Assembly: GCF_016812035.1 (NCBI RefSeq)
Contig: NZ_CP069178.1
Span: 992,001-1,056,000 of the forward strand
Source: Bulleidia sp. zg-1006
GTDB taxonomy: Bacteria > Bacillota_I > Bacilli_A > Erysipelotrichales > Erysipelotrichaceae
DNA: 64,000 bases
Direction: 5' to 3'
Numbering within the stretch: position 1 is the first letter of the stretch; each line of letters opens with the position of its first letter. The translations under genes and the position numbers were made by a program. Below, one piece after another: positions 1 through 64,000 of this stretch. A model generated the notes under the pieces. It ran no database searches, had not been told where the DNA came from, and was given only the letters and a program-made list of their open reading frames with translations.

Positions 1-932
1 GAATGGTCTACCAAAGCAATTTGTAACTTATGATAATTTCTTGTATGGTATCGTGAAACTCCACCAACGATATCCCCCTTATCATTTAAAACCGGATAGG
101 AACGCACACGTGAATGATTCATCTTCACAGCAACATCTTCCACATACTCCATATCCAAAAAAGTGATTGGATTAGCTGACATAATTTGTTCCACTGAATA
201 ACTCTCATTGATAACAGCTGCCGTGTGCATGGTACTTTCAGATGTTTCAATAATGGCACAACCCCAACGCTTCGCTTCATTAATCACCTCTAACGATGCA
301 CAAGTCGCCATCGTTAAGATAAGACACTTAGCTCCCTCTCGAATCGCATCGATTTGGCGCGTTGAACCCACCGACATCATCACAATACAATCCCTTAATT
401 CATAGGGGCTATCTTCCATCTTTTCCACTGTAATCACATGAACTTGACCATTAAAGCTGAAATGTTCCGGTTGAAAACGAATGTGACCACCAATGGTTCT
501 TGAAATGTTCGCTAAAGTAGCGGTCTTCATCAATTGTTCTAAGTCTGTTTCCGGATGAAAACGAAAACGCGATAAATCAGAAGTTGTGCAAACCCCTTTT
601 AACCTTCCCTCATCATCCACAACAAATAGACTTCTATTTTGTGTATTTTCCATCAAATGCCAAGCATGATGAACTGTCTCATGTGTTTTGATGGTCGTTG
701 GTGTATCCAATTCAATATCACACAAACGAGCTCTAGCATCCGTCATCAATAAAGGATTATCCAAACCAAAACGCTTTAAAATAAACTTCGTTTCTTCATT
801 TAATGGTCCTTGTCGACAAGGTAATGCTTTTCTTCCTGTTTCATTCAATAAATTCGCATACGCAATGGCACTACAAATCGCATCACTATCCGGATGCCGA
901 TGACCACTCACATAAATTGTTTCATTTAACAT
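1..932 (-). CDS. ppaC: Manganese-dependent inorganic pyrophosphatase, family II with CBS-DRTGG insert (partial)
   Basis: Hydrolyses pyrophosphate to phosphate in the cytoplasm. I translated this strand directly: the frame opens with ATG at 932 and stays open to the window edge, so the C-terminal DHHA2 part is missing. Near the N-terminus is GHRHPDSDAICSAIAYA, the DHH-phosphoesterase metal motif of family II enzymes. It is followed by a CBS segment (RSLFVVDDEGRLKGVCTTSD), a DRTGG-like middle and a second CBS segment (RSYPVLNDKGDIVGGVSRYH). In known homologues this insert binds adenine nucleotides and inhibits or activates the enzyme. The start codon overlaps the map stop by one base (TAATG), so translation is probably coupled. 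It is the last visible gene of the patatin-dut-map operon. Confidence 0.82.
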   Translation of the reverse strand, partial: MLNETIYVSGHRHPDSDAICSAIAYANLLNETGRKALPCRQGPLNEETKFILKRFGLDNPLLMTDARARLCDIELDTPTTIKTHETVHHAWHLMENTQNRSLFVVDDEGRLKGVCTTSDLSRFRFHPETDLEQLMKTATLANISRTIGGHIRFQPEHFSFNGQVHVITVEKMEDSPYELRDCIVMMSVGSTRQIDAIREGAKCLILTMATCASLEVINEAKRWGCAIIETSESTMHTAAVINESYSVEQIMSANPITFLDMEYVEDVAVKMNHSRVRSYPVLNDKGDIVGGVSRYHTRNYHKLQIALVDH

Positions 933-1786
933 TAATAACTTAATACCTCATTTCCTTCTTCAGTGATTAAGATCGTATATTCCCATTGGGCAGAATCTTT
1001 ACCATCTCTGGTTGAAATTGTCCAATCATTATAAGGATCAATGACCACGCCGGCTCCACCTGCATTAATCATTGGCTCAATGGTAATCACCATGCCGGGA
1101 ACTAAAACCATGCCTCTTCCTTTCTGACCAATATGAGCAACGAAAGGATCTTCATGGAATTCCAAGCCAACGCCATGACCACCAATATCGCGAACAATCG
1201 AATAACTGGTTTTTTTGATGTAATTTTGTATAGCATAACCAATATCACCCACATGAGCCCATGGTTGGGCCGCCTTTAAGCCCATTTCCAAAGCTTCTTT
1301 CGTAACTTCGCAAAGTTTCTTCCTTGCTTCTGAAACCTCACCGATGTAAAACATTCTCGAAGCATCCCCATAATAACCATCCACAATCGTTGTACAATCC
1401 ACATTGATGACATCCCCATCATGAAGTTTCTTTAATCGCGTTGGAATACCATGACAAACTTCTTCATTCACAGAAGTACACACGTGCTTTGGAAAGCCTT
1501 CAAAATGATAAGGGGCACAAATACCACCATTTTGTTCGGTGAATTCAGCCACAATATCATCAATTTCTTGTGTGCTCATACCCACATGAATGTGTTTTTC
1601 AACTTCATCTAATACAGCTGTATTCAAGGTAGCAGCTTTACGAATGCCTTCAATCATGGTTGGTCTTTTGATATACTTATCGGCAATCACCGTTTCCCCA
1701 TGTCTTCTTAGCATCTGCATTTTTTCTAAGATATGACTGGGAATGGGTTCTTGTTCCATGATTTCTTTCCATTTTTTTTGATCCAT
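932..1786 (-). CDS. map: Methionine aminopeptidase, type I
   Basis: Removes the initiator methionine from nascent proteins. All five metal ligands of the pita-bread fold are visible: D130 (NVDCT), D141 (GDASR), H204 (GHGVG), E237 (IEPMI) and E269 (QWEYT), plus the substrate-binding His of CHGIP (H112). At 284 residues it is longer than the minimal type Ia enzyme because of about 40 extra N-terminal residues. These lack the paired cysteines of SEC-C zinc-finger forms. The start has AGGAGA a few bases upstream. It lies 8 bases downstream of dut and is one-base-coupled to the pyrophosphatase gene. Confidence 0.95.
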   Translation of the reverse strand: MDQKKWKEIMEQEPIPSHILEKMQMLRRHGETVIADKYIKRPTMIEGIRKAATLNTAVLDEVEKHIHVGMSTQEIDDIVAEFTEQNGGICAPYHFEGFPKHVCTSVNEEVCHGIPTRLKKLHDGDVINVDCTTIVDGYYGDASRMFYIGEVSEARKKLCEVTKEALEMGLKAAQPWAHVGDIGYAIQNYIKKTSYSIVRDIGGHGVGLEFHEDPFVAHIGQKGRGMVLVPGMVITIEPMINAGGAGVVIDPYNDWTISTRDGKDSAQWEYTILITEEGNEVLSY

Positions 1787-1794
1787 ATTTTCTC

Positions 1795-2283
1795 CTATTC
1801 GTTTGTACTACCAATACCACCATTACGCATGGTTTCAACTTCCTCTTCTTCCGCTAAACCATATTGCACAAAAATCCCCTGTACAAAACGATCACCGGCT
1901 TTTAAATCCACTGTCTTGGATGCATGCACTTTCACTAAAATATGACCCTCATTATCCGATTGATAATAATCACGATCAATAACACCAATACTATTATCCA
2001 AGGCCAAACGGCACTTAAATCCCAAAGAAGATCTTGGTACCACTAGTAAAACATAACCGACCTTTATTCTAGCACGAATTCCTGTTGGAATTAGCTGACC
2101 TGCCTGATTTATATTGACATCCAGAGGACAAACAAAATCATAACCAGCTGAACCGGCCGTACTACGCTTTGGTAATTGTACAAACTGATACGCCTTCTCA
2201 ATCTCTTCTTCACCATAGCCTTGTTTTAAAAAATCTTTTTTAAATTGTTCATAACTCACTTTTTCAAATTTTGCGATAGCCAT
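1795..2283 (-). CDS. dut: dUTP diphosphatase (trimeric dUTPase)
   Basis: Converts dUTP to dUMP and pyrophosphate, keeping uracil out of DNA. The five dUTPase motifs are in order: AGYD (46-49), PRSSLG (83-88), IGVIDRDY (99-106), GDRFVQGI (130-137) and RNGGIGSTN (153-161). Motif 5 is slightly unusual, since the common form has Phe before GST. There are about 35 extra N-terminal residues (charged, helical) before the beta-barrel. It follows the patatin gene after three bases and precedes map, so it belongs to a four-gene minus-strand operon of housekeeping functions. Confidence 0.93.
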   Translation of the reverse strand: MAIAKFEKVSYEQFKKDFLKQGYGEEEIEKAYQFVQLPKRSTAGSAGYDFVCPLDVNINQAGQLIPTGIRARIKVGYVLLVVPRSSLGFKCRLALDNSIGVIDRDYYQSDNEGHILVKVHASKTVDLKAGDRFVQGIFVQYGLAEEEEVETMRNGGIGSTNE

Positions 2284-2286
2284 AAT

Positions 2287-3522
2287 TCATCCTTTCATCA
2301 TTTCAATAAAGAACTGCACCAACACATATTCATTTGGATAAATATTCAAAGCCTCTTCTTCATTCATCCATTCCCTGCCCGAAACTTTTGTTTGTAATAA
2401 TGCCTCAAAGGCCTCTCCAGGATTCAATCCCTTCTTCTTTTTTAAAGAAATATGTTCTATCAAAGCCTCTTTAAAGGCTATCAGTAATTCATTCTTCAAG
2501 GCTTCATAGGAATAAATGATTTCATCATTCAAATTAGCGAAAACCATTATTTCTTCTAAAAAAGAAATGAATAGACCTTTTTCATCCAATTGTTTCTCAA
2601 GACTAAAAGCTAAAGCTCTTTCTTGAATATAACCGGCATGAATATGACTATCTTTCGTATGAATCACTTCAATCTTTCTTTCATAACGAAGTAAATTCAC
2701 AAAGAAAGAACGGAAAAACCGAGGTGTTGGAAAATGTTGGAAAGTATAATGATAACCATCATAATCCCCGAGTGCTTTCCTAGTTTCAAGATAACCTAAG
2801 CGACGATTTCTAGCCAACATCTTCACATCAAATTCTAAGAAATGAGGTAATTCTAAGTGTGGGTGCACATAGGTAATAAAAGGAACACCGACACATTCCG
2901 GATGTAGTGGCTTTTCTCCTAAATCCACCACAAATAATTCATCAGCCCCTTTTTGTAAAGCACAATCAATCGGCACATTATCAAAGTAGCCACCATCAAT
3001 GTAGTCTTCCCCATCAATCGTACATACTGGAAAAGCCGGGTAGGCAGAAGCACTGGCTAATAACCATTCTTTGCCATGTACCTTCATCATTTCTTTATTC
3101 ACATAAACGCCGGATTTATCTTTTGCTCGAGCTACCACAATCCCGAAATCAATCGGACTAGAGAAAAACTTTTCTTCGTCATAATAATCATCAATCATCT
3201 GCTTTAAAGGACTAACATCCAATCCTTTTTGTTGAAAATAAGCGCGGATACTAGTAGACAAATTTTTGCGTTGTTCAATCAATGTATGAAACTTCAAGTC
3301 ATCAGGAATGAAATTTTGAACAATTTGGTCTCTTGTTAGTTGGGCATACATATCTTTCATCTTATCCCAATCGTTTTGAACCAATAATAAGGCATTTAAA
3401 GCACCGACCGATGTTCCACAAACCAAATTAAAATGATACGCATCTCTTTCTTTCAATGCTTCTACCGCTCCAAGTTCAAAGGCCCCCTTTGTGCCACCGC
3501 CAGATAAAACTAAGGCTCTCAT
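2287..3522 (-). CDS. Patatin-like phospholipase family protein
   Basis: Predicted Ser-Asp dyad lipid acyl hydrolase. Visible are the oxyanion-hole glycine motif GGGTKG (8-13), the nucleophile elbow GTSVG (36-40, Ser38) and the catalytic Asp in DGG (176-178). At 411 residues it is about 100 longer than the bare patatin domain; the C-terminal helical part is not recognisable. There is no signal peptide or membrane segment, so it is probably cytoplasmic or peripheral. It opens the patatin-dut-map-ppaC operon and is divergent from ddl. The start is supported by GAGGTG 8 bases upstream. Confidence 0.88.
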   Translation of the reverse strand: MRALVLSGGGTKGAFELGAVEALKERDAYHFNLVCGTSVGALNALLLVQNDWDKMKDMYAQLTRDQIVQNFIPDDLKFHTLIEQRKNLSTSIRAYFQQKGLDVSPLKQMIDDYYDEEKFFSSPIDFGIVVARAKDKSGVYVNKEMMKVHGKEWLLASASAYPAFPVCTIDGEDYIDGGYFDNVPIDCALQKGADELFVVDLGEKPLHPECVGVPFITYVHPHLELPHFLEFDVKMLARNRRLGYLETRKALGDYDGYHYTFQHFPTPRFFRSFFVNLLRYERKIEVIHTKDSHIHAGYIQERALAFSLEKQLDEKGLFISFLEEIMVFANLNDEIIYSYEALKNELLIAFKEALIEHISLKKKKGLNPGEAFEALLQTKVSGREWMNEEEALNIYPNEYVLVQFFIEMMKG

Positions 3523-3604
3523 TTCTTTTCACCTCTTTTTGTTCATCATAGCACAAAACCTTAAACTCATTATATAATGGGATGAGTAAAAAGGAGTTTT
3601 TAAC

Positions 3605-4804
3605 ATGAAATTACGCGTTGGTGTTTTTTTTGGTGGTGAGTCGGTTGAACATGAGGTATCAATTATTTCTGCCCAGCAAGCCATCCATGCCTTAGATAAG
3701 AATAAATATGAAGTCATCCCTCTTTATATCGCAAAAGATCGTAAAATTTATTACAATTTAGAAAAATTTTTCGCGGTGGAAAGTTTCACTAATCTTCCGG
3801 CTCTATTAAAGGAAAGTACACAGGTAACTTTGGTTAATTTAGGTAATGAATGTGTCATTCGTCCAATTCATACTGGCTTTTTTCAAAAAAAGGATTTAGG
3901 AAATATTGATTTAGCTATCCCTGTTATACATGGCACCACCGGTGAAGACGGTATCATTCAAGGTCTATTTGAAATGCTGAAAATCCCTTTTGCGGGGTGT
4001 GATATTTATGGGTCTGTTGTTGGTCAGGATAAAGTATTCCAAAAACATATTCTTCATGACAATCACTTACCAATTACACCTTGGTTTTGGGTTTATGGAC
4101 AAGATATTGAAAACTATCAAACACAAATCTTAGAAAAAGTGAATACCCTAGGCTATCCGGTCATTTTAAAACCGGCTCGTACGGGGTCTTCAATCGGCAT
4201 CTCCGTTGCTCATAATCATGAAGATTTTTTGGAATCATTTAAAGACGCAAGGCGTTATGATGAAAAAGTTATTATTGAAAAAGTTATCAAACCAATGCGA
4301 GAAATCAACTGTTCTGTAATTGGTGATTATACCGGTTCAAAGGCTTCCGTTTTAGAAGAAGTAACCCAACAAGAAAAGGAATTATTAGACTTTGATAAAA
4401 AGTATGGAGCTGGGGGGAGTAAAGGGGATTCTGGTATGGCGGCGACTTCAAGAATGGTGCCCGCTCCTTTATCTAACGAAGAAACAAAATACATTCAACA
4501 ACTGGCAAAAGACACTTTCCGTGTTTTAGATTCAGCTGGTGTTTGTCGTATTGATTTCATTATGGATGCTGAAACGAAGAAAATTTATGTGAATGAAATT
4601 AATACTATTCCCGGCTCCCTTGCTTTCTATTTATGGCAAGAAGAAGATGTTGATTTCACTAAGCTAATGAACCAACTGATTACCCTAGCTTTAGATAGAG
4701 AACGTCGTCGTAATCAATTAACCACTTCTTTTTCATCTAATATCTTGGAAAATATGGCAAAAGGTGGTAGTAAGGGTTCTAAAGGAAGTAAAACTTCATC
4801 TTGA
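3605..4804 (+). CDS. ddl: D-alanine--D-alanine (or D-lactate) ligase
   Basis: ATP-grasp ligase making the terminal dipeptide (or depsipeptide) of peptidoglycan precursors. Visible are [11 protein letters not shown] at the N-terminus (Glu15 of the active-site triad), [12 protein letters not shown] (Ser195/196 of the triad) and the metal-binding NEINTIPGS near the C-terminus. In the omega loop, where E. coli DdlB has Tyr216, this protein has Phe263 ([12 protein letters not shown]). That exchange is known to favour D-Ala-D-lactate in Leuconostoc-type ligases. The C-terminus ends in an odd low-complexity Gly-Ser-Lys tail of about 14 residues. A good -10 (TATAAT, 3573-3578) and an AAGGAG site precede the start. 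Confidence 0.93.
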
Positions 4805-4815
4805 TAAGGATAGCT

Positions 4816-4845
4816 TTGGAAAAAATGCCGAACTTTCTATATAAT
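4816..4845 (+). promoter_or_regulatory. Predicted promoter of deoD
   Basis: TTGGAA (4816-4821), an 18-base spacer and TATAAT (4840-4845) form a good sigma-A-type promoter 26 bases before the deoD start. The weaker ddl promoter shares the same TATATAATGG core. Confidence 0.65.
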
Positions 4846-4870
4846 GGAACTATAAGAAAGCGAGGTTATT

Positions 4871-5584
4871 ATGTCAACTCCACACAATAGTGCTGAAAAA
4901 GGTCAATTTGCGAAAACTGTCTTAATGCCCGGTGATCCATTACGAGCAAAATTCATTGCTGAAACATTCCTGGAAAATCCTGTCTTAGTGAATAACGTTC
5001 GTGGTATCCAAGGCTATACAGGAACTTGGAAAGGTAAGCCGGTATCCGTTATGGCTTCTGGTATGGGTATGCCATCCATTGGTATTTATAGCTATGAGCT
5101 ATTCAAGGATTATGATGTTGAAAATATCATCCGTATTGGTTCTGCCGGGGCTTATGTTCCGGAGTTAAAGATGTTTGATGTTATCTTAGCCAATGCGGCT
5201 TATTCTGAAAGTAGTTATGCAAAGGTACAATCAGGTTATGAAGATGAATATGGTTATCCATCGAAAGAACTAAATGAAAAGCTATTGAGAGCAGCTAAAA
5301 ATTTAGATATTCCCGTTCATGAAGGTGTTATTCATAGCTCAGATGTTTTCTACAACGAAGCTAAGAGTCGCCTTGAAGAATTAGTCAATGAGAAACATTG
5401 TCTTTGTGTTGAAATGGAAAGCTTTGCGTTATTCAACAATGCTCGTATCTTAGCTAAGAATGCGGCTTGTTTATTAACCATCTCCGATAGTGTTGTCTCT
5501 CATGAAGCAACCAGCGCAGAAGAAAGACAAACCAGTTTCACCCGTATGATGCAAATTGCTCTTGATGCAGCCGTTGCGGACTAG
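4871..5584 (+). CDS. deoD: Purine-nucleoside phosphorylase (DeoD type)
   Basis: Phosphorolytic cleavage of purine (deoxy)ribonucleosides to base and pentose-1-phosphate. The 237-residue length and the motifs fit hexameric DeoD: LMPGDPLRAKFIAETFL (phosphate-site Arg), GMGMPSIGIY, RIGSAGAY, EMESFALF (ribose-binding Glu) and ISDSVVSHEATSAEERQ with the catalytic Asp. It is a single gene with its own promoter and ends in a strong terminator. It complements the nucleoside hydrolases and the two other phosphorylases in this window. Confidence 0.94.
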   Translation: MSTPHNSAEKGQFAKTVLMPGDPLRAKFIAETFLENPVLVNNVRGIQGYTGTWKGKPVSVMASGMGMPSIGIYSYELFKDYDVENIIRIGSAGAYVPELKMFDVILANAAYSESSYAKVQSGYEDEYGYPSKELNEKLLRAAKNLDIPVHEGVIHSSDVFYNEAKSRLEELVNEKHCLCVEMESFALFNNARILAKNAACLLTISDSVVSHEATSAEERQTSFTRMMQIALDAAVAD

Positions 5585-5585
5585 A

Positions 5586-5621
5586 AGTTAAAAAGAAATG
5601 GAAATCCATTTCTTTTTAACT
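5586..5621. terminator. Bidirectional intrinsic terminator between deoD and the HAD gene
   Basis: A perfect 17-bp inverted repeat (arms 5586-5602 and 5605-5621, 2-base loop) whose arms end in A/T runs. It lies between convergent genes. The stop codon of the minus-strand HAD gene is inside the right arm. Confidence 0.85.
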
Positions 5622-6347
5622 ATCTAAGTAAATGTGATCAATATTCAAGTGATAAATCACATCTTTTCTTTCCACAACCACTTGTATTTTCTTGCGAATT
5701 TCATCGGTCATTTGTATACGATGAAGAAGTTCTCTGGTTGGATTGATACAGCTTGGATATCCGGTTTCCTCAAACATCGCAAAGTCACCGTTGGTATCTC
5801 CATATGAGTAGCACTCTTGTAAATTTAAATCATATTGTTTAGCTAATTGATGAATGGCTTTTCGTTTACTTTCAGCATCCCACATCGGAGTTACTTCTCC
5901 TGTGTAGTAACCCTTTTTATCCACATGGTAAATGGTTCCACGCCAATCATCAAATTCATATTTCTCTGCCATTTTCTTCACCAACGCATCCGGCGAACCG
6001 GAAATCGCAATAATTTTATGACCTAATTCTTTATGTTTCTTAATTTCATTACGGGTAAATTGATACACTCTTTCCCCCTTTTGTTGAATCACGCGATCCG
6101 CAATTAGAGTAATGTGTTCCGAAGAAATACCAACGGACACTTCCTTGAAAATAGCGACCATTTTCTGTAAATAATCATCATAGTCCCCTTGGCGTCGATC
6201 CCAAGCTAAATAAGCTGGTTGAACTTCATCACGCCAGCGTTCCCCTTCAATAATTTCATGGGTAACGAGCTTCTTAAAAACCTCGGTAATCAACCCTTCT
6301 CGATAAATTGTTCCATCAATGTCAAAAAAAGCGGCGACTTGGCTCAT
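5616..6347 (-). CDS. HAD-superfamily hydrolase, subfamily IB (PSPase-like)
   Basis: Predicted phosphomonoesterase with unknown substrate. HAD motif I is FFDIDGTIY (nucleophile D9, acid D11), motif II is IAISGSPD with its Ser, and the acidic motif is YGDTNGDFAM. The alpha-helical cap between motifs I and II fits the IB group that includes SerB and lipid-phosphate phosphatases. At 243 residues it is complete. It is a monocistronic unit with AGGAGG 7 bases before the ATG, divergent from the T-box-lysS unit. Confidence 0.85.
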   Translation of the reverse strand: MSQVAAFFDIDGTIYREGLITEVFKKLVTHEIIEGERWRDEVQPAYLAWDRRQGDYDDYLQKMVAIFKEVSVGISSEHITLIADRVIQQKGERVYQFTRNEIKKHKELGHKIIAISGSPDALVKKMAEKYEFDDWRGTIYHVDKKGYYTGEVTPMWDAESKRKAIHQLAKQYDLNLQECYSYGDTNGDFAMFEETGYPSCINPTRELLHRIQMTDEIRKKIQVVVERKDVIYHLNIDHIYLDS

Positions 6348-6390
6348 AGAAACACCTCCTTATTTTTTGCATTATACCACTAAACAGGAA

Positions 6391-6419
6391 TTGAAATGAA
6401 CTCAGAACAATTGTAGAAT
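6391..6419 (+). promoter_or_regulatory. Promoter of the lysS T-box transcript
   Basis: TTGAAA (6391-6396), exactly 17 bases, then TAGAAT (6414-6419). Transcription should start near 6426, leaving about 220 nt of leader before lysS, as expected for a T-box. Confidence 0.75.
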
Positions 6420-6425
6420 AGTGCT

Positions 6426-6628
6426 GTACACGTTGATGGAGAAGGCCTTAGAACAGAACCTTTTAGCGAGTCTATGATGGTGAAAGTTAGACAAGGGAAG
6501 TTGTATGCGCTAAAGACTCTGGAGTGAACCGGTGAAAAACGTTACTTTTGACTAAATAGGCGGAATAATTCCGTAAATTAGGGTTGGTACCACGAACAAG
6601 CACTTCGTCCCTAAACGAAGTGCTTTTA
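6426..6628 (+). promoter_or_regulatory. T-box riboswitch leader of lysS
   Basis: Binds uncharged tRNA and lets transcription continue into lysS when charged tRNA-Lys is scarce. The conserved T-box AGGGTTGGTACCACG is at 6580-6594. It is followed by a terminator hairpin (arms 6598-6608 and 6615-6625, then TTTTATT). TTAGGG at the T-box (6578-6583) can pair with CCCTAA in the terminator loop (6609-6614), which is the antiterminator alternative. A Stem I-like apical hairpin lies near 6470-6492 (GGTGAAAG loop). I could not place the specifier codon with certainty; a Lys codon AAA/AAG occurs at 6512-6515. Confidence 0.9.
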
Positions 6629-6646
6629 TTGTCTTAAGGAGGTTAT

Positions 6647-8584
6647 ATGGCAAACAATCAGAAACAAGAATTACCATTAAACGACCAAATGCAAGCGCGT
6701 TTAGATAAGATGAACGCCTTAGTTGAACAAGGAATTGCCCCTTTTGGTCAAGGATTCCACCAAGAATCCCATGCCCAAGAAATCAAAGATTTGTATGGAT
6801 TTAAAAGCAAAGAAGAATTAGAAGAAAATCCAGTTGAAACAACCGTTGCCGGTCGTATCATGATGAAGCGCAGAATGGGTAAAATGGGTTTTATCTCCTT
6901 ACTAGATAAGACTGGTCGCATTCAAATTGTGATGAATCAACGCATTGTTGGTGAAGAAAGCTATGAATTATTCAAAAAAAGTGATTTAGGGGACATCATC
7001 GGCATTAAAGGTTCTATTATGAAAACACAAACAGGTGAATTGTCACTTGAAGCGCATGAATACACTCACCTAACAAAAGCTTTACTGCCTTTGCCCGATA
7101 AATTCCATGGTCTGCAAAATAAAGAAGAAAGATACCGCCGTCGTTATTTAGACTTAATCACCAATGATGATTCCAGAAATGTGGCAATTTTAAGATCAAG
7201 AATTATTTCTGCTATTCGTCATTACATGGATTCCCAAGGTTATATCGAAGTTGAAACACCTGTTTTACAACCTTTATTAACCGGTGCATCAGCTCGTCCT
7301 TTTATCACACACCATAATGCTTTAGACCGTGATTTCTATCTTCGTATTGCAACGGAATTACCTTTGAAGCGATTAATTGTTGGTGGTTTGGAACGTGTAT
7401 ATGAAATTGGTCGTATTTTCCGTAACGAGGGAATGGACTTAAAACATAATCCTGAATTCACTACTATGGAAGCTTATTGTGCTTATTCTGATATGCAAGG
7501 CATGATGGATTTAACCGAAGGTCTTTATGAAAATGTAGCGATGGAAGTCTTTGGTAAGACAGACTTTGTATTCATGGGTAAGACAATTTCTTTAAAACCA
7601 CCATTCAAGAAATGGAATATGGTCGATGCAGTCAAGGAATGCACCGGTATTGATTTCTGGAAAGAAATGTCTGTAGAAGAAGCCCTTCAATTAGCGAAAG
7701 AACATCATATTGAAGTAGAAGAGCACCAAAAGTCTGTTGGTCATATCATTAGTTTATTCTTTGAAAAATTCTGTGAAGATAAGATTGAACAACCAACCTT
7801 TATTTGGGGTCATCCAATCGAAGTTTCCCCACTGGCGAAAAAAGGTAAAGACCCTCGTTTCACAGAGCGCTTTGAATTAAGCATTATGGGTATTGAGATG
7901 AACAACGCTTTCTCTGAGTTAAATGATCCAATTGACCAGAAACAGCGTTTCTTAGATCAATTAGTTGCTAAAGAGGCTGGGGATGAAGAAGCTTCAGAAA
8001 TGGATCAAGACTATGTAGAAGCCTTAGAATATGGTCTTCCTCCAACAGGTGGTATTGGCTTTGGAATTGACCGTTTCGTTATGTTACTGACAGGAAATGA
8101 GTCCATTCGTGATGTTCTCTTATTCCCAACCATGAAGCCTTTAGGAACAGAAGGAAAGAAATTATCGAGTTCAAAGGATGATGGTTTCTTTATAGCAAAC
8201 GAAAAACTTGATTTCTCAAAAGTTAAGATTGAGCCTTTGTTTGAAGAAGAAGTTGATTTTGAAACTTTCTCTAAATCTGATTTCCGCGCTGTTAAAGTGA
8301 AAGCTTGTGAAGCTGTTCCTAAATCCACTAAGCTATTGAAGTTTACTTTAGATGATGGCTCTGGTGTTGACCGTATTATTCTATCGGGGATTCATATGTA
8401 CTATGAACCAGAAGAATTGCTTGGCAAAACCTTAATCGCAATCACAAATCTGCCGGCCCGTAAGATGATGGGAATTGATTCTTGTGGGATGATTATTTCC
8501 GCTATACACACTGAAAAGGAAGAAGAGGTGCTTCATGTCTTAATGGTGGATAATCATATTCCGGCCGGTGCTAAGTTATACTAA
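6647..8584 (+). CDS. lysS: Lysyl-tRNA synthetase, class II, with C-terminal EMAP/Trbp111-type tRNA-binding domain
   Basis: Charges tRNA-Lys. Residues 1 to about 500 are a normal class IIb LysRS: OB-fold anticodon domain ([17 protein letters not shown]), motif 2 ([12 protein letters not shown]) and motif 3 ([14 protein letters not shown], about 468-481). From about 538 to 645 there is an added tRNA-binding OB fold ([17 protein letters not shown] ... [15 protein letters not shown]). This fold is normally found at the C-terminus of MetRS or as free Trbp111. There is no stop or frameshift between the parts. The start follows AAGGAGG by 5 bases. Expression is under the T-box just upstream. Confidence 0.95.
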
Positions 8585-8609
8585 AACAAAAAGCTGTATG
8601 TGAATGAGG

Positions 8610-8860
8610 TGACCCCTTAAAGTTAGACTTTTTTACGAGACGACCTCGGTTGTCTCGTTTTCTTTATGTAGTTAAAAGATGATGCCTGTATTGAACAGAA
8701 ATCCTCAAACTTTTCTTTTATTCGTTGCTCGTTATAATACTGTATAAATATTTCTATCTCTAATCTCAATTCATCAAAACTATAGTACACAACACCATGT
8801 TGCTTTTTGATTTCAATAAAAGCACATCTTCTTTTCCCTTTAATAAATGGACCTTAGATA
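8610..8860 (-). mobile_element. IS3-family right-end remnant with transposase OrfB C-terminal fragment
   Basis: Translating the minus strand from about 8853 to the TAA at 8623-8625 gives a broken reading frame containing IEIFIQYYNEQRIKEK. This resembles the C-terminal end of IS3-family (IS150-group) OrfB transposases, where IxxYIxYYNxxRI precedes the end. The frame is closed upstream by TAA near 8860, so only about 75 codons survive. The stop lies beside an IS-end-like sequence, TGACCCCTTAAAGTTAGAC (8610-8628). Similar ends occur at 29518 and 60610. Confidence 0.7.
8635..8661 (+). terminator. Intrinsic terminator downstream of lysS
   Basis: An 11-bp stem with one G-U pair (8635-8645 with 8648-8658) is followed by TTTTCTTT. 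It lies inside the IS3 remnant, 50 bases after lysS, and would end lysS transcripts. Confidence 0.7.
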
Positions 8861-9021
8861 CTTAAAAATATTCACTTAGTAATATCATTTTATCTAAATC
8901 AGGAAAACTGTATTCTATGTCCCTTCATTATCAGTCTAAGTTTCCAACAATTAAGTCATGCTTCTCTACTACCTTGTAAGTACAGTTTTTCCACAGCCAT
9001 GTCCGGTTATAGATTATCGTT

Positions 9022-9999
9022 TTAAATAGACAAAGCCTTTGCTATGCAAAATGCTATTTTTTCTATCACAGATACTACAACACTATTTCCTGCTTGCTTA
9101 TATAATCTAGTATTGCTCAAATCTTTTGGTAATTTGAATGTTTTAGGAAAACCTTGAAGATTAAAACACTCACGAGGTGTTAATTTTCTTATACCTGTGT
9201 TACATCTTATCAAAGGAACATTGTGTCCTCCTGTCCCCATATTTGCTGTTAAGGTAGGACACACCTTACTTTTATTTTCTCTTACATAAATTCTACGCCA
9301 CTGATAAATTGTATGTGACGTTTTCATATTATTCTCTAACTCGTTAAAAAATTTACAATTTTCACTCGTGTAATAATATTTACTATCTTGTTTATGTTTA
9401 AAATCAATAACATCAGATAATTTTGTTTCCATTAAAATGGGCAATGGGAAATGAAATTTTTCGTATTCTAAGTCATTTAGAAATCCAACAATGTAAATTC
9501 TTTCCCTATTTTGAGGAATATTTCCATATTCACAAGCATTTAAAACTTGTTGTTGCACTTTATATCCTAAGTCGTTCAATTCTTCCAAAATTACTCTAAA
9601 TGTATTCCCGTTATCATGGCTTACCAAATTTTTTACGTTTTCAAAGAAAACAACTCCAGGTTGTTTATTTAGTTTTCTTTTTTCTTTCAAAATTCTAACC
9701 ATCTCAAAAAATAATGTTCCTCTGCCTTTTTCATCATCAAAACCCTGTCTATATCCTGCCAAAGAGAATGATTGACACGGAAAACCGCCAACCATAATAT
9801 CAAAATTAGGAATTTCTTTTCCTTTCACATCTTTGATATCTCTTACATCAACTTTTAAATTAAAATTACTTTCATATGTTATAGCAGGATATTTATCAAT
9901 TTCATTTGCATAGACAATCTCAAAGAGACCAGTATTCTCAAAACCTAAGTCAATTCCTCCTACACCTGAAAAAAAACTACCTACTGTCCTTTTTTTCAT
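9022..9999 (-). CDS. DNA (cytosine-5-)-methyltransferase of a Bsp6I-like type II system
   Basis: Methylates C5 of cytosine to protect host DNA. The motif order is complete: motif I SFFSGVGGIDLGF (8-20), IV GGFPCQSFSLAG with catalytic Cys75, VI FFENVKNL (Glu120), VIII QNRERIYIVGF (163-173), a target-recognition region with CPTLTANMGTGGH, IX RKLTPRECFNLQGFP and X AGNSVVVSV. Its neighbour resembles R.Bsp6I, so the likely target is GCNGC; this is inference from the partner. It sits downstream of the nuclease gene with its own strong AAGGAGG site, in a patch bounded by an IS3 remnant, which suggests transfer. Confidence 0.92.
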   Translation of the reverse strand: MKKRTVGSFFSGVGGIDLGFENTGLFEIVYANEIDKYPAITYESNFNLKVDVRDIKDVKGKEIPNFDIMVGGFPCQSFSLAGYRQGFDDEKGRGTLFFEMVRILKEKRKLNKQPGVVFFENVKNLVSHDNGNTFRVILEELNDLGYKVQQQVLNACEYGNIPQNRERIYIVGFLNDLEYEKFHFPLPILMETKLSDVIDFKHKQDSKYYYTSENCKFFNELENNMKTSHTIYQWRRIYVRENKSKVCPTLTANMGTGGHNVPLIRCNTGIRKLTPRECFNLQGFPKTFKLPKDLSNTRLYKQAGNSVVVSVIEKIAFCIAKALSI

Positions 10000-10059
10000 A
10001 CGTTTTCCTCCTTGTTTAAATTATTTGCGGCACGTCGCACATTTATAGCAGAAAAGAAA

Positions 10060-10069
10060 GGAATGCTCC
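10060..10069. repeat. 10-bp inverted repeat, copy 1 (upstream of the methyltransferase)
   Basis: GGAATGCTCC here matches GGAGCATTCC at 10658-10667 exactly in inverted orientation. The two copies bracket the nuclease gene. Each core is itself quasi-palindromic (GGA-N4-TCC), so they could be operator sites. Confidence 0.5.
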
Positions 10070-10081
10070 TGCTCCTCTCTG

Positions 10082-10648
10082 CTATTTCTTGCGTTCAATC
10101 GTTTTATCTCGAATGTTGAAAATTACATCAGGTTCTAACTGATAGGCTTCAACAATCATTTTTTGAATTGAAAATCTAGGTCTACGACCTTGCTTTTGCT
10201 GATCTTCAACAATTTGGGTTGAATTAACCTTTATGCTTTTTAATTTTTCAGAGTTAATCCCTGTGCGATATATTTTTAACACATCATCGTATTTCTCTAG
10301 TCTAACAAAAACCAAATCATCAAAACGTTCAGAGGGACTAAAACTATTAGGTGCAGAAGTTTTTTCTGCACTACTTCCTTTAATTTCAATAATCAAAGGA
10401 TTATTTGGGTCAGTCATATCAACCGCATCACCCTCGCTACCTTTTTTGTTTACCATAATATTCAAGGCATAACAAGCCATATATTCTGATAGTTCCGATG
10501 GGAAATTTATTCCTCTAGTTCCGGATAGGGTTTTAATTTCAGCATCAAGCGTTTTCCAGTGGAAATATGTATCTACTACTTGCTTAATTCGTGCGGCGTC
10601 TACTTTGACCAGTTCCATTTTTTCTATTCTTTCAATATTACTATTCAT
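10082..10648 (-). CDS. Type II restriction endonuclease, Bsp6I-like
   Basis: Predicted to cut unmethylated DNA, probably at GCNGC if specificity follows Bsp6I. This 188-residue protein has a PD-(D/E)xK-type site: acidic GDAVDMTDP (74-82), then IIEIKGSS with Glu88 and Lys90. The conserved-looking surroundings SGTRGINFP (42-50) and QKQGRRPRFS match what I remember of the Bsp6I family; this is recall, not a search. It is transcribed ahead of the methyltransferase with 82 bases between them and no controller gene. No ribosome binding site precedes the first ATG, and an internal ATG at codon 11 (10618) is possible. A -10 (TATAAT, 10676-10681) lies close upstream. Confidence 0.78.
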   Translation of the reverse strand: MNSNIERIEKMELVKVDAARIKQVVDTYFHWKTLDAEIKTLSGTRGINFPSELSEYMACYALNIMVNKKGSEGDAVDMTDPNNPLIIEIKGSSAEKTSAPNSFSPSERFDDLVFVRLEKYDDVLKIYRTGINSEKLKSIKVNSTQIVEDQQKQGRRPRFSIQKMIVEAYQLEPDVIFNIRDKTIERKK

Positions 10649-10657
10649 TTATGACGG

Positions 10658-10667
10658 GGAGCATTCC
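10658..10667. repeat. 10-bp inverted repeat, copy 2 (at the nuclease promoter)
   Basis: GGAGCATTCC is the exact inverted partner of 10060-10069. It lies just downstream of the predicted -10 (10676-10681, minus strand), at about +2 to +11. An operator for repression would fit there. It is also inside a short hairpin (ACGG...CCGT, 10654-10669). Confidence 0.5.
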
Positions 10668-10834
10668 GTTGAGATATTATAGCATATATGTTTTAACAAA
10701 AAATAAAGGTAATACTATAAAGAAAAATATTTGAAAATCATTATGAAAATAACTCTTAAAAAATACTATCTGATTCAATCCTTAAAATATTTCTATAATT
10801 ATATTTTTAAAAGTAGGAAAACAAAGATTATTTC

Positions 10835-10957
10835 TTAATATCCGTTTATAGCCTTTTGTTTAGAATACATCACTCCCCTATTTTGTTTACCTAGAAATAA
10901 CTCTTTTTCTCTTTCATCTGTGGATGGTTTCCTGCATAATAAAATAAATGGAGGCAT
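10835..10957 (-). CDS. Possible 40-residue ORF in the gap after the R-M pair
   Basis: The 383-base gap 10649-11031 holds the R-M promoter, a short palindrome and this small ORF (begins MPPFILLCRKP, ends KAINGY). It has no convincing ribosome binding site and I recognise no family. It is rich in Lys, Arg and Glu after the first 10 residues. It may be a chance frame or a decayed gene. Confidence 0.2.
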   Translation of the reverse strand: MPPFILLCRKPSTDEREKELFLGKQNRGVMYSKQKAINGY

Positions 10958-10964
10958 TTTTATA

Positions 10965-10984
10965 ATTATTTCGACTGAAATAAT
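10965..10984. promoter_or_regulatory. Perfect 8-bp palindrome upstream of the C69 dipeptidase
   Basis: ATTATTTC, four bases, GAAATAAT, located 48 bases before the start at 11032. The position suits a repressor or activator site for the dipeptidase. No family is implied by the sequence. Confidence 0.35.
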
Positions 10985-11031
10985 GAAATGCTGTTGATAC
11001 CATAATAAACACTAGATAGGAGAAAAAAATT

Positions 11032-12504
11032 ATGCCGTGTACCACCTTATTAGTTGGTAAAAAAGCCAGTTATGATGGCTCAACCCTGATGGCTAGAAAC
11101 GAAGATTCCCCAGCCGGAGAATTTACAGCCAAGAAATTTGTGGTCGTTCATCCGGAAGAGCAAGCAAAAATATATCAATCGGTTTTATCTCATGTGGAAA
11201 TTCCATTACCGAAAAATCCTATGCGTTATACCGCTATGCCCGATGCTTTAGGTAAGATCGGTATTTGGGCAGCGACTGGTGTCAATGAAGAAAATATCGC
11301 CATGACGGCAACGGAAACCATTACTTCCAATGAACTAGTCCTAGCAGCGGATCCTTTAGTTGAATACAAGACCGCAACGGATAATCGTCCTGAAATCATT
11401 GGTGGCATTGGCGAAGAAGACATCGTCACCCTTACCCTGCCTTACATTCATTCCGCTCGTGAAGGTATTTTACGCTTAGGTTCTTTATTGGAAAAATATG
11501 GTACTTATGAAATGAATGGGATTGCCTTTCAAGATGTGGATGAAATCTGGTGGTTAGAAACCATTGGTGGTCATCATTGGATGGCAATTCGTGTACCTGA
11601 TGATCAATACGTTGTTATGCCTAACCAATTAGGAATTGACCATTTTGACTTTGCGGATGCTTATGGAAATGCTGAGAATTATCTATGTTCTAAAGATTTA
11701 AAAGACTTTGTGCAAGATAATTTCTTAGACTTATCCTTAGATGGAACTTTCAATCCGCGATGGACTTTTGGTTCTCATGCGGATGCTGACCATGTGTATA
11801 ACACACCAAGAGCTTGGATGATGCTAAAATACTTTAACCCAAACACCTATCAATGGGATGGTGAACATGCCGATTACAAACCAGAAATGGATAGTTTACC
11901 ATTTGCTTTAAAACCAGAAAGAAAGATTACGATTGAAGATGTAAAATACGTTCTTTCTCATCATTATCAAGGGACTGATTTTGATCCCTACAGCAACCAC
12001 GCTAATCCTTTATTAAAAGGAAAATATCGTCCTATTGGTATTAACCGTAATAACTTCTTATCCTGTACGCAAATTCGCCCTTATATGCCAAAGGAAAATC
12101 GTTCAATAGAATGGGTTTGTTATGGATCAAATGTATTTAATGCTTTTGTGCCTTTTTATACCACTATTGAGAAAACACCGGATTATTTAGCTAATACCAC
12201 AGCTGAAGTAACCACTGAAAACTTCTATTGGGCAAATCGTATTATTGCCGCCTTAAGTGATGCTCATTTTGCGGAAACAGCGAATACGATTGAACGCTAC
12301 CAAAATACGGTTCAAACTCAAGGTCATGCCCTCATTCGTCAAAACGACCAACAATTCTTGGCAACGAAAGATATTTCCTTACTCCAACAAGCCAATGAAA
12401 CCATTGCTCAAATGGCGAAAAAAGAAACATATCTAACTTTAGATAAGGTTCTATATACAGCTAGCTTGTTGATGAAGAATGGATTCTCGCGATCGGATGC
12501 CTAA
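11032..12504 (+). CDS. C69-family dipeptidase (PepD-like)
   Basis: N-terminal-nucleophile hydrolase that cleaves dipeptides. The start MPCTTLLVGKKASYDGST places the nucleophile at Cys3 (exposed after removal of two residues), followed by the family motif ARNEDS. The length of 490 residues is normal. There is no signal peptide, so it is probably cytoplasmic. A GGAGA ribosome site lies 9 bases before the ATG. It is apparently monocistronic with the following membrane-protein gene 75 bases downstream. Confidence 0.9.
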   Translation: MPCTTLLVGKKASYDGSTLMARNEDSPAGEFTAKKFVVVHPEEQAKIYQSVLSHVEIPLPKNPMRYTAMPDALGKIGIWAATGVNEENIAMTATETITSNELVLAADPLVEYKTATDNRPEIIGGIGEEDIVTLTLPYIHSAREGILRLGSLLEKYGTYEMNGIAFQDVDEIWWLETIGGHHWMAIRVPDDQYVVMPNQLGIDHFDFADAYGNAENYLCSKDLKDFVQDNFLDLSLDGTFNPRWTFGSHADADHVYNTPRAWMMLKYFNPNTYQWDGEHADYKPEMDSLPFALKPERKITIEDVKYVLSHHYQGTDFDPYSNHANPLLKGKYRPIGINRNNFLSCTQIRPYMPKENRSIEWVCYGSNVFNAFVPFYTTIEKTPDYLANTTAEVTTENFYWANRIIAALSDAHFAETANTIERYQNTVQTQGHALIRQNDQQFLATKDISLLQQANETIAQMAKKETYLTLDKVLYTASLLMKNGFSRSDA

Positions 12505-12578
12505 ACAAGCCACAAAAGTTTATCGGTTTTTATGTTCTTTATATGATAAAATTAAGTTATAAATAAGGGAGAAAATAG

Positions 12579-13349
12579 ATGAAACATGTATTTATTTGTG
12601 AATCTTGCGATAAGATTCATATCTTAGAAGAGGGTGAAAAACGCTTTTGTGAAACCGACGGGAAACCTTATCTGGACACTGGATTAACAGAAGAAGAATG
12701 GAACACCAAATCGGATGAAGAAAAAGAAGTCCTCAAAAAAGAAGTTTTCAAAAAGTCCATTGATTTAGATAACATCAAAGAAAAGGCTCAACACACGCTT
12801 GGCAATGTCGTCAATGCAACGAAAAAATGGGATGAAAGCATCCCTAATGATTTTGCGGATAAAGAAAGGTTAAAAGTACAAGGCATTTCGTTGAATCTAA
12901 GTGAAATCATTTATTTAGTGGGATTTGTGTCTGTTATCTTAGGAAGTATCTTGCCCTACTATTCAATGCTTGGCAAATCCATGAATTTAATCGCACCAAC
13001 AGGTAGTCTTGGTGATGGTTTTATTTTCTTTATTCTAGCTATTGCCGGCATCGCTACAATCTTTTTTAAACAAAAAATTCAATGGAAATATAAATCCTAT
13101 ATTCTGCCTGGATTGGCTTTGATTACCATTTTACTTGGCTTCATTACTACTGGGCAAATCAATAAAACCCTTCAAGAAATCAGCTCTCTGGGTTCTGCCT
13201 TTGGTTTAGGTAAAAAAATGACTTCTTCTCTTTTACAAAAAGGAATCGGCTATTACCTATTCCAATTAAGTCGCCTTGTCTTAATTGCCGGTATTATTTT
13301 AGAAGCTTATAAATTCTACAAACAAAATGCCTCAAAGACCAGTAAATAA
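12579..13349 (+). CDS. Membrane protein with N-terminal Cys cluster (unknown function)
   Basis: I do not recognise the family. The first 30 residues carry Cys7, Cys10 and Cys24 (ICESCDKIH ... RFCETDGK), which looks like a small zinc-ribbon or rubredoxin-like knuckle. A charged, helical linker (about 30-105) follows, then four hydrophobic segments at about 108-128, 147-163, 170-190 and 215-240. The topology suggests a cytoplasmic Cys domain attached to a four-helix membrane part. The upstream GGGAGA ribosome site is complementary to the conserved CTCTCCC stretch of the small RNAs at 20.5 kb. Confidence 0.6.
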   Translation: MKHVFICESCDKIHILEEGEKRFCETDGKPYLDTGLTEEEWNTKSDEEKEVLKKEVFKKSIDLDNIKEKAQHTLGNVVNATKKWDESIPNDFADKERLKVQGISLNLSEIIYLVGFVSVILGSILPYYSMLGKSMNLIAPTGSLGDGFIFFILAIAGIATIFFKQKIQWKYKSYILPGLALITILLGFITTGQINKTLQEISSLGSAFGLGKKMTSSLLQKGIGYYLFQLSRLVLIAGIILEAYKFYKQNASKTSK

Positions 13350-13351
13350 AT

Positions 13352-13495
13352 TTGGATGAATTTCCCTATCCTTCCTTGGAATGTCATAGAAGGAACAAAT
13401 GTGAAGGCTTGGCGTACATTGGGCTTGAGCTTATTCACGATAACCGCTTGTTGATGGCGTTTGTGATTCGCAACAATACTGAAAAAAAGTATTAG
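13352..13495 (+). pseudogene. Short open frame, possible gene remnant
   Basis: A 47-codon frame open from a TTG at 13352 to TAG at 13493-13495, encoding LAYIGLELIHDNRLLMAFV in its middle. It has no ATG and no ribosome site, and follows the membrane-protein gene immediately. No family is recognised. It may be the 3' end of a lost gene. Confidence 0.2.
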
Positions 13496-13510
13496 TCCTA
13501 TTCATTAAAG

Positions 13511-13543
13511 AAAGGAGAAGAAATGATTTCTTCTCCTTTTTCC
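13511..13543 (+). terminator. Intrinsic terminator
   Basis: Perfect 13-bp stem (13511-13523 with 13527-13539), 3-base loop and a T run (TTTTT). It ends rightward transcription from 11-13.3 kb. The A-rich left arm may also serve the convergent minus-strand gene. Confidence 0.8.
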
Positions 13544-13558
13544 ATTCTTCTCTTCCTA

Positions 13559-13813
13559 TTATTTTAATCGAATGGTTAAATACGTTGTTCCAAAACGTTG
13601 GTCAGCCAATTCATCAAAAAAGTTATCCACCTCTCGTTCTCCAAATGTATTAATCAATTCTGCATAGGAAATTTCCTTTAATTTCGTCAAAAAATAAATA
13701 GGACTTAAAATTTCCGTGGTCTGAAATAATTCATGATTATCCTCAATAATGATGGCCTTTTGTTCATCATCCACATTCCGATTATAAACAGCTAAAAGAT
13801 CCTTGACTAACAT
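13559..13813 (-). CDS. Small protein of unknown function (84 residues)
   Basis: No recognised family. I chose the ATG at 13813 (MLVKDLLAVYNRN) because AAAGGGAG lies 11 bases before it and a TATAAT -10 (13842-13847) just upstream. The longer frame to 13867 would start ahead of that promoter. The protein is acidic and soluble, with ELINTFGEREVDNFFDELAD suggesting helices. It begins 63 bases after the YitT gene and may be co-transcribed or separately promoted. Confidence 0.55.
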   Translation of the reverse strand: MLVKDLLAVYNRNVDDEQKAIIIEDNHELFQTTEILSPIYFLTKLKEISYAELINTFGEREVDNFFDELADQRFGTTYLTIRLK

Positions 13814-13876
13814 TGTACGACTTACTCCCTTTCCCCTATTCATTATAGCACCATTCATTCCAGGCACTTCAAAAAA

Positions 13877-14755
13877 CTACAATAATCGCTTTTGGTAGCC
13901 ACCACTAATATCCAAGACACTGGTCGTTATCACAAAAGCCTCCTTATCTAAACGACGAATATCCTTTTTCACGTCATTCACTTCTGATTTATCTACGATT
14001 ACCACAAGCACTTCGGTTTGTTGGTTGGTATAAGCTCCTTTACCATCCCAACAGGTGACTCCCCGACCATACTCTTTCATAATCTTTTCTTTGACAGTCG
14101 GATTATGCGTAAAAATCATTAGTTTGATTTCAATATTTTGTAAGTGCCAGCGGTCGATTGTTAACGAAAATACCACAATATAAATAATCGAATACAAAGC
14201 TGTTTGAACATTAAATAACAGCGCCATAGCCATATATAAAAGTACGTTATACAAGGTATTAAATTTACCAACAGAGATGGATTTACTCTTTGAACTCATA
14301 TATAAACCCACTAAATCCAAACCACCAGCACTGGCCCCATTACTTAAAATCAAACCGCAGCCAACACCACCTAAAATACCGGCTATCGCAATACCCGCTA
14401 ATTTATCATCTAAAATAGGTTTTTTCGGCATCATAAAGTAAGTAAATACCAATGTTTGAAGAATGACCGAAACAATCGTACCAACCACCATTCTTTTTTT
14501 CATGGTTTTATAGGCTAATATCAACAAAGGAATATTAAATAGCAAGTTAATCAAACCTGCTAAATCCATTTGTGTAACATGCGCAAAAAATAATGTTCTT
14601 AATACTTGGGAAGTACCTGGTATCCCTCCCGAATAAAGCGTTAATGGTAATAAAAAATAATTCACAGAAAAAGCGTATATAGCGGATCCTAAGACAATCA
14701 TCATCATATTCTTAACGCTAACTCTTTTCGGCTTTATCAAAACCATATCTGACAT
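13877..14755 (-). CDS. YitT family membrane protein (DUF161 plus DUF2179)
   Basis: Integral membrane protein with about five to six predicted helices in residues 15-200 and a soluble C-terminal domain (about 215-290) of the DUF2179 type, with RGVTCWDGKGAYTNQQ. YitT proteins are conserved in Bacillota but their transport role is not established. 292 residues is the usual size. A second, shorter YitT protein lies at 47.4 kb. An AGGGGA site precedes the start. Confidence 0.85.
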   Translation of the reverse strand: MSDMVLIKPKRVSVKNMMMIVLGSAIYAFSVNYFLLPLTLYSGGIPGTSQVLRTLFFAHVTQMDLAGLINLLFNIPLLILAYKTMKKRMVVGTIVSVILQTLVFTYFMMPKKPILDDKLAGIAIAGILGGVGCGLILSNGASAGGLDLVGLYMSSKSKSISVGKFNTLYNVLLYMAMALLFNVQTALYSIIYIVVFSLTIDRWHLQNIEIKLMIFTHNPTVKEKIMKEYGRGVTCWDGKGAYTNQQTEVLVVIVDKSEVNDVKKDIRRLDKEAFVITTSVLDISGGYQKRLL

Positions 14756-14826
14756 ACAAAATCCCCTATTCTCAGATAATAATAATGAAATAAAAAAAGG
14801 CTTTCAAGATGAAAAAAGAAGGAAAA

Positions 14827-15774
14827 TTACTTTCCTTCTTCCTTGTAGGAATAAAAGCCTTCCTTTGCGTTAACCCCTGTTTTACCCGCATCTAAATACG
14901 CTTTCAACATTGTTGCCACACGCCCTGACGGTGTTTGAGGGTCACTTGCGCTTGGCTTCATCATTTGAATATTATAAGCCGTTTGTAAGCCAACAATATC
15001 GAGAATACGGAAGGGACCAAGCGGAGATCCTGTTCCTAATGTCCAAGCCTTATCAATATCTTCTACATTACCAACACCATCAGCCAATAACTGTTGCGCG
15101 GCACTTAAGAACGGCACCAACATAGAATTTAATAAATAACCCGGCTGTTCCTTAAAGAGCTTTAAAGGAACCATGTTGATACTTTGAGCAAAGTCTACGA
15201 CAGCATCGAAAGAGTTTTTATCCGTTTCATCATGACCCATAATTTCAGCCGTGTTTTGACGCCAAATATGATTTGCAAAATGAAGAGCTAGATAATTCTC
15301 TTTATTCTTTATACATGACTTGAATTGACTTGGCAATAAAGTCGAAGAGTTCGTTGCTATTACGACATCATTCTTTGTGTAATCATTTAATTTCGTATAG
15401 AAATCTTTCTTTTCTTCCACATTTTCGGCGATTGCTTCAATAATAAAATCCGCATCCGCAAAACCTTCTTGCCAATCAGTTGTTAAAACAATGTTCTGAT
15501 AGGCTTTCTTAAAGTTTTCAATCAAAGCATCCATTTCTGAAACACTAAGTTTCTTTTGTCTGCTCAAACCAGGAAAGTAATGTTTCCCATCTTTCATACT
15601 TTCTAAATCGGCGATGTATAAATCTCTATACCTTTCTAACTTTGGTTTAGTACGAGTGATAGAATCCTCACTTCTAAGCCATATCGTTGTTTTATATCCA
15701 CTGTAAGCTACCTGCAAAGCAATTTGGCTACCTAAAACACCACCACCTGCAATTGTCACATTTTTCCAATTCAT
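14827..15774 (-). CDS. 3-hydroxyacyl-CoA dehydrogenase (NAD-dependent)
   Basis: Predicted 3-hydroxyacyl/3-hydroxybutyryl-CoA dehydrogenase. The N-terminal Rossmann fold has AGGGVLGSQIALQ, and the catalytic domain has ATNSSTLLPS, LHFANHIWRQNTAEIM (catalytic His and Glu region) and QPGYLLNSMLVPF. I start it at the ATG at 15774, preceded by AAAGGAGG. An upstream in-frame start at 15858 would overlap coaX and add 28 unrelated residues. The resulting 315 residues is usual. No other fatty-acid genes are nearby, so the physiological substrate is open. Confidence 0.88.
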   Translation of the reverse strand: MNWKNVTIAGGGVLGSQIALQVAYSGYKTTIWLRSEDSITRTKPKLERYRDLYIADLESMKDGKHYFPGLSRQKKLSVSEMDALIENFKKAYQNIVLTTDWQEGFADADFIIEAIAENVEEKKDFYTKLNDYTKNDVVIATNSSTLLPSQFKSCIKNKENYLALHFANHIWRQNTAEIMGHDETDKNSFDAVVDFAQSINMVPLKLFKEQPGYLLNSMLVPFLSAAQQLLADGVGNVEDIDKAWTLGTGSPLGPFRILDIVGLQTAYNIQMMKPSASDPQTPSGRVATMLKAYLDAGKTGVNAKEGFYSYKEEGK

Positions 15775-15850
15775 GATATGAATACCTCCTTTACCCTCAT
15801 TATACGGATGAAAAAAAATAGTACTCTTATAATGCCCAAGAAAAAAGAAC

Positions 15851-16645
15851 TCAGTCATCTGAATTCTTTACATAATCTTCTTTATTTAAGTCAAAGAGAT
15901 GACGCATACCTCGATACGCTAAGTCACCATCATATTCATCAATTTCTTGCAACTCTTTAGCAATGACTTTACCAAGACCACCCGTCGCTACCACATAAGC
16001 TTCTTCATCATTCAATTCTTTCTTAGCCGTTTGAATGATTTCTCTAACTGCACCTAGGTAGCCATACACCATTCCCGCTTGCATACCTGTTACAGTACTT
16101 GTTCCCAAAATGGAGTTTGGTTTTTTAATCTCTACTTCCGGTAATTGAGCAGTTTGACTGGTTAAAGCGGCTGCCGAAATACCTAAACCCGGTTGAATAA
16201 TAACATACTTAAAATCCCCTTTTTCATCCACATAGTCATAGGTTGTTGCTGTTCCAAAGTCGACAACAATACCACCCTTAGAATGAAAATGATGAATATA
16301 GGCACAATTCACAATTCGATCCGCACCAACTTGTTCCGCATATGGTGTTACCAATTGAAAGTTTAATTTCATCTTATGGTTAACCATCATCGTATTACAA
16401 TGCAAATACTTTTTAAAAGCAGAAATCAAAGAATAATTTAACTTTGGCACAACGGAGGATAAAATGACTCCCTCTAAATCCGCCACTTCCACACCGGCCT
16501 TGTCCATCAAGTTCATTAAAAAGAAACCATATTCATCTGATGTTCTAGGTGTCTTTGACATCAAACGAAAGCGATCCACAATCGTATTCCCTTGCATTAG
16601 AGCAATCGCAATATTCGTATTCCCCACATCCACACACACTAACAT
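15851..16645 (-). CDS. coaX: Type III pantothenate kinase
   Basis: First step of CoA synthesis, phosphorylation of pantothenate. ASKHA-fold motifs are seen: LVCVDVGNTNIAIALMQ at the N-terminus (phosphate loop), EQVGADRIVNC (pantothenate and ADP site) and VVDFGTATTYDYV. 264 residues is typical of CoaX. It lies 4 bases downstream of coaBC, so two CoA-pathway genes form one operon. Confidence 0.95.
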   Translation of the reverse strand: MLVCVDVGNTNIAIALMQGNTIVDRFRLMSKTPRTSDEYGFFLMNLMDKAGVEVADLEGVILSSVVPKLNYSLISAFKKYLHCNTMMVNHKMKLNFQLVTPYAEQVGADRIVNCAYIHHFHSKGGIVVDFGTATTYDYVDEKGDFKYVIIQPGLGISAAALTSQTAQLPEVEIKKPNSILGTSTVTGMQAGMVYGYLGAVREIIQTAKKELNDEEAYVVATGGLGKVIAKELQEIDEYDGDLAYRGMRHLFDLNKEDYVKNSDD

Positions 16646-16649
16646 CCTC

Positions 16650-17837
16650 TTAATCCCCTTTGCTGATTTGGTCGATGATTTTCTTCGCCAATTCTTTTTT
16701 TGTCAATAAGCCTAAATCCACTTGGGTGCTCTTTGACAAGATATAGCCATGATTGGTATCCCCGGCAAAACCGGAGCCAACTTCACGAATAGAATTCGCA
16801 ACTAAGTAATCACAATTCTTTTTCATGAGCTTCGCTTGTGCATTTTCTAATAAATTTTCAGTTTCCATCGCAAAGCCAACCAGAATTTGCGTTGCTTTTT
16901 TCTTTTCTCCTAAAGTAGCTAGAATATCGGTTGTTCTTTCTAAGGTTAATGTCCAAGTTGAATCTTGTTCCTTAATCTTTTCTTCCTTTATTTCTAATGG
17001 ACGATAATCCGCTACCGCAGCTGCCATAATCGTTATATCTGCTTGCTCAAAATGAGAAAACACGGCATCCGCCATTTCTTTTGCGGATTGAACGGGAATA
17101 ACTTCCATATCCTTTGGTTGTCCCAAGCGAACTGGTCCACTAACCAGATAAACCTTTGCGCCACGATTTCTCGCTTCCTTCGCTAAAGCATAGCCCATCT
17201 TTCCCGAAGAATGATTACTTAAATAACGAACCGGATCTAATGCTTCTAAAGTAGGTCCGGCACTGATTAAAACCGTCTTACCCAGTAAATCTTTTTCACG
17301 TACTAATAAACGTTCCATTTCTTCTATGATAGCTTCAGACTCCGGGAATTTTCCTTTTCCCACATCCCCACAAGCTAATAAACCTGTATCACTTTCCATC
17401 ACCGAAATGCCATAGGACACTAATTTTTTAAGATTTTCTTGTGTCATTGCATTTTCCAACATATGTGTATTCATAGAAGGCACTATCAATTTGGGACAGG
17501 TTGACGCTAAAAAGCTACTTGTTAACATATCGTCCGCAAAACCATTCGCCATCTTAGCAATCGTATTTGCCGTAGCTGGTGCGACCACAAATAAATCCGC
17601 CCATTTTGCAATTTCAATATGATGGACAAGAACGTCTTCACTCTTATCAAAAACATCCACATAGACCTTTTTCTTCGTTAATGTTTCAAAAGTTAAAGGA
17701 GTGATAAATTCACAAGCTGATTTTGTCATCAATACTTGCACTTCATAACCTTGTTTATTTAAACTAGTAACGAGGGATGTCGCTTTGAATGCCGCAATAC
17801 CTCCTGTAATACCAAGTACAATATGTTTGTTTATCAT
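16650..17837 (-). CDS. coaBC: Bifunctional phosphopantothenoylcysteine decarboxylase/phosphopantothenate-cysteine ligase
   Basis: Catalyses the two steps from 4'-phosphopantothenate to 4'-phosphopantetheine. The N-terminal CoaC flavoprotein has ITGGIAAFKA, VHHIEIAKWAD (active His), PSMNTHM (Asn) and LLACGDVGKGKFPE (redox Cys). The C-terminal CoaB domain starts at about 185 with ISAGPTLEALDPVRYLSN and SSGKMGYALAKE. The ATG at 17837 is preferred over the GTG at 17849, because the GTG overlaps the GAGG ribosome site. It is divergent from yfcE. Confidence 0.95.
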   Translation of the reverse strand: MINKHIVLGITGGIAAFKATSLVTSLNKQGYEVQVLMTKSACEFITPLTFETLTKKKVYVDVFDKSEDVLVHHIEIAKWADLFVVAPATANTIAKMANGFADDMLTSSFLASTCPKLIVPSMNTHMLENAMTQENLKKLVSYGISVMESDTGLLACGDVGKGKFPESEAIIEEMERLLVREKDLLGKTVLISAGPTLEALDPVRYLSNHSSGKMGYALAKEARNRGAKVYLVSGPVRLGQPKDMEVIPVQSAKEMADAVFSHFEQADITIMAAAVADYRPLEIKEEKIKEQDSTWTLTLERTTDILATLGEKKKATQILVGFAMETENLLENAQAKLMKKNCDYLVANSIREVGSGFAGDTNHGYILSKSTQVDLGLLTKKELAKKIIDQISKGD

Positions 17838-17886
17838 ACAATACCTCACTTGTGGATATTATAGCACGTCGAAAAGGAGAGCCTTT

Positions 17887-18444
17887 ATGAAAACCTATTT
17901 AGTCGCATCTGATATTCATGGTTCACTTGATGCTTGTAAGAAAGTCATGGATGCTTACCATTTTCATCAAGTGGATGGAATTTTACTTTTAGGTGATCTT
18001 CTTTATCATGGTCCCCGCAATCATTTACCAAAGGATTACCAACCAAAAGAAGTCATTCAATTATTGAATACTTATCAAAAAGAAATCATTTGCGTGCGTG
18101 GAAATTGTGATTCCGAGGTTGACCAAATGGTCTTAAACTTTCCTATTACTGCTGATTATTCCTTCTTTCAGCTGGGCAATAAGCGTTGTTTCTTAAGTCA
18201 TGGTCATATCTATGAACCCAAAAGTTATTCTTTCCTAAAGAAAGGTGATCTCTTTCTTTCTGGACACACGCATATTCCAGGCGTTAATTTAAAAGAAGAT
18301 ATTTATTTCTTAAACCCTGGTAGCGTCGCTATTCCCAAAGGCAATCATTTAGCTACTTATGCTCTATTAACTGAAGAGTATTTCCAAACCTACACTTTCG
18401 ATCATCAAGCTTATTCTATTTCTTGTATTTTCAAAGCTGGGTAA
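17887..18444 (+). CDS. yfcE: YfcE-type metallophosphoesterase
   Basis: Predicted phosphodiesterase with a two-metal centre. Motifs are SDIHGS (residues 9-14), LLGDLLYHG, VRGNCDSEVD, CFLSHGH and LSGHTHIPG, all calcineurin-like ligands. I use the ATG at 17887, 7 bases after AAAAGGAG; longer frames run into the coaBC promoter. 185 residues matches YfcE/MJ0936-like enzymes. It is monocistronic and ends in a terminator-like hairpin. Confidence 0.9.
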   Translation: MKTYLVASDIHGSLDACKKVMDAYHFHQVDGILLLGDLLYHGPRNHLPKDYQPKEVIQLLNTYQKEIICVRGNCDSEVDQMVLNFPITADYSFFQLGNKRCFLSHGHIYEPKSYSFLKKGDLFLSGHTHIPGVNLKEDIYFLNPGSVAIPKGNHLATYALLTEEYFQTYTFDHQAYSISCIFKAG

Positions 18445-18456
18445 TCAGCTTTTTTC
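18433..18456 (+). terminator. Terminator of yfcE
   Basis: AAAGCTG (18433-18439), 6-base loop, CAGCTTT (18446-18452), then TTTT. The stem includes the yfcE stop region. Confidence 0.55.
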
Positions 18457-18457
18457 A

Positions 18458-18478
18458 TAAAAAAGAGCCTAAGCTCTT
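18458..18478 (-). terminator. Terminator of the 81-residue protein gene
   Basis: On the minus strand AAGAGC, a 4-base loop, GCTCTT and then TTTTTAT. It starts at the gene's own stop codon. Confidence 0.6.
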
Positions 18479-18722
18479 AGAGTTTATCGCAATCGACTAA
18501 GACATAAGCTTTTTCATCTGACATCATCGTTGCCAAACGTTGCACAAATTCTTCCGCTTTTTCCTTGTCTTTAAACACACGAATTGGTTCTAAACCATTA
18601 TACATGTCGAAACTAACGTCGTAAGAACCATCATCTTCATACACACGACTAACGATAACCGCTTTAATTTGGTAACTATTATAATAAGTTACTTCTTTTT
18701 CTCGAACTACTTTTAGTAACAT
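18477..18722 (-). CDS. Small conserved-looking protein of unknown function (81 residues)
   Basis: No family is recognised. The ATG at 18722 (MLLKVVREKEVTYYN) is chosen over a GTG two codons earlier because GGGAGAG (18728-18734) lies 5 bases upstream. The sequence alternates beta-like stretches (YQIKAVIVSRVYEDD, KAYVLVDCDKL), and EPIRVFKDKEKAEEFVQRL resembles the modification-sensing ends of small alpha/beta proteins. Its ribosome site is exactly complementary to the CTCTCCC stretch shared by the small RNAs at 20.5 kb. Confidence 0.6.
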   Translation of the reverse strand: MLLKVVREKEVTYYNSYQIKAVIVSRVYEDDGSYDVSFDMYNGLEPIRVFKDKEKAEEFVQRLATMMSDEKAYVLVDCDKL

Positions 18723-18751
18723 ACACACTCTCCCTTTTTCTTAAGTATATT

Positions 18752-19543
18752 CTATTTTGATAAAAATCCAAAATGTTTTAAAGCTTGTGTAATACCTTCA
18801 TCATCTACACTTGCCGTCACATAATCCGCTATTGCTTTGATATCTTCTTTTGCATTCCCCATGGCAATGCTCAATGTTGCCTTTTGAAGCATGGACTTAT
18901 CGTTTCCACCATCGCCAAAACAAACCCATTCTTTTGAAAAACCAAATAATTCGATTGCCTTTTCAATACCCTTCGATTTACCACCTTCTTCCGGTACCAT
19001 ATCCGCAAACACATCAATCCAACGTTGTGATTTCACAGCTGGAACGGCTTCTAAAAAGGCTTTATCCTCCTCTTCGGAGAAATAAGGACAAATTTGGTAA
19101 ATCTTCTTTGCTAAAATTTCTTCCATGGAATTTGTTTCATAAAAGTTAGGTAAGTAAGGATTTTGTTTAAAACAATCCATCACTTTCTTATTCTGACAAA
19201 CATAAAACGATTGATCTTTCGCAAAGTAAGCACAAACCGCTTCTTTTTTAGCCATATACGCAAAAGACTTACGCACACTTTCTTCCGGGATTGCTAAATC
19301 ATATACACATTCCTTCTTAGCATTTAACACGTACTGCCCGTTCAATAATACATAAGCGTCCCAAGGAAAACGGATTAAAGAAGAATCAAGGCTTGGTAAT
19401 TGAATGGGTGAACGACCGGAAGCGATGGCTAATTGAAAGCCTTTTTCCTTTAATTGATATAAGGATTGTAAGGTTTGTTTAGAAATACGATGTGTTTGAA
19501 AAGATAATAAAGTTCCATCAATATCAAAAAAAATTGTTTTCAT
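18752..19543 (-). CDS. Cof-type HAD hydrolase
   Basis: Predicted sugar-phosphate or nucleotide phosphatase of the Cof/YbiV class (type IIB cap). Motif I is FFDIDGTLL (D7, D9), motif II is LAIASGRS and motif IV is VCFGDGGNDKSML. 263 residues is normal. It lies 9 bases downstream of the MerR-like gene with only a weak ribosome site, so it is probably translated from that transcript. The substrate cannot be read from sequence. Confidence 0.87.
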   Translation of the reverse strand: MKTIFFDIDGTLLSFQTHRISKQTLQSLYQLKEKGFQLAIASGRSPIQLPSLDSSLIRFPWDAYVLLNGQYVLNAKKECVYDLAIPEESVRKSFAYMAKKEAVCAYFAKDQSFYVCQNKKVMDCFKQNPYLPNFYETNSMEEILAKKIYQICPYFSEEEDKAFLEAVPAVKSQRWIDVFADMVPEEGGKSKGIEKAIELFGFSKEWVCFGDGGNDKSMLQKATLSIAMGNAKEDIKAIADYVTASVDDEGITQALKHFGFLSK

Positions 19544-19552
19544 ACGTTCATT

Positions 19553-20353
19553 TTAATCAATTGAACAACCAACGGTAATCCCATGGAAACGAATGTTATT
19601 TTCTGTATAAGAAATGTACAATCTTCCATAAAAATCCCTTAGCTCTTTTCCTTCTTTTTCTAATTTCTCCAAAACAGGCAAAAGAAGCGAGCGGTCTAAT
19701 AAGAAAGGATCTTCAACATAAGCATAAACTGATAATTTTTTTCCACCTTGGAATTTTTGCACACTTGAATCCAAATCTAAGCCAATTAGTTTTCGCTTAT
19801 TCTCTAAAATTCCTAAGCCCACTTGCGTTGGAATTCTATCTTTTCCATTTAAAATATCTTCTTTACGGATATGAATGGCTACATAGCTAAATGGTAACGC
19901 ATCACTTAGCTCTTCAATGCTCTTTTTCTCCCTTTCACTTAGCTTCTTTTCTTCTGCTTGACCAAAGCTTTCAACCATATAATAATCATCCACATCGTAT
20001 TCAAAGCATTGGTTATGCGTTTTCTCTGCTTGATCAACAAAGCGCATGATTTCTTGTAAGCGGGATAAGCGTTGTTTAGAGCGAAGAATTTCTAATTCCA
20101 GTTCTTTTTCTTCATTGTTAAAATTTTCGATACATTCCGCTAAGTTTGAATTCAAAGTTTGCTTGGTTTTATCAATACTAAAATGAAAGCCTCTTAAGGA
20201 TTGGGCACTATAAATATTTAATGCGTCTAAATGATTATAATTACGGTAATTATTCGTTTCAACACGCGTACTTTCAGTAATATCAATTCGATCATAAAAA
20301 CGAATTGTTGAATTTGGCAAACCAATTCTTTTCGCAAATTCATTTACTTTCAT
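19553..20353 (-). CDS. MerR-family transcriptional regulator with C-terminal effector domain
   Basis: DNA-binding winged helix at residues 1-70 (KVNEFAKRIGLPNSTIRFYD, then NNYRNYNHLDALNI), a coiled-coil helix at about 85-115 (EEKELELEILRSKQRLSRLQ) and a C-terminal part (about 130-266) like GyrI/BmrR effector domains that bind hydrophobic ligands. No Cys/His metal site is seen. It is the first gene of a two-gene unit with the Cof hydrolase and starts after CCGGAGGT. The small-RNA cluster lies just upstream on the other strand. Confidence 0.82.
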   Translation of the reverse strand: MKVNEFAKRIGLPNSTIRFYDRIDITESTRVETNNYRNYNHLDALNIYSAQSLRGFHFSIDKTKQTLNSNLAECIENFNNEEKELELEILRSKQRLSRLQEIMRFVDQAEKTHNQCFEYDVDDYYMVESFGQAEEKKLSEREKKSIEELSDALPFSYVAIHIRKEDILNGKDRIPTQVGLGILENKRKLIGLDLDSSVQKFQGGKKLSVYAYVEDPFLLDRSLLLPVLEKLEKEGKELRDFYGRLYISYTENNIRFHGITVGCSID

Positions 20354-20434
20354 ATTCTACAAACCTCCGGTATCTATTGTAAAAGTAAATAAAAATGCTT
20401 TCAACGGCATTACTGTTTTTTAAAAATTCTTTTT

Positions 20435-20467
20435 AAATGTTCAGATAAAATTCACCTGTCTTTCATT
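20435..20467 (+). promoter_or_regulatory. Direct-repeat box of small RNA A (11-bp phased TTCA repeats)
   Basis: TTCA occurs at 20440, 20451 and 20462, exactly 11 bp apart, within a 20-base block (20435-20454) that recurs with one change at 20584-20603. Direct hexamer repeats with 11-bp phasing next to a weak -35 are typical of OmpR/PhoB-family response regulators such as Pho boxes (TTHAYA). The third repeat lies where a -35 would be. Confidence 0.55.
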
Positions 20468-20487
20468 TATTCCACACATCCTTTAGA

Positions 20488-20493
20488 TATAGT
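20488..20493 (+). promoter_or_regulatory. -10 box of small RNA A
   Basis: TATAGT, with no good -35. The start would be near 20500, at the first base of the conserved hairpin. The equivalent in unit B is TATTCT (20637-20642), at the same distance from its repeat box. Confidence 0.5.
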
Positions 20494-20499
20494 ATAGCT

Positions 20500-20575
20500 G
20501 TCAGTTGATAACAACTGATTCTTCATTCTCTCCCATTTATAGAAAGAAAACCGACTTCGGTCGGTTTTCTTTTTG
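20500..20575 (+). ncRNA. Predicted small RNA A
   Basis: About 75 nt. The parts in order are a 5' hairpin (TCAGTTG, 4-base loop, CAACTGA, 20501-20518), a pyrimidine-rich unpaired stretch with CATTCTCTCCC (20524-20534), and a strong terminator with a 13-bp stem, UUCG loop and T tail (20543-20575). No start codon or ORF is present. The unit recurs as RNA B 149 bases downstream, with box-to-hairpin spacing of exactly 64 bases in both. Conservation of the hairpin and CTCTCCC but not of the terminator sequence argues for a trans-acting RNA. I know no named family with this sequence. Confidence 0.6.
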
Positions 20576-20583
20576 GCTAGAAG

Positions 20584-20616
20584 AAATGTTCACATAAAAT
20601 TCAGATTAAATCCATT
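20584..20616 (+). promoter_or_regulatory. Direct-repeat box of small RNA B
   Basis: Same 20-base block as at 20435 with one substitution. TTCA lies at 20589 and 20600 and TCCA at 20611, again phased by 11 bp. The first repeat, TTCACA, fits a Pho-box hexamer. Confidence 0.55.
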
Positions 20617-20648
20617 ATCTTCCCATATTCTTCTTCTATTCTATGGGT

Positions 20649-20740
20649 GTCAGTTAAAAGAACTGATACTCATTCTCTCCCCCTATAAAATATTTATGTG
20701 ATGAAAACCACTTTTTTAGAAAAGTGGTTTTCATTTGTAT
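20649..20740 (+). ncRNA. Predicted small RNA B
   Basis: Paralogue of RNA A, about 90 nt. It has a 5' hairpin (TCAGTT, 5-base loop, AACTGA, 20650-20666), the same CATTCTCTCCC stretch (20671-20681) and an unrelated terminator with a 15-bp stem (20701-20715 with 20720-20734) and weak T tail. The terminator also covers the 3' end of the convergent nucleoside hydrolase gene. A role by pairing to ribosome binding sites is inference from the C-rich stretch. Confidence 0.58.
20701..20738. terminator. Shared terminator of small RNA B and the nucleoside hydrolase operon
   Basis: 15-bp perfect stem with a TTAG loop. ATTT follows on the plus strand and the minus side also ends T-rich (CATCACATAAATATTTT). 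It overlaps the iunH stop codon at 20731-20733. Confidence 0.8.
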
Positions 20741-21669
20741 TGGGCTAATAAATTAGACACGATTTCTTTAAAACGATTTCGATGAACATCTAATATCACA
20801 AAAGTGTGTCGGTCCGGAAACTTTGCATCACTCCAAAGATCCGTTACGGTTTTACCAAAGCTAATCTCAGATTGAGTTTCTACATAAACACCGGCTTTTT
20901 GCCCTTTAAAAATATCGGGATACTTCAAATAAAGAATTGGACAAACATCATGTAAGCACAACATTGGACGATAATAACGGGTGTATAAATCAATGTTCGA
21001 TTTTGTGGAAGCGAGATAAAATTCATTCACAGCCGTTTTTTCTTTCGCCATTTCCTTGACTTCATCTACTTCTAGGTAAGCTTTCATGGTCACATCTAAA
21101 CCAAACATTATAATTGGAATACCACATTTAAAGATTGTTTCCGCCGCGTGTGGATCTACATGAATATTAAATTCAGAACATGGTGTACTATTACCCCCTT
21201 GCGCCGCCCCGGCCATGATTAAAATACGTTTTACATATTTCACTAAGTCCGGATACTTATACAAACAAAGTGCCAGATTCGTTAGTGGTCCTACAGCAAC
21301 GATTTCTAAATTTCCTTTTTCTTCTAAAGCCGCTTCATAAATCGCATCCCAAGCACTCTTTTCTTCCAAAGGTGCATTTGAATCTGGAAGGATAGATCCA
21401 CCTAAACCGTCTGCTCCATGCACAAACGCCGCATCCTTTAAATCAATCAACAAAGGCTTATTAGCCCCCGGATATACTTTAATATCTTCTCTTTGGGCTA
21501 ATGAACACACATTTCTAGCGTTCACAAAGGTTCGATCATGACCAACATTACCAGCAACCGCTGATACACCTTTAATCAAAAGATTATCTAATTGAAAAGC
21601 ACATAATAGAGCAACCGCATCATCAACACCTGTGTCCGTATCAATCCATATCGGAATAACATCACTCAT
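20731..21669 (-). CDS. Nucleoside hydrolase (IUNH family), copy 1
   Basis: Hydrolyses the N-glycosidic bond of ribonucleosides to base and ribose. The calcium-binding signature DTDTGVDDAVALL is at 10-22, then VGPLTNLALCL and an EFNIHVDPHAAE loop. It lacks the His of some purine-specific members at recognisable positions, so base preference is open. It overlaps the upstream hydrolase by ATGA and is the last gene of the nupNOPQ-hydrolase operon. Confidence 0.92.
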   Translation of the reverse strand: MSDVIPIWIDTDTGVDDAVALLCAFQLDNLLIKGVSAVAGNVGHDRTFVNARNVCSLAQREDIKVYPGANKPLLIDLKDAAFVHGADGLGGSILPDSNAPLEEKSAWDAIYEAALEEKGNLEIVAVGPLTNLALCLYKYPDLVKYVKRILIMAGAAQGGNSTPCSEFNIHVDPHAAETIFKCGIPIIMFGLDVTMKAYLEVDEVKEMAKEKTAVNEFYLASTKSNIDLYTRYYRPMLCLHDVCPILYLKYPDIFKGQKAGVYVETQSEISFGKTVTDLWSDAKFPDRHTFVILDVHRNRFKEIVSNLLAQYK

Positions 21670-22616
21670 ATTTTCACCTCATGTCCTTGGTAAGCTTGAC
21701 AGCTTTCCACCAACAATTCTACAAACGCATGACGGTCAACGCCTATAACAGCTTGAACATTACAAGCCTTTCCACTTAACTTACCATCCAAATCACCAAT
21801 CGTCGCTCCTCTTGTATATTGTCCTTTCGTATCAATTTGTACATAAGCATTCCTGATTTCAAAGATTTCCGGCTTCATTAAAACCGCTATAGCACAAGGA
21901 TCATGCAAGGGTGAACCATTCCAACCAAGTTCCTTATGATGCTTAAAGAAGAAGGCCAACCAATCCGCCACAATAGACGCTACTTGATTACCAACCTCCC
22001 TAATTTTCTGCGCATCTTCCGGATAGACAATTGCTTTTTCGGTCACATCCAAACCACACATAATCAAAGGAATACCCGCTTTGAAAACAACATCCGCCGC
22101 TTCTGGATCTTCATAAATATTAAATTCAGCCGCTGATGTCCAATTACCATTACGCAAACCTCCTCCCATGATGGAGATGCGTTCAATTTTTTCCTTTAGT
22201 TCTGGGTGTACCAATAATAATTCAGCTACATTGGTTAAAGGACCTGTCGCAACAATCGTTACTTTTTCCTTACTTTCCTTTAAAACCTTTGCCATTAAAG
22301 AAACCGAAGATAAAGGCGATAATTCCATACTAGGTTCCGGTAAAGCGGGTCCATCTAAACCCGATTCTCCATGAAAATTACTAGCTGTAATTAAATCTGC
22401 CATTAAAGGCACTTCTCTTCCTTTCGCAATCGGAGCTTGAATACCTAATAATGTACAAATGCGTTGTGTATTATACGTTGTCTTTTTCAAAGTCTGATTA
22501 CCTGCCACACTTGTTACCGCAAGTATATCAAAAAGTGGATTCGACTTAGCTAAAACCCAAGCAATTGCGTCATCATGTCCTGGATCCCCATCTAAAATTA
22601 ACGCTATCTTTTTCAT
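21666..22616 (-). CDS. Nucleoside hydrolase (IUNH family), copy 2
   Basis: Same fold as its neighbour, with DGDPGHDDAIAWVLA at 9-23 binding calcium and ribose, ATGPLTNVAELL and AEFNIYEDPEAADVVFKAG. The two copies differ widely in sequence, so they are not a recent duplication and may differ in purine/pyrimidine choice. It is 8 bases downstream of the permease gene, which ties hydrolysis to uptake by the ABC importer. Confidence 0.93.
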   Translation of the reverse strand: MKKIALILDGDPGHDDAIAWVLAKSNPLFDILAVTSVAGNQTLKKTTYNTQRICTLLGIQAPIAKGREVPLMADLITASNFHGESGLDGPALPEPSMELSPLSSVSLMAKVLKESKEKVTIVATGPLTNVAELLLVHPELKEKIERISIMGGGLRNGNWTSAAEFNIYEDPEAADVVFKAGIPLIMCGLDVTEKAIVYPEDAQKIREVGNQVASIVADWLAFFFKHHKELGWNGSPLHDPCAIAVLMKPEIFEIRNAYVQIDTKGQYTRGATIGDLDGKLSGKACNVQAVIGVDRHAFVELLVESCQAYQGHEVKI

Positions 22617-22624
22617 AGGCTTCC

Positions 22625-23593
22625 TTATTTATCACCACTGACTTCTTGTAAAGCTTCTTTTGAGCGAGAACGTTTTGCTTTACGAATTTCATGTAAAGCA
22701 AAGATAACTAAACCAATGATGGTAATCAAATATGGAATTGGCGAAACCAGGTTTGAATCAATACCGGTTGCTGAAATCTTGATACCTAAAGCTTGAGCTA
22801 AACCAAATATCATTGCCGCAAACATCGCCCCTACGGGTTCACCTGCTCCCATAGCTTGTGCCGCTAAAGCGATAAAACCACGTCCTGCTACCATATCCAA
22901 AGACCAACCAGCCGCATAGTACATCGACATGAAGGCACCACCCAATCCACAAAGAATACCAGCAATCGCCATTGTAATGTACTTCACTTTTTTTACGCTA
23001 ACACCCACTGAAGAAGCCGCATTTGGATTTTCTCCAACTGAACGAATATTTAAGCCTAAGGATGTTCGATACAATAAAATCCAAGTTACAGCCACTAAAA
23101 TAAAAGCCACATAGGTCAATAAATTATGCCCCGAAAGAACTGAACCAATAAATGGAATAGCTTCCAAACCAGGAATATGAATGTCCGGTATCTGTAATTC
23201 TTTGGTAATAAAAGAAGTCGTTGAAGTAAATTGTTTGCCTTCCGTCATTCCTGTAATAATCTTAACCAAGAAAATGGTTCCACCAGAGCCAATCATATTG
23301 ATGGCCGTTCCCGTCAAAATGACATCGGTCTTTAAGTGAAAGGCAAAGAAGCCCATCAATAAACTAACTAAAATACCCGTTACAATCGCTACGATTAAAC
23401 CAATCAGCCAATTGGATGAATAATACGCAAACAAAGAACCAAACAAGGCTGATAGCATCATCGTTCCTTCTAAACCAATGTTTGAAATTCCCGCCTTTTC
23501 ACAAATCACCGCCGCTAATGCCGCAAATAGAATTGGAGCTGTGATACGAAATACCGAGAAGAAGAATTCAGGAGTTAATATTAGTTCAAACAT
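22625..23593 (-). CDS. nupQ: Nucleoside ABC transporter permease (NupQ/YufQ type)
   Basis: Inner-membrane permease of a BMP-type nucleoside importer (BPD_transp_2 family), with about eight to nine hydrophobic segments. It includes EKAGISNIGLEGTMMLSALFG, the typical coupling region, and VGENPNAASSVGVSV. I choose the ATG at 23593 (MFELILTPEFFF), which follows GGAGGT and the nupP stop directly. The longer frame to 23614 would overlap nupP. Confidence 0.9.
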   Translation of the reverse strand: MFELILTPEFFFSVFRITAPILFAALAAVICEKAGISNIGLEGTMMLSALFGSLFAYYSSNWLIGLIVAIVTGILVSLLMGFFAFHLKTDVILTGTAINMIGSGGTIFLVKIITGMTEGKQFTSTTSFITKELQIPDIHIPGLEAIPFIGSVLSGHNLLTYVAFILVAVTWILLYRTSLGLNIRSVGENPNAASSVGVSVKKVKYITMAIAGILCGLGGAFMSMYYAAGWSLDMVAGRGFIALAAQAMGAGEPVGAMFAAMIFGLAQALGIKISATGIDSNLVSPIPYLITIIGLVIFALHEIRKAKRSRSKEALQEVSGDK

Positions 23594-23594
23594 A

Positions 23595-24731
23595 TTATTG
23601 TTTACCTCCTTCACTAATTAATTTTTCTTTTAGCTCTTCTTCAGCACTCTTAACTACCAAGCGTTGACGATACTTCGCTAAGAATTGATTCGCAGCAAAG
23701 AATAAGAAAATGGTTGCTTGGATAATATCAATTAATTGTGCTGGTACGCTTGTATAAGTAGACATTAATGTACAGCCTTTTGCTAAATACGCAATAAAGA
23801 AGGCTGCTAATGGTGTAAAAGCAGGATTATTGCCAGCCAAAATCGCAACCGTAACCCCAGTCCAGCCATAACCCGGTAAAGTCGTCCAGTCAAAATAAAT
23901 ATTCTTACCAAGCATTTCAATACCGCCGCCCATTCCAGCTAATAAACCACCAACCACTTGGGTCAAAATGATGATGAAGGCTACATTCAATCCCGAATAC
24001 ATCGAGAATTCTTTATTAATACCAATCATGCGAACCGCATAACCCCAGCGCGTGCGATACATGAATAAAGTAATGAGAATAACCATCACGATGGCCACAA
24101 CAAAACCAATCGATAATTTTGATCCATTATCAATTAGTTGTGGCAATAATGCGTTTGTTTGGAAATTTGCCGTTTGTACTGTACCCTTTGTTTTATCAGC
24201 TATAAAGGTATTCATTAAGAACTTGATGATGTACATAATGACATAGTTCAACATCAATGAGTTAACCATCTCACTCACATTTAGTTTTGCCTTAAAAACC
24301 GCCGGTATTAACATCATTAGACCCGTCACAAGAGTTCCTGCCAATATAGCAACTATTGGTAATAAAGCCCCCGGTAAAGGCACATAAACAGCTATCAAAG
24401 AAGTCACAAAAGCACCAAGAAGAATACCGCCTTCCGACCCCAAGTTAAATTGATTCGCAGAAAACATCACACAAGTTGCTAAACCGGTGAAGATAATTGG
24501 AATCATACTTGCCAAAATATCGGTAAAACTCTTAACACTAAAACTACCGTCGACCTTAAATAAAGGTCGAAATAACATGGTCGATAAAGCAGAGAAAGTA
24601 GAGCTTAGCTTTTCCCCTAAAGAATCACCTTTAGAACTAATAAAGATAAACACAGCCGCTACCAATAAAGCAATTCCAATCGCCATGGCTCCTCGAACCA
24701 CATTGAACATCAAGCTTCTTTTCTTATTCAT
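23595..24731 (-). CDS. nupP: Nucleoside ABC transporter permease (NupP/YufP type)
   Basis: Second permease of the importer, 378 residues, with hydrophobic segments throughout and the family motif ANQFNLGSEGGILLGAFV, the counterpart of GLEGTM in NupQ. The N-terminus has one extra membrane helix. It overlaps the ATPase gene by 8 bases and the next permease follows at once, so both permeases are probably made in equal amounts. Confidence 0.9.
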   Translation of the reverse strand: MNKKRSLMFNVVRGAMAIGIALLVAAVFIFISSKGDSLGEKLSSTFSALSTMLFRPLFKVDGSFSVKSFTDILASMIPIIFTGLATCVMFSANQFNLGSEGGILLGAFVTSLIAVYVPLPGALLPIVAILAGTLVTGLMMLIPAVFKAKLNVSEMVNSLMLNYVIMYIIKFLMNTFIADKTKGTVQTANFQTNALLPQLIDNGSKLSIGFVVAIVMVILITLFMYRTRWGYAVRMIGINKEFSMYSGLNVAFIIILTQVVGGLLAGMGGGIEMLGKNIYFDWTTLPGYGWTGVTVAILAGNNPAFTPLAAFFIAYLAKGCTLMSTYTSVPAQLIDIIQATIFLFFAANQFLAKYRQRLVVKSAEEELKEKLISEGGKQ

Positions 24732-26283
24732 GACATACCCTCTTTATTTCTTCTGGTGTTTGTTTCTGAAGTCCTAACATATAACGTCCCATGGTTTCAT
24801 CGTCCAATTTCGACGTATCTTCAAAATAAGCCACAATCTTTCCACCATACATCACAATCAAGCTATCCGATAATTCCATGACTTCATTTAAATCTGCCGA
24901 TACTAATAAAACACCAATACCTGAGCGGGATAATTCCACCAATTTCCTACGAATGAACTCCGTTGCTCCAACGTCAATTCCACGTGTTGGCTGATCAGCA
25001 ATAATCAATTCCGGTTGATTAGAAAATTCACGCGCCACAACAACCTTTTGAATATTACCACCCGATAACATAGCCACTTTTTGATCATGATTCTTGCACA
25101 AAACCTTATACTCTTGAATGAGTTTGTCCGAAGCTTCATGAATGGCTTTCATATTGAATAAAAGTCCCTTATTATATTCTTTATGCGAACAACGATCGGA
25201 TAAAAGATTTTCTTCAACTGATGCGCTAGCCGCAATTCCATATAACATACGATCTTCCGGAACTAAGGAAATATGTTTTTGACGAAGCTGTTGTTGCTTT
25301 AGACCAAGAACGTTTTCACCATTAACTGTAACAGAACCCGCATTTGGTCGATCCAAGCCAAATAACATATCCACCAATTCCTTTTGCCCATTTCCTTCCA
25401 CTCCGGCAATTCCTAGAATTTCTCCTTTGCGCACCGAAAAAGAAACTTTATCCAGCATTTTTTTGCCCCAATCATTCACGAATTCTAAATCTCGCACTTT
25501 AAGCACTTCTTCACTTGGCTTCGCTGATTCTTTTTCAACTCGTAAAACCACATCACGACCAACCATCAAACGAGAAATTTTCTCCGGTGTCACATCTTCA
25601 GTTTCATAAACACCTAAGAATTTACCACCTCGTAAGATACTTAAACGATCGGTAATTTCCATGATTTCATTCAACTTGTGGGAAATAAAGATTAAAGTAT
25701 AGCCTTGTTGCTTTAAATGAATTAATTCTTTAAACAGTTCCACTGTTTCTTGGGTGGTTAAAACTGCGGTCGGCTCATCTAAAATTAAAATCTTAGCTCC
25801 ACGAACCAATGCCTTTAAAATTTCCACTTTTTGTTTCATACCAACGGGAATATCCACAACGCGTGCATTTGGATCCACCAACAAATTAAATTTCTTAGAA
25901 TACTCCTTTGTAATTTGAATAGCTTTTTGACGGTCAATAAAAATGCCATTTTTCTTTGGTGTCATTCCTAAAACAATATTTTCAGCTACTGTCAAACTTG
26001 GTACCAACATAAAGTGTTGATGCACCATTCCAATTCCTTTTGCAATCGCCACATTTGGTGATGATAAATTCACCTTTTCACCATTGATGAAAATTTCTCC
26101 TTCCGTTGGCTGTTCCAAACCAAACAACATCTTCATCAAAGTTGATTTACCAGCTCCATTTTCACCCATCAGAGCATGAATTTCACCTTTACGAACATCC
26201 AAATTAACACCTTGATTGGCAACTACACCATTCGGATAAATCTTTTTGATGCCCTTCATTTGAATGACATATTCTTCATTCAT
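24724..26283 (-). CDS. nupO: Nucleoside ABC transporter ATPase with two ABC domains (NupO/YufO type)
   Basis: Energises nucleoside uptake. Two ABC modules are seen: Walker A GENGAGKST at about 40 with Walker B ILILDEPTAVL, and a second degenerate module (GVEGNGQKELVD, LSGGNIQKVVVARE, LIIADQPTRGID). This double layout, with an altered second P-loop, is normal for sugar and nucleoside ATPases such as RbsA and YufO. 519 residues is normal. GAGAGGT precedes the ATG. It is separated from the binding-protein gene by a hairpin at 26321-26369. Confidence 0.93.
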   Translation of the reverse strand: MNEEYVIQMKGIKKIYPNGVVANQGVNLDVRKGEIHALMGENGAGKSTLMKMLFGLEQPTEGEIFINGEKVNLSSPNVAIAKGIGMVHQHFMLVPSLTVAENIVLGMTPKKNGIFIDRQKAIQITKEYSKKFNLLVDPNARVVDIPVGMKQKVEILKALVRGAKILILDEPTAVLTTQETVELFKELIHLKQQGYTLIFISHKLNEIMEITDRLSILRGGKFLGVYETEDVTPEKISRLMVGRDVVLRVEKESAKPSEEVLKVRDLEFVNDWGKKMLDKVSFSVRKGEILGIAGVEGNGQKELVDMLFGLDRPNAGSVTVNGENVLGLKQQQLRQKHISLVPEDRMLYGIAASASVEENLLSDRCSHKEYNKGLLFNMKAIHEASDKLIQEYKVLCKNHDQKVAMLSGGNIQKVVVAREFSNQPELIIADQPTRGIDVGATEFIRRKLVELSRSGIGVLLVSADLNEVMELSDSLIVMYGGKIVAYFEDTSKLDDETMGRYMLGLQKQTPEEIKRVCHE

Positions 26284-26320
26284 AATGTTTACCTCTCTTT
26301 AATTGATTATTTAAATGATG

Positions 26321-26369
26321 AAAAAAGAAATCCAATCCCCCTCCCTTGGAAATGAGAAGAAAATTGGAT
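26321..26369 (-). terminator. Attenuator-like hairpin between nupN and nupO
   Basis: On the minus strand ATCCAAT and ATTGGAT (7 bp) enclose a 26-base loop and are followed by TTCTTTTTT. Partial termination here would make more binding protein than ATPase and permease, as is common for ABC operons. Confidence 0.45.
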
Positions 26370-26463
26370 CTAAACACAAGACGTACGATAAATTTTTACT
26401 TCTCGTAAAAATAGAGGATGAATGTGATAAGTTGCCCTATCTCATCAATCTTTCTTTACGTGA

Positions 26464-27582
26464 TTAAGGGCGCACTTGTTCGCGCAATTTTTCTAATTTC
26501 TTTTCTTTATCGCCTAAAGCAGACGGAACTTTCACTTTACCATCTAAGACAGCCTTCAAGGCTTCATTAACTTTCTTTTGTGTCTCTTCCGAAGCATACT
26601 TCTTAAAATTCTTATCCGTTACAATACCAACACCATTTTCTTTCAAGCCTAAAGAAACTTCTGTTCCCCAGTGTTCTTTACCAGCATCTAATTCATCAAA
26701 TACCCAAATCAAAGAATTACCAATATTCTTTAAACCGGAAGTTAATGTAGCGGCGGCGGCGTTTGCGGATAAAGATAACTCTTGGTCGGAGTCAACCCCA
26801 ATAAACCAAGCTTTCTTTTCCAAAGCCGCTTCCACAGCACCATTACCGGCATTACCGGCAACACCCCAAATAATATCTGCCTTCTTATCAGCAATCATGG
26901 ATAAAGCGTATTCCTTAGCTTTAGCGGTATCTACATAGTCATTGGTATAACGAGTATCCACTTTCATTTCCGGATCCACAGCACGTGCTCCTTCAATATA
27001 ACCATATAAGAAGTCATTGATAACCGGACTATCCACACCACCAACGAAACCTAATACCTTTTCTGGGTTGATATTCTTTACCTTTGTATCTTTTGTCATA
27101 CAAGCGGCGAATGTTCCTACCACATAACCTAATTCATTTTGCTTGTAAGTTAGGTTCAAGACGTTCTTGTTTGCGCCTACATGTGTGTTATCATCAAAAA
27201 TAGCATATTTTTGATTAGGATACTTCGTAGCCACTTCCTTTAGATAGTCAGGCATTTGGTATGTACCCACAACAATCACATCGTATTCCTTACTCTCGGA
27301 AACTTCATATAAAGTAGATAACCATTTTGGTTTATCTTGTTCCGTACCGCCCATTTCAATTGTCTTTAACGTGATGCGACCATCCTTTTGAAGTTTCGTT
27401 AAGCCGGCCATCGCTGAATCAAAGAAAGATTTGTCACCTAAGTTACCATTAATCAAATAAGCTACCTTATAGACTTTACCTTTCTTGTCTGTTGAAGCCT
27501 TTCCATCATCTTTCTTAGCGCCACAACCAACTAATGGAACGATTAAGAATAGCGCTAAAAGTGCTTTGTATAATTTTTTCAT
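26464..27582 (-). CDS. nupN: BMP-family nucleoside-binding lipoprotein (NupN type)
   Basis: Extracellular substrate-binding lipoprotein of the nucleoside importer. The signal peptide ends in LIVPLVGC (lipid-modified Cys20). The mature part has the Med/BMP features VAYLINGNLGDKSFFDSAM and GVAGNAGNGAVEAALE. The start at 27582 (MKKLYKALLALFL) is chosen because it gives a proper signal peptide; five extra codons upstream cover the ribosome site. It is the first gene of the operon, 61 bases after a perfect cre box, so repression by CcpA when glucose is present is likely. Confidence 0.93.
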   Translation of the reverse strand: MKKLYKALLALFLIVPLVGCGAKKDDGKASTDKKGKVYKVAYLINGNLGDKSFFDSAMAGLTKLQKDGRITLKTIEMGGTEQDKPKWLSTLYEVSESKEYDVIVVGTYQMPDYLKEVATKYPNQKYAIFDDNTHVGANKNVLNLTYKQNELGYVVGTFAACMTKDTKVKNINPEKVLGFVGGVDSPVINDFLYGYIEGARAVDPEMKVDTRYTNDYVDTAKAKEYALSMIADKKADIIWGVAGNAGNGAVEAALEKKAWFIGVDSDQELSLSANAAAATLTSGLKNIGNSLIWVFDELDAGKEHWGTEVSLGLKENGVGIVTDKNFKKYASEETQKKVNEALKAVLDGKVKVPSALGDKEKKLEKLREQVRP

Positions 27583-27642
27583 CTTTTCTCCTTCCAAAGC
27601 GATTTAACTTTTACAAAATCAACCCAAATGAGTTAAAATATC

Positions 27643-27656
27643 TGTAAGCGTTTTCA
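27643..27656. promoter_or_regulatory. cre site (CcpA catabolite-repression element)
   Basis: TGTAAGCGTTTTCA (reverse TGAAAACGCTTACA) fits the Bacillus cre consensus TGWAANCGNTNWCA at every fixed position. It is in the divergent promoter region of nupN and add and could repress both. Confidence 0.75.
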
Positions 27657-27740
27657 CTATCATCATTCTATTGCGACAAGCGTTCCTTTGTCAACAAGTT
27701 TATATACAAAAATAAGAGAAAAAATCGGAGGTCCTTTTTA

Positions 27741-28775
27741 ATGAGTGAATTTTCTTTTCCTAAAATTGATTTACATCTTCATTTAGATGGTTCTTTTCGT
27801 ATGAAAACCCTTTGGGAATTAGCAACGCAAAAAAGGATAACAATGCCTACTAATACACTATCTGAATACAAAGAATACATTCGTCGTTGCTCTCATGCTA
27901 AAAGTGTAAATGAATACCTGAAAATGTTTGATCATCCTTTAAAAGTGATGCAAGATGAAGCCTCTCTAATTCGCATCACCAAAGAATTGATTGAAGATTT
28001 AGCCAAACAAAATCTTCGCTATGCTGAAATCCGTTTTGCTCCTCAGTTGCATACGCAACAAGGCTTATCCCAAACCAAAGCCGTTGAAGCTGTCTTAGAA
28101 GGTCGCAAACAAGCTCTATTCCTTTATCCCGGCATTCAAATTGGTATCATCACTTGTATGATGAGTCTTGGACCTATATCCGTTAATAAAGAAGCAAATT
28201 TAGAAACCATTGAACTTTGTCAAAAATATTTAGGAAAAGGCGTGGTAGCTTTAGATTTAGCTGGTGCTGAAGGAATTGTGGCTTTAAGTGATTTTCGTTC
28301 TTTCTTTATAAAAGCTAAAGAACTTGGCATTCCTTGTACTTGTCATGCAGGAGATAGTGAACCCGTTCAATCCATTCAAGATGCAATCGACTTTGGTGTG
28401 CAGAGAATTGGACATGGTCATCATCTGATTGATAACTTAAAACTATGCCAAACAACAAAAGAAAAACACATTCTATTAGAAATATGTCCTACTTCCAATG
28501 TCCAGTGCCAAACCGTTCCTTCTTATCAAAAACATCCAGTAAAAAAGCTATATGATCTTGGTGTTCCTGTTTCCATTAATACCGATAATATGACTTTAGC
28601 CGGTGTTACTTTAGAGGATGAATATAGACACTGTATTAATGAAATGGGCTTTAGAAAGAAAGATATTATTCAAATGAACCTTTATGCCATTCAATCCGCT
28701 TTTATTAGCGATTATGAAAAACAAGAAATCATACAAGAATTAAAGCAAGCTTTAAAGGAGGCTGAAATATGTTAG
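27741..28775 (+). CDS. add: Adenosine deaminase
   Basis: Converts adenosine to inosine. The zinc and catalytic residues are visible: HLHLDGS (His12 and His14), CHAGDSE (His and catalytic Glu-type region), GHGHHL and SINTDN (zinc Asp). 344 residues is the usual length. CGGAGG lies 10 bases before the ATG. It overlaps the phosphorylase gene by 7 bases and is divergent from the nucleoside importer with the cre site between them. Confidence 0.93.
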   Translation: MSEFSFPKIDLHLHLDGSFRMKTLWELATQKRITMPTNTLSEYKEYIRRCSHAKSVNEYLKMFDHPLKVMQDEASLIRITKELIEDLAKQNLRYAEIRFAPQLHTQQGLSQTKAVEAVLEGRKQALFLYPGIQIGIITCMMSLGPISVNKEANLETIELCQKYLGKGVVALDLAGAEGIVALSDFRSFFIKAKELGIPCTCHAGDSEPVQSIQDAIDFGVQRIGHGHHLIDNLKLCQTTKEKHILLEICPTSNVQCQTVPSYQKHPVKKLYDLGVPVSINTDNMTLAGVTLEDEYRHCINEMGFRKKDIIQMNLYAIQSAFISDYEKQEIIQELKQALKEAEIC

Positions 28776-29515
28776 AACCCCACATTCATCTAAATGATAC
28801 TCTACAAGTGAAATACGCCATTATGCCTGGTGATCCGGCTCGTTTAGACCGTATTAAACCTTATTTAGAAAACTGTGTTGAATTAGCATACAATCGTGAG
28901 TTTCGAAGCATGAAAGGTAGCTATAAAGGTGTGGATATGATCGCTATTTCAACTGGAATTGGTGGTTCTTCTACCGCCATTGCAATAGAGGAGTTAAAAC
29001 ACATTGGTGTAGATACCATGATTCGCATTGGTTCTTGTGGCGCCTTACAAAGTGATATTCAACTTGGCGATTTAATCTTTGCCCAAGCGGCCGTTCGTGA
29101 TGATGGAACTTCCAAAGCTTATGTTGATATTCGCTACCCGGCTGTTAGTGATTCTGATTTCTTACAAGCTTGTATCAATGTTGCGAAAGAAAAGCAATGG
29201 TCTTATCATGTGGGCATTGTTCATAGTCATGAAAGCTTCTATGCCGACACCAATGCTCAAGAAGAAGCACAATGGTCTAATCTTGGTATCTTAGGGGCTG
29301 ATATGGAAACAGCGACTTTGTTCACCGTTGGAAAATTGCGCCATATTAAAACGATGTCAATCCTAAACAATGTTGTGTTATGGGAAAAAGACACCGCTGA
29401 TTCAATTGGCAATTACGTGGATGAAGGACAGAAAACCATGGAAGGAGAACGAAGAGAAATTGTCACAGCTTTAGAAGCCATTTATCAATTGCATCAAAAA
29501 TTTAATGGAATATAA
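28769..29515 (+). CDS. Nucleoside phosphorylase (uridine phosphorylase-like)
   Basis: Phosphorolysis of nucleosides. NP-I fold motifs are YAIMPGDPARLDRIKPYL, ISTGIGGSSTAIAIEEL, IRIGSCGAL and LGADMETATLF. Best fit is the Udp/MtnN-like pyrimidine group, but it is only distantly like the udp at 36.1 kb. Being coupled to adenosine deaminase, it could instead act on inosine. An IS3-type end lies three bases after the stop. Confidence 0.85.
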   Translation: MLEPHIHLNDTLQVKYAIMPGDPARLDRIKPYLENCVELAYNREFRSMKGSYKGVDMIAISTGIGGSSTAIAIEELKHIGVDTMIRIGSCGALQSDIQLGDLIFAQAAVRDDGTSKAYVDIRYPAVSDSDFLQACINVAKEKQWSYHVGIVHSHESFYADTNAQEEAQWSNLGILGADMETATLFTVGKLRHIKTMSILNNVVLWEKDTADSIGNYVDEGQKTMEGERREIVTALEAIYQLHQKFNGI

Positions 29516-29517
29516 GA

Positions 29518-29536
29518 TGACCTCCAAAAGTTAGAT
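29518..29536 (+). mobile_element. Solo IS3-family end
   Basis: TGACCTCCAAAAGTTAGAT resembles the ends at 8610 and 60610. Only the end and a few tens of bases remain between the phosphorylase and ribokinase genes, so it is a relic. Confidence 0.5.
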
Positions 29537-29560
29537 TTTTAGGACTCGGTACAATAATCC

Positions 29561-30442
29561 TTAGTTCTTTACTTCTTCTATGCTTGGAATACTTTGGGCT
29601 GCCCCATTTCTGGTTACAGCAATACTACCAGCCTTACTAGCGACTTGTAAGGCTTTTTGTATTGTGCTTCCTTGGAACAGCGTTGCCAAGAAAAAACCCG
29701 TAAACGTATCGCCGGCCGCGGTAGTATCTTTCGCTTGAACCACAAAAGCTTCTTGGTGTACTAATTCTTGACCATGAATGTAATAAGAACCCCGGCTACC
29801 CACTGTCATCACAATTTCCGTCTGTGGATATGCTTTTTGCAGGGAAGTAATAATATCTTCAATCTTATCAGAATCACAATTTCCTAAACCTTTTGCTTCG
29901 ACTTCATTCACAATTAAATAATCTATAAACGATAAAGGATATTGGAACACTTTATCATTCATTGGTGCCACATTAAATGCAATCTTTAATCCCTTTTCAT
30001 GTGCCCTTTCAATTAAATACGCTAAAGAAGAGATTTCATTTTGAATTAACAACAAATCTCCCTTTTCAAAATGACTTAGTACTTCATCCACTTGTTTAAA
30101 ATCAATCGCTTCATTCGCACCACCATGTAAGATAATGCAATTCTCACCCTGACAAACTTGAATGATGGCATGCCCTGTCGCAAGACTTTCATTTTTAGTT
30201 AAATAATCCGTTTTAACACCATATTTCTGCAAGTAATCAATAAATGCTTGACCATCCAATCCAACCATACCGGCATGATAGACTTCAAGTCCCGCCTTCG
30301 CTAAAGCAATGGACTGATTTAAGCCCTTACCACCAAAATTGCGACTATAATGCAGTGATGAAATAGTTTCTTTTGCTTGAACAAAATGATCCATTTCATA
30401 CACATAATCAAAATTCAAGGAACCAAAGCTTAATACCTTCAT
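29561..30442 (-). CDS. rbsK: Ribokinase (PfkB family)
   Basis: Phosphorylates ribose at O5. Signatures are GGKGLNQSIALAKAG (PfkB signature 1, about 38-52) and DTTAAGDTFTGFFLA (signature 2 with catalytic Asp and anion hole). 293 residues. Ribose is the product of the two nucleoside hydrolases encoded 8 kb away, so this kinase completes that route. It is 9 bases downstream of ldh on the same strand. Confidence 0.88.
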   Translation of the reverse strand: MKVLSFGSLNFDYVYEMDHFVQAKETISSLHYSRNFGGKGLNQSIALAKAGLEVYHAGMVGLDGQAFIDYLQKYGVKTDYLTKNESLATGHAIIQVCQGENCIILHGGANEAIDFKQVDEVLSHFEKGDLLLIQNEISSLAYLIERAHEKGLKIAFNVAPMNDKVFQYPLSFIDYLIVNEVEAKGLGNCDSDKIEDIITSLQKAYPQTEIVMTVGSRGSYYIHGQELVHQEAFVVQAKDTTAAGDTFTGFFLATLFQGSTIQKALQVASKAGSIAVTRNGAAQSIPSIEEVKN

Positions 30443-30451
30443 TTTTCACCC

Positions 30452-31408
30452 CTACATATCCAATTCTTCCAAAGACTTCTTTAAAACACTCGCTGACTTT
30501 GATAAATCATCTCTTTCTTGTTCAGAAAGAAGAATAGGCACTAATTCCTCCACCCCATTACGACCAACAATGGCAGGAACACTTAAACTAACATCATCAA
30601 TTCCATATTCCCCATGCAAGCCTGTACTAATTGGCAAAATGCTCTTTTCATCTTTTAAAACGGCACGACAAATACGAACGACTGAAGCGGCAATACCATA
30701 GTATGTGGCATGTTTGCGTTCAATAATCTTATATGCGGCATTCTTCACATCATCCGCAATATCTTTCTGAGCTGTTTCTAAATCAAGACTGCCTTGCATA
30801 CCTCTTAAAGCGAAGAAATCCGCTAAAGGGACACCGGACACATTCGCATTTGACCAAGTTACTATTTCTGAATCCCCATGTTCACCAATCACATAAGCAT
30901 GCACTGAACGTGCATCCACATCTAATTTATTACCAATCAAATAACGAAGACGTGCCGTATCCAATACTGTCCCTGAACCAAAGACACGATTTTCAGGCAT
31001 ACCAGAATGCTTCTGAGCATAGAGGGTTAAAACATCCACCGGATTGGCGACAACTAATAAAATACCTTCACAATTTTGTTTACGAATTTCCGCCATAATG
31101 GATGAATGAATGGCAATATTCTTCTTTAGTAAATCCAAACGTGTTTCGCCGGGCTTTTGATTAGCACCGGCCGTTAAAATAATGATAGCCGCATCTTTAA
31201 TATCCGCATAATCACCAGCATAGATATTCATTGGATTGCATAAAGCGGCACCATGATTAATATCCATCGCTTCTCCTTCTGCCTTATCTTTCATAACATC
31301 CACTAAGACCATCTCCGAAAAAAGACCGCTTTGCATTAACGCAAATGCACTCGATGAGCCGACAAAACCAGTCCCAATGACGGCAACCTTTCTAAAATTA
31401 ATACTCAT
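30452..31408 (-). CDS. ldh: L-lactate dehydrogenase
   Basis: Reduces pyruvate to L-lactate and regenerates NAD. The NAD fold has VAVIGTGFVGSSSAFAL, the mobile loop has GANQKPGETRLDLLKKN (substrate Arg), VVANPVDVLT follows, and the catalytic His is in IGEHGDSE. Gln at the specificity loop (NQKPGET) indicates LDH rather than malate dehydrogenase. 318 residues is usual. GGAGGT lies 6 bases upstream. Points to a fermentative life style. Confidence 0.95.
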   Translation of the reverse strand: MSINFRKVAVIGTGFVGSSSAFALMQSGLFSEMVLVDVMKDKAEGEAMDINHGAALCNPMNIYAGDYADIKDAAIIILTAGANQKPGETRLDLLKKNIAIHSSIMAEIRKQNCEGILLVVANPVDVLTLYAQKHSGMPENRVFGSGTVLDTARLRYLIGNKLDVDARSVHAYVIGEHGDSEIVTWSNANVSGVPLADFFALRGMQGSLDLETAQKDIADDVKNAAYKIIERKHATYYGIAASVVRICRAVLKDEKSILPISTGLHGEYGIDDVSLSVPAIVGRNGVEELVPILLSEQERDDLSKSASVLKKSLEELDM

Positions 31409-31495
31409 AACTTTACCTCCAATTTCATTATATTCATTTCCTATAAAAAAGCTTGCTAAAAGCTAATCATTTCTATAAACAAAACTAAAAATTCT

Positions 31496-31503
31496 GTTAA
31501 AAT
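31496..31503 (+). promoter_or_regulatory. Extended -10 of a probable leaderless transcript (ttcA-like gene)
   Basis: TG-T-TAAAAT, with the TAAAAT ending 7 bases before the ATG at 31511, so transcription should begin at or next to the start codon. No ribosome binding site is present. Confidence 0.5.
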
Positions 31504-31510
31504 TAGTTAC

Positions 31511-32272
31511 ATGTCAATGAAAAAAGTGATTGGTAAACTATTTAAAGCCGACACGGATTTTAATTTAATTCAAAATGGTGATCGTATCTGTGTTGGTGTG
31601 TCTGGTGGTAAAGATTCTGTCTTATTACTCTATGCATTATCACTTTATCAAAAAGCGGCCAAACGTATTGCTAATAAAGATTTCTCCGTCCTTGGAATTC
31701 ATTTGGAAATGGGGTTTGGAAATATGGATTTTACTGACCTGAAAGCTTTCTTTCAAGAAAAAGAGATTGAATACGTGGATTATCCTACTCAACTCTACGA
31801 AATTTTAAAACTACATCCCAAGAATGATAAAATCCAATGTTCCTTATGTTCTAAATTAAAAAAGGGAGCGATTATTCGGGCTGCGCAAGAACATGGTTGT
31901 AATAAAGTAGCCTTTGCCCATCATGCTGATGATGCCATCGAAACTTTATTTATGAATATGATTTATGGAGCCCGTATTTCTACCTTTTCTCCTGCTATGC
32001 ACTTAAAAGTATCGAATATGGATTTTATTCGTCCTTTCATTTATTGCTTTGAAAACGAGATTCGTAAAACCGTCAAACACGAAAAGCTTCCACTTGTGAA
32101 AAGCACTTGTCCAAACGACGGCTACACCAAACGCCAAGAAACCAAAGAATTATTAAAGCAAATTTATCACACTTTCCCAACCGCCAAAGAAAATTTCTTA
32201 ACTTCTTTATCCAATCAAAAACAATTCAATCTTTGGGTAAAGGCTAAGGATTGGCGGCACCATTCTAAATAG
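31511..32272 (+). CDS. TtcA/TilS-like tRNA-modifying ATPase
   Basis: PP-loop ATPase probably thiolating or otherwise modifying tRNA cytidine. Seen are ICVGVSGGKDSVLLL (PP loop, about 28-42), CSLCSKLKKGA (a CxxC pair, as in TtcA) and IRPFIYCFENEIRKTVK. A third Cys follows in KSTCPNDG. 253 residues. It lacks the long C-terminal domains of TilS, so TtcA-like is the better call. There is no ribosome binding site, and the -10 lies 7 bases from the ATG. Confidence 0.82.
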   Translation: MSMKKVIGKLFKADTDFNLIQNGDRICVGVSGGKDSVLLLYALSLYQKAAKRIANKDFSVLGIHLEMGFGNMDFTDLKAFFQEKEIEYVDYPTQLYEILKLHPKNDKIQCSLCSKLKKGAIIRAAQEHGCNKVAFAHHADDAIETLFMNMIYGARISTFSPAMHLKVSNMDFIRPFIYCFENEIRKTVKHEKLPLVKSTCPNDGYTKRQETKELLKQIYHTFPTAKENFLTSLSNQKQFNLWVKAKDWRHHSK

Positions 32273-32277
32273 ACAAA

Positions 32278-32304
32278 AAATTAGGAGCCAGTCCTAATTT
32301 TTCT
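32278..32304. terminator. Bidirectional terminator between ttcA-like and nptA-like genes
   Basis: AAATTAGGA (32278-32286), 5-base loop, TCCTAATTT (32292-32300), then TTCTATTTTT. The left side is flanked by an A run, which gives a T run for the minus strand. Confidence 0.8.
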
Positions 32305-32311
32305 ATTTTTA

Positions 32312-33985
32312 TTAGTGCTTTTCAAAGTCAGGTTCATCCTGATCAATATAATCCAAGATAGCTGAACGAGCAATATTACAAGCATGGTCACCCATACGCT
32401 CAATCGTTCCCAGTATATCCACATACACCGAAGAGGCAATCGAGGATGTACACTCACCATTAGCCATCCGTGTGAAGTGACCCTGACGAGCGGCGTACTC
32501 TGTTTCATCCATCTCATTTTCTTTTCCCATTAATTCATGATAAACCAATTCATCCCGTTCTTCATACACTCGAATACACAGCTTCATCATTTCATTTAAT
32601 TCATCAAACATGGTGTTCATATCCACAATCGCTGCTGGTGAGAAAGTGGTCTTATCCTCACGAACCATATTAAAGAATTCCACTAAATTAATACCTAAGT
32701 CACCAATACGTTCCAAGTTCTTCGTAATTTCTAAACCACGACGCAATTCTGTTTGATCCGATGGTGTTAATTGTTGATTTTTAGAAATCGCAATTAAGAA
32801 TTCGGTAATCTTCTTATCCAATTTATTCACTGTATCTTCACCGGTCATTAGGTTTTCATAATCTTCATCATTTCCCGGTTTATTTAGATACCCTTTAATA
32901 TCTTGATTATCTTGATCCACCACTGAAGCCATCTTCACGATTGCTGTCTTAGCTGAGTCAATCGCTACAGAAGGAATGGTGTTCACCGCTAAGTTACTAT
33001 CTAATTCATCAATATTGATTTCAATACGTTTTGGTTCTTCACCGGGAAGAATTTTACGAATTAAATCACAGAATTGGTTCATGAATGGGAAGAAAACAAT
33101 GGTTGCGGTTGTATTAAACACCATATGCGCTACCGCTATTTGCGCCATACCCGTAATACCAAATATTCCTGATAGCCAAACAATAAAGTTGGTATATGGA
33201 CGCAAGAAAATCATTCCTACGGTTGTTCCTATGATATTGAATAAGATATGGATACCGGCTGTTCGTTTGGCGGCTGTACTACCACCAATACAAGCCAAGA
33301 TACCCGTTACAGTTGTCCCGATATTTGCCCCAAATACAAATGGTAAAACCGCAATGAATTCCAAAGCCCCGGCCGCATATAATTTCTGCACAATACCAAT
33401 CGTTGCCGAAGAAGCCTGTACAGCTCCCGTCATTACCGTACCTGCAAATAAGCCTAAGAATGGATTAGTTGCCATATCCTTCGCAAATTGAGCAAATTCC
33501 GGTAAATCCTTGATGGCACTTAAAGCTGAACCCATTGCGTTTAATCCATAGAAGATTAAACCAAAGCCCATTATAATCGTACCAAGAGACTTGACTTTTG
33601 CTTTCTTACCAAAACTAACAATCATTGCCCCCAAGAATACAAAATATAAAACATAGTTATCAATATTCAAAGAAATTAATAAAGAGGTAAAAGTCGTTCC
33701 AATATTAGCGCCCATAATGATGCCGGCAGCTTGTGGTAAAGTCATCAAACCGGCTCGCACCAAACCAATTGTAATGGCGGTTGAAGCCGAAGATGACTGC
33801 ATAATAATTGTAATTAAAATACCAATAATCAAAGCGGAAAACGGGTTGGTGGTGTATTTATTGATGTAATCTCTTAATTTATCACCGGCAACGGCTTTTA
33901 GACCATCCCCCATAAAACCAATACCAAAGAGGAATAAACCGAACCCTCCTAAAATCACATCCCATCGCAAACTACTTAGATTCAT
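32312..33985 (-). CDS. Na+/phosphate cotransporter (NptA type) with C-terminal PhoU-like domain
   Basis: Sodium-coupled phosphate uptake (or efflux). Two inverted Na_Pi repeats carry IMQSSSASTAITIG and AVQASSATIGIVQ, the QSSS-type phosphate-site motifs. About eight membrane segments cover residues 10-320. The cytoplasmic end (about 370-540) is a PhoU-like helical bundle. I choose the ATG at 33985 (MNLSSLRWDVI) after GGAGGAAACG; the longer frame adds 38 basic residues and no ribosome site. 557 residues. Confidence 0.9.
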   Translation of the reverse strand: MNLSSLRWDVILGGFGLFLFGIGFMGDGLKAVAGDKLRDYINKYTTNPFSALIIGILITIIMQSSSASTAITIGLVRAGLMTLPQAAGIIMGANIGTTFTSLLISLNIDNYVLYFVFLGAMIVSFGKKAKVKSLGTIIMGFGLIFYGLNAMGSALSAIKDLPEFAQFAKDMATNPFLGLFAGTVMTGAVQASSATIGIVQKLYAAGALEFIAVLPFVFGANIGTTVTGILACIGGSTAAKRTAGIHILFNIIGTTVGMIFLRPYTNFIVWLSGIFGITGMAQIAVAHMVFNTTATIVFFPFMNQFCDLIRKILPGEEPKRIEINIDELDSNLAVNTIPSVAIDSAKTAIVKMASVVDQDNQDIKGYLNKPGNDEDYENLMTGEDTVNKLDKKITEFLIAISKNQQLTPSDQTELRRGLEITKNLERIGDLGINLVEFFNMVREDKTTFSPAAIVDMNTMFDELNEMMKLCIRVYEERDELVYHELMGKENEMDETEYAARQGHFTRMANGECTSSIASSVYVDILGTIERMGDHACNIARSAILDYIDQDEPDFEKH

Positions 33986-34080
33986 TCGTTTCCTCCATGC
34001 TTTGCGCATTCCTACAGAATAAATTCTAATCGAATTTAAGGAAAAAGAAAAGATACCGATTGCCTTAGCTTTCAATTTTT

Positions 34081-34109
34081 TTAACAGAAAGAAAGACAAG
34101 TGCTATACT
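34081..34109 (+). promoter_or_regulatory. Promoter of tRNA-Gly
   Basis: TTAACA (34081-34086), 17-base spacer, TATACT (34104-34109), 10 bases before the tRNA. Confidence 0.7.
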
Positions 34110-34118
34110 AAAGGTGTT

Positions 34119-34189
34119 GCAGGCGTGATTCAATGGTAGAATGTGACCTTCCCAAGGTTAATACGCGAGTTCGATTCTCGTCGCCTGCT
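34119..34189 (+). tRNA. tRNA-Gly (anticodon CCC)
   Basis: Cloverleaf with acceptor GCAGGCG/CGCCTGC, anticodon loop TTCCCAA giving CCC, T-arm CGAGTTCGATTCTCG and discriminator T. CCA is not encoded and must be added after transcription. Confidence 0.93.
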
Positions 34190-34201
34190 TTTATGTTTAT
34201 T

Positions 34202-34228
34202 ATCCCAAATCAAGGGGATTTTTTATTT
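34202..34228 (+). terminator. Terminator after tRNA-Gly
   Basis: ATCCC, 7-base loop, GGGGAT-type arm, then TTTTTT. Confidence 0.6.
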
Positions 34229-34292
34229 ATTACAAAGCTTCTACACTTCATTCAATAAAAAAATTGGCATTTTGCCAATCCTATCTATTCAA

Positions 34293-34961
34293 CTAAACAC
34301 TTACTCTTGTTTGAAGATAATCCGTAAGTTTTTGAATGCCATACGTAACCAAGCAGAAGAATAAAGTGACACAAACTAATCTAGCTAAAAATGACCAACC
34401 GGCAATAAGTGGTGTTTCTCTTAGGAAACCATAATTTCCATTTGTTAGTTCATTAACCAGTGCCAAGAAAACATCAATAAGCAAATTGATGCCAATAATT
34501 TCTTTAAGTGAAAGTTTCTTTTTGGTTTCTAAAAGGTACAATAAGGAATTTCCAAATAGCGCAAAATGTCCCCAATAGAAAGAAACCAAGGTCACATGTG
34601 GCCAAGCATATTTATCCATGATTGGAATAAAAATTGCCAGCAACCCACCAAAAATACCAATCACCGCAAACATTTTTTTAAGCTTGCTGTCTTTCATAAA
34701 CATCAAAGAAAACATGGCGGCTCGACAATGGTATAAAGGCAAACTAATTGAAATTGAAATTCTTTGAACCATGTAAAAACCATAAAGGATGACTAGTTGA
34801 ATAAGCTGAAAAAGCCAAAAGAACTTCTTCAGCCATGCTTTATCGTGATATTTCAAACAAAAAACCATTTCTAAAGCCATCACAATAATAGCTGAAACAT
34901 ATACCCACATTGGGGGCACAAAAGCACTCGCTGTTCCTTGCGTACTAAAAAATTGATCCAT
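34293..34961 (-). CDS. YwaF-family integral membrane protein (TIGR02206)
   Basis: Membrane protein of unknown function with about seven hydrophobic segments in 222 residues. The family hallmarks LPLYHCRAAM (usual form LPLHLC) and SFYWGHFALFG are present. There is no ribosome binding site: the -10 TATACT (34970-34975, minus strand) ends 8 bases before the ATG, which suggests a leaderless mRNA. It is divergent from mutY. Confidence 0.83.
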   Translation of the reverse strand: MDQFFSTQGTASAFVPPMWVYVSAIIVMALEMVFCLKYHDKAWLKKFFWLFQLIQLVILYGFYMVQRISISISLPLYHCRAAMFSLMFMKDSKLKKMFAVIGIFGGLLAIFIPIMDKYAWPHVTLVSFYWGHFALFGNSLLYLLETKKKLSLKEIIGINLLIDVFLALVNELTNGNYGFLRETPLIAGWSFLARLVCVTLFFCLVTYGIQKLTDYLQTRVSV

Positions 34962-34969
34962 ACTTGCTT

Positions 34970-34975
34970 AGTATA
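34970..34975 (-). promoter_or_regulatory. -10 of a probable leaderless transcript (ywaF-like gene)
   Basis: TATACT on the minus strand, 8 bases before the ATG at 34961. There is no purine-rich ribosome site between them. Confidence 0.5.
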
Positions 34976-35053
34976 AAGGAAATTTAGGAAAAAAGAAAAG
35001 CCCTAATTTTAAAAATTGACTTGAAGCATAGTCATATTTTAAACAAAAAAGTC

Positions 35054-35062
35054 TGTTAGTAT
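35054..35062 (+). promoter_or_regulatory. Extended -10 of a probable leaderless transcript (mutY)
   Basis: TG-T-TAGTAT ends 6 bases before the ATG at 35069. A ribosome binding site is absent. Confidence 0.45.
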
Positions 35063-35068
35063 AGAAGC

Positions 35069-36106
35069 ATGTCCTTTCAAGCAAAAGAATTTCAACAATT
35101 AATCCACTGGTACCGAAGTCATCATATTAATTATCCATGGCGTCTATCTAAAAATCCTTATCCTATTTGGATTTCTGAGATTATGTTGCAACAAACACGG
35201 ATTGAAGCCGTCTTGCCAAAATACGAACGTTTTATGCAAGAATTACCTAGCATTCATGATTTAGCGACTGTTTCAGATGACCATTTAATGTTCCTATGGG
35301 AAGGATTGGGTTATTATTCCAGAGCTCGTAATCTTAAAAAAGCGGCGATTCAAATTGAAGATAAATTTCAAGGTATCTTCCCTCATAAATTAGAAGATAT
35401 TCAATCGCTGGCCGGTATTGGTGATTATACCGCCGGAGCGATTGCATCCTTTGCGTTTGGTTTAGGAGTACCAGCCATTGATGGTAATGTTCTACGAGTG
35501 TATAGTCGTCACGAAGGAATTTATCAAAATGTCTTAGATCCGACCATGAAGTCACTTGTTAAAGAACAGCTTTTACCTTTATACACAAAAGAAAATAGTA
35601 CGGATAATGGTGATTTTAATCAAGCTATCATGGAACTTGGTGAACAAGTTTGTTTACCTAAAAATCCAAATTGTCAAAATTGTCCTATTTTTAAAAAGTG
35701 TTTTAGTTTCTTACAACGAAAACAAAATGAATTACCCGTCCGTATTTCTAAGACAAAAAAGAAAACGGAGAATCATAGTTTTTTAATTTTCTACACGAAA
35801 GATAAAATTTTAGTTCATAGACGTTCCGCTGATAGCTTATTAGCGAATTTATACGAACCGGTTAACTTAAATTCTTTTATAAAAATTGATGATTTCCTAA
35901 AGGAATATTCCCTTCCCGTTCTTTCCTACACTAAATTAAAAAATCATAAACATATCTTTTCCCATCGTATTTGGCAAATTGAAGCTTACGCAATTGAAGT
36001 GAGTGAAGAATTCCCTTTTCTTGATTATCAATGGCTAGAAAAAAAGAAGAGTTCGCTCTTGGCTTTCTCTTCTGCATTTGATCCTTATCGCTTGTATTTC
36101 TATTAG
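35069..36106 (+). CDS. mutY: A/G-specific adenine glycosylase
   Basis: Removes adenine mispaired with 8-oxoguanine. [19 protein letters not shown] carries the catalytic Glu, [18 protein letters not shown] is the helix-hairpin-helix, and [11 protein letters not shown] holds the catalytic Asp. A 4Fe-4S cluster is bound by C-x6-C-x2-C-x5-C ([17 protein letters not shown]). The C-terminal Nudix-like domain (about 230-345) recognises 8-oxoG. 345 residues. Its 3' end meets udp, whose convergent stop overlaps by 4 bases. Probably leaderless. Confidence 0.95.
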
Positions 36107-36882
36107 TTATCTTCGTCTGTTTCGATTAAGTATTTAACCGCTTCAATAGCGGAACGAATGGCTAAATCTGTGTCATGCACTTGTGGATTTGGCAAGCCTT
36201 GTTTCGCTCTTTCTTGGTTGGCAACAACTAATAGCGTTGTCCCGCAACGAACATGCAAATACCCGGCCACGATAAACAAAGCGGCGGATTCCATTTCCGA
36301 AGCTTTACAGCCCATGCCTAACCAAGCATCCCACTTTCTTAATAAATCCTGACCGTTTGGCAAGGTTTCTGGACGATGTTGACCATAGAAAGCATCTTTG
36401 CATTCGACAACACCTGTATGATAGGAGGCATCCACTCTCTTAGCACCTTCAACTAAAGCATTAACCATATCTAAGTCAGCTACGGCAGGGTATTCAATTG
36501 GTGCATATTCTTTGCTGGTTCCTTCCATTCTAATAGCACCGGTCGCTACAACAATGTCACCGGCTTTCACATTAATATCCATACCTCCACAAGTTCCAAC
36601 ACGGATAAAAGTATCCGCTCCACATGCCACTAATTCTTCCATAGCAATAGAAGCACTTGGACCACCAATTCCGGTTGAAGTAACGGAAACCTTTACACCG
36701 TTTAGATAACCCGTATAAGTGATGAACTCTCTTGAATCACCAACCATGATTGGTCGGTCAAAATACTTCGCAATTTTTTCACAACGCTTTGGATCACCTG
36801 GCAAGAAAACGTAGCGTCCAACATCACCTTTGCCAACGCCAATATGATACTGTTTTCCTGATCCTTCTGTATAATCAATCAT
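36103..36882 (-). CDS. udp: Uridine phosphorylase
   Basis: Phosphorolysis of uridine. Motifs are [17 protein letters not shown] (phosphate Arg), [28 protein letters not shown] and [10 protein letters not shown] (ribose site). The uracil-binding Gln/Arg region looks like [13 protein letters not shown]. 259 residues. Separate promoter upstream; 4-base convergent overlap with mutY. Confidence 0.92.
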
Positions 36883-36902
36883 ATATAATTCTCCTTTAAT
36901 TT

Positions 36903-36931
36903 ATTATAATAATTTTTTGTATTTTTTTCAA
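36903..36931 (-). promoter_or_regulatory. Promoter of udp
   Basis: Minus strand TTGAAA (36926-36931), exactly 17 bases, TATAAT (36903-36908). It is close to consensus and followed by AAAGGAG 8 bases before the ATG. Confidence 0.8.
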
Positions 36932-36937
36932 AAATGC

Positions 36938-36967
36938 TTGTCATTACAACCCTATCATGTTATTATC
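36938..36967 (+). promoter_or_regulatory. Promoter of the tRNA-Glu/tRNA-Trp pair
   Basis: TTGTCA (36938-36943), 18-base spacer, TATTAT (36962-36967), 15 bases before tRNA-Glu. Confidence 0.65.
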
Positions 36968-36982
36968 ATCTAGCACGATATG

Positions 36983-37055
36983 GCGCGTTGGTGAAGCGGC
37001 TTAACACACCGCCCTTTCACGGCGGCATTCACGGGTTCGAATCCCGTACGCGTCA
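36983..37055 (+). tRNA. tRNA-Glu (anticodon TTC)
   Basis: Acceptor GGCGCGT/ACGCGTC with one G-U pair, anticodon stem CCGCC/GGCGG with loop CTTTCAC giving TTC, and T-arm ACGGGTTCGAATCCCGT. CCA is not encoded. Confidence 0.93.
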
Positions 37056-37068
37056 CTTATTTTTTTAT

Positions 37069-37139
37069 AGGGGTGTCGTACAATGGTAGTACATCGGTCT
37101 CCAAAACCGCTGACGGGAGTTCGATTCTCTCCACCCCTG
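37069..37139 (+). tRNA. tRNA-Trp (anticodon CCA)
   Basis: Acceptor AGGGGTG/CACCCCT, anticodon loop CTCCAAA giving CCA, T-arm GGGAGTTCGATTCTCTC and discriminator G. CCA is not encoded. It lies 13 bases after tRNA-Glu, so the two share a transcript. Confidence 0.92.
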
Positions 37140-37146
37140 TCGATTA

Positions 37147-37170
37147 GGGAAGCTAGGCTTCCTTTTTTTT
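37147..37170 (+). terminator. Terminator of the tRNA-Glu/tRNA-Trp unit
   Basis: GGAAGC (37148-37153), TAG loop, GCTTCC (37157-37162), then TTTTTTTT. Confidence 0.85.
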
Positions 37171-37301
37171 GTACTTTTCCAATTGATAAATCAAGTGCAA
37201 CAACTCAATAATGGCTCATAGCATTCATGTTCCTTAATATCTAATCATCTTCCTATGGAGGTACTCTACAAATCTCAAGTAAAGTTTATTCAAGTTCTCA
37301 T

Positions 37302-37535
37302 TTATTTTAGGATGCATTTTCCCTTCTTATTTATTAATCCTATTATTACAGAAATTAAAATTGATATAAGTATACAACCTAGCCATATAAGAACACCATA
37401 ATGGTTACTTAGTTGATATTGCATCTGTGCACTCATATCTTTCGTAATCTTAAGCTTAGATAATTTTTGAAGATAATCATCTAAAAAATTTCCTATAGTT
37501 AAGCATAATTTGCCATATATTTTTATAAAAGTTCA
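37302..37535 (-). pseudogene. Reading-frame remnant with one membrane helix
   Basis: The gap 37171-37605 has no intact gene. On the minus strand a frame stays open from a TGA near 37535 to TAA at 37302-37304, about 77 codons, with no good start. It encodes a charged helix (LDDYLQKLSKLKITKD) and then a membrane segment near GVLIWLGCILISILISVIIG, ending in NKKGKC. It looks like the C-terminal end of a lost membrane protein; the family is not recognised. Confidence 0.35.
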
Positions 37536-37605
37536 TGACTTGAAACAGCTAAGTCCAGCTTTTCATTTTTTGATTTACTGTTCTATGTTGGTTTTTATTA
37601 AATTA

Positions 37606-38376
37606 TCAATTAGTTAAAAAGGGATTAACCGGTTGTATCCACTCTAATGGTAAATATGCAGATAAATACCCATGATTATAACCTTTAGCTTCGTAGAGAA
37701 TACAAGCAGGATGCATCTTTTGAAATAGTTTAGCTGATTCCTTGACACAACGCATTTCTTTCTCACCATAAATATATAGAACCTGTGCTTTGTTTTCTGT
37801 AATACTTTCTTTCAATCTATACGTTCCCATGTATGTTTCATACATTTTTATTAATGTTTTCATGGGTAACCTTGGCATATCTTCCATATAATAATTTCCT
37901 ATTTCTTCGGGATAAGCCATATTAGGATACATTTTTTTCATCAAACTTAATTGAATTTTGCCGGCTGATTTGCTAAACATAAGTTTTCCAAATATTTTTA
38001 CAATAATCGTACTAATTCGTGATAAATTTGGTTGCGGAATACAAATACTACCATCTATTATTGCTTTCTGAGCTATATCACTATCTAATGATAATAACTC
38101 AATTGCAATTTGACCACCCAAAGAAACACCGCCTATAGCAAACAATTTTCCATTACAATTATTTTTTATGTAATCCATGATTTGTTGTGCAGATTTTTCA
38201 GTTGAAATATAATCTTTTTGATATTCTTCTCCATGACCATCAAGTGTTGGTAAAATCACATGGAATTGATCTGATAATATACGAGCTTGTCGAAGATAAG
38301 TCCACCAAGAATTACCTCCACCATGTATCAGTAATATATGTGGAAATTTTTTATCGCCAAATTCATGAAACCTCAT
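37606..38376 (-). CDS. Alpha/beta hydrolase
   Basis: Predicted serine hydrolase or esterase, 256 residues. Oxyanion HGGG at 18-21, nucleophile elbow GGVSLGG with Ser85, acid probably in YIYGEKE, and catalytic His in KGYNHGYL. The cap (about 115-190) is rich in Met and Lys. There is no signal peptide. Substrate unknown. It lies next to a decayed stretch, is preceded by AGAGGT and appears to be transcribed alone. Confidence 0.82.
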   Translation of the reverse strand: MRFHEFGDKKFPHILLIHGGGNSWWTYLRQARILSDQFHVILPTLDGHGEEYQKDYISTEKSAQQIMDYIKNNCNGKLFAIGGVSLGGQIAIELLSLDSDIAQKAIIDGSICIPQPNLSRISTIIVKIFGKLMFSKSAGKIQLSLMKKMYPNMAYPEEIGNYYMEDMPRLPMKTLIKMYETYMGTYRLKESITENKAQVLYIYGEKEMRCVKESAKLFQKMHPACILYEAKGYNHGYLSAYLPLEWIQPVNPFLTN

Positions 38377-38523
38377 CTTACACTACCTCTAAATTTAAAC
38401 TATTTTTGTTTATATTGCTTGATACTGTACCATTTTTAAGCCATTTTTTCTATATGCTTCTTTATCATTGGTACTGCCGGTTCTTGCTTCTATACTAATA
38501 AAGTAGATTTCAAAATAAGAAAT

Positions 38524-39264
38524 CTACTTTTCTATTACCGGATTTAAATTCCGAAAACTATATTGCTTTGGTGAAACACCCACCACCTTTTTAAACACTT
38601 GAGAGAAATAATATTGATTATGAAAACCACAAGCCTCCGCAATTTCATACATTTTATAATTAACTTCATTGTTATCAATTAAATATTTGGCATGTTGAAT
38701 ACGAAGTTCTGTGACTAAATCCACGAATGTTTTCGCCAATTCTTTTTTAATCAGCTTTGTGATATGTCCTTCACTGAATTGAAGATGATTAGCCAAATCT
38801 TTTAAGCCATAGCTTTCATTACTGATATTAGCTTGAATATCTTCCAATATTTTCTTCGTTAATAAAGAATACGGCGGCTTTTTATGTTGATTAATCTGTT
38901 CCATAGCTTCTTGAATAACCGAAATAAATTCTTGCGCATCCACCGGCTTTAAAAGGTAACGAAATACCCCTAATTCCAAAGCTTGTTGAGCAAAACGGAA
39001 GTTATCATAACCCGATACGATAATTAGGATAACTTCTTTATTTTGTTGACGAATATCACGAATTAAGTCCAATCCATTTTTAAAAGGCATATTGATGTCA
39101 ATTAAAGCGATATCCATACTTTCTTCCTTGAATAGTTGTAAAGCTTCCTCACCATTCGTTGCCTTAAAGATAAGGTCAAATGGTAGACCGGCCTTTATAA
39201 TGCGTTTCATAAAATTTTGTCTAATAATTTCTTCATCATCCGCAATCAATATATTCATCTTCAT
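38524..39264 (-). CDS. Response regulator, YesN type (receiver plus AraC helix-turn-helix)
   Basis: Receiver domain 1-125 with phosphoacceptor Asp56 in ALIDINMPFKNG and Lys in RYLLKPVDAQEF, then an AraC-type double helix-turn-helix at about 150-246 (LKDLANHLQFSEGHITKLIKK and FHNQYYFSQVFKKVVGVSPKQY). Acts in the cytoplasm as a DNA-binding activator. It overlaps the kinase gene by 4 bases and the two form a YesMN-like pair. The target is not known; the reductase just upstream in the same direction is a candidate. Confidence 0.92.
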   Translation of the reverse strand: MKMNILIADDEEIIRQNFMKRIIKAGLPFDLIFKATNGEEALQLFKEESMDIALIDINMPFKNGLDLIRDIRQQNKEVILIIVSGYDNFRFAQQALELGVFRYLLKPVDAQEFISVIQEAMEQINQHKKPPYSLLTKKILEDIQANISNESYGLKDLANHLQFSEGHITKLIKKELAKTFVDLVTELRIQHAKYLIDNNEVNYKMYEIAEACGFHNQYYFSQVFKKVVGVSPKQYSFRNLNPVIEK

Positions 39265-40868
39265 CTCCCCGGTTGCACCATACGACTAATAAAACGATTA
39301 TTTTCAGCTATTAAACAAACACCATACTTTTCCCCATATTGATGCTTAATTCTAGCGTTCACGTTAAATAAACCATAACCCTTTTGATTATCCGATCTAT
39401 TCCCTGTCTTTAAAGTTCGATTGATTTCTTCAATATATTTGAAATCTAGTTCTTCAAACACATTTTCAACCTCCATCACAATATCTTCATCCCTTTGATA
39501 AACACGAATTACAATTAACTCTTTTTTCTTCAATAGCTTGATGCCGTGGTAAATTGCATTCTCCACTAATGGTTGTAAAGTAAATTTCAAAAATGGTCTT
39601 TCTAAATCAAAATCTTGGACATTAAAAGAATATTGAAGAACATCTTGATAGCGTAACTTTTGAATATTCAGATAGCTTTGTGCATGCTTAATTTCCTCTT
39701 GAACAGTGATAATTTGTCGATCATTGCTCAAACTAATGCGAAAGAAAACCGCTAAATCATGAATAGCCTTCTCAACATCTTCATCCTCATGATCAAATGC
39801 CATGGCTTGAATTGTTTCTAATGTGTTATACAAGAAATGAGGTTTTATTTGGGCATACATAGCTTTATTATTCGCATCGTTGCGCTCTATTTCTTTTGCT
39901 TTGACTTGTTGTAATAAATGATGAATTTCATCAATCATTTGGTTATATTTTTGGTTTAAACGATTAAATTCAAGAATTTCCGTTTCTTCCTCATTTTTTT
40001 CTAAAACACCATCCTTTGTTTTCAGCATAACCGATTCCAAGCTTTGAATTGGATGCACTAAACGATGTACCACATGATGCGTTACTCTTTGGGTAACGAG
40101 CAATAAAAGCATCGTCACTAAAGTAATAAGAACAACCGTTAGAAGAATGGTATTCATGTAATAACTTCGTGGAATATCCAAAACATACGTTAAATTTAAA
40201 TAGGAATACAACTGTTTTTCAAAATGAATGCCTGTATGTTGAAATTGATCATTTCCTAACACTGTTTCATTCTTATTATTTTTCAAATAAGCATGGAAAT
40301 CTCTTGCGACATTGGTCATTAGATTTTCGATATATTCAGTCTTTAAGGCGGCGCTGATATAACCTTTCTCTTGGTGCTTTTCATCGTATATTTTTGCTAG
40401 GATTAAGATAATTTTATTTTTATTTGATTTCGATTCAATCACATCGGAAATCACCACATCTTGATTACTTGATTTTAATTTTGCAAAATAGGAACGATCA
40501 TCCACACTAAAGCTGGAATTATCGGTCACATACTTACGCCCTTCCTTTGTAATAAATCCCAAGGAATCGTATTGAATGTTGGACTTTTCCTTAAATTCTT
40601 CAAGCTTATGCAGAAGGTGGATTTTATTTTTAGAGGATATTTCTTCATTTTGAAATTGCGTAGCATACAAACGAATTAATTCACTATTAAATTGGAACCA
40701 TAAATTTATATCACTAACTTGGGTCTTCACATGATTGTCTACCAATTGTTGCATATTGGGTAATATATAACGATAAATTGTGAATACAGAAATAGATGAG
40801 ATACAAAGAATAGACGCAATCAACATCAAAAAAACACGATGGACAATAACATCATATAATCTTTTCAT
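39261..40868 (-). CDS. Sensor histidine kinase, YesM type (His_kinase plus HATPase)
   Basis: Membrane sensor: first helix at about 12-32, an extracellular Cache-like domain (about 35-235, TKEGRKYVTDNSSFSVDDRSY), second helix at about 237-260 and HAMP-like region. The cytoplasmic phosphoacceptor is in AQIKPHFLYNTLETIQ and the ATP site in LVENAIYHGI and KGYGLFNVNARI. 535 residues. It starts 65 bases downstream of the reductase lipoprotein gene, across a terminator, so it probably has its own promoter or gets read-through. Confidence 0.92.
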   Translation of the reverse strand: MKRLYDVIVHRVFLMLIASILCISSISVFTIYRYILPNMQQLVDNHVKTQVSDINLWFQFNSELIRLYATQFQNEEISSKNKIHLLHKLEEFKEKSNIQYDSLGFITKEGRKYVTDNSSFSVDDRSYFAKLKSSNQDVVISDVIESKSNKNKIILILAKIYDEKHQEKGYISAALKTEYIENLMTNVARDFHAYLKNNKNETVLGNDQFQHTGIHFEKQLYSYLNLTYVLDIPRSYYMNTILLTVVLITLVTMLLLLVTQRVTHHVVHRLVHPIQSLESVMLKTKDGVLEKNEEETEILEFNRLNQKYNQMIDEIHHLLQQVKAKEIERNDANNKAMYAQIKPHFLYNTLETIQAMAFDHEDEDVEKAIHDLAVFFRISLSNDRQIITVQEEIKHAQSYLNIQKLRYQDVLQYSFNVQDFDLERPFLKFTLQPLVENAIYHGIKLLKKKELIVIRVYQRDEDIVMEVENVFEELDFKYIEEINRTLKTGNRSDNQKGYGLFNVNARIKHQYGEKYGVCLIAENNRFISRMVQPGR

Positions 40869-40891
40869 AGACTTATTTTAAGGTGTATCAC

Positions 40892-40922
40892 AAAAAAACT
40901 GAAGTACTGATGTACCTCAGTT
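40892..40922 (-). terminator. Terminator of the reductase gene
   Basis: Minus strand AACTGAGGTAC, ATCA loop, GTACTTCAGTT (one mismatch), then TTTTTT. It separates the reductase from the two-component genes. Confidence 0.7.
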
Positions 40923-40932
40923 CAAAGTTTAT

Positions 40933-42705
40933 TTACTTAGCGGCGTTTTCACCGGCGATACGACCAAACACAACAATGTCTGTAATCGCATTACCACCTA
41001 AACGATTGGTACCATGAACACCACCAGCCACCTCACCGGCTGCGAATAAGTGTTGAATTGCTTTTCCATCTTTATTTAAAACTTCTGCCTTTGAGTTAAT
41101 CTTCACGCCACCCATTGTATGATGCGTGGCCGGGGCTACTTTTTGAATGTAGAAAGGTCCTTGCAAAATCGTACGTAATTTTCCCCCACGTTGTTGTTCC
41201 GGGTCACTACCTGCCTTCACATAGCCATTGTACGCCTCTAATGTTTTCTTTAATGTTGTGACATCAATCTTTGTCTTTTCAGCTAATTCTTCAATGCTGT
41301 TCGCTTCAAATAACAAAGCGGATTTCTTTAAGTTTTCAAATTCATTCTTGTGCATTTTGGTCATGTGACCATTCTTTTCGACTTCTTGACCCCATAATAG
41401 ATAAGCATACTTACCCGGTTGAGCTAAGATAGCGTTGGAAATAACATCACGACGTCCCATATCATTCACAAATCGCTTACCTTCTTGGTTCACTAAGATA
41501 CCACCATCAAAGCGAGCATTTGCGACATAAGAAATAATACCCGTTTGTGGATTGCAAGTTGGATAAACTTGAATTTGTTTCATATCCACTAAAGCGGCAC
41601 CAATATCTTTCGCCATATTGATACCGTCACCGGAACTGGCTGAAATACAAGTTGTCTTGTACTTTTCATCGTAAGCTGGATTGTATTCTTTACGCATTGC
41701 AATATTTGAACCAAAACCACCAGAAGCTAAAACAACCGCTTTCTTCGCTATGAATCTCACTTCTTTACCGGCATTTTCAGCAATCACAGCAGTAATAACT
41801 CCCTTATCGTCCACCATCAACTTCTTAGCACCGGTGTTTTTGAAAATATCAACACCCTTATCCATCGCTAATTTTTCTAATTTAGACATCATTTCATAAC
41901 CGGAATTACCAACTGGAATAACAGCACGAGCCACTGAATGACCACCAAATTGTTGCACACGGTCTTGGATGAAGTTCATTTTCACATCCTTTACCAACCA
42001 TTGATAAGCATCTAAAGCCTTTGAAGACAACGTATCGACTAATTCTGGATTTCCTACATTATCACCACCTTTTAATGTGTCTTTCTTATAAAGTTCAACC
42101 GAATCAGTAATGCCCTTCTTTTTTTGTAAATCGGTACCCGGCACATTGATTCCACCACCGGATACTAACGTGTTACCACCAACTTGACTTGTTTTCTCTA
42201 AAACTAAAACTTTAGCCCCCTTAGCTCTTGCTTGAATAGCGGCGGTTAAACCGGCCCCACCAGCACCAATAACCACCACATCGTATTGGTATTCTTTTTC
42301 ACTTAAAACTTGGTTAATGCTTTCTTTCGGCATTCCATCCACTGATTCTTTCGTTAAACCGGCTTCTTTTAACGCATCCTTTAAGGCTCTTAACGTTGCT
42401 GCAGAACTAATCGTTGCACCAGTTGCTGTATCCAGATTTAAAGTTTGTTTCGCAATAACTTTATTCTTGATTTTTTCAATCGCTAAACTGCCAATCCCTT
42501 TTGTTTCAACATTCTTCGTTGCATCAATGTCCTTAATCTTTCCAAGAGCGACAGTTACCTTGACTTCTAATGGTCCATTATGACCCGTTGTACTGGCGGT
42601 GTAAGTGCCATCTTTTAGACTAGTCATTTTCTTTTGTGAACAACCGGCAACAGCCAAAGCTAATGTACAAGCAAGTGTTAAATTTAACACAGTCTTTCTA
42701 AACAT
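40933..42705 (-). CDS. Flavinylated fumarate/urocanate reductase-like lipoprotein (FMN_bind plus FAD_binding_2)
   Basis: Probably an extracellular reductase of an alpha,beta-unsaturated acid. Signal peptide with lipobox AVAGC (Cys22). FMN_bind domain at about 35-110 with DTATGATISSA, the Thr to which FMN is covalently attached by ApbE. FAD domain from about 138 (VVVIGAGGAGLTAAIQARAKG), with active-site-like segments THHTMGGVKI and HGTNRLGGNA. No haem CxxCH is present, so electrons likely arrive through FMN. The acceptor (fumarate, urocanate, methacrylate or other) cannot be read. A YesMN two-component system follows. Confidence 0.88.
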   Translation of the reverse strand: MFRKTVLNLTLACTLALAVAGCSQKKMTSLKDGTYTASTTGHNGPLEVKVTVALGKIKDIDATKNVETKGIGSLAIEKIKNKVIAKQTLNLDTATGATISSAATLRALKDALKEAGLTKESVDGMPKESINQVLSEKEYQYDVVVIGAGGAGLTAAIQARAKGAKVLVLEKTSQVGGNTLVSGGGINVPGTDLQKKKGITDSVELYKKDTLKGGDNVGNPELVDTLSSKALDAYQWLVKDVKMNFIQDRVQQFGGHSVARAVIPVGNSGYEMMSKLEKLAMDKGVDIFKNTGAKKLMVDDKGVITAVIAENAGKEVRFIAKKAVVLASGGFGSNIAMRKEYNPAYDEKYKTTCISASSGDGINMAKDIGAALVDMKQIQVYPTCNPQTGIISYVANARFDGGILVNQEGKRFVNDMGRRDVISNAILAQPGKYAYLLWGQEVEKNGHMTKMHKNEFENLKKSALLFEANSIEELAEKTKIDVTTLKKTLEAYNGYVKAGSDPEQQRGGKLRTILQGPFYIQKVAPATHHTMGGVKINSKAEVLNKDGKAIQHLFAAGEVAGGVHGTNRLGGNAITDIVVFGRIAGENAAK

Positions 42706-42847
42706 CTTTTCTCCTCCTATTTTTATCTACTTCCATTATAGAAAAGACAAGGTTTAGGGTATTTATAATATCTTGATAAAATTTATAAATTTTCATAAAA
42801 AAACAGCATTCTTTCTTTAGCTAAGAAAACATCTTTATGATTGATTA

Positions 42848-42877
42848 GAATAAAAAAGATAGATTCCTAATCTATCT
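42848..42877 (-). terminator. Terminator of the PTS gene
   Basis: Minus strand AAAGATAGATT, 3-base loop, AATCTATCTTT, then TTTTATTC; 34 bases after the PTS stop. Confidence 0.8.
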
Positions 42878-42910
42878 TTCCTGAATTCACGATTTAATCC
42901 CCTTAGACAA

Positions 42911-44506
42911 CTAATCAATACCTAGTAAATCTTTTACTTTCGTAGCAATCGATTGTACTTGAACACCATAGATAATTTGGAAATTATTCTTGGCTTGAAC
43001 CACCCCTAAAGCATGGAGTTCATTTTCCCAAATAGCACGGTCAAGGACTTTATCTGCGTCTTTAACTTCAACACGGAGTCGGGTTGCACAGTTTGTAACT
43101 GAGATGATGTTATTGTAGCCACCAAGTGCTTCAATTATTTTTTCTTCGAGGGTTAATTCTTTTCCTTCTACCTCGCGTACGGCTTGAATTTTTTGGTATT
43201 CTTTTTTAGAGATTAACTCCGCATCAGAACTTTTACGTCCCGGTGTATTCAGATTTAATTTTTGAATTGCGACTTTGAATACATAGTAGTAAACAGCAAA
43301 GGTTAATGGCAATAAGAAGATTAAACTCATCGCATGAACCTTATGTGGTTGGAATAGGTTTGGTATCATAAATAGCAATGCATTACCTACAATAGATATT
43401 TTGAACACCTCTGCAATCACATAAGCTAAACCACATAATGGTGCGTAGATGAAGAAATACAATTGCGGTGCCAAGAATAAAAATGTATATTCAATTGGTT
43501 CTGATATACCAACAAGAGCTAATGTCATAACCGCCGGTACAAGCAGTGCTGCAACTTTCTTTCTATTTTCCGGTTTTGCAAGTTTGTACATAGCATAAGC
43601 CGCCCCCGGCAAACCAGCCAATTGGAATAGGATTCTTCCTGAGGTAAAGTTTCTTATAAGATACCCGGTTGCTCCGGCACTGGCCGCTTGGGCATTCATG
43701 ATGTTTTTAATTCCTTCATAGACCACTCCATCAACTTTCATCACGCCACCGACTGCTGAATATTCAATCGGGAAGGCAATAAGGTGATGTAAACCAAATG
43801 GTAATAACATTTTATCAACCGTACCAAAGACAAAAGTTCCAAATAAGCCGGATTTACCAATAAAATGAGTAATACTTGCAAGCCCTTTTGCGATAAACGG
43901 CCAAAGATAGTAGGTTCCTATCGCAAGGGGTATGGAGGCAAGGACAACCATAATAATGACCGTTTTGGTTCCTGCGAAAAAGCCAAGCATTGTAGGCAGT
44001 TCTGTATCCACAAAGCGGTTATGGATTTTCGCTGTGACAAGTCCCGTTACAATACCTGAGAAAATGCCCATGTTGTAAGTGAATATACCTAGTGAAGTTC
44101 CCCATAGGTTATTAAAGTTCATGGCTTCTAATTCTGTATAACCTTGACTGAGTAAGGCTTTGATACTGGTTGTTTCTGCTGTCCATCCTTGAAGGGCGGC
44201 GAAGTTTTTAATACCGGTCATATAGGATAAATAAAGTACGATACCTGCAAAGGCCGCCCAACCCTTTTCTTTTTTAGCGAGGGTAAATGCAATCGCTATA
44301 GCAAACCATACAGGTAAGTTATTCATAAACATAAAACCTAAACTCGTAATAAGACTAAATAAACCGTGTAAAACTGTTCCTTTTGTAAAAATATAATTCG
44401 TGAATGCGCTTCCAATACCCACAAAAAAACCGACAAGAACAAGTAAGATGATTGGTACCATCATTGCTCCTGAAAATGTTTGTAGTTTTGCTTGAAGTCT
44501 CTTCAT
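42911..44506 (-). CDS. PTS transporter EIICB, glucose/alpha-glucoside family
   Basis: Phosphotransferase permease that imports and phosphorylates a sugar. The EIIC part (about 1-400) has ten or so hydrophobic segments, including MLLPFGLHHLIAFPIEYSAVGG. A linker and the EIIB domain follow (about 450-531), with phospho-Cys473 in SVTNCATRLRVEV. EIIA is absent, as in MalX-type systems, and must come from elsewhere. The specificity (glucose, maltose or alpha-glucoside) is inference. No catabolic partner lies beside it; a peptidase gene is upstream. Confidence 0.88.
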   Translation of the reverse strand: MKRLQAKLQTFSGAMMVPIILLVLVGFFVGIGSAFTNYIFTKGTVLHGLFSLITSLGFMFMNNLPVWFAIAIAFTLAKKEKGWAAFAGIVLYLSYMTGIKNFAALQGWTAETTSIKALLSQGYTELEAMNFNNLWGTSLGIFTYNMGIFSGIVTGLVTAKIHNRFVDTELPTMLGFFAGTKTVIIMVVLASIPLAIGTYYLWPFIAKGLASITHFIGKSGLFGTFVFGTVDKMLLPFGLHHLIAFPIEYSAVGGVMKVDGVVYEGIKNIMNAQAASAGATGYLIRNFTSGRILFQLAGLPGAAYAMYKLAKPENRKKVAALLVPAVMTLALVGISEPIEYTFLFLAPQLYFFIYAPLCGLAYVIAEVFKISIVGNALLFMIPNLFQPHKVHAMSLIFLLPLTFAVYYYVFKVAIQKLNLNTPGRKSSDAELISKKEYQKIQAVREVEGKELTLEEKIIEALGGYNNIISVTNCATRLRVEVKDADKVLDRAIWENELHALGVVQAKNNFQIIYGVQVQSIATKVKDLLGID

Positions 44507-44588
44507 GATATCCTCCCCTTTCGTTTATATTTTATGATTATGTATTTCGTTTCACAATTATTGATGTGCCATATCAATGGGGAAGCTT

Positions 44589-45842
44589 TTAAATTTCCAA
44601 TAACAGCCTGATTGCTTCGACATATATAGCATACGCTTTTCTTAATGAGTCGATGGACATTTGTTCATTAGGCATATGTGGTTTCGGATCATCCCAAGGA
44701 AATGAGGCACCAAAAGCAACGCCGCAATCCATGACTCGGGCATAAGACGCACCACCTTTAGTTAAGACATCTGCCTTTTGTTTCATCACCGTCTCATAGG
44801 CTGTCTTAAGTTTTTGAATAAGTTCACTTTCTTCTGCGACATAGAGAGGTTGTTTTTCACGAATCACTTCATATTCAAAATCATAAAGTGATTTCATTAC
44901 TTCAAGATTGCCGATAATCTCTTGCTTATTGGTGGATATCGGATATCGAAAATCAACATTTAAAATCACTTGGTCTTCATCACTATTTAAAGACATCAAA
45001 CAAGCGCTTAGTTTTCCCATTGCGAAGTGTTCTGAATGGAATTTTGTGTTGTTTAAATAGGGATTATGATAAAAGAAATCTCTAATAAGCTTTGCCCAAG
45101 CTCTTTCAGCAATAGCTTGACCATCTAAATCATCCAATAATTTATCAATGGAATTATCCCCCCGTTGTGGGTTGCGTGATAATATTTTATCCCCTGTATA
45201 ACTTTTATTATTAAACTTTAAATCATGGCAGATATAATTGACGATAGGGGTTGAACTTATTTTATCGTGGACTTCATTTTTAAACTTAAGTGAAAAGCAA
45301 ATAATTCCTTTTTCGCCATTAACGATTGGAAAATTACCATCGGGAGAAAAGCCGAGCTCCGGTTGTGCGTGGTGTTGGAAGTAATACTCCATGCATTCCC
45401 AAGTTGTTTCTTCCGCACCGCCGGCAATGATTCGGACGCTTCTTTTAGGTTCTTGTGCCCTATCGTAGGCTTCTTTGGCTGCATAAAGTGCACATAACAA
45501 AGGACCTTTGTCATCATTGACACCTCTAGCAATTAACAAATCCCCTTCTCGGCTTAGTTGGAAAGGATCATGTCTCCATGCCTTTAAATCTGTCACTTCA
45601 ACAACATCTAAATGCCCTAAAATGCCTAGTTCTCTTTCATTATCACCTAGTTGGGCATAGACGGCATAACCATCAACATCGCCTGTTTTAAATCCCAATC
45701 TTTCAGCGATTTCTAAATACGTATCCATTGCGTTTCTAATACCTTTACCAAAAGGGGCATTAGCTGTTCGGGTTGATAAATCGCGGATGGATCTTTGTGC
45801 GATTAGTTTTGTTAAGTCATCTAAAAATTCTTTTTCATTCAT
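44589..45842 (-). CDS. M20-family dipeptidase (PepV/Sapep-like)
   Basis: Zinc dipeptidase. Metal ligands appear in ILGHLDVVEV (His, Asp), ARGVNDDKGPLLC (bridging Asp) and GGAEETTWECMEYYF (general base Glu-Glu). The lid domain lies at about 180-320, and the C-terminal GGASYARVMDCGVAFG plus PHMPNEQMS gives the last His. About 417 residues. The ATG at 45842 is chosen; the previous codon is TTG. Divergent from the PRD regulator, 73 bases apart. Confidence 0.9.
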   Translation of the reverse strand: MNEKEFLDDLTKLIAQRSIRDLSTRTANAPFGKGIRNAMDTYLEIAERLGFKTGDVDGYAVYAQLGDNERELGILGHLDVVEVTDLKAWRHDPFQLSREGDLLIARGVNDDKGPLLCALYAAKEAYDRAQEPKRSVRIIAGGAEETTWECMEYYFQHHAQPELGFSPDGNFPIVNGEKGIICFSLKFKNEVHDKISSTPIVNYICHDLKFNNKSYTGDKILSRNPQRGDNSIDKLLDDLDGQAIAERAWAKLIRDFFYHNPYLNNTKFHSEHFAMGKLSACLMSLNSDEDQVILNVDFRYPISTNKQEIIGNLEVMKSLYDFEYEVIREKQPLYVAEESELIQKLKTAYETVMKQKADVLTKGGASYARVMDCGVAFGASFPWDDPKPHMPNEQMSIDSLRKAYAIYVEAIRLLLEI

Positions 45843-45882
45843 CAATATTCATCCTTTCCTGTGATATAGTTAAATTAATGTT

Positions 45883-45928
45883 AGGAGGCTCTATGATACA
45901 ACAATAGGAGGTTCTATGATGCAACAAC
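45883..45928 (+). repeat. Tandem duplication of the ribosome-site/start region of the PRD regulator
   Basis: Two 23-base copies (45883-45905 and 45906-45928) match at 20 positions. Each contains AGGAGG-N4-ATG. The first ATG (45893) opens a four-codon ORF (M-I-Q-Q) whose TAG overlaps the second AGGAGG. The period is not a multiple of three, so the copies are out of frame. Confidence 0.75.
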
Positions 45929-47421
45929 GGCGCAAACAGTTACTCAATATTTTATGTGATCAAAACAATTACATTTCTAGTAGTCAATTAGCAGAGCAAT
46001 TAGATGTTTCCAATAAAACCATCCGAAACGATTTAGACTTAATTGAGCCTTTTTTAGCCCAATATGGTATAACGCTAGAAAGAAAAACAGGGTATGGTAT
46101 CCTACTTAATTGTAGTGAAAAACAGCAACATCAGTTAAAAATGCTCTTAGAGTCATACGATCAAGATCCTGATTTAAGCCCTAAAATAAGACAAGATGCG
46201 ATTGCTTTAACGCTTTTAACTGAAACAAATTACAACATGGACAATCTTTCTGAACTTTTTTATATTTCAAAATCAAGTGTTTATAGTGATATTAAATCGA
46301 TAGAAAAGTTATTTTTATATTACCATCTAACTTTACAAAGGTATGAAGATAAAACTTTTTATTTAAGTGGTAAAGAACGTGCCCTGCGCAATGCTATCTT
46401 TGATTTATTAGCCAAAGAACAGACCCTTCATATCCTTTTTAAAATTATTAAAAAAGAAAAAGGGGCTTGTAGTGGTGATTTTTTACATCCCGGTTTTGAT
46501 ATGACTGATGATGAGATTGCTTATCTTATTGAACATTTACCGGATTTCTCTTCTAAGTTTGATTCTATCAATAATTATGCACACTTTATTATTAGAATTC
46601 TCGTCATGATGTCGCGTCAGAAATTTTCTCCCACTGTCGAGATTTCAGAGACCTTCAAATTAGCCCTGCAAGAAAAACCTTATCTTGACGTCGCAAGCCA
46701 AATCATTGCCCTTTTAGAAAAGATTCAGAAAACCGAGTATCATGAACATGAATACTATTATTTGCAAGTTTATTTGTTGGCCTATCTAAATACTAAAGAA
46801 GAGAATAATTATCAAGTGGAACAATTTGTCAATCAATTGATAGTCACTTGGACAAGCCTTTTACCCCATGCTTTTGTGGCAGATATGCAATTAATTCAAA
46901 ATCTTTTAAATCACCTTAAACCAACAGCCATTCGCTTGGCACATGATATTATCATCCAAAATCCCCTTTTACCTGATATCGAGAAACAGTATAAAAATAC
47001 GTTTCGCATTGTTAAAAGGAGCATTGCCATGATTAATGATCCTTTTTGGAATCAGCTGGAAGAAAATGAGATGAGTTTTTTAGCCCTTCATCTCGCTTCG
47101 GCGATTGAACGTTTTAAAAAACCACTACGGACAATTCTGATTTGTACGATTGCCCCTTCCGGCGGTCAATTACTCAAATATCGTTTAGAACATAGCATTC
47201 CGGAAATTAAGATAGAGAAAATTATTCCCTATAATGAATTTAAAGAAATGGAGCATGACGCTGATTTACTGATCATTAACTCTCAAGCAACAAAAGAGAA
47301 TCAATATAAAACTCCTATACTTAGTATTAATGTACTTCCTTCTAAAGACGATCTTGATTATCTCAGAAATGAAATTTTGTATTACTACAATAAGAAAAAC
47401 GATCCGGAAAACATCACTTAA
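45916..47421 (+). CDS. PRD-containing transcriptional activator/antiterminator-like regulator (LicR/MtlR type)
   Basis: Sugar-responsive regulator. N-terminal helix-turn-helix (SSSQLAEQLDVSNKTIRNDL, about 20-45) and a second HTH/Mga-like part (NLSELFYISKSSVYSDIKSI, about 110-130), two PRD domains (about 175-400, sites of PTS phosphorylation) and a C-terminal EIIB-like domain with ILICTIAPSGGQLLKYRLE (phospho-Cys candidate). There is no EIIA domain. A duplicated start region precedes it. Neighbours suggest control of the PTS gene or of the operon at 47.4-51 kb. It ends in an 8-base convergent overlap with the YitT gene. Confidence 0.87.
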   Translation: MMQQRRKQLLNILCDQNNYISSSQLAEQLDVSNKTIRNDLDLIEPFLAQYGITLERKTGYGILLNCSEKQQHQLKMLLESYDQDPDLSPKIRQDAIALTLLTETNYNMDNLSELFYISKSSVYSDIKSIEKLFLYYHLTLQRYEDKTFYLSGKERALRNAIFDLLAKEQTLHILFKIIKKEKGACSGDFLHPGFDMTDDEIAYLIEHLPDFSSKFDSINNYAHFIIRILVMMSRQKFSPTVEISETFKLALQEKPYLDVASQIIALLEKIQKTEYHEHEYYYLQVYLLAYLNTKEENNYQVEQFVNQLIVTWTSLLPHAFVADMQLIQNLLNHLKPTAIRLAHDIIIQNPLLPDIEKQYKNTFRIVKRSIAMINDPFWNQLEENEMSFLALHLASAIERFKKPLRTILICTIAPSGGQLLKYRLEHSIPEIKIEKIIPYNEFKEMEHDADLLIINSQATKENQYKTPILSINVLPSKDDLDYLRNEILYYYNKKNDPENIT

Positions 47422-48052
47422 TCCGAGTCGTTTTTTCTATCGTTTTAACGATAATGCGTAACGAGATGAAACTCCAAAAGGAAACCGCAATATTACGATT
47501 GATGATACCGCTTAAAACAATAATGGTCGTATCAATCAAAGCAATCACTTTTGGCATAGCTAAGTTCCAATGAAAAAACGATTTAATTAAGGCAGCTAAT
47601 AAATCAGTTCCACCTGTACTTGCCTTGTTTTTAATGGAAATGCTGATAGAAATTCCAATGAAAACACCTGCAATCAATGCCGACAAGGCAAATGCCAATA
47701 TTGGAGAAAATTGACGCACTAAGTGTAATACATCCATTTTAGCCACAAGCCTCATCATCAATGAAGTCAATAGACTGATGCTTAAGGTTTTAATCCCAAA
47801 AGAGGCACCAAGTCGCAAAGAGCCGATAATGAATAATGGAATTGTAATACAGGGCACCATGTACTCTATGGGTAGCTTAATGATTCGTGCCAACACTAAA
47901 GCCAGTCCCGTTAAGCCCCCCGGCGCAAGATTATCAAAGACGAAAAAGAAGTTGACAGCAAGTGTGGTAAGTAAGGAAATCAAAATGATTGCTATCACTG
48001 TTTTCGCTTGCGCTTGTATTTTATTCAAGATTGTATTTTTGGCTTGCTGCAT
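47414..48052 (-). CDS. YitT-family membrane protein (short form)
   Basis: About 212 residues with five hydrophobic segments and the family phrase DNLAPGGLTGLALVLARI, and STGGTDLLAALI. It lacks the soluble DUF2179 domain of the 13.9 kb homologue. It is the last gene of the UPF0303/Fe-ADH/HAD/Rpe operon and overlaps the epimerase gene by about 30 bases, so coupling is likely. A transport role is possible but unproven. Confidence 0.8.
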   Translation of the reverse strand: MQQAKNTILNKIQAQAKTVIAIILISLLTTLAVNFFFVFDNLAPGGLTGLALVLARIIKLPIEYMVPCITIPLFIIGSLRLGASFGIKTLSISLLTSLMMRLVAKMDVLHLVRQFSPILAFALSALIAGVFIGISISISIKNKASTGGTDLLAALIKSFFHWNLAMPKVIALIDTTIIVLSGIINRNIAVSFWSFISLRIIVKTIEKTTRIK

Positions 48053-48737
48053 CAATTACCCTACGACAATTTTTATAACCGGCTACTAGTCCTTGTGGAT
48101 CTTTGAAAATAGCGGAAGATAAAACGATGACATCTGGATTACAGGCGATTAATTCATCCATGTTTTCTTGACGTAGACCACCATCAATTGCCAGTTCACA
48201 ATCAGGATTTTTCTCATCAATCATAACGCGAGCTCTTTTGACAAGGTCGGTTACACTTCTTCGCCAGCCCCAATTGTCTTTACCATCCGTTTCATCAACA
48301 CCATGGGTAACAATATGCAATCTATCAATATCGTAAATTGATTCTTCAACAAAGCATAGTGGTGTATAGCACCCCAAGGTTAAGCCGATTTTTAAATTCA
48401 ATTCACGACACCAATTAATGATATACGCAAGCTGTGCACCAATAAAATGCTCCGCCGGAATGATGAGCATTTGAGCACCTGCTTCAGCAATTTGTTCAAT
48501 AAACATACGGTCCATTGTGACCGTATAGATATGACATTCAATGGGGGCTTTTGTATAAGGACGAATCCCGGCAATCACTTGGTGACCTCCCATTAATTTC
48601 ATATTTTGTAAATCATGCATATCAGCGGCATCGGAGTGAATATAATCCGCTCCTGCATCGCTTACTTCTTTAACAATATCTGCAATATGCCCATAGTCAA
48701 CATGGGCTAAACCGGCTGCAATTTTAATGTGTTTCAT
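48021..48737 (-). CDS. Ribulose-phosphate 3-epimerase-like protein
   Basis: TIM-barrel of the Rpe/AlsE family, 238 residues. Family segments seen are YIHSDAADMHDL (metal Asp/His region), IECHIYTVTMDRMF (metal His), AEHFIGAQL, GLTLGCYTPL and LAIDGGLRQEN (metal Asp plus phosphate loop). Several positions differ from housekeeping Rpe (SDAAD replaces the usual D-V-M-D-G), so it probably epimerises a different keto-sugar phosphate. It is in one operon with a Fe-ADH and a HAD phosphatase. Confidence 0.75.
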   Translation of the reverse strand: MKHIKIAAGLAHVDYGHIADIVKEVSDAGADYIHSDAADMHDLQNMKLMGGHQVIAGIRPYTKAPIECHIYTVTMDRMFIEQIAEAGAQMLIIPAEHFIGAQLAYIINWCRELNLKIGLTLGCYTPLCFVEESIYDIDRLHIVTHGVDETDGKDNWGWRRSVTDLVKRARVMIDEKNPDCELAIDGGLRQENMDELIACNPDVIVLSSAIFKDPQGLVAGYKNCRRVIDAASQKYNLE

Positions 48738-48800
48738 AATTGTCCCTCCATCGTTATTATAAGTTGTTTTTATGTTGATAGTATATATTTAGGTACTGTA

Positions 48801-49526
48801 TTAATGCGGTAAGTTTAAAATCATGGCAATCGCTTTTGCAACTCCTTCATGACTATTATTTGAAACAATAGTATCCGCATATTCAAGTAAAAGTTTATCA
48901 CCATTACTCATCGCAAAACTACGTGTCGCTTTTTTAAATAAAGGCAAATCATTCATACCATCGCCAATGGCATAATAATGATTTTTCTGAAAGTGAAGAG
49001 CCTTATCTACCTGTTTACACGATATTTCCATACCCGCATCACCATACTCATAAACCTGTACAAAATCTTTCAGCGCTTGGGCATGCTTGTTTTGCTTAAG
49101 AATCACTACTTTTAAAATTTCACAAGACTTTATGTCTTCTATTTTATTGATTTGTTTTTTTGCCATTCCTTCATAAAAGAAACGTTCATCTTCATGGGTG
49201 TAATACACCGAATCCATTGATTTAAAAAAACAAGGTGCATTGTCATCGATCGTTTGATCAATCGCGATTAAATCTAAATAGGTAAGTGGCACACTTTTGA
49301 CCTTTTTTTCATTTTGACAATAAGCACCATTAAACGCCACGATGTTTAAGCGATCATCTAATTGTGCTTTGATTTTCATGACAAACGCATAGGGTCTACC
49401 AGAGCATAAATATATTTGATAACCGGCGTTTAGTGCCGTTTGGATTGCCTTTTGATTGGCTTGAGATACTTTTTTTTCATCATCCAGCAAAGTACCGTCT
49501 AGATCAATTGCAATGATTTTAGGCAT
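48801..49526 (-). CDS. Cof-type HAD hydrolase
   Basis: Predicted phosphatase. Motif I is IAIDLDGTLL (D7, D9), motif II is LCSGRPYAF and motif IV is AIGDGMNDLPLFKKA. 241 residues with the type IIB cap. It overlaps the alcohol dehydrogenase gene by 8 bases, so both are translated together. In this setting it may dephosphorylate the product of the pathway encoded by the operon. Confidence 0.85.
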   Translation of the reverse strand: MPKIIAIDLDGTLLDDEKKVSQANQKAIQTALNAGYQIYLCSGRPYAFVMKIKAQLDDRLNIVAFNGAYCQNEKKVKSVPLTYLDLIAIDQTIDDNAPCFFKSMDSVYYTHEDERFFYEGMAKKQINKIEDIKSCEILKVVILKQNKHAQALKDFVQVYEYGDAGMEISCKQVDKALHFQKNHYYAIGDGMNDLPLFKKATRSFAMSNGDKLLLEYADTIVSNNSHEGVAKAIAMILNLPH

Positions 49527-50631
49527 TTTTAATGATGGTCCTCAGTGTCTTAGCATCAGCAAAAGGTAAATGTTCCATTACAGGATGGGCTAATATTTTT
49601 TCTAATGTTTCTTCCTGCTCAATAAAGTTCATTAAAGTATGATGAAGTTGAATTTGTTCTAAGAAGCCCACAATATTTTCATATAAATCTTCACTACCAA
49701 ATACATAGTTTGAAATTGTTTGAAAAGCCGGTGTATTCTCTTTTTGACATGTTTGAATATAGGATGGATACAATGACGCAAGAATAGCACCATGAGCTCT
49801 ATTCGTATAACCCCCTATTACTTCAGCTAAAGGATGGGGAATTGAAGCGGCTGAATTAGATAAAGCACGACCTGCTACAAGAGAAGCAAGAGCCATCGCT
49901 TCTCTAAGTTCAAGATTATTAAGATCATTCATTAAAGCCGGTAATGTTTCAACAATCTTTTTCATCGCATGTAAAGCATCCTGTTGTGCCAATGGATTGG
50001 CATTCAAACTGACATAACTTTCAAAAGCATGCGTAAAAGCATCGAAGCCACTTTGGGCTGTTACTGAAGCGGGTAAGGTTAACATTAACTCCAGGTCAAT
50101 AAGGGTTTCTTTAGCCCGTATTTGTGGATGGAAGATGCTTAATTTTTCATCACCATAAGTTAAAACAGCAGCCTGAGTGATTTCTGATCCTGTTCCTGAT
50201 GTGGTTGGTGTAAGAATGAGTGGTAATACATCTTTGCGATCTTCATAATCGGTGTGGGGTGAGGTATACGTTGAAAATACATCCTGCCAATTAATATTGG
50301 TCTCTTTGGCAAGAAAAGAGATGGCTTTAGCACTATCCATCACACTGCCTCCACCTAAACCGAAGACAATGTCATAATCATTTTGTAACGTCAAGGCAAT
50401 GCCTTCCATAACATTTTCAACACTTGGATTGGCTTGAATATTAGAAAACTCATCAAAACGAATATCTTGGTCTACTAAAGACGCTCTTACAATTTTATAG
50501 GCTGATTCTAAAAAAGGTTCGCCATTATTAATAAATAAACAGCGCTTTCCATAACGGAATACAAGTTTTCCAATTTCTGATAAGCTTCCTACTCCATAAT
50601 TGACAATTGTTTTCTGTGAATATTTAAACAT
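49519..50631 (-). CDS. Iron-containing alcohol dehydrogenase
   Basis: NAD(P)-dependent group III dehydrogenase, 370 residues. FGLGGGSVMDSAKAISF binds the cofactor, LTPTTSGTGSEITQAAVL is the family core, and the metal ligands lie in SGFDAFTHAFESY (Asp, His), HPLAEVIGGYTNRAHG (two His). The substrate could be a small diol, butanol-like alcohol or sugar-derived alcohol. The start overlaps the stop of the upstream gene by one base. Confidence 0.9.
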   Translation of the reverse strand: MFKYSQKTIVNYGVGSLSEIGKLVFRYGKRCLFINNGEPFLESAYKIVRASLVDQDIRFDEFSNIQANPSVENVMEGIALTLQNDYDIVFGLGGGSVMDSAKAISFLAKETNINWQDVFSTYTSPHTDYEDRKDVLPLILTPTTSGTGSEITQAAVLTYGDEKLSIFHPQIRAKETLIDLELMLTLPASVTAQSGFDAFTHAFESYVSLNANPLAQQDALHAMKKIVETLPALMNDLNNLELREAMALASLVAGRALSNSAASIPHPLAEVIGGYTNRAHGAILASLYPSYIQTCQKENTPAFQTISNYVFGSEDLYENIVGFLEQIQLHHTLMNFIEQEETLEKILAHPVMEHLPFADAKTLRTIIKNA

Positions 50632-51044
50632 TATATGCCTCCTTCTATGCCTAATACTTCCAGAGCCATTTTATGATCCTCTTCAGGCGTTAGACCGGTG
50701 ATTGTTAGTGCACCAACACACTGTTCATTTTCATTAAAGATGGGTACTGAACCGGGCGTTAAACAATAAAACTGTTCTTGCAGACCATACTTAAGATAAA
50801 ATTTCGCTAAGTCACCCTGATTTTTTATACTTAAGTCTAAAGTGGATTGTTCAAATCGGATGCAAGTTTTGCGTTTTCTTTTAATCCAATTCCCTTTATC
50901 TAAGCTTAATTGAATGTCGCTATAATACAGAATTGTTTTACCATGTAAAAAAAGTTCATAGCCAATCACATTTTGCTCAGCACACAATCTTAATGCATAA
51001 GAAACACGTTCTATAAACTTTTTATCTACCACAAATTGTTTCAT
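50631..51044 (-). CDS. UPF0303/GlcG-HbpS-like protein
   Basis: A 137-residue protein of the haem-degrading-domain-like (GlcG/HbpS, UPF0303) group. WIKRKRKTCIRFEQSTLDL matches the typical WxxRKxxxxxxFxxSS phrase, and PGSVPIFNENEQCVGALTITGL the GG-type ligand loop. Function is unproven; members sit in propanediol/glycolate-type loci next to alcohol dehydrogenases. First gene of a five-gene operon and one-base-coupled to the Fe-ADH. Two Cys residues are far apart. Confidence 0.72.
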   Translation of the reverse strand: MKQFVVDKKFIERVSYALRLCAEQNVIGYELFLHGKTILYYSDIQLSLDKGNWIKRKRKTCIRFEQSTLDLSIKNQGDLAKFYLKYGLQEQFYCLTPGSVPIFNENEQCVGALTITGLTPEEDHKMALEVLGIEGGI

Positions 51045-51148
51045 GATGACACCTCCACTATCACTTTATCATTTTCCCCGAATGACTTTTTTATTTGTGT
51101 TTCTCATTGATGCGGTAGCTTTTAAACGAAATGGATTTCATACAAATG

Positions 51149-51188
51149 AAAAGGATTGACTTCTTCTATATACAAGAAATCAATCCCT
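51149..51188 (-). terminator. Terminator downstream of the flavodoxin gene
   Basis: A 13-bp stem with one mismatch (GGATTGA-TTCTT type arms), 7-base loop, followed by TTTTCATTT on the minus strand. A second short stem (CCCAA/TTGGG) lies at about 51220-51236. Confidence 0.6.
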
Positions 51189-51251
51189 ATGTACTAATGG
51201 ATCGTATATTTATTTTAACGCCCAAGAAATTGGGTGCCTATCATCGTCGAA

Positions 51252-51677
51252 TCAATCTAACTTTTCACTTAATACCTTTGCAAAACGCTTTGCGTCACTA
51301 ACATCCTCTGTTGTTGGACAATCTGAGTGAAAAGGCATAAAGCTTTCATGACAACAAAAATGGCGATTAATCACTTCAATATTTTGTCTTTCAAGCAGCT
51401 CTTTTAATTCCGAATATGCCCTTTCTATAAAGGTTGCGGTTGAAAAAATAACCACTTTCTTTACTTGGTCAGGGTGAAGTGTTTTCACAAATTCTTTTAC
51501 ATTAGGATCCAAACCAAACCAATACACGGAAGCACCTAGAAATAGAATATCTGCCTTTAGGACAGGATGACTAACATCCAAAGCATCCACATGAATTTGT
51601 TGAGCCATTGCTTCGGCTAACTTTTTAATACTACCTGTCTTACTAAAATAACGAATCGCTAATACTTTCCGGTTCAT
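51252..51677 (-). CDS. Flavodoxin-like protein
   Basis: 141-residue FMN-binding fold. The phosphate loop is IRYFSKTGSIKKLAEAM (about 8-24) and the second loop FLGASVYWFGLDPNVKEF (about 46-63), which differ from classical flavodoxins. A C-terminal pair of Cys (HFCCHESF) is unusual and could be redox active. It resembles small menaquinone-protoporphyrinogen or arsenate-like flavodoxin relatives; exact role not clear. Monocistronic. Confidence 0.8.
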   Translation of the reverse strand: MNRKVLAIRYFSKTGSIKKLAEAMAQQIHVDALDVSHPVLKADILFLGASVYWFGLDPNVKEFVKTLHPDQVKKVVIFSTATFIERAYSELKELLERQNIEVINRHFCCHESFMPFHSDCPTTEDVSDAKRFAKVLSEKLD

Positions 51678-51942
51678 GATTTTTTCCTCTTACTTTGACT
51701 ATTATAAACTTACTTCAATTTTTGGAAAGAGGTATTTTTTAAATTTCCCAAATAAACTCTAGGAGAATTAAAATTATGATAAGTTTTGCGTGTGTATATA
51801 TCACTGAGTTATTATTTCGCTTTTGAAGTTCTTATTCTCTCTAGTTATTTATGATGTATCGACATCACATCAATATCTCTCGTTTATGAAATCCTACCAA
51901 GGATGCTTAACTGGTTATAAAATCCCCTTTGAAAAGGCGACT

Positions 51943-52893
51943 TCAAATACCAGTTACCTTTCTTTTAGACCCTATTTTTTGTATAGCCAATAATAAAGCT
52001 CCCTCCAAAGGGGATTTCTTATAAGCACAATATTGGAAACCGGATTCTTTTAATTCCTTAGTCAATGGTTCTATTATGAATTCTTTCGCATTTAATAAAC
52101 CGCCTGTTAAGGACACAAAAACTTGTGTTTCATTAAAATGAAGTTGTCTTTTTAAAGCGACTGCATGTAACACAAGCTCCTTTGCGGCTAATTCATACAA
52201 TTTGATAGCCTCTTCATCCTTTAACCTAGCGGCCTCTAATACCACCTTTTGAAAAGAAGCGGTATTTCTTCTATTTTGTAGAAAATGCTTTTCAATGACT
52301 TTCACAAAATCCCAATCTTCAACCAAGGAATAATACTGATAGCACAAATCATATAAAGCCCCTTTTTTTAAGCGACCATCGGCTTCCTTACAAAAAAGCT
52401 CTAGTCCTTTTTTAGCAATCCAATAACAACTTCCTTCATCACCAATTTGTTCTGACCAGCCACCTACTCTAGCTATTTTCCCCTTTTCATCCATTCCATA
52501 GGCAATGGAACCGGTTCCTGACACAATATTTATTCCGGGACAGCCATCTAAAGCTCCAAAATAAGCAACCACACCATCATTCACATAGATTTTGTTAGGA
52601 ATCTTCAGACTTTCATTTAAAGCTCTTTCTATTGAATTATCTAATTCTCTATTTTCCCCATAACAAGGTAATCCAAAACAAATTGCCTCTACTTCTTCCA
52701 TCGAAATTCCCGATGATTTCAACAAAGTTGCTATACCACTCTGTATAATTTCTTTACATGTTTCTATGCCATATTCATGATAATTAATACTTGAAAGCTC
52801 TATATAAGACAAAATAATTCCATCTTTTTTAGAAAGAGCAAAAGCCGTTTTAGTTCCACCACCATCTACTCCCATTACATAGCTTTCTTTCAT
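51943..52893 (-). CDS. BadF/BadG-family ATPase (N-acetylglucosamine kinase-like)
   Basis: ASKHA kinase, 316 residues. MGVDGGGTKTAF is the phosphate-1 loop (7-18), YVNDGVVAYFGAL and INIVSGTGSIAYG the phosphate-2 region, GDEGSCYWIAKKGL the family loop and SLTGGLLN the adenosine motif. GlcNAc and glucosamine kinases of this family act on amino sugars, so it may phosphorylate the sugar released by the GH4 enzyme. It is the last gene of the LacI-controlled operon and overlaps the amidohydrolase gene by 4 bases. Confidence 0.83.
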   Translation of the reverse strand: MKESYVMGVDGGGTKTAFALSKKDGIILSYIELSSINYHEYGIETCKEIIQSGIATLLKSSGISMEEVEAICFGLPCYGENRELDNSIERALNESLKIPNKIYVNDGVVAYFGALDGCPGINIVSGTGSIAYGMDEKGKIARVGGWSEQIGDEGSCYWIAKKGLELFCKEADGRLKKGALYDLCYQYYSLVEDWDFVKVIEKHFLQNRRNTASFQKVVLEAARLKDEEAIKLYELAAKELVLHAVALKRQLHFNETQVFVSLTGGLLNAKEFIIEPLTKELKESGFQYCAYKKSPLEGALLLAIQKIGSKRKVTGI

Positions 52894-53945
52894 TTTTCCA
52901 AACCTTTCTTTTCAAACGTTTTTACATCTATATGCAAAAGCGAACAAGCATTTCTATAATAGATATCCTTTAATGCTTCATCCGGCAAGGAAATTCCATA
53001 AATGGAAAATCTTCCTTGGTCCGGTTTTTCCCCTTCTGGCTGATACGGAAAATATTCATCATCCGTTTCCAAAAACCGAAACATAACCTTCTGCAATCTC
53101 AAGTCTGTTGGAAGAGAATCGGTCCCATATAAAATACGCTTGGAGTACTTGGTAAAAAACCTTTTGGCAGAATATGGAACTCGTCCCACCTCTGCCACTC
53201 TAGCCGCTATATCCACAAACATATTAGGATACTTATCCAATTGTTCCGCTACCCAAGCTAAATTTTCTGCGTAACTGCCCATATGGGCAATCACAAACTT
53301 AGTCTTCGGATGCTCTTGAATCATTTTCTCTTGCATAGCCATCAATTCTTCAAAGCTAGGATATTTAGAGCGATCTGAAAAATTCCATTCTGGATTTTTA
53401 ATTAATTCTTCATACCTTTCATTGCTGCTGCTTAAAGGTCTGAAAAAGGCAATTGGATCCGCTATATGCACTAGAATTGGAATATCCAATTCAGCTGCCG
53501 TTTCATAAATAACATTTAATTTAGGATTATCCATTCGAATCCCTTTGTATAAAGTAATATTCTTCCATAATTTAATTCCCCTAGCTCCTTGGGTATAGGA
53601 CTCTAAAATGCTATTTCGGGTCATTTCCGGAAAATAAGGAGAATCAAACTCTGTAAAATCAATCCCCATAAAGGTTGTAATTCTATTTTTATAATTCCCG
53701 ATTTTCTCGTTCATTTTAACTAGTTCTTCCCCAAAAAAACCATCTAAATTGACAGAATGTTTAATATTCAAGGAATCTAGTTCAGCACAAAAAGTTTCGG
53801 TATCATACAAAAAATCATACTGATCTTTCAACAATAGTTTTCCCATATGAGTATGAAAGTCGATAACAGGGTATTTCGCTTGATCAATCTTTGTTTTTTT
53901 GACAACCGCCTCGCTGATAGGATTAAATTGTTCTAATGAAATCAT
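52890..53945 (-). CDS. Amidohydrolase family 2 protein
   Basis: TIM-barrel metal hydrolase, 351 residues. VIDFHTHMGKLL (metal His pair, about 28-38), the His in VHIADP, KFVIAHMGSYAENL (third His) and YGTDSLPTDL (metal Asp) are visible. Members are lactonases, decarboxylases or deacetylases; the reaction here is unknown. Because it is embedded between a sugar importer ATPase and a sugar kinase gene (4-base overlaps on both sides), it most likely acts on the imported carbohydrate, for example opening a lactone. Confidence 0.78.
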   Translation of the reverse strand: MISLEQFNPISEAVVKKTKIDQAKYPVIDFHTHMGKLLLKDQYDFLYDTETFCAELDSLNIKHSVNLDGFFGEELVKMNEKIGNYKNRITTFMGIDFTEFDSPYFPEMTRNSILESYTQGARGIKLWKNITLYKGIRMDNPKLNVIYETAAELDIPILVHIADPIAFFRPLSSSNERYEELIKNPEWNFSDRSKYPSFEELMAMQEKMIQEHPKTKFVIAHMGSYAENLAWVAEQLDKYPNMFVDIAARVAEVGRVPYSAKRFFTKYSKRILYGTDSLPTDLRLQKVMFRFLETDDEYFPYQPEGEKPDQGRFSIYGISLPDEALKDIYYRNACSLLHIDVKTFEKKGLEK

Positions 53946-55042
53946 AAAAGTGAACCTCCTGAATCTAAATCAAATAAGTGTATTTTATTTAAGTCAAAAG
54001 CCACCGATAAATTTTGTGTATTTTTATCTAAAATCCTTAATGGAGCTCTAATGATGAGTGTTTGCCCTTGAATATCTCCATGAAGGATATATTCATGCCC
54101 CAGCATTTCCTTTACATGAATTTTAAAATCGAAAACCGCACTCGGAAATGTACATTTAACAATATCTTCCACATAAATATCTTCCGGTCTTATTCCCACC
54201 ACCAAAGGTTTTCCCTTATATTCTTTTAAACTCGCTAACATGAATTCTGGTATATCAAAATTCATTGTTCCATCTATCAAGAACTGTTTTCCATCAAATA
54301 TCCCTTCCAAAAAATTGATTTGTGGACTACCTAAAAAGCCGGCAACGAAACGATTAACCGGTTTTTCATAAACTTCTTCCGGGGAACCCACTTGCTGAAT
54401 ATAGCCATCTTTCATCACAACAATTTTATCCGCCATTGTCATCGCTTCTGTTTGATCATGCGTTACATAAATGGTGGTTGCCTTAATTTTTTTGTGGAGC
54501 TCAATCAGCTCTGTTCGCATTTGGATTCTTAATTTAGCATCCAAATTACTTAATGGTTCATCCATAAGATAAACCTTAGCGTCTCGTACAATTGCTCTTC
54601 CTAAAGCGACACGTTGACGCTGCCCACCAGATAATTGTTTTGGCTTTCGTTCTAAATATTCTTCAATACCCAAAATTTTTGCGGTTTCATGCACTTTTTG
54701 TTCTATCACTTCCTTTGGAACTTTATTGTTTTCTAAGGAAAAAGATAAATTTTTATAAACGGTCATATGAGGATATAAAGCATAGTTTTGAAAAACCATG
54801 GCAACATGTCTCTTTTTCGCTTCCACTTCATTGACCTTTTTACCATCAATCCACAATTCTCCTGCACTAATATCTTCCAAACCGGCAATCATTCTCAAGG
54901 TCGTTGTTTTACCACAACCTGAAGGTCCAACAAAAACAACAAATTCTTGATCTTGGATATCCAAATTAAAATCATGAACCACATGTGTCTTATTGTTATA
55001 AACTTTATTGATATCTTTTAATTTTACATTGACCATTATCAC
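53942..55042 (-). CDS. Sugar ABC transporter ATPase (MsmK/UgpC type)
   Basis: ATPase of a CUT1 carbohydrate importer, 366 residues. Walker A is GPSGCGKTTTLRMIAGLE (38-55), Q-loop MVFQNYALYPHMTV, signature LSGGQRQRVALGRA, Walker B VYLMDEPLSNLDAKL and H-loop IYVTHDQTEAM. The C-terminal TOBE-type regulatory domain (about 235-366) has VGIRPEDIYV. It completes the importer with two permeases and a lipoprotein. Confidence 0.92.
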   Translation of the reverse strand: MIMVNVKLKDINKVYNNKTHVVHDFNLDIQDQEFVVFVGPSGCGKTTTLRMIAGLEDISAGELWIDGKKVNEVEAKKRHVAMVFQNYALYPHMTVYKNLSFSLENNKVPKEVIEQKVHETAKILGIEEYLERKPKQLSGGQRQRVALGRAIVRDAKVYLMDEPLSNLDAKLRIQMRTELIELHKKIKATTIYVTHDQTEAMTMADKIVVMKDGYIQQVGSPEEVYEKPVNRFVAGFLGSPQINFLEGIFDGKQFLIDGTMNFDIPEFMLASLKEYKGKPLVVGIRPEDIYVEDIVKCTFPSAVFDFKIHVKEMLGHEYILHGDIQGQTLIIRAPLRILDKNTQNLSVAFDLNKIHLFDLDSGGSLL

Positions 55043-55052
55043 ATTCCTCCTT

Positions 55053-55877
55053 TTATTTCATACCACTCATGGTAATGCCTTTAATAAATTGATTTTGGAA
55101 AAGAATAAAAATAGCAGAAGCAGGAATCATAATCAAAGAAGCGGCCGCCATCGTTGCTGACAAGTCGGACATATGTTGTGCACTGAAAAAGGATAACGCT
55201 AATGGTAATGTCATATTCTTTGCTGAATTTAGCATAATCAGTGGAGTTAAATAATCATTCCAAAGAGCTAAAAAGGTAAAAATCGCTAAACTACCAATGG
55301 CCGGCTTAATCGATGGTAATACAATTTTAAAATAGATTTTTAAGTCAGACGCATTGTCCAACATGGCGCTTTCAAACAATTCTTTCGGCAAGTCATCAAT
55401 ATATTGCTTACAAAGGAAAATGCCAAAGGCATTGAAAAAAGTAGGCACAATGAGGGCAATTAATTTATCATACCAGCCCAATGTAGAAATCAACAGAAAA
55501 TTAGGAATCATCATAGCCGTTGCCGGTACCATCATCGTCAACAGGATGATATAAAACATTGTTTTTCTTAACTTAAATCGATATTTAGAAAGCACAAAGC
55601 CTATGATAGAACTAGTAAATAAAATAACTACGGTGTCGATAATCGTAATGAATAAACTATTCAAAAGCCATCTAAAAAATGGTGATTTTGTCAGAACTTT
55701 GATATATCCGGCCAACGTAAATTTTGTGGGTAATAAATGCTGTGGTTCTAACAAAATTTCGGATGTCGATTTAAAAGAATTTGAAAGCATCCAAAAATAT
55801 GGTGCTAAAAAAAGTAGAGAAAAAACCACCAAACAAACAATACGAATCATTTTTGATATTTTTATATCTTTTTTCAT
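55053..55877 (-). CDS. Sugar ABC transporter permease (MalG type)
   Basis: Membrane permease with six hydrophobic segments in 274 residues. The EAA loop is ELFESAMLDNASDLKIYFKIVLPSIK-like, seen at about 175-200 with LPKELFESAMLDNA and VLPSIKPAIGSL. The CUT1 signature PYFWMLSNSFKS is at the N-terminus. It lies 11 bases upstream of the ATPase gene and 4 bases downstream of the other permease. Confidence 0.9.
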   Translation of the reverse strand: MKKDIKISKMIRIVCLVVFSLLFLAPYFWMLSNSFKSTSEILLEPQHLLPTKFTLAGYIKVLTKSPFFRWLLNSLFITIIDTVVILFTSSIIGFVLSKYRFKLRKTMFYIILLTMMVPATAMMIPNFLLISTLGWYDKLIALIVPTFFNAFGIFLCKQYIDDLPKELFESAMLDNASDLKIYFKIVLPSIKPAIGSLAIFTFLALWNDYLTPLIMLNSAKNMTLPLALSFFSAQHMSDLSATMAAASLIMIPASAIFILFQNQFIKGITMSGMK

Positions 55878-55880
55878 AAG

Positions 55881-56756
55881 TTAATACTCCCAATCCACTT
55901 GTGTTTTCTTTTGTTCAATGAAAGATAAAATCATGATGATGATGAAAAGAACGAGTGAAACAGCCGAGGCATATCCCATATCTTTATGTTCAAAAGCTGT
56001 TTTGTAAATATATCGGGAAAGAACCAAACCGGAATTTTTTGAACCATCTTTCAAAATCAAAACAGAAAATTGAGCAAACATTTGAAAATGACTAATTAAA
56101 GTCTGCACCAACACAAATTGAAAAGTCCGACCCAATAGAGGTAAAGTGATTTTAAAAAATTTTCTAAATTCACTAGTATTATCTAAATCACTAGCCTCAT
56201 AAATGTGATTTGGAATACCATCCATCCCGGCTGAAAATAAAATAATGTTATATCCCACATCCACCCAAAGAGTATAGACAATAACCGAAATCATTAATAC
56301 ATTAGGATCCCCGAGCCAATTAACACTTCCTAGACCAAGCGCATTTAATCCCATGTTTAATAGTCCTGTATCCGTTGGAAAAATTGATCTTGAAAAAACG
56401 ACTGATGTGGCAACGACCGGTGCAATACATGGTAAGAAAAAAATCATACGAAATAGACTTCTTACTTTATTGGATTTAAAACGACTAATAAAATACGCTA
56501 AAGCTAAAGAAAGACAGATATTTAAGAAAACCGTCCCAAAAACAAAAACAAATGTATTTTTCATAGCCACTAGGAATTCTTTATCTTTTAATAACTTTAC
56601 AAAATTTTCAAAGCCAACAAAAGCATTGTTATCACGCAAGGGATTATAGTTGAAAAAGGAGATGGCTAAACCTATTCCAATTGGAATCACAATGAAAATG
56701 AACATAAATACAACCGTTGGTATTATCACGGAATAAATAAATTTTTTATTTTTCAT
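55881..56756 (-). CDS. Sugar ABC transporter permease (MalF type)
   Basis: Partner permease, 291 residues, six hydrophobic segments. The EAA-loop version is NHIYEASDLDNTSEFRKFFK, followed by ITLPLLGRTFQFVLVQT. The N-terminus VMFIFIVIPIGIGLAISFFN is a typical first helix. An attenuator hairpin separates it from the binding protein. Confidence 0.9.
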   Translation of the reverse strand: MKNKKFIYSVIIPTVVFMFIFIVIPIGIGLAISFFNYNPLRDNNAFVGFENFVKLLKDKEFLVAMKNTFVFVFGTVFLNICLSLALAYFISRFKSNKVRSLFRMIFFLPCIAPVVATSVVFSRSIFPTDTGLLNMGLNALGLGSVNWLGDPNVLMISVIVYTLWVDVGYNIILFSAGMDGIPNHIYEASDLDNTSEFRKFFKITLPLLGRTFQFVLVQTLISHFQMFAQFSVLILKDGSKNSGLVLSRYIYKTAFEHKDMGYASAVSLVLFIIIMILSFIEQKKTQVDWEY

Positions 56757-56776
56757 AAGTCCTTCTATCTACTGAT

Positions 56777-56807
56777 AAAATTGGCAAGGATAGATTCCTT
56801 GCCAATT
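56777..56807 (-). terminator. Attenuator-like terminator between the sugar-binding protein and permease genes
   Basis: Perfect inverted repeat of TTGGCAAGGA (56781-56790 and 56796-56805, 5-base loop), followed by TTTTAT on the minus strand. It lies 3 bases after the lipoprotein stop. Partial termination would raise binding protein above permease. Confidence 0.75.
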
Positions 56808-56809
56808 GC

Positions 56810-58102
56810 TTATTTCTTCTTCAGAAAAGCATTCGCTTTTTTATTTAATTCTTTCAGTGCTTCCTCTATCGTCTTATATTCATTTGAACAATATTTAACA
56901 AAAGTATCATTCACAACCTCTTTCAAACGATCGGTATTGAAGCGACCAATGAATTGAGAATTATCCAAAATATCTAATAACACTTTTGTATAAGGCATTT
57001 CCTTTTGATAAGATGCACTTTGAGAAATTTCTTTTTGGGCAGGAATTTGAGTACAACGAATATTTAATTTTTCCATTACTTTTGGTTGATAAACATATTC
57101 AATAAACTTCTGAGCGGCCGCCGCTTCCTTTGATTTTGCATTAATAGCTAAGGACCATCCCGTTTCAGCCGCAAATCGGTGTTGATTGGTATACCAAGGA
57201 ACCCCAACATAATCAAAGTCTTTTCCTAATTTAAGATTAAACGATTGAATCCCTTCCGAAACAATCCATGGTCCTCGAGGAACCATCATTGCTCGTTTGG
57301 CATATAATTGTTGATAACCCTCTAAATTACCTCCGCCAGTCAGCCCCTCTAAATTTGTTACTTTATCTTCTTTCACCAATTTAGCTAATTCTGCAAAGGA
57401 TTTTTTGGCTTCTGCAGTCTCGAAATTAAAAGCTGTGCCATCTTCATTGATATAAGCTCCCTTTTGTTGAAGAATAAAGGACAAGAAATAATAAGATACG
57501 GAATCCCAGTTAACAAAATCAAACCCTTTTACTTTAAATTTATTCCCATCTTTTCTAGTTCCTTTAATAGCTGTTTGTTTTAATTCTTCCCAAGTTTTCG
57601 GCACTTTCAAACCAGCTTCTTTTAATAGATGAAGATTAACCACCATACCTCCATTTTCAATATTAAACTCAATCGGTACAGCATATAATTTATTTTTATG
57701 CACCAAAGCACCATAAGTTGCTGGATAGCATTCTTTTTTCACTTTTTCAGCAAATTCTTTTGGAATTTCTTTTAAAGCTCCTGTTGGCGCAAAATCTAGG
57801 GCCCAACCACCCCACAACTCATAGATATCAGCACCTCCTTCTTTATTAATCAAAGAAGTTTGTACCTTCGATTCAAAATCATTATAAGGAAATGTTTCCA
57901 ATTCTACACGAATATTTGGATTTTCTTTTTCAAAATTCGCTATGATATCCTTATACGCATTATTCCAAGGTTCATTTTGATGAGCCCACATCTTCAAAAC
58001 GACTTTTTTATCGGATTTTTGGCTTGTGCTAGAACCCTTAGAACATCCGGCAATATTGACTAAGAAAAGTATTGCCATAATGGCACTAATTATTTTTTTC
58101 AT
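56810..58102 (-). CDS. Sugar-binding lipoprotein of CUT1 ABC importer
   Basis: Extracellular substrate-binding protein, 430 residues. Signal peptide with lipobox VNIAGC (Cys20). Type I SBP features [33 protein letters not shown] and WGGWALDF. The substrate is not predictable. Its gene overlaps the GH4 gene by 17 bases, so it is translated from that message. Confidence 0.9.
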
Positions 58103-59441
58103 GTACTTTCTCCATATCGATTGTTAGTGTTTTAAAATAAGATAAGTATTCTTTATTTTGATTTAACATTTCTTGAACCATCTCTTTCACTTCTGTCATA
58201 CTACATACCGCAGCTGTCAAAGGATCATATAAACAAGCTTGATAAACAAGATTTGGATCTCCATTTATGGCTGCCTTCACTGCCAATTCTTCAATCATGG
58301 CAGAGTTATTCACTAAGATGGATAAGTGGTCTGGAAGGGTGACTTGTTTAATTGGTGTGATACCTTCTTTGGTAGCGACCACCGGAACTTCCACACAAGC
58401 TCCTTCTTTTAAATTCGTTACCAAATTATGATTTTTTAAATTGCCATTGAAGAAAAATGGTGTTTGATCGCCAAAAATAGCATTAAAGATATTGGAGGCA
58501 TATTCTTGACCTCTCTCTAGCTCGACATCACTTGAATTTAACCATTCTTGATATTCCTTTTCCCAAGTGTCTTCTCTACCTAAATATTCATCCAGAATAT
58601 ACGCATGAGCTCCCGGATTCCAACCTGTTCCATGCGTACAATACTTTTCAATTAAATCAGGACGTTTTCTAAACCAAGATACATATTCAGAATTATGACC
58701 GGAAGATTCTGTCACAAAATAACCAAGATTTTTAAACATTTCAATTCGGACCGGTTCTTCATTAGCAATTTCTTCTCGCTGAATCGCTTTGTAGATATCC
58801 GGGTAAGCATCTTTGCCATCGACCTTATATTCCAAATAGAAAGCTTGATGGTTAATCCCGGCACAGGTATATTCCACCTTCTTATCACTCGCGCCAATCC
58901 ATCTTGCCAGCATTTCTGCCGTTCCTTGAACACTATGACATAAGCCTGTAATATTCATCTTAGTCATGGACTGTAGATAGCTAACCAACATTGCCATTGG
59001 ATTTGTGTAATTTAAAATAACAGCATTCGGACAAACTTCTTCGGCATCACGAATGATATCCAAGATGACCGGAGCTGTTCTTAAAAAGCGGAAAATCCCG
59101 GAAGGACCACGTGTATCACCAACACAGACATCCACACCATATTTTTTTGGAATTTCAATGTCGTGACGCCAAACATCCACGCCACCTTGTAAAATGGTAA
59201 TCAAAACACCATCGGCCTTTTTTAAGGCTTCCCTTCGATCTAATGTTCCAACCACTTTGGCAGGATATTTCCCTGCATCAATTATTTTTTGAACCCCTTT
59301 TACTGCATACTTTAAACGAATTGGATTGATGTCCATCATGTAAAGTTCACAGTCTCGAAATGCTTCAAAGGTCAAAATGTCGCGAACCAGATCTTTCGTA
59401 AAATCAAGAGAACCGGCTCCAATAAAAGCAAACTTTTTCAT
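58086..59441 (-). CDS. GH4 family glycosidase, MelA-like (NAD- and Mn-dependent)
   Basis: Cleaves a glycoside through an oxidation-elimination route needing NAD and divalent metal. [18 protein letters not shown] binds [12 protein letters not shown] and [14 protein letters not shown] (metal Cys) and AGINHQAF (metal His) are as in MelA, then ESSGHNSEY. The 451 residues align along nearly all of E. coli MelA, an alpha-galactosidase. The loop [15 protein letters not shown] differs from the GDTLGPGGIMR version, so alpha-galacturonide or other uronides cannot be excluded. Uptake is by ABC, so the substrate is unphosphorylated. Promoter region holds an operator palindrome and a cre-like site. Confidence 0.88.
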
Positions 59442-59454
59442 TTCCTCCTCCTAT

Positions 59455-59481
59455 GTTTAGTAAACATTATATTTGTTTACT
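59455..59481. promoter_or_regulatory. Operator-like palindromes for the LacI-type regulator
   Basis: GTTTAGTAAAC (59455-59465) is a perfect 11-base palindrome. AGTAAACA (59459-59466) and TGTTTACT (59474-59481) form a second dyad. A related GTTTAGTAAAT lies at 59581-59591 near the regulator start, so both the operon and the regulator may be controlled. Confidence 0.65.
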
Positions 59482-59516
59482 TTCTATAATTGAATTATAT
59501 TCTGAAGTTTTTTCTT

Positions 59517-59530
59517 TGTAAAGGCTTACA
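59517..59530. promoter_or_regulatory. cre-like site
   Basis: TGTAAAGGCTTACA fits the cre pattern except for one base in the central CG. It lies between the divergent GH4 operon and its regulator. Catabolite repression is likely but less certain than at 27.6 kb. Confidence 0.5.
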
Positions 59531-59610
59531 GCAAAAAATAATGACTTTTTATTGAAATATATGATAGAAAGAGTTAAAATTGTTTAGTAAATATTTCACA
59601 AGGAGAAAAA

Positions 59611-60600
59611 ATGACCACTATTAGAGCTATAGCAAAAAAATTAAATCTATCCCCCGCTACTGTTTCTAGGGTTTTAAAAGAAGACCCTGCTTTTAAGATT
59701 TCCAACGAAACCAAAGAAAAAATTTTGCAAACCGTGCAGGAATTAGGCTATAAACCAAGAAAATACAACAACAAACAATCAATTCATATTGGAATACTCA
59801 TGTCTCTTACTTATACCTATGGAGATTCTTTCTTTTATGATATTTTGGCAGGTATACAAGAATACTGTTCCAAGCATGATGTCGTCATTTCTCTGATTGC
59901 CAATTACGAGCAATTTCATGACAATTATTCTCATATTGAAAATCAGTTAAAACAACTCGATGGACTCATTGTTACAGATTTGCCCAATCAAAGAGAAGAA
60001 TTTCTATCTAGTCTACACTGTAAGTTTGTTTTCATTGATCATTTTGTACCTGGTTACGCAAACATTGGTTACGATAAAGTTCATGCTAATCAACTCATTA
60101 TGAATCATTTATTTCAAAGTCATTATCAAAAAATTGCCTATATCGGGGGCACAAGCGATGATAATTATTATCATCCTATTCGCTTAATGGTCTATAAAAA
60201 CGCCTTAGATGTTCATGGAATCAATTTTGATTCAAGTTATCTATTTGATTGCCAATGGAATGCAGAAATATGTGCTGAAAAGGTTGATGAATTGCTGGAA
60301 CGACATCCGGATGTTGAAGCTATCTTTGCCGGATCAGACGCCCTAGCAACCACCGTTATTTCAAGATTAAAAGAACTTGGAAAAAATTGTCCTGATGATA
60401 TTGCTGTCGTTGGTTTCAACAACAATCCCCTTTCCGCCAATTTTGACCCACCTATAACAACCGTTGACTTACCATCCAAACAAATGGGATATGAAGGAGC
60501 TAAGTTATTATCCAAACAAATCAAAACCAATACGCAATATAACTATCAACTTCTTCTCCCTGTTGAATTGATCGTTCGACAATCCACAAAAAAAGAATAA
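59611..60600 (+). CDS. LacI/GalR-family transcriptional repressor
   Basis: DNA-binding helix-turn-helix at the N-terminus (IRAIAKKLNLSPATVSRVLK, residues 4-23) and a periplasmic-binding-like effector domain (about 60-329, with VFIDHFVPG, AIFAGSDALATTVISRL and DIAVVGFNNNPLS). 329 residues. Divergent from the GH4 ABC operon with operator palindromes between them, so it most likely represses that operon until the sugar is present. GGAGAAAAA precedes the ATG. Confidence 0.92.
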   Translation: MTTIRAIAKKLNLSPATVSRVLKEDPAFKISNETKEKILQTVQELGYKPRKYNNKQSIHIGILMSLTYTYGDSFFYDILAGIQEYCSKHDVVISLIANYEQFHDNYSHIENQLKQLDGLIVTDLPNQREEFLSSLHCKFVFIDHFVPGYANIGYDKVHANQLIMNHLFQSHYQKIAYIGGTSDDNYYHPIRLMVYKNALDVHGINFDSSYLFDCQWNAEICAEKVDELLERHPDVEAIFAGSDALATTVISRLKELGKNCPDDIAVVGFNNNPLSANFDPPITTVDLPSKQMGYEGAKLLSKQIKTNTQYNYQLLLPVELIVRQSTKKE

Positions 60601-60609
60601 AAAATGAAG

Positions 60610-60720
60610 TGAACCCCCAAAAATTGGATAAGCAATTAAAGGAGATTTACTTTTTATTATGGCAAAACTTACGAGAAAACAGAAAATGAAAATCTATCAC
60701 AAAAGAAACTGTTAAATCTC
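60610..60720 (+). mobile_element. IS3-family left-end remnant with broken OrfA start
   Basis: TGAACCCCCAAAAATTGGAT (60610-60629) looks like an IS3-type end. It is followed by an ATG at 60659 coding MAKLTRKQKMKIYHKRN and then stop. The residues match the start of IS150-group OrfA proteins (HTH N-terminus). A frameshift after about 15 codons would continue KKLLNLYQA, so the copy is decayed and the rest is gone. Confidence 0.65.
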
Positions 60721-60756
60721 TATCAAGCATGAAAAAAGGCGTTTTTCTTTTAACAG

Positions 60757-62025
60757 CTAAATTCCCCAAATAAACCAAGTGAATAGACCGCCACCAATGA
60801 CAGCTACTAAGGTAAACGGGATACCAATCTTCATAAAATCTTTCGTGCTAACCTCATAACCGGCACGATTTAAGATACCAATACCGGTGATATTTGCGGT
60901 AGCTCCAATCGGTGTTAAATTACCACCTAAAGTAGATCCGATCAATAAGCCAAAATAAAGAAGCGTTGGTTGAATACCCATATTCATGGCAATACCTTGC
61001 ACCACCGGTAACATTGTCGCTACATAAGGAATATTATCCACAAAAGCTGAAAGCACAACCGATACTACCAATATCAAAACATACATCAATAGAACAGAAT
61101 GACCGCCAATCTTCACAAAAAGCTTCGCAATCTCCGTAATCACACCAGCATCAGTAATACCTTGAATGACAATAAACAAGCCGGTCAATAGTAATAAAGT
61201 CTTAACATCAATCGCTTTCATCACCAATAAAGCATTTTCTTTCTTTTTACGAATAAGCACTTCATATAACAATCCAAATAATGCAAATCCTACGCAAATC
61301 ATACCATTGGTTAATTCTGGTTTATTTTCAAATTGAGAAGCGAAAATCAAAGAAGCAACCATCCCCATTAACAAACCACTAGGCACCAAATTCATTACCT
61401 TCGTTTCCACTTGAACCGATACTTTTTCATTTTCTTTCCGAAACAAGAACAATAAAACAGGTATTGTTAGTAAAGCCCCTATCTCTGTTGAAAAAGCAAT
61501 CGATAGTCGACCTTGATAAAAGAAAAAATCATTAAAACTCATATGGGCATAAGCACCTAATAAAATAGAAGTTGTGTCCCCCACCAAAGTCGCCGCTCCT
61601 TGTAAATTAGAAGAGACTGAAATGGAAATAATAATTGGGATTGGATTGATATTTAGCTTCTTAGAAACCGATAAACCAATTGGTGCTAACATCAATAAAG
61701 TCGCTACATTATCGACAAAGGCACTCACGATTCCCGCAAATAAACTTAATACAATCACTGCCCATTTCACATTTGGTGTCATCTGAAGTAACTTTTCTGC
61801 CATCAACATTGGCATTTGCGACTGAATAAATAATTCAACAACCATCATCGTTCCCGCTAGCATCAAAATCACATTCCGGTTGATTGCCCCGAGAACATGA
61901 GAAATTGGTAAGATTCCCACTAACACAAAAAGAACAGCCGCCCCTAAGGCAATATAAGGGCGATAGTTCGGCAAAAATAAAAGTAAGCCATACATGACAA
62001 TAAAAATTCCAAGAGCCAGTGCCAT
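60757..62025 (-). CDS. ArsB/NhaD/SLC13-superfamily permease
   Basis: Ion or anion transporter with about ten hydrophobic segments, 422 residues. Two inverted halves are visible by paired motifs: FVDNVATLLMLAP (about 105-117) and FVDNIPYVATMLPV (about 335-348), and SVSSNLQGAATLVGDTTS and GSTLGGNLTPIGATANITG in the substrate-binding loops. It could move arsenite, Na+ or dicarboxylates. No ars genes adjoin it, so the substrate is open. Confidence 0.85.
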   Translation of the reverse strand: MALALGIFIVMYGLLLFLPNYRPYIALGAAVLFVLVGILPISHVLGAINRNVILMLAGTMMVVELFIQSQMPMLMAEKLLQMTPNVKWAVIVLSLFAGIVSAFVDNVATLLMLAPIGLSVSKKLNINPIPIIISISVSSNLQGAATLVGDTTSILLGAYAHMSFNDFFFYQGRLSIAFSTEIGALLTIPVLLFLFRKENEKVSVQVETKVMNLVPSGLLMGMVASLIFASQFENKPELTNGMICVGFALFGLLYEVLIRKKKENALLVMKAIDVKTLLLLTGLFIVIQGITDAGVITEIAKLFVKIGGHSVLLMYVLILVVSVVLSAFVDNIPYVATMLPVVQGIAMNMGIQPTLLYFGLLIGSTLGGNLTPIGATANITGIGILNRAGYEVSTKDFMKIGIPFTLVAVIGGGLFTWFIWGI

Positions 62026-62067
62026 AAATTCTCCTCTTTCGACATTCTAATATCTTAACACTTTCAG

Positions 62068-62073
62068 TATAAT
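62068..62073 (+). promoter_or_regulatory. -10 of a probable leaderless transcript (SAM-fold gene)
   Basis: TATAAT ends 7 bases before the ATG at 62081. No ribosome binding site lies between. The -35 is poor. Confidence 0.5.
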
Positions 62074-62080
62074 AGTAGAA

Positions 62081-63106
62081 ATGAATATCCAAGTTTCTAA
62101 AACATTAGATGCCTTTTTTAATCGTTGTCTAGCCCATATCCAACAAGACTATAAAGCTGATTTTTTGGCTTATCATGTAACCAAAGCTGGCGAAAGAAAG
62201 GTTCAGAAATTACTCCAAGAAGCTAACTTTGCGGAATTTCAAGGTCCTAAGAAAGAATGGCCCTCTCTTTTTCTATCCACAAAAGAATGGGAAAATAATC
62301 CCTATCACCAGCAGATTCACTTAGATTATGTTAAAGATGAACATTTCTCTTTCAAGAAAGAAAAGACAGCCGGTTTTGAATTATTCAATAGTGATGAAAT
62401 TCAAAAAGATCCGCAACGGGAATTAAACGATTGGATGAAATTAAGAGCCATGGATCAACACTTTGAAACTCTTTATCTCTATCAAGACGATAAGGATTGG
62501 ATGATGGATGCTCCAAGTGAATACAATACTAATTATCGCCCTGCTCAAAAGGCTCATGGAAAAGTACTTACCTTCGGTTTGGGAATTGGCTATTTCCTAT
62601 GGTTTGCTTTGGATAATCCAAAGGTTAAAGAAATTACCGTAATTGAAAAAAGTGAAGCTGTTCTTTCGATGTTTCAGCGCTTTCTTTACCCACAATTCCC
62701 ACAAACAAAAAAAGTTCATTTTATGTTAGGTGATGCTTTTGATTATTTTAATGAAGAATATCTAAATTCGTTTAATTATGTGTACACGGATATTTGGCAA
62801 TCTCCACAGGACGGTTTATTTCTAATCGAAAAATTATTGGAACAAGTTGATCTCCCTTTAGAGAAAGGCGATTTTTGGATTGAAGAAAGTTGCTATGAAG
62901 TCATGTGGACACTTAGCTTCTGGTATTTTTATTCCTTATACACAGGACAAGATTTTCAAATGAGTGAATCCTATCAGTCTTTATACAAAAAAATCCAACT
63001 GTATTACAGTCGGATTGATGAAACATTAGAGGAAGAAAAAATCAAATTTTATATCTATGACACCCAAACCATTCGTCATATTCTACACCAACCATGGCAA
63101 GAATAA
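62081..63106 (+). CDS. SAM-dependent methyltransferase-fold protein (unknown substrate)
   Basis: 341 residues. Residues about 160-185 have a Rossmann-like start LTFGLGIGYFLWFALDNP followed by ITVIEKSE, the glycine loop and acidic residue of class I methyltransferase/spermidine-synthase-like folds. NYVYTDIWQSPQDGLFLIE fits the later strand. The N-terminal 130 residues are not recognised. It has 24 bases of convergent overlap with mgtE at its 3' end. Probably leaderless. Confidence 0.6.
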   Translation: MNIQVSKTLDAFFNRCLAHIQQDYKADFLAYHVTKAGERKVQKLLQEANFAEFQGPKKEWPSLFLSTKEWENNPYHQQIHLDYVKDEHFSFKKEKTAGFELFNSDEIQKDPQRELNDWMKLRAMDQHFETLYLYQDDKDWMMDAPSEYNTNYRPAQKAHGKVLTFGLGIGYFLWFALDNPKVKEITVIEKSEAVLSMFQRFLYPQFPQTKKVHFMLGDAFDYFNEEYLNSFNYVYTDIWQSPQDGLFLIEKLLEQVDLPLEKGDFWIEESCYEVMWTLSFWYFYSLYTGQDFQMSESYQSLYKKIQLYYSRIDETLEEEKIKFYIYDTQTIRHILHQPWQE

Positions 63107-64000
63107 CTTCGCTAGGGATAAGAATATAAAGAAACCCAATACATCCGTAGCCGTCGTCAAAAAGATACTGGAAGCAACCGCCGGATCAGCTCCCAGTTTT
63201 TTTAATAATACCGGAACCGCAAAACCAAATACCCCACCAACAATTAAATTACCAATCATTGCGATAAAGATAATCAATGCTAAATAGAAATTGTGATAAA
63301 TTATCCATACCGCAATACCGGTAACCAAGCCATTGATAGCACCATTGATGATACCAAGAAGTATTTCTTTATTAAAAGATTGGAAGTGTTTCTTAAAGCT
63401 AATCTCTTCCGTAGCAATGGCTCTAACCATAATGGATTGTGTCTGACTGCCGGAATTGCCTCCCATTCCTGTCACAATCGTCATAATGGAACTAAGGGCA
63501 ACGACTTGAGCAATCGTATTCTCAAACATCTTAACTGTCATAGAAGCTAAAAAGGCTGTCGCTAAATTAATCAATAACCATGGTAAGCGTAAGCGAACCG
63601 ATTCCCATAAGGTTGTATCTAAACTTTCTTCCTTTGATACACCCCCTAATTCCAAGATGTCTTCGTTATACTCTTCAATCATGACATCAATGACATCATC
63701 GACGGTAATAATGCCTAAAATCACATTATGTTTATTCACCACAGGAATCGCATTTAAGTCATATTTAGAAACCAAACGAGCTACTTCTTCTTGGTCCATT
63801 TCCGGTGGAACAGAAATCACATTTCCTTTTGCAAAACTGGAAATCAAATCCTCTTTTGGTGCTGTTAAGAAATTACGTAAATCAGCTGTTCCTATTAGTT
63901 GACCACGAGAATTAACGACATAAATGGTTTCAATCACTTCTGTTTTTGGGGCAATTTCACGAATTTTATGCAAACCTTCTGCGACCGGTAAATCACTTTT
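63083..64000 (-). CDS. mgtE: Magnesium transporter MgtE (partial, 5' end outside window)
   Basis: Mg2+ channel/transporter. The frame stays open to the right edge, so the N-terminal domain and part of the first CBS domain are missing. Visible are a CBS pair (VVNSRGQLIGTADLRNFL and LNAIPVVNKHNVILGIITV), the acidic plug/connecting part DVIDVMIEEYNEDILELGG and five C-terminal membrane segments with the pore motif GMGGNSGSQTQSIMVRAIA. It is convergent with the SAM-fold gene. Confidence 0.92.
   Translation of the reverse strand, partial: KSDLPVAEGLHKIREIAPKTEVIETIYVVNSRGQLIGTADLRNFLTAPKEDLISSFAKGNVISVPPEMDQEEVARLVSKYDLNAIPVVNKHNVILGIITVDDVIDVMIEEYNEDILELGGVSKEESLDTTLWESVRLRLPWLLINLATAFLASMTVKMFENTIAQVVALSSIMTIVTGMGGNSGSQTQSIMVRAIATEEISFKKHFQSFNKEILLGIINGAINGLVTGIAVWIIYHNFYLALIIFIAMIGNLIVGGVFGFAVPVLLKKLGADPAVASSIFLTTATDVLGFFIFLSLAKLFLPWLV

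Follow-up and report, generated by a model that had tools for sequence, protein, structure and literature searches.

The LhrC RNAs of Listeria monocytogenes (LhrC1-5) are multicopy sRNAs that depend strictly on the two-component system LisRK and are induced by envelope stress (PMC4132741). They carry UCCC motifs in a loop, in a single strand and in the terminator loop, and with these they bind a GGGAG site upstream of the start codon (PMC4132741). The consensus of LisR is given as not known in the LhrC study (PMC4132741). The csRNAs, or Ccn RNAs, of streptococci belong to the CiaRH regulon, and several similar RNAs of 51-202 nt are present per genome (PMC3091779). They were found through the combination of a response-regulator direct repeat, a -10 and a terminator, and between their two stem-loops an anti-SD and anti-AUG (CAU) stretch is left unpaired (PMC3091779). 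Bacteria of the order Erysipelotrichales are common in mouth and gut. A literature search that covered a minority of subscription journals returned no sRNA work on this order and no described trans-acting sRNA family for it. A genome analysis of Bulleidia extructa PP_925 annotates RNase P and SRP RNAs only (PMC12786226).

The locus described here lies in a stretch of 64,000 nucleotides (the window) from the complete, 1.545 Mb genome of Bulleidia sp. zg-1006. With a probability of roughly three in four, its two units are duplicated genes for sRNAs of 75-90 nt that are activated by a response regulator and block the Shine-Dalgarno sequences of several mRNAs. An earlier note had described a tandem pair on the plus strand, 149 bp apart, and the window sequence bears this out. 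The 20-bp upstream block AAATGTTCA[G/C]ATAAAATTCA is present at 20435-20454 and at 20584-20603 with one mismatch, and both units share the -10, the TCAGTT/AACTGA hairpin and CATTCTCTCCC that had been reported. Each also ends in a terminator of its own, the two differing in sequence, and no ORF with a ribosome-binding site is seen in the sense direction. The claim of identical spacing held in part: in each unit TGTCAGTT (20499 and 20648) lies 64 from the first base of the block, but after the hairpin the spacing is 2 nt shorter in unit 2, and the copies of CATTCTCTCCC are offset by 147. The features are collected in Table 1.

Table 1. Features of the tandem units and of their surroundings in the window
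Feature	Position	Strand	Basis
83-aa ORF, weak candidate target	18477..18734	-	its Shine-Dalgarno is the only GGGAGAG of the window outside the sRNA complements
MerR-type gene (266 aa)	19553..20353	-	
Unit 1 response-regulator-type array TTCAGATAAAA / TTCACCTGTCT / TTCATTTATTC / CACACATCCTT, 11-bp period	20440..20483	+	sequence; TTCA spacings in homologous promoters
Unit 1 -10-like box TATAGT	20488..20493	+	sequence; position equals TATTCT of unit 2 and of the B. extructa units
Predicted sRNA 1, ~77 nt	20498..20574	+	start inferred from -10 box; fold z -7.0
sRNA 1 5' hairpin GTCAGTTG/CAACTGAT	20500..20519	+	predicted fold; alignment with B. extructa units
sRNA 1 unpaired CATTCTCTCCC; complement GGGAGAGAATG is SD plus ATG	20524..20534	+	sequence; predicted fold
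sRNA 1 terminator GAAAACCGAC-TTCG-GTCGGTTTTC, T-run	20542..20574	+	predicted fold
Unit 2 response-regulator-type array TTCACATAAAA / TTCAGATTAAA / TCCATTATCTT / CCCATATTCTT	20589..20632	+	sequence
Unit 2 -10-like box TATTCT	20637..20642	+	sequence
Predicted sRNA 2, ~90 nt	20647..20736	+	fold z -7.6; covariance model R1 29.5 bits, filters off
sRNA 2 5' hairpin GTGTCAGTT/AACTGATAC	20647..20669	+	predicted fold
sRNA 2 unpaired CATTCTCTCCC	20671..20681	+	sequence; predicted fold
sRNA 2 terminator	20701..20736	+	predicted fold
Nucleoside hydrolase gene, convergent	20731..21669	-	

The likeness of the two units is well beyond that of the surrounding DNA. At the offset of 149 they are 58% identical across the 100 bases 20434-20533, against a mean of 27 (sd 4.6, maximum 50) for about 200,000 random 100-mer pairs from the window. 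The number of chance matches expected for the 32-mer pattern of hairpin and CTCTCCC is zero, and CATTCTCTCCC has no further copy on either strand of the window. Both predicted RNAs fold more stably than shuffled sequences, with 0 of 200 shuffles as good. The earlier note knew of no described family with this consensus, and cmscan of the window and 12 relatives against Rfam, at gathering and relaxed thresholds, agrees with this: neither LhrC nor another known RNA family gave a plausible match at E up to 5. Searched by DNA similarity, the whole 316-bp region has no homologue beyond short pieces, and nothing was found against phages and plasmids.

The earlier reading had missed that the 20-bp block runs on as an array with an 11-bp period. 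In unit 1, TTCA recurs at 20440, 20451 and 20462 and is followed by CACA at 20473; the array of unit 2, from 20589, reads TTCA, TTCA, TCCA (degenerate) and CCCA. An 11-bp direct repeat upstream of the -10 is an established signature of OmpR/PhoB-family regulators. As the TTCA repeats of both units sit at 11-bp steps upstream of the -10, with the layout of an OmpR/PhoB-type promoter, the array carries the signature of a response-regulator site of this family. In homologous promoters of a second family, discussed below, TTCA-TTCA spacings are 11 (37 pairs), 22 (13) and 33 (6), with others occurring once each; the spacing of 11 was partly built into the search pattern, and those of 22 and 33, which lie outside this selection, are strongly preferred as well. 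The CiaR repeat of streptococci also has an 11-bp period (PMC3091779).

The closest relative carrying the feature is Bulleidia extructa W1219 (Erysipelotrichaceae; contig NZ_ADFR01000003), which has three tandem units at the syntenic place, compared with two in zg-1006. Both Bulleidia share the order phosphoesterase, 83-aa ORF, HAD hydrolase, units, nucleoside hydrolases and nucleoside transporter, the B. extructa gene identities being taken from sequence similarity to the window. In zg-1006 a MerR-type gene lies between the HAD hydrolase and the units; it is missing from the corresponding place in B. extructa. Unit 1 of zg-1006 aligns with unit 1 of B. extructa and unit 2 with unit 3. The remaining B. 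extructa unit 2 mixes a unit-3-like promoter with a unit-1-like body, which indicates that the array of units duplicates and recombines. The check on whether hairpin and motif are conserved came out in favour of the units, with the promoter array, hairpin and CATTCTCTCCC invariant in the five units of the two species. One G-U pair in the 5' hairpin of sRNA 2 becomes G-C in B. extructa unit 3.

A search for the array together with CTCTCCC in 316 genomes of the order led to tandem units in a second family, with Massilimicrobiota and Longibaculum as named members, which we take to be of the Coprobacillaceae type. About 33 of its genomes hold RNAs with the array promoter, a GUC 5' hairpin, a CUCUCCC loop and a terminator. 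The pattern TTCA-N7-TTCA plus CTCTCCC matches about 40 times in second-family genomes versus 4 times for the reversed control. The array and -10 are followed by a 5' hairpin (G/A)TGTCTTAAGAAAGACA, an AU-rich linker with an invariant TAAT, a second hairpin with (CC)CUCUCCC in its loop, and the terminator, the loop of which is often UUCCCC.

The five Bulleidia units are too alike for a covariation test, and the covariation therefore comes from 20 second-family units. In these, 15 of 25 pairs have compensatory changes versus 8.2 in shuffles, 89.7% of cells are paired versus 42-63% in slid controls, and 45 cells are changed on both sides versus 12.9 when shuffled. The stems thus show the compensatory changes that mark a structured noncoding RNA, most strongly in the second hairpin and the terminator; in the 5' hairpin only one pair has a change in both partners. 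Several genomes have a different sequence in the second stem (TATAGACGA, GTATAAGTGA, TGTAGGTGC and others), and CUCUCCC stays constant, an invariance that stems partly from selection since the units were found by this motif. A constant motif on a rewritten stem fits a recognition sequence displayed on a scaffold. The conservation, the change in copy number between the two Bulleidia and the covariation in relatives support the earlier proposal of duplicated sRNA genes; both RNAs would presumably act in trans. The architecture of the RNAs, its conservation and covariation, and the array can be read from the sequences compared here.

The covariance model R1 detects the RNAs in most genera of the second family, often in tandem and including units without the exact array. 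In a class-wide sample it gave no match at E<=0.001 outside the second family, and genome-wide it did not find the Bulleidia units, which are without the second hairpin. With filters off in a 1.2 kb region, the two window units rank first and second (29.5 and 23.8 bits). That the Bulleidia and second-family RNAs form one family is held with moderate confidence, on the strength of promoter, 5' hairpin and motif and not of a strong model score. As a structured RNA and as one apparently controlled by a response regulator, the family is well supported.

A conserved intergenic stretch is common to two other genus members (L067, minus strand, from ~23; L070, minus strand, from 1501 on). It has a promoter with an 11-bp array, CTCTCCCCC and GTTTCCGTTTCCCGGCATATACCGG, several C-rich stretches and a terminator-like hairpin, and may be a third RNA of the regulon, longer than the others. 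Copy numbers were highest in genus g6 (L054, L053, L055, L056), at three to five units per genome, and some of these units have CTCTCTCCC and three to four repeats in their arrays. At another locus (L083, G060:C1:1562600 / G060:C1:1564851), the array beside a DDE transposase gene matches the one of a nearby sRNA unit exactly and is perhaps an interrupted extra copy.

The current proposal is that a phosphorylated OmpR/PhoB-family regulator, probably of an envelope-stress system, would bind the 11-bp TTCA array and thereby activate the -10 promoter. The 5' hairpin and the intrinsic terminator would protect the RNA, and the exposed CAUUCUCUCCC would pair with GGGAG(AG) Shine-Dalgarno sequences, sometimes as far as the AUG. 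Through this pairing, several mRNAs would be kept from starting translation. In the second family, the motif would be offered by the loop of the extra hairpin, often with a contribution from the UUCCCC of the terminator loop. Transcription, the regulator with its signal, and target repression are parts of the scheme that we infer. As CATTCTCTCCC reads in reverse complement as GGGAGAGAATG, which combines a Shine-Dalgarno and its start codon, and csRNAs and LhrC carry comparable motifs, the RNAs should by analogy repress the translation of several mRNAs.

The best predicted pairings in zg-1006 are with rpoD (-27.1 kcal/mol, about 16 contiguous bp with sRNA 1) and a lipoprotein gene (-25.2 kcal/mol), on a background of 90 start regions with a mean of -10.7, sd 3.3 and a best value of -19.9. 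In B. extructa both pairings are only partly kept, with values of about -11 to -15. Further candidate targets are parC and a potA-like ABC ATPase, both of which have GGGAGAG in the two Bulleidia genomes, a PTS EIIA, and the neighbouring 83-aa ORF, of whose GGGAGAG only GGGAGA remains in B. extructa. GGGAGAG ahead of ATG shows no clear excess over the reversed control (10 vs 9; 14 vs 9). Given this and the partial conservation of the long pairings, no target is considered established.

The strict form of the promoter box has 12 matches in 70 genomes of the genus, and the reversed control has none. In related genomes the box also precedes genes for a PrsA-like PPIC foldase (several genomes), VTC+DUF4956, an LCP protein, a clostripain-family peptidase and a lipoprotein-like protein. 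Its place before the PrsA-like foldase, LCP and VTC polyphosphate polymerase genes suggests a cell-envelope regulon, with envelope stress as the signal. In a search for autoregulation, none of the five OmpR-type regulator loci of zg-1006 had a convincing array. In B. extructa, a single TTCATACTAAATTCATA box lies upstream of just one regulator (L142); its nearest zg-1006 relative is 39% identical and without the array. This OmpR-type regulator (L142 / L240, G091:C15:309879) has no close zg-1006 counterpart and is followed by a 522-aa protein, which is probably its kinase. Elsewhere in zg-1006 (L244, 1384000-1390000), a BceR-like response regulator gene lies between a transposase-like ORF and a truncated copy of its own N-terminal part.

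Other readings of the locus concern the units themselves. It could be postulated that on the minus strand they act as 5' leaders or attenuators for the MerR-type gene, which starts immediately to the left of unit 1 on that strand. This alternative was rejected because B. extructa has three units and no MerR gene there; promoter order, T-runs and array also point to the plus strand, and the reading is scarcely credible. It is very improbable too that unit 2 is essentially a bidirectional terminator of the convergent nucleoside hydrolase operon, with unit 1 a copy that has decayed. The 3' end of the nucleoside hydrolase gene does lie at the terminator of unit 2, which may also serve that gene, but the array, hairpin and CATTCTCTCCC upstream of the terminator are conserved across the five units of both species, and the terminator of unit 1 is intact and its own.

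The remaining alternatives accept the RNAs and differ on signal or action. The regulator might be the phosphate regulator PhoP, which would place the RNAs in a phosphate-starvation response and leave their sRNA nature untouched. Pho boxes of other phyla resemble TTCACA-N5-TTCAGA, and the VTC polyphosphate polymerase genes bear the same box as the units. However, among the upstream regions of PstS, PhoU and PhoB-type regulator genes that were examined, the PhoB-type regulator gene of one relative (G063, L120) has a TTAACA-type array instead, and clear TTCA arrays are absent from pstS loci in relatives; the Bulleidia genomes have no PstS match. PhoP is thus disfavoured and unlikely. The sole PhoU-domain match of the zg-1006 genome (window ~32363-32875, minus strand) lies within a 596-aa open frame, probably a Na/phosphate cotransporter. 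It is distinctly unlikely that the RNAs, real and stress-induced, act mainly as a protein-binding sponge through the C-rich patch. Short, repeated, C-rich single-stranded motifs in multiple copies would suit protein titration too, as would the poor conservation of predicted targets, yet the motif exactly complements a Shine-Dalgarno plus start codon, as in csRNAs and LhrC, which are reported to pair with mRNAs (PMC3091779, PMC4132741). On the preferred reading, the RNAs most likely form a real family that had not been described before, and as two-component-activated, multicopy, C-rich sRNAs they belong to a known kind of regulator. The finding brings a defined promoter box, a covariance model and testable candidate targets.

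A wider and doubtful extension is an order-wide stress module of Erysipelotrichales, in which a response regulator would drive envelope genes as well as a set of C-rich sRNAs, 1-5 in each genome. The RNAs would then be a general translation brake covering Shine-Dalgarno sequences, possibly that of rpoD in zg-1006, and would have arisen independently of LhrC and csRNAs.

Among known systems, the csRNAs have exactly the layout of the Bulleidia units, in whose predicted folds the unpaired anti-SD/anti-AUG stretch lies between two stem-loops. The Bulleidia units differ from the csRNAs in the promoter: the CiaR box NTTAAG-N5-TTTAAG is not found 10 bp before the -10, and neither promoter contains TTTAAG. 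The Erysipelotrichales promoters have TTCA-N7-TTCA arrays of 2-4 repeats instead, and a sequence relation to csRNAs is not shown. As in LhrC, loops of the second-family relatives hold C-rich motifs, CUCUCCC in the extra hairpin and UUCCCC in the terminator. UCCC-type motifs number one in the Bulleidia units and two, in hairpin and terminator loops, in most second-family units. Sequence and order differ from those of LhrC, Rfam gave no match to an LhrC family at E up to 5, and the TTCA array is defined for the Erysipelotrichales RNAs, in contrast to the lack of a LisR consensus (PMC4132741). RsaE/RoxS and other UCCC sRNAs of Bacillota likewise pair a C-rich loop with Shine-Dalgarno sequences; their structure differs, and the Erysipelotrichales RNAs have no Rfam match. 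By analogy, and with no homology claimed, the Erysipelotrichales RNAs most likely act like LhrC and the csRNAs. If the family is truly unrelated to them, the pairing of a two-component system with multicopy C-rich sRNAs would have arisen at least three times in Bacillota.
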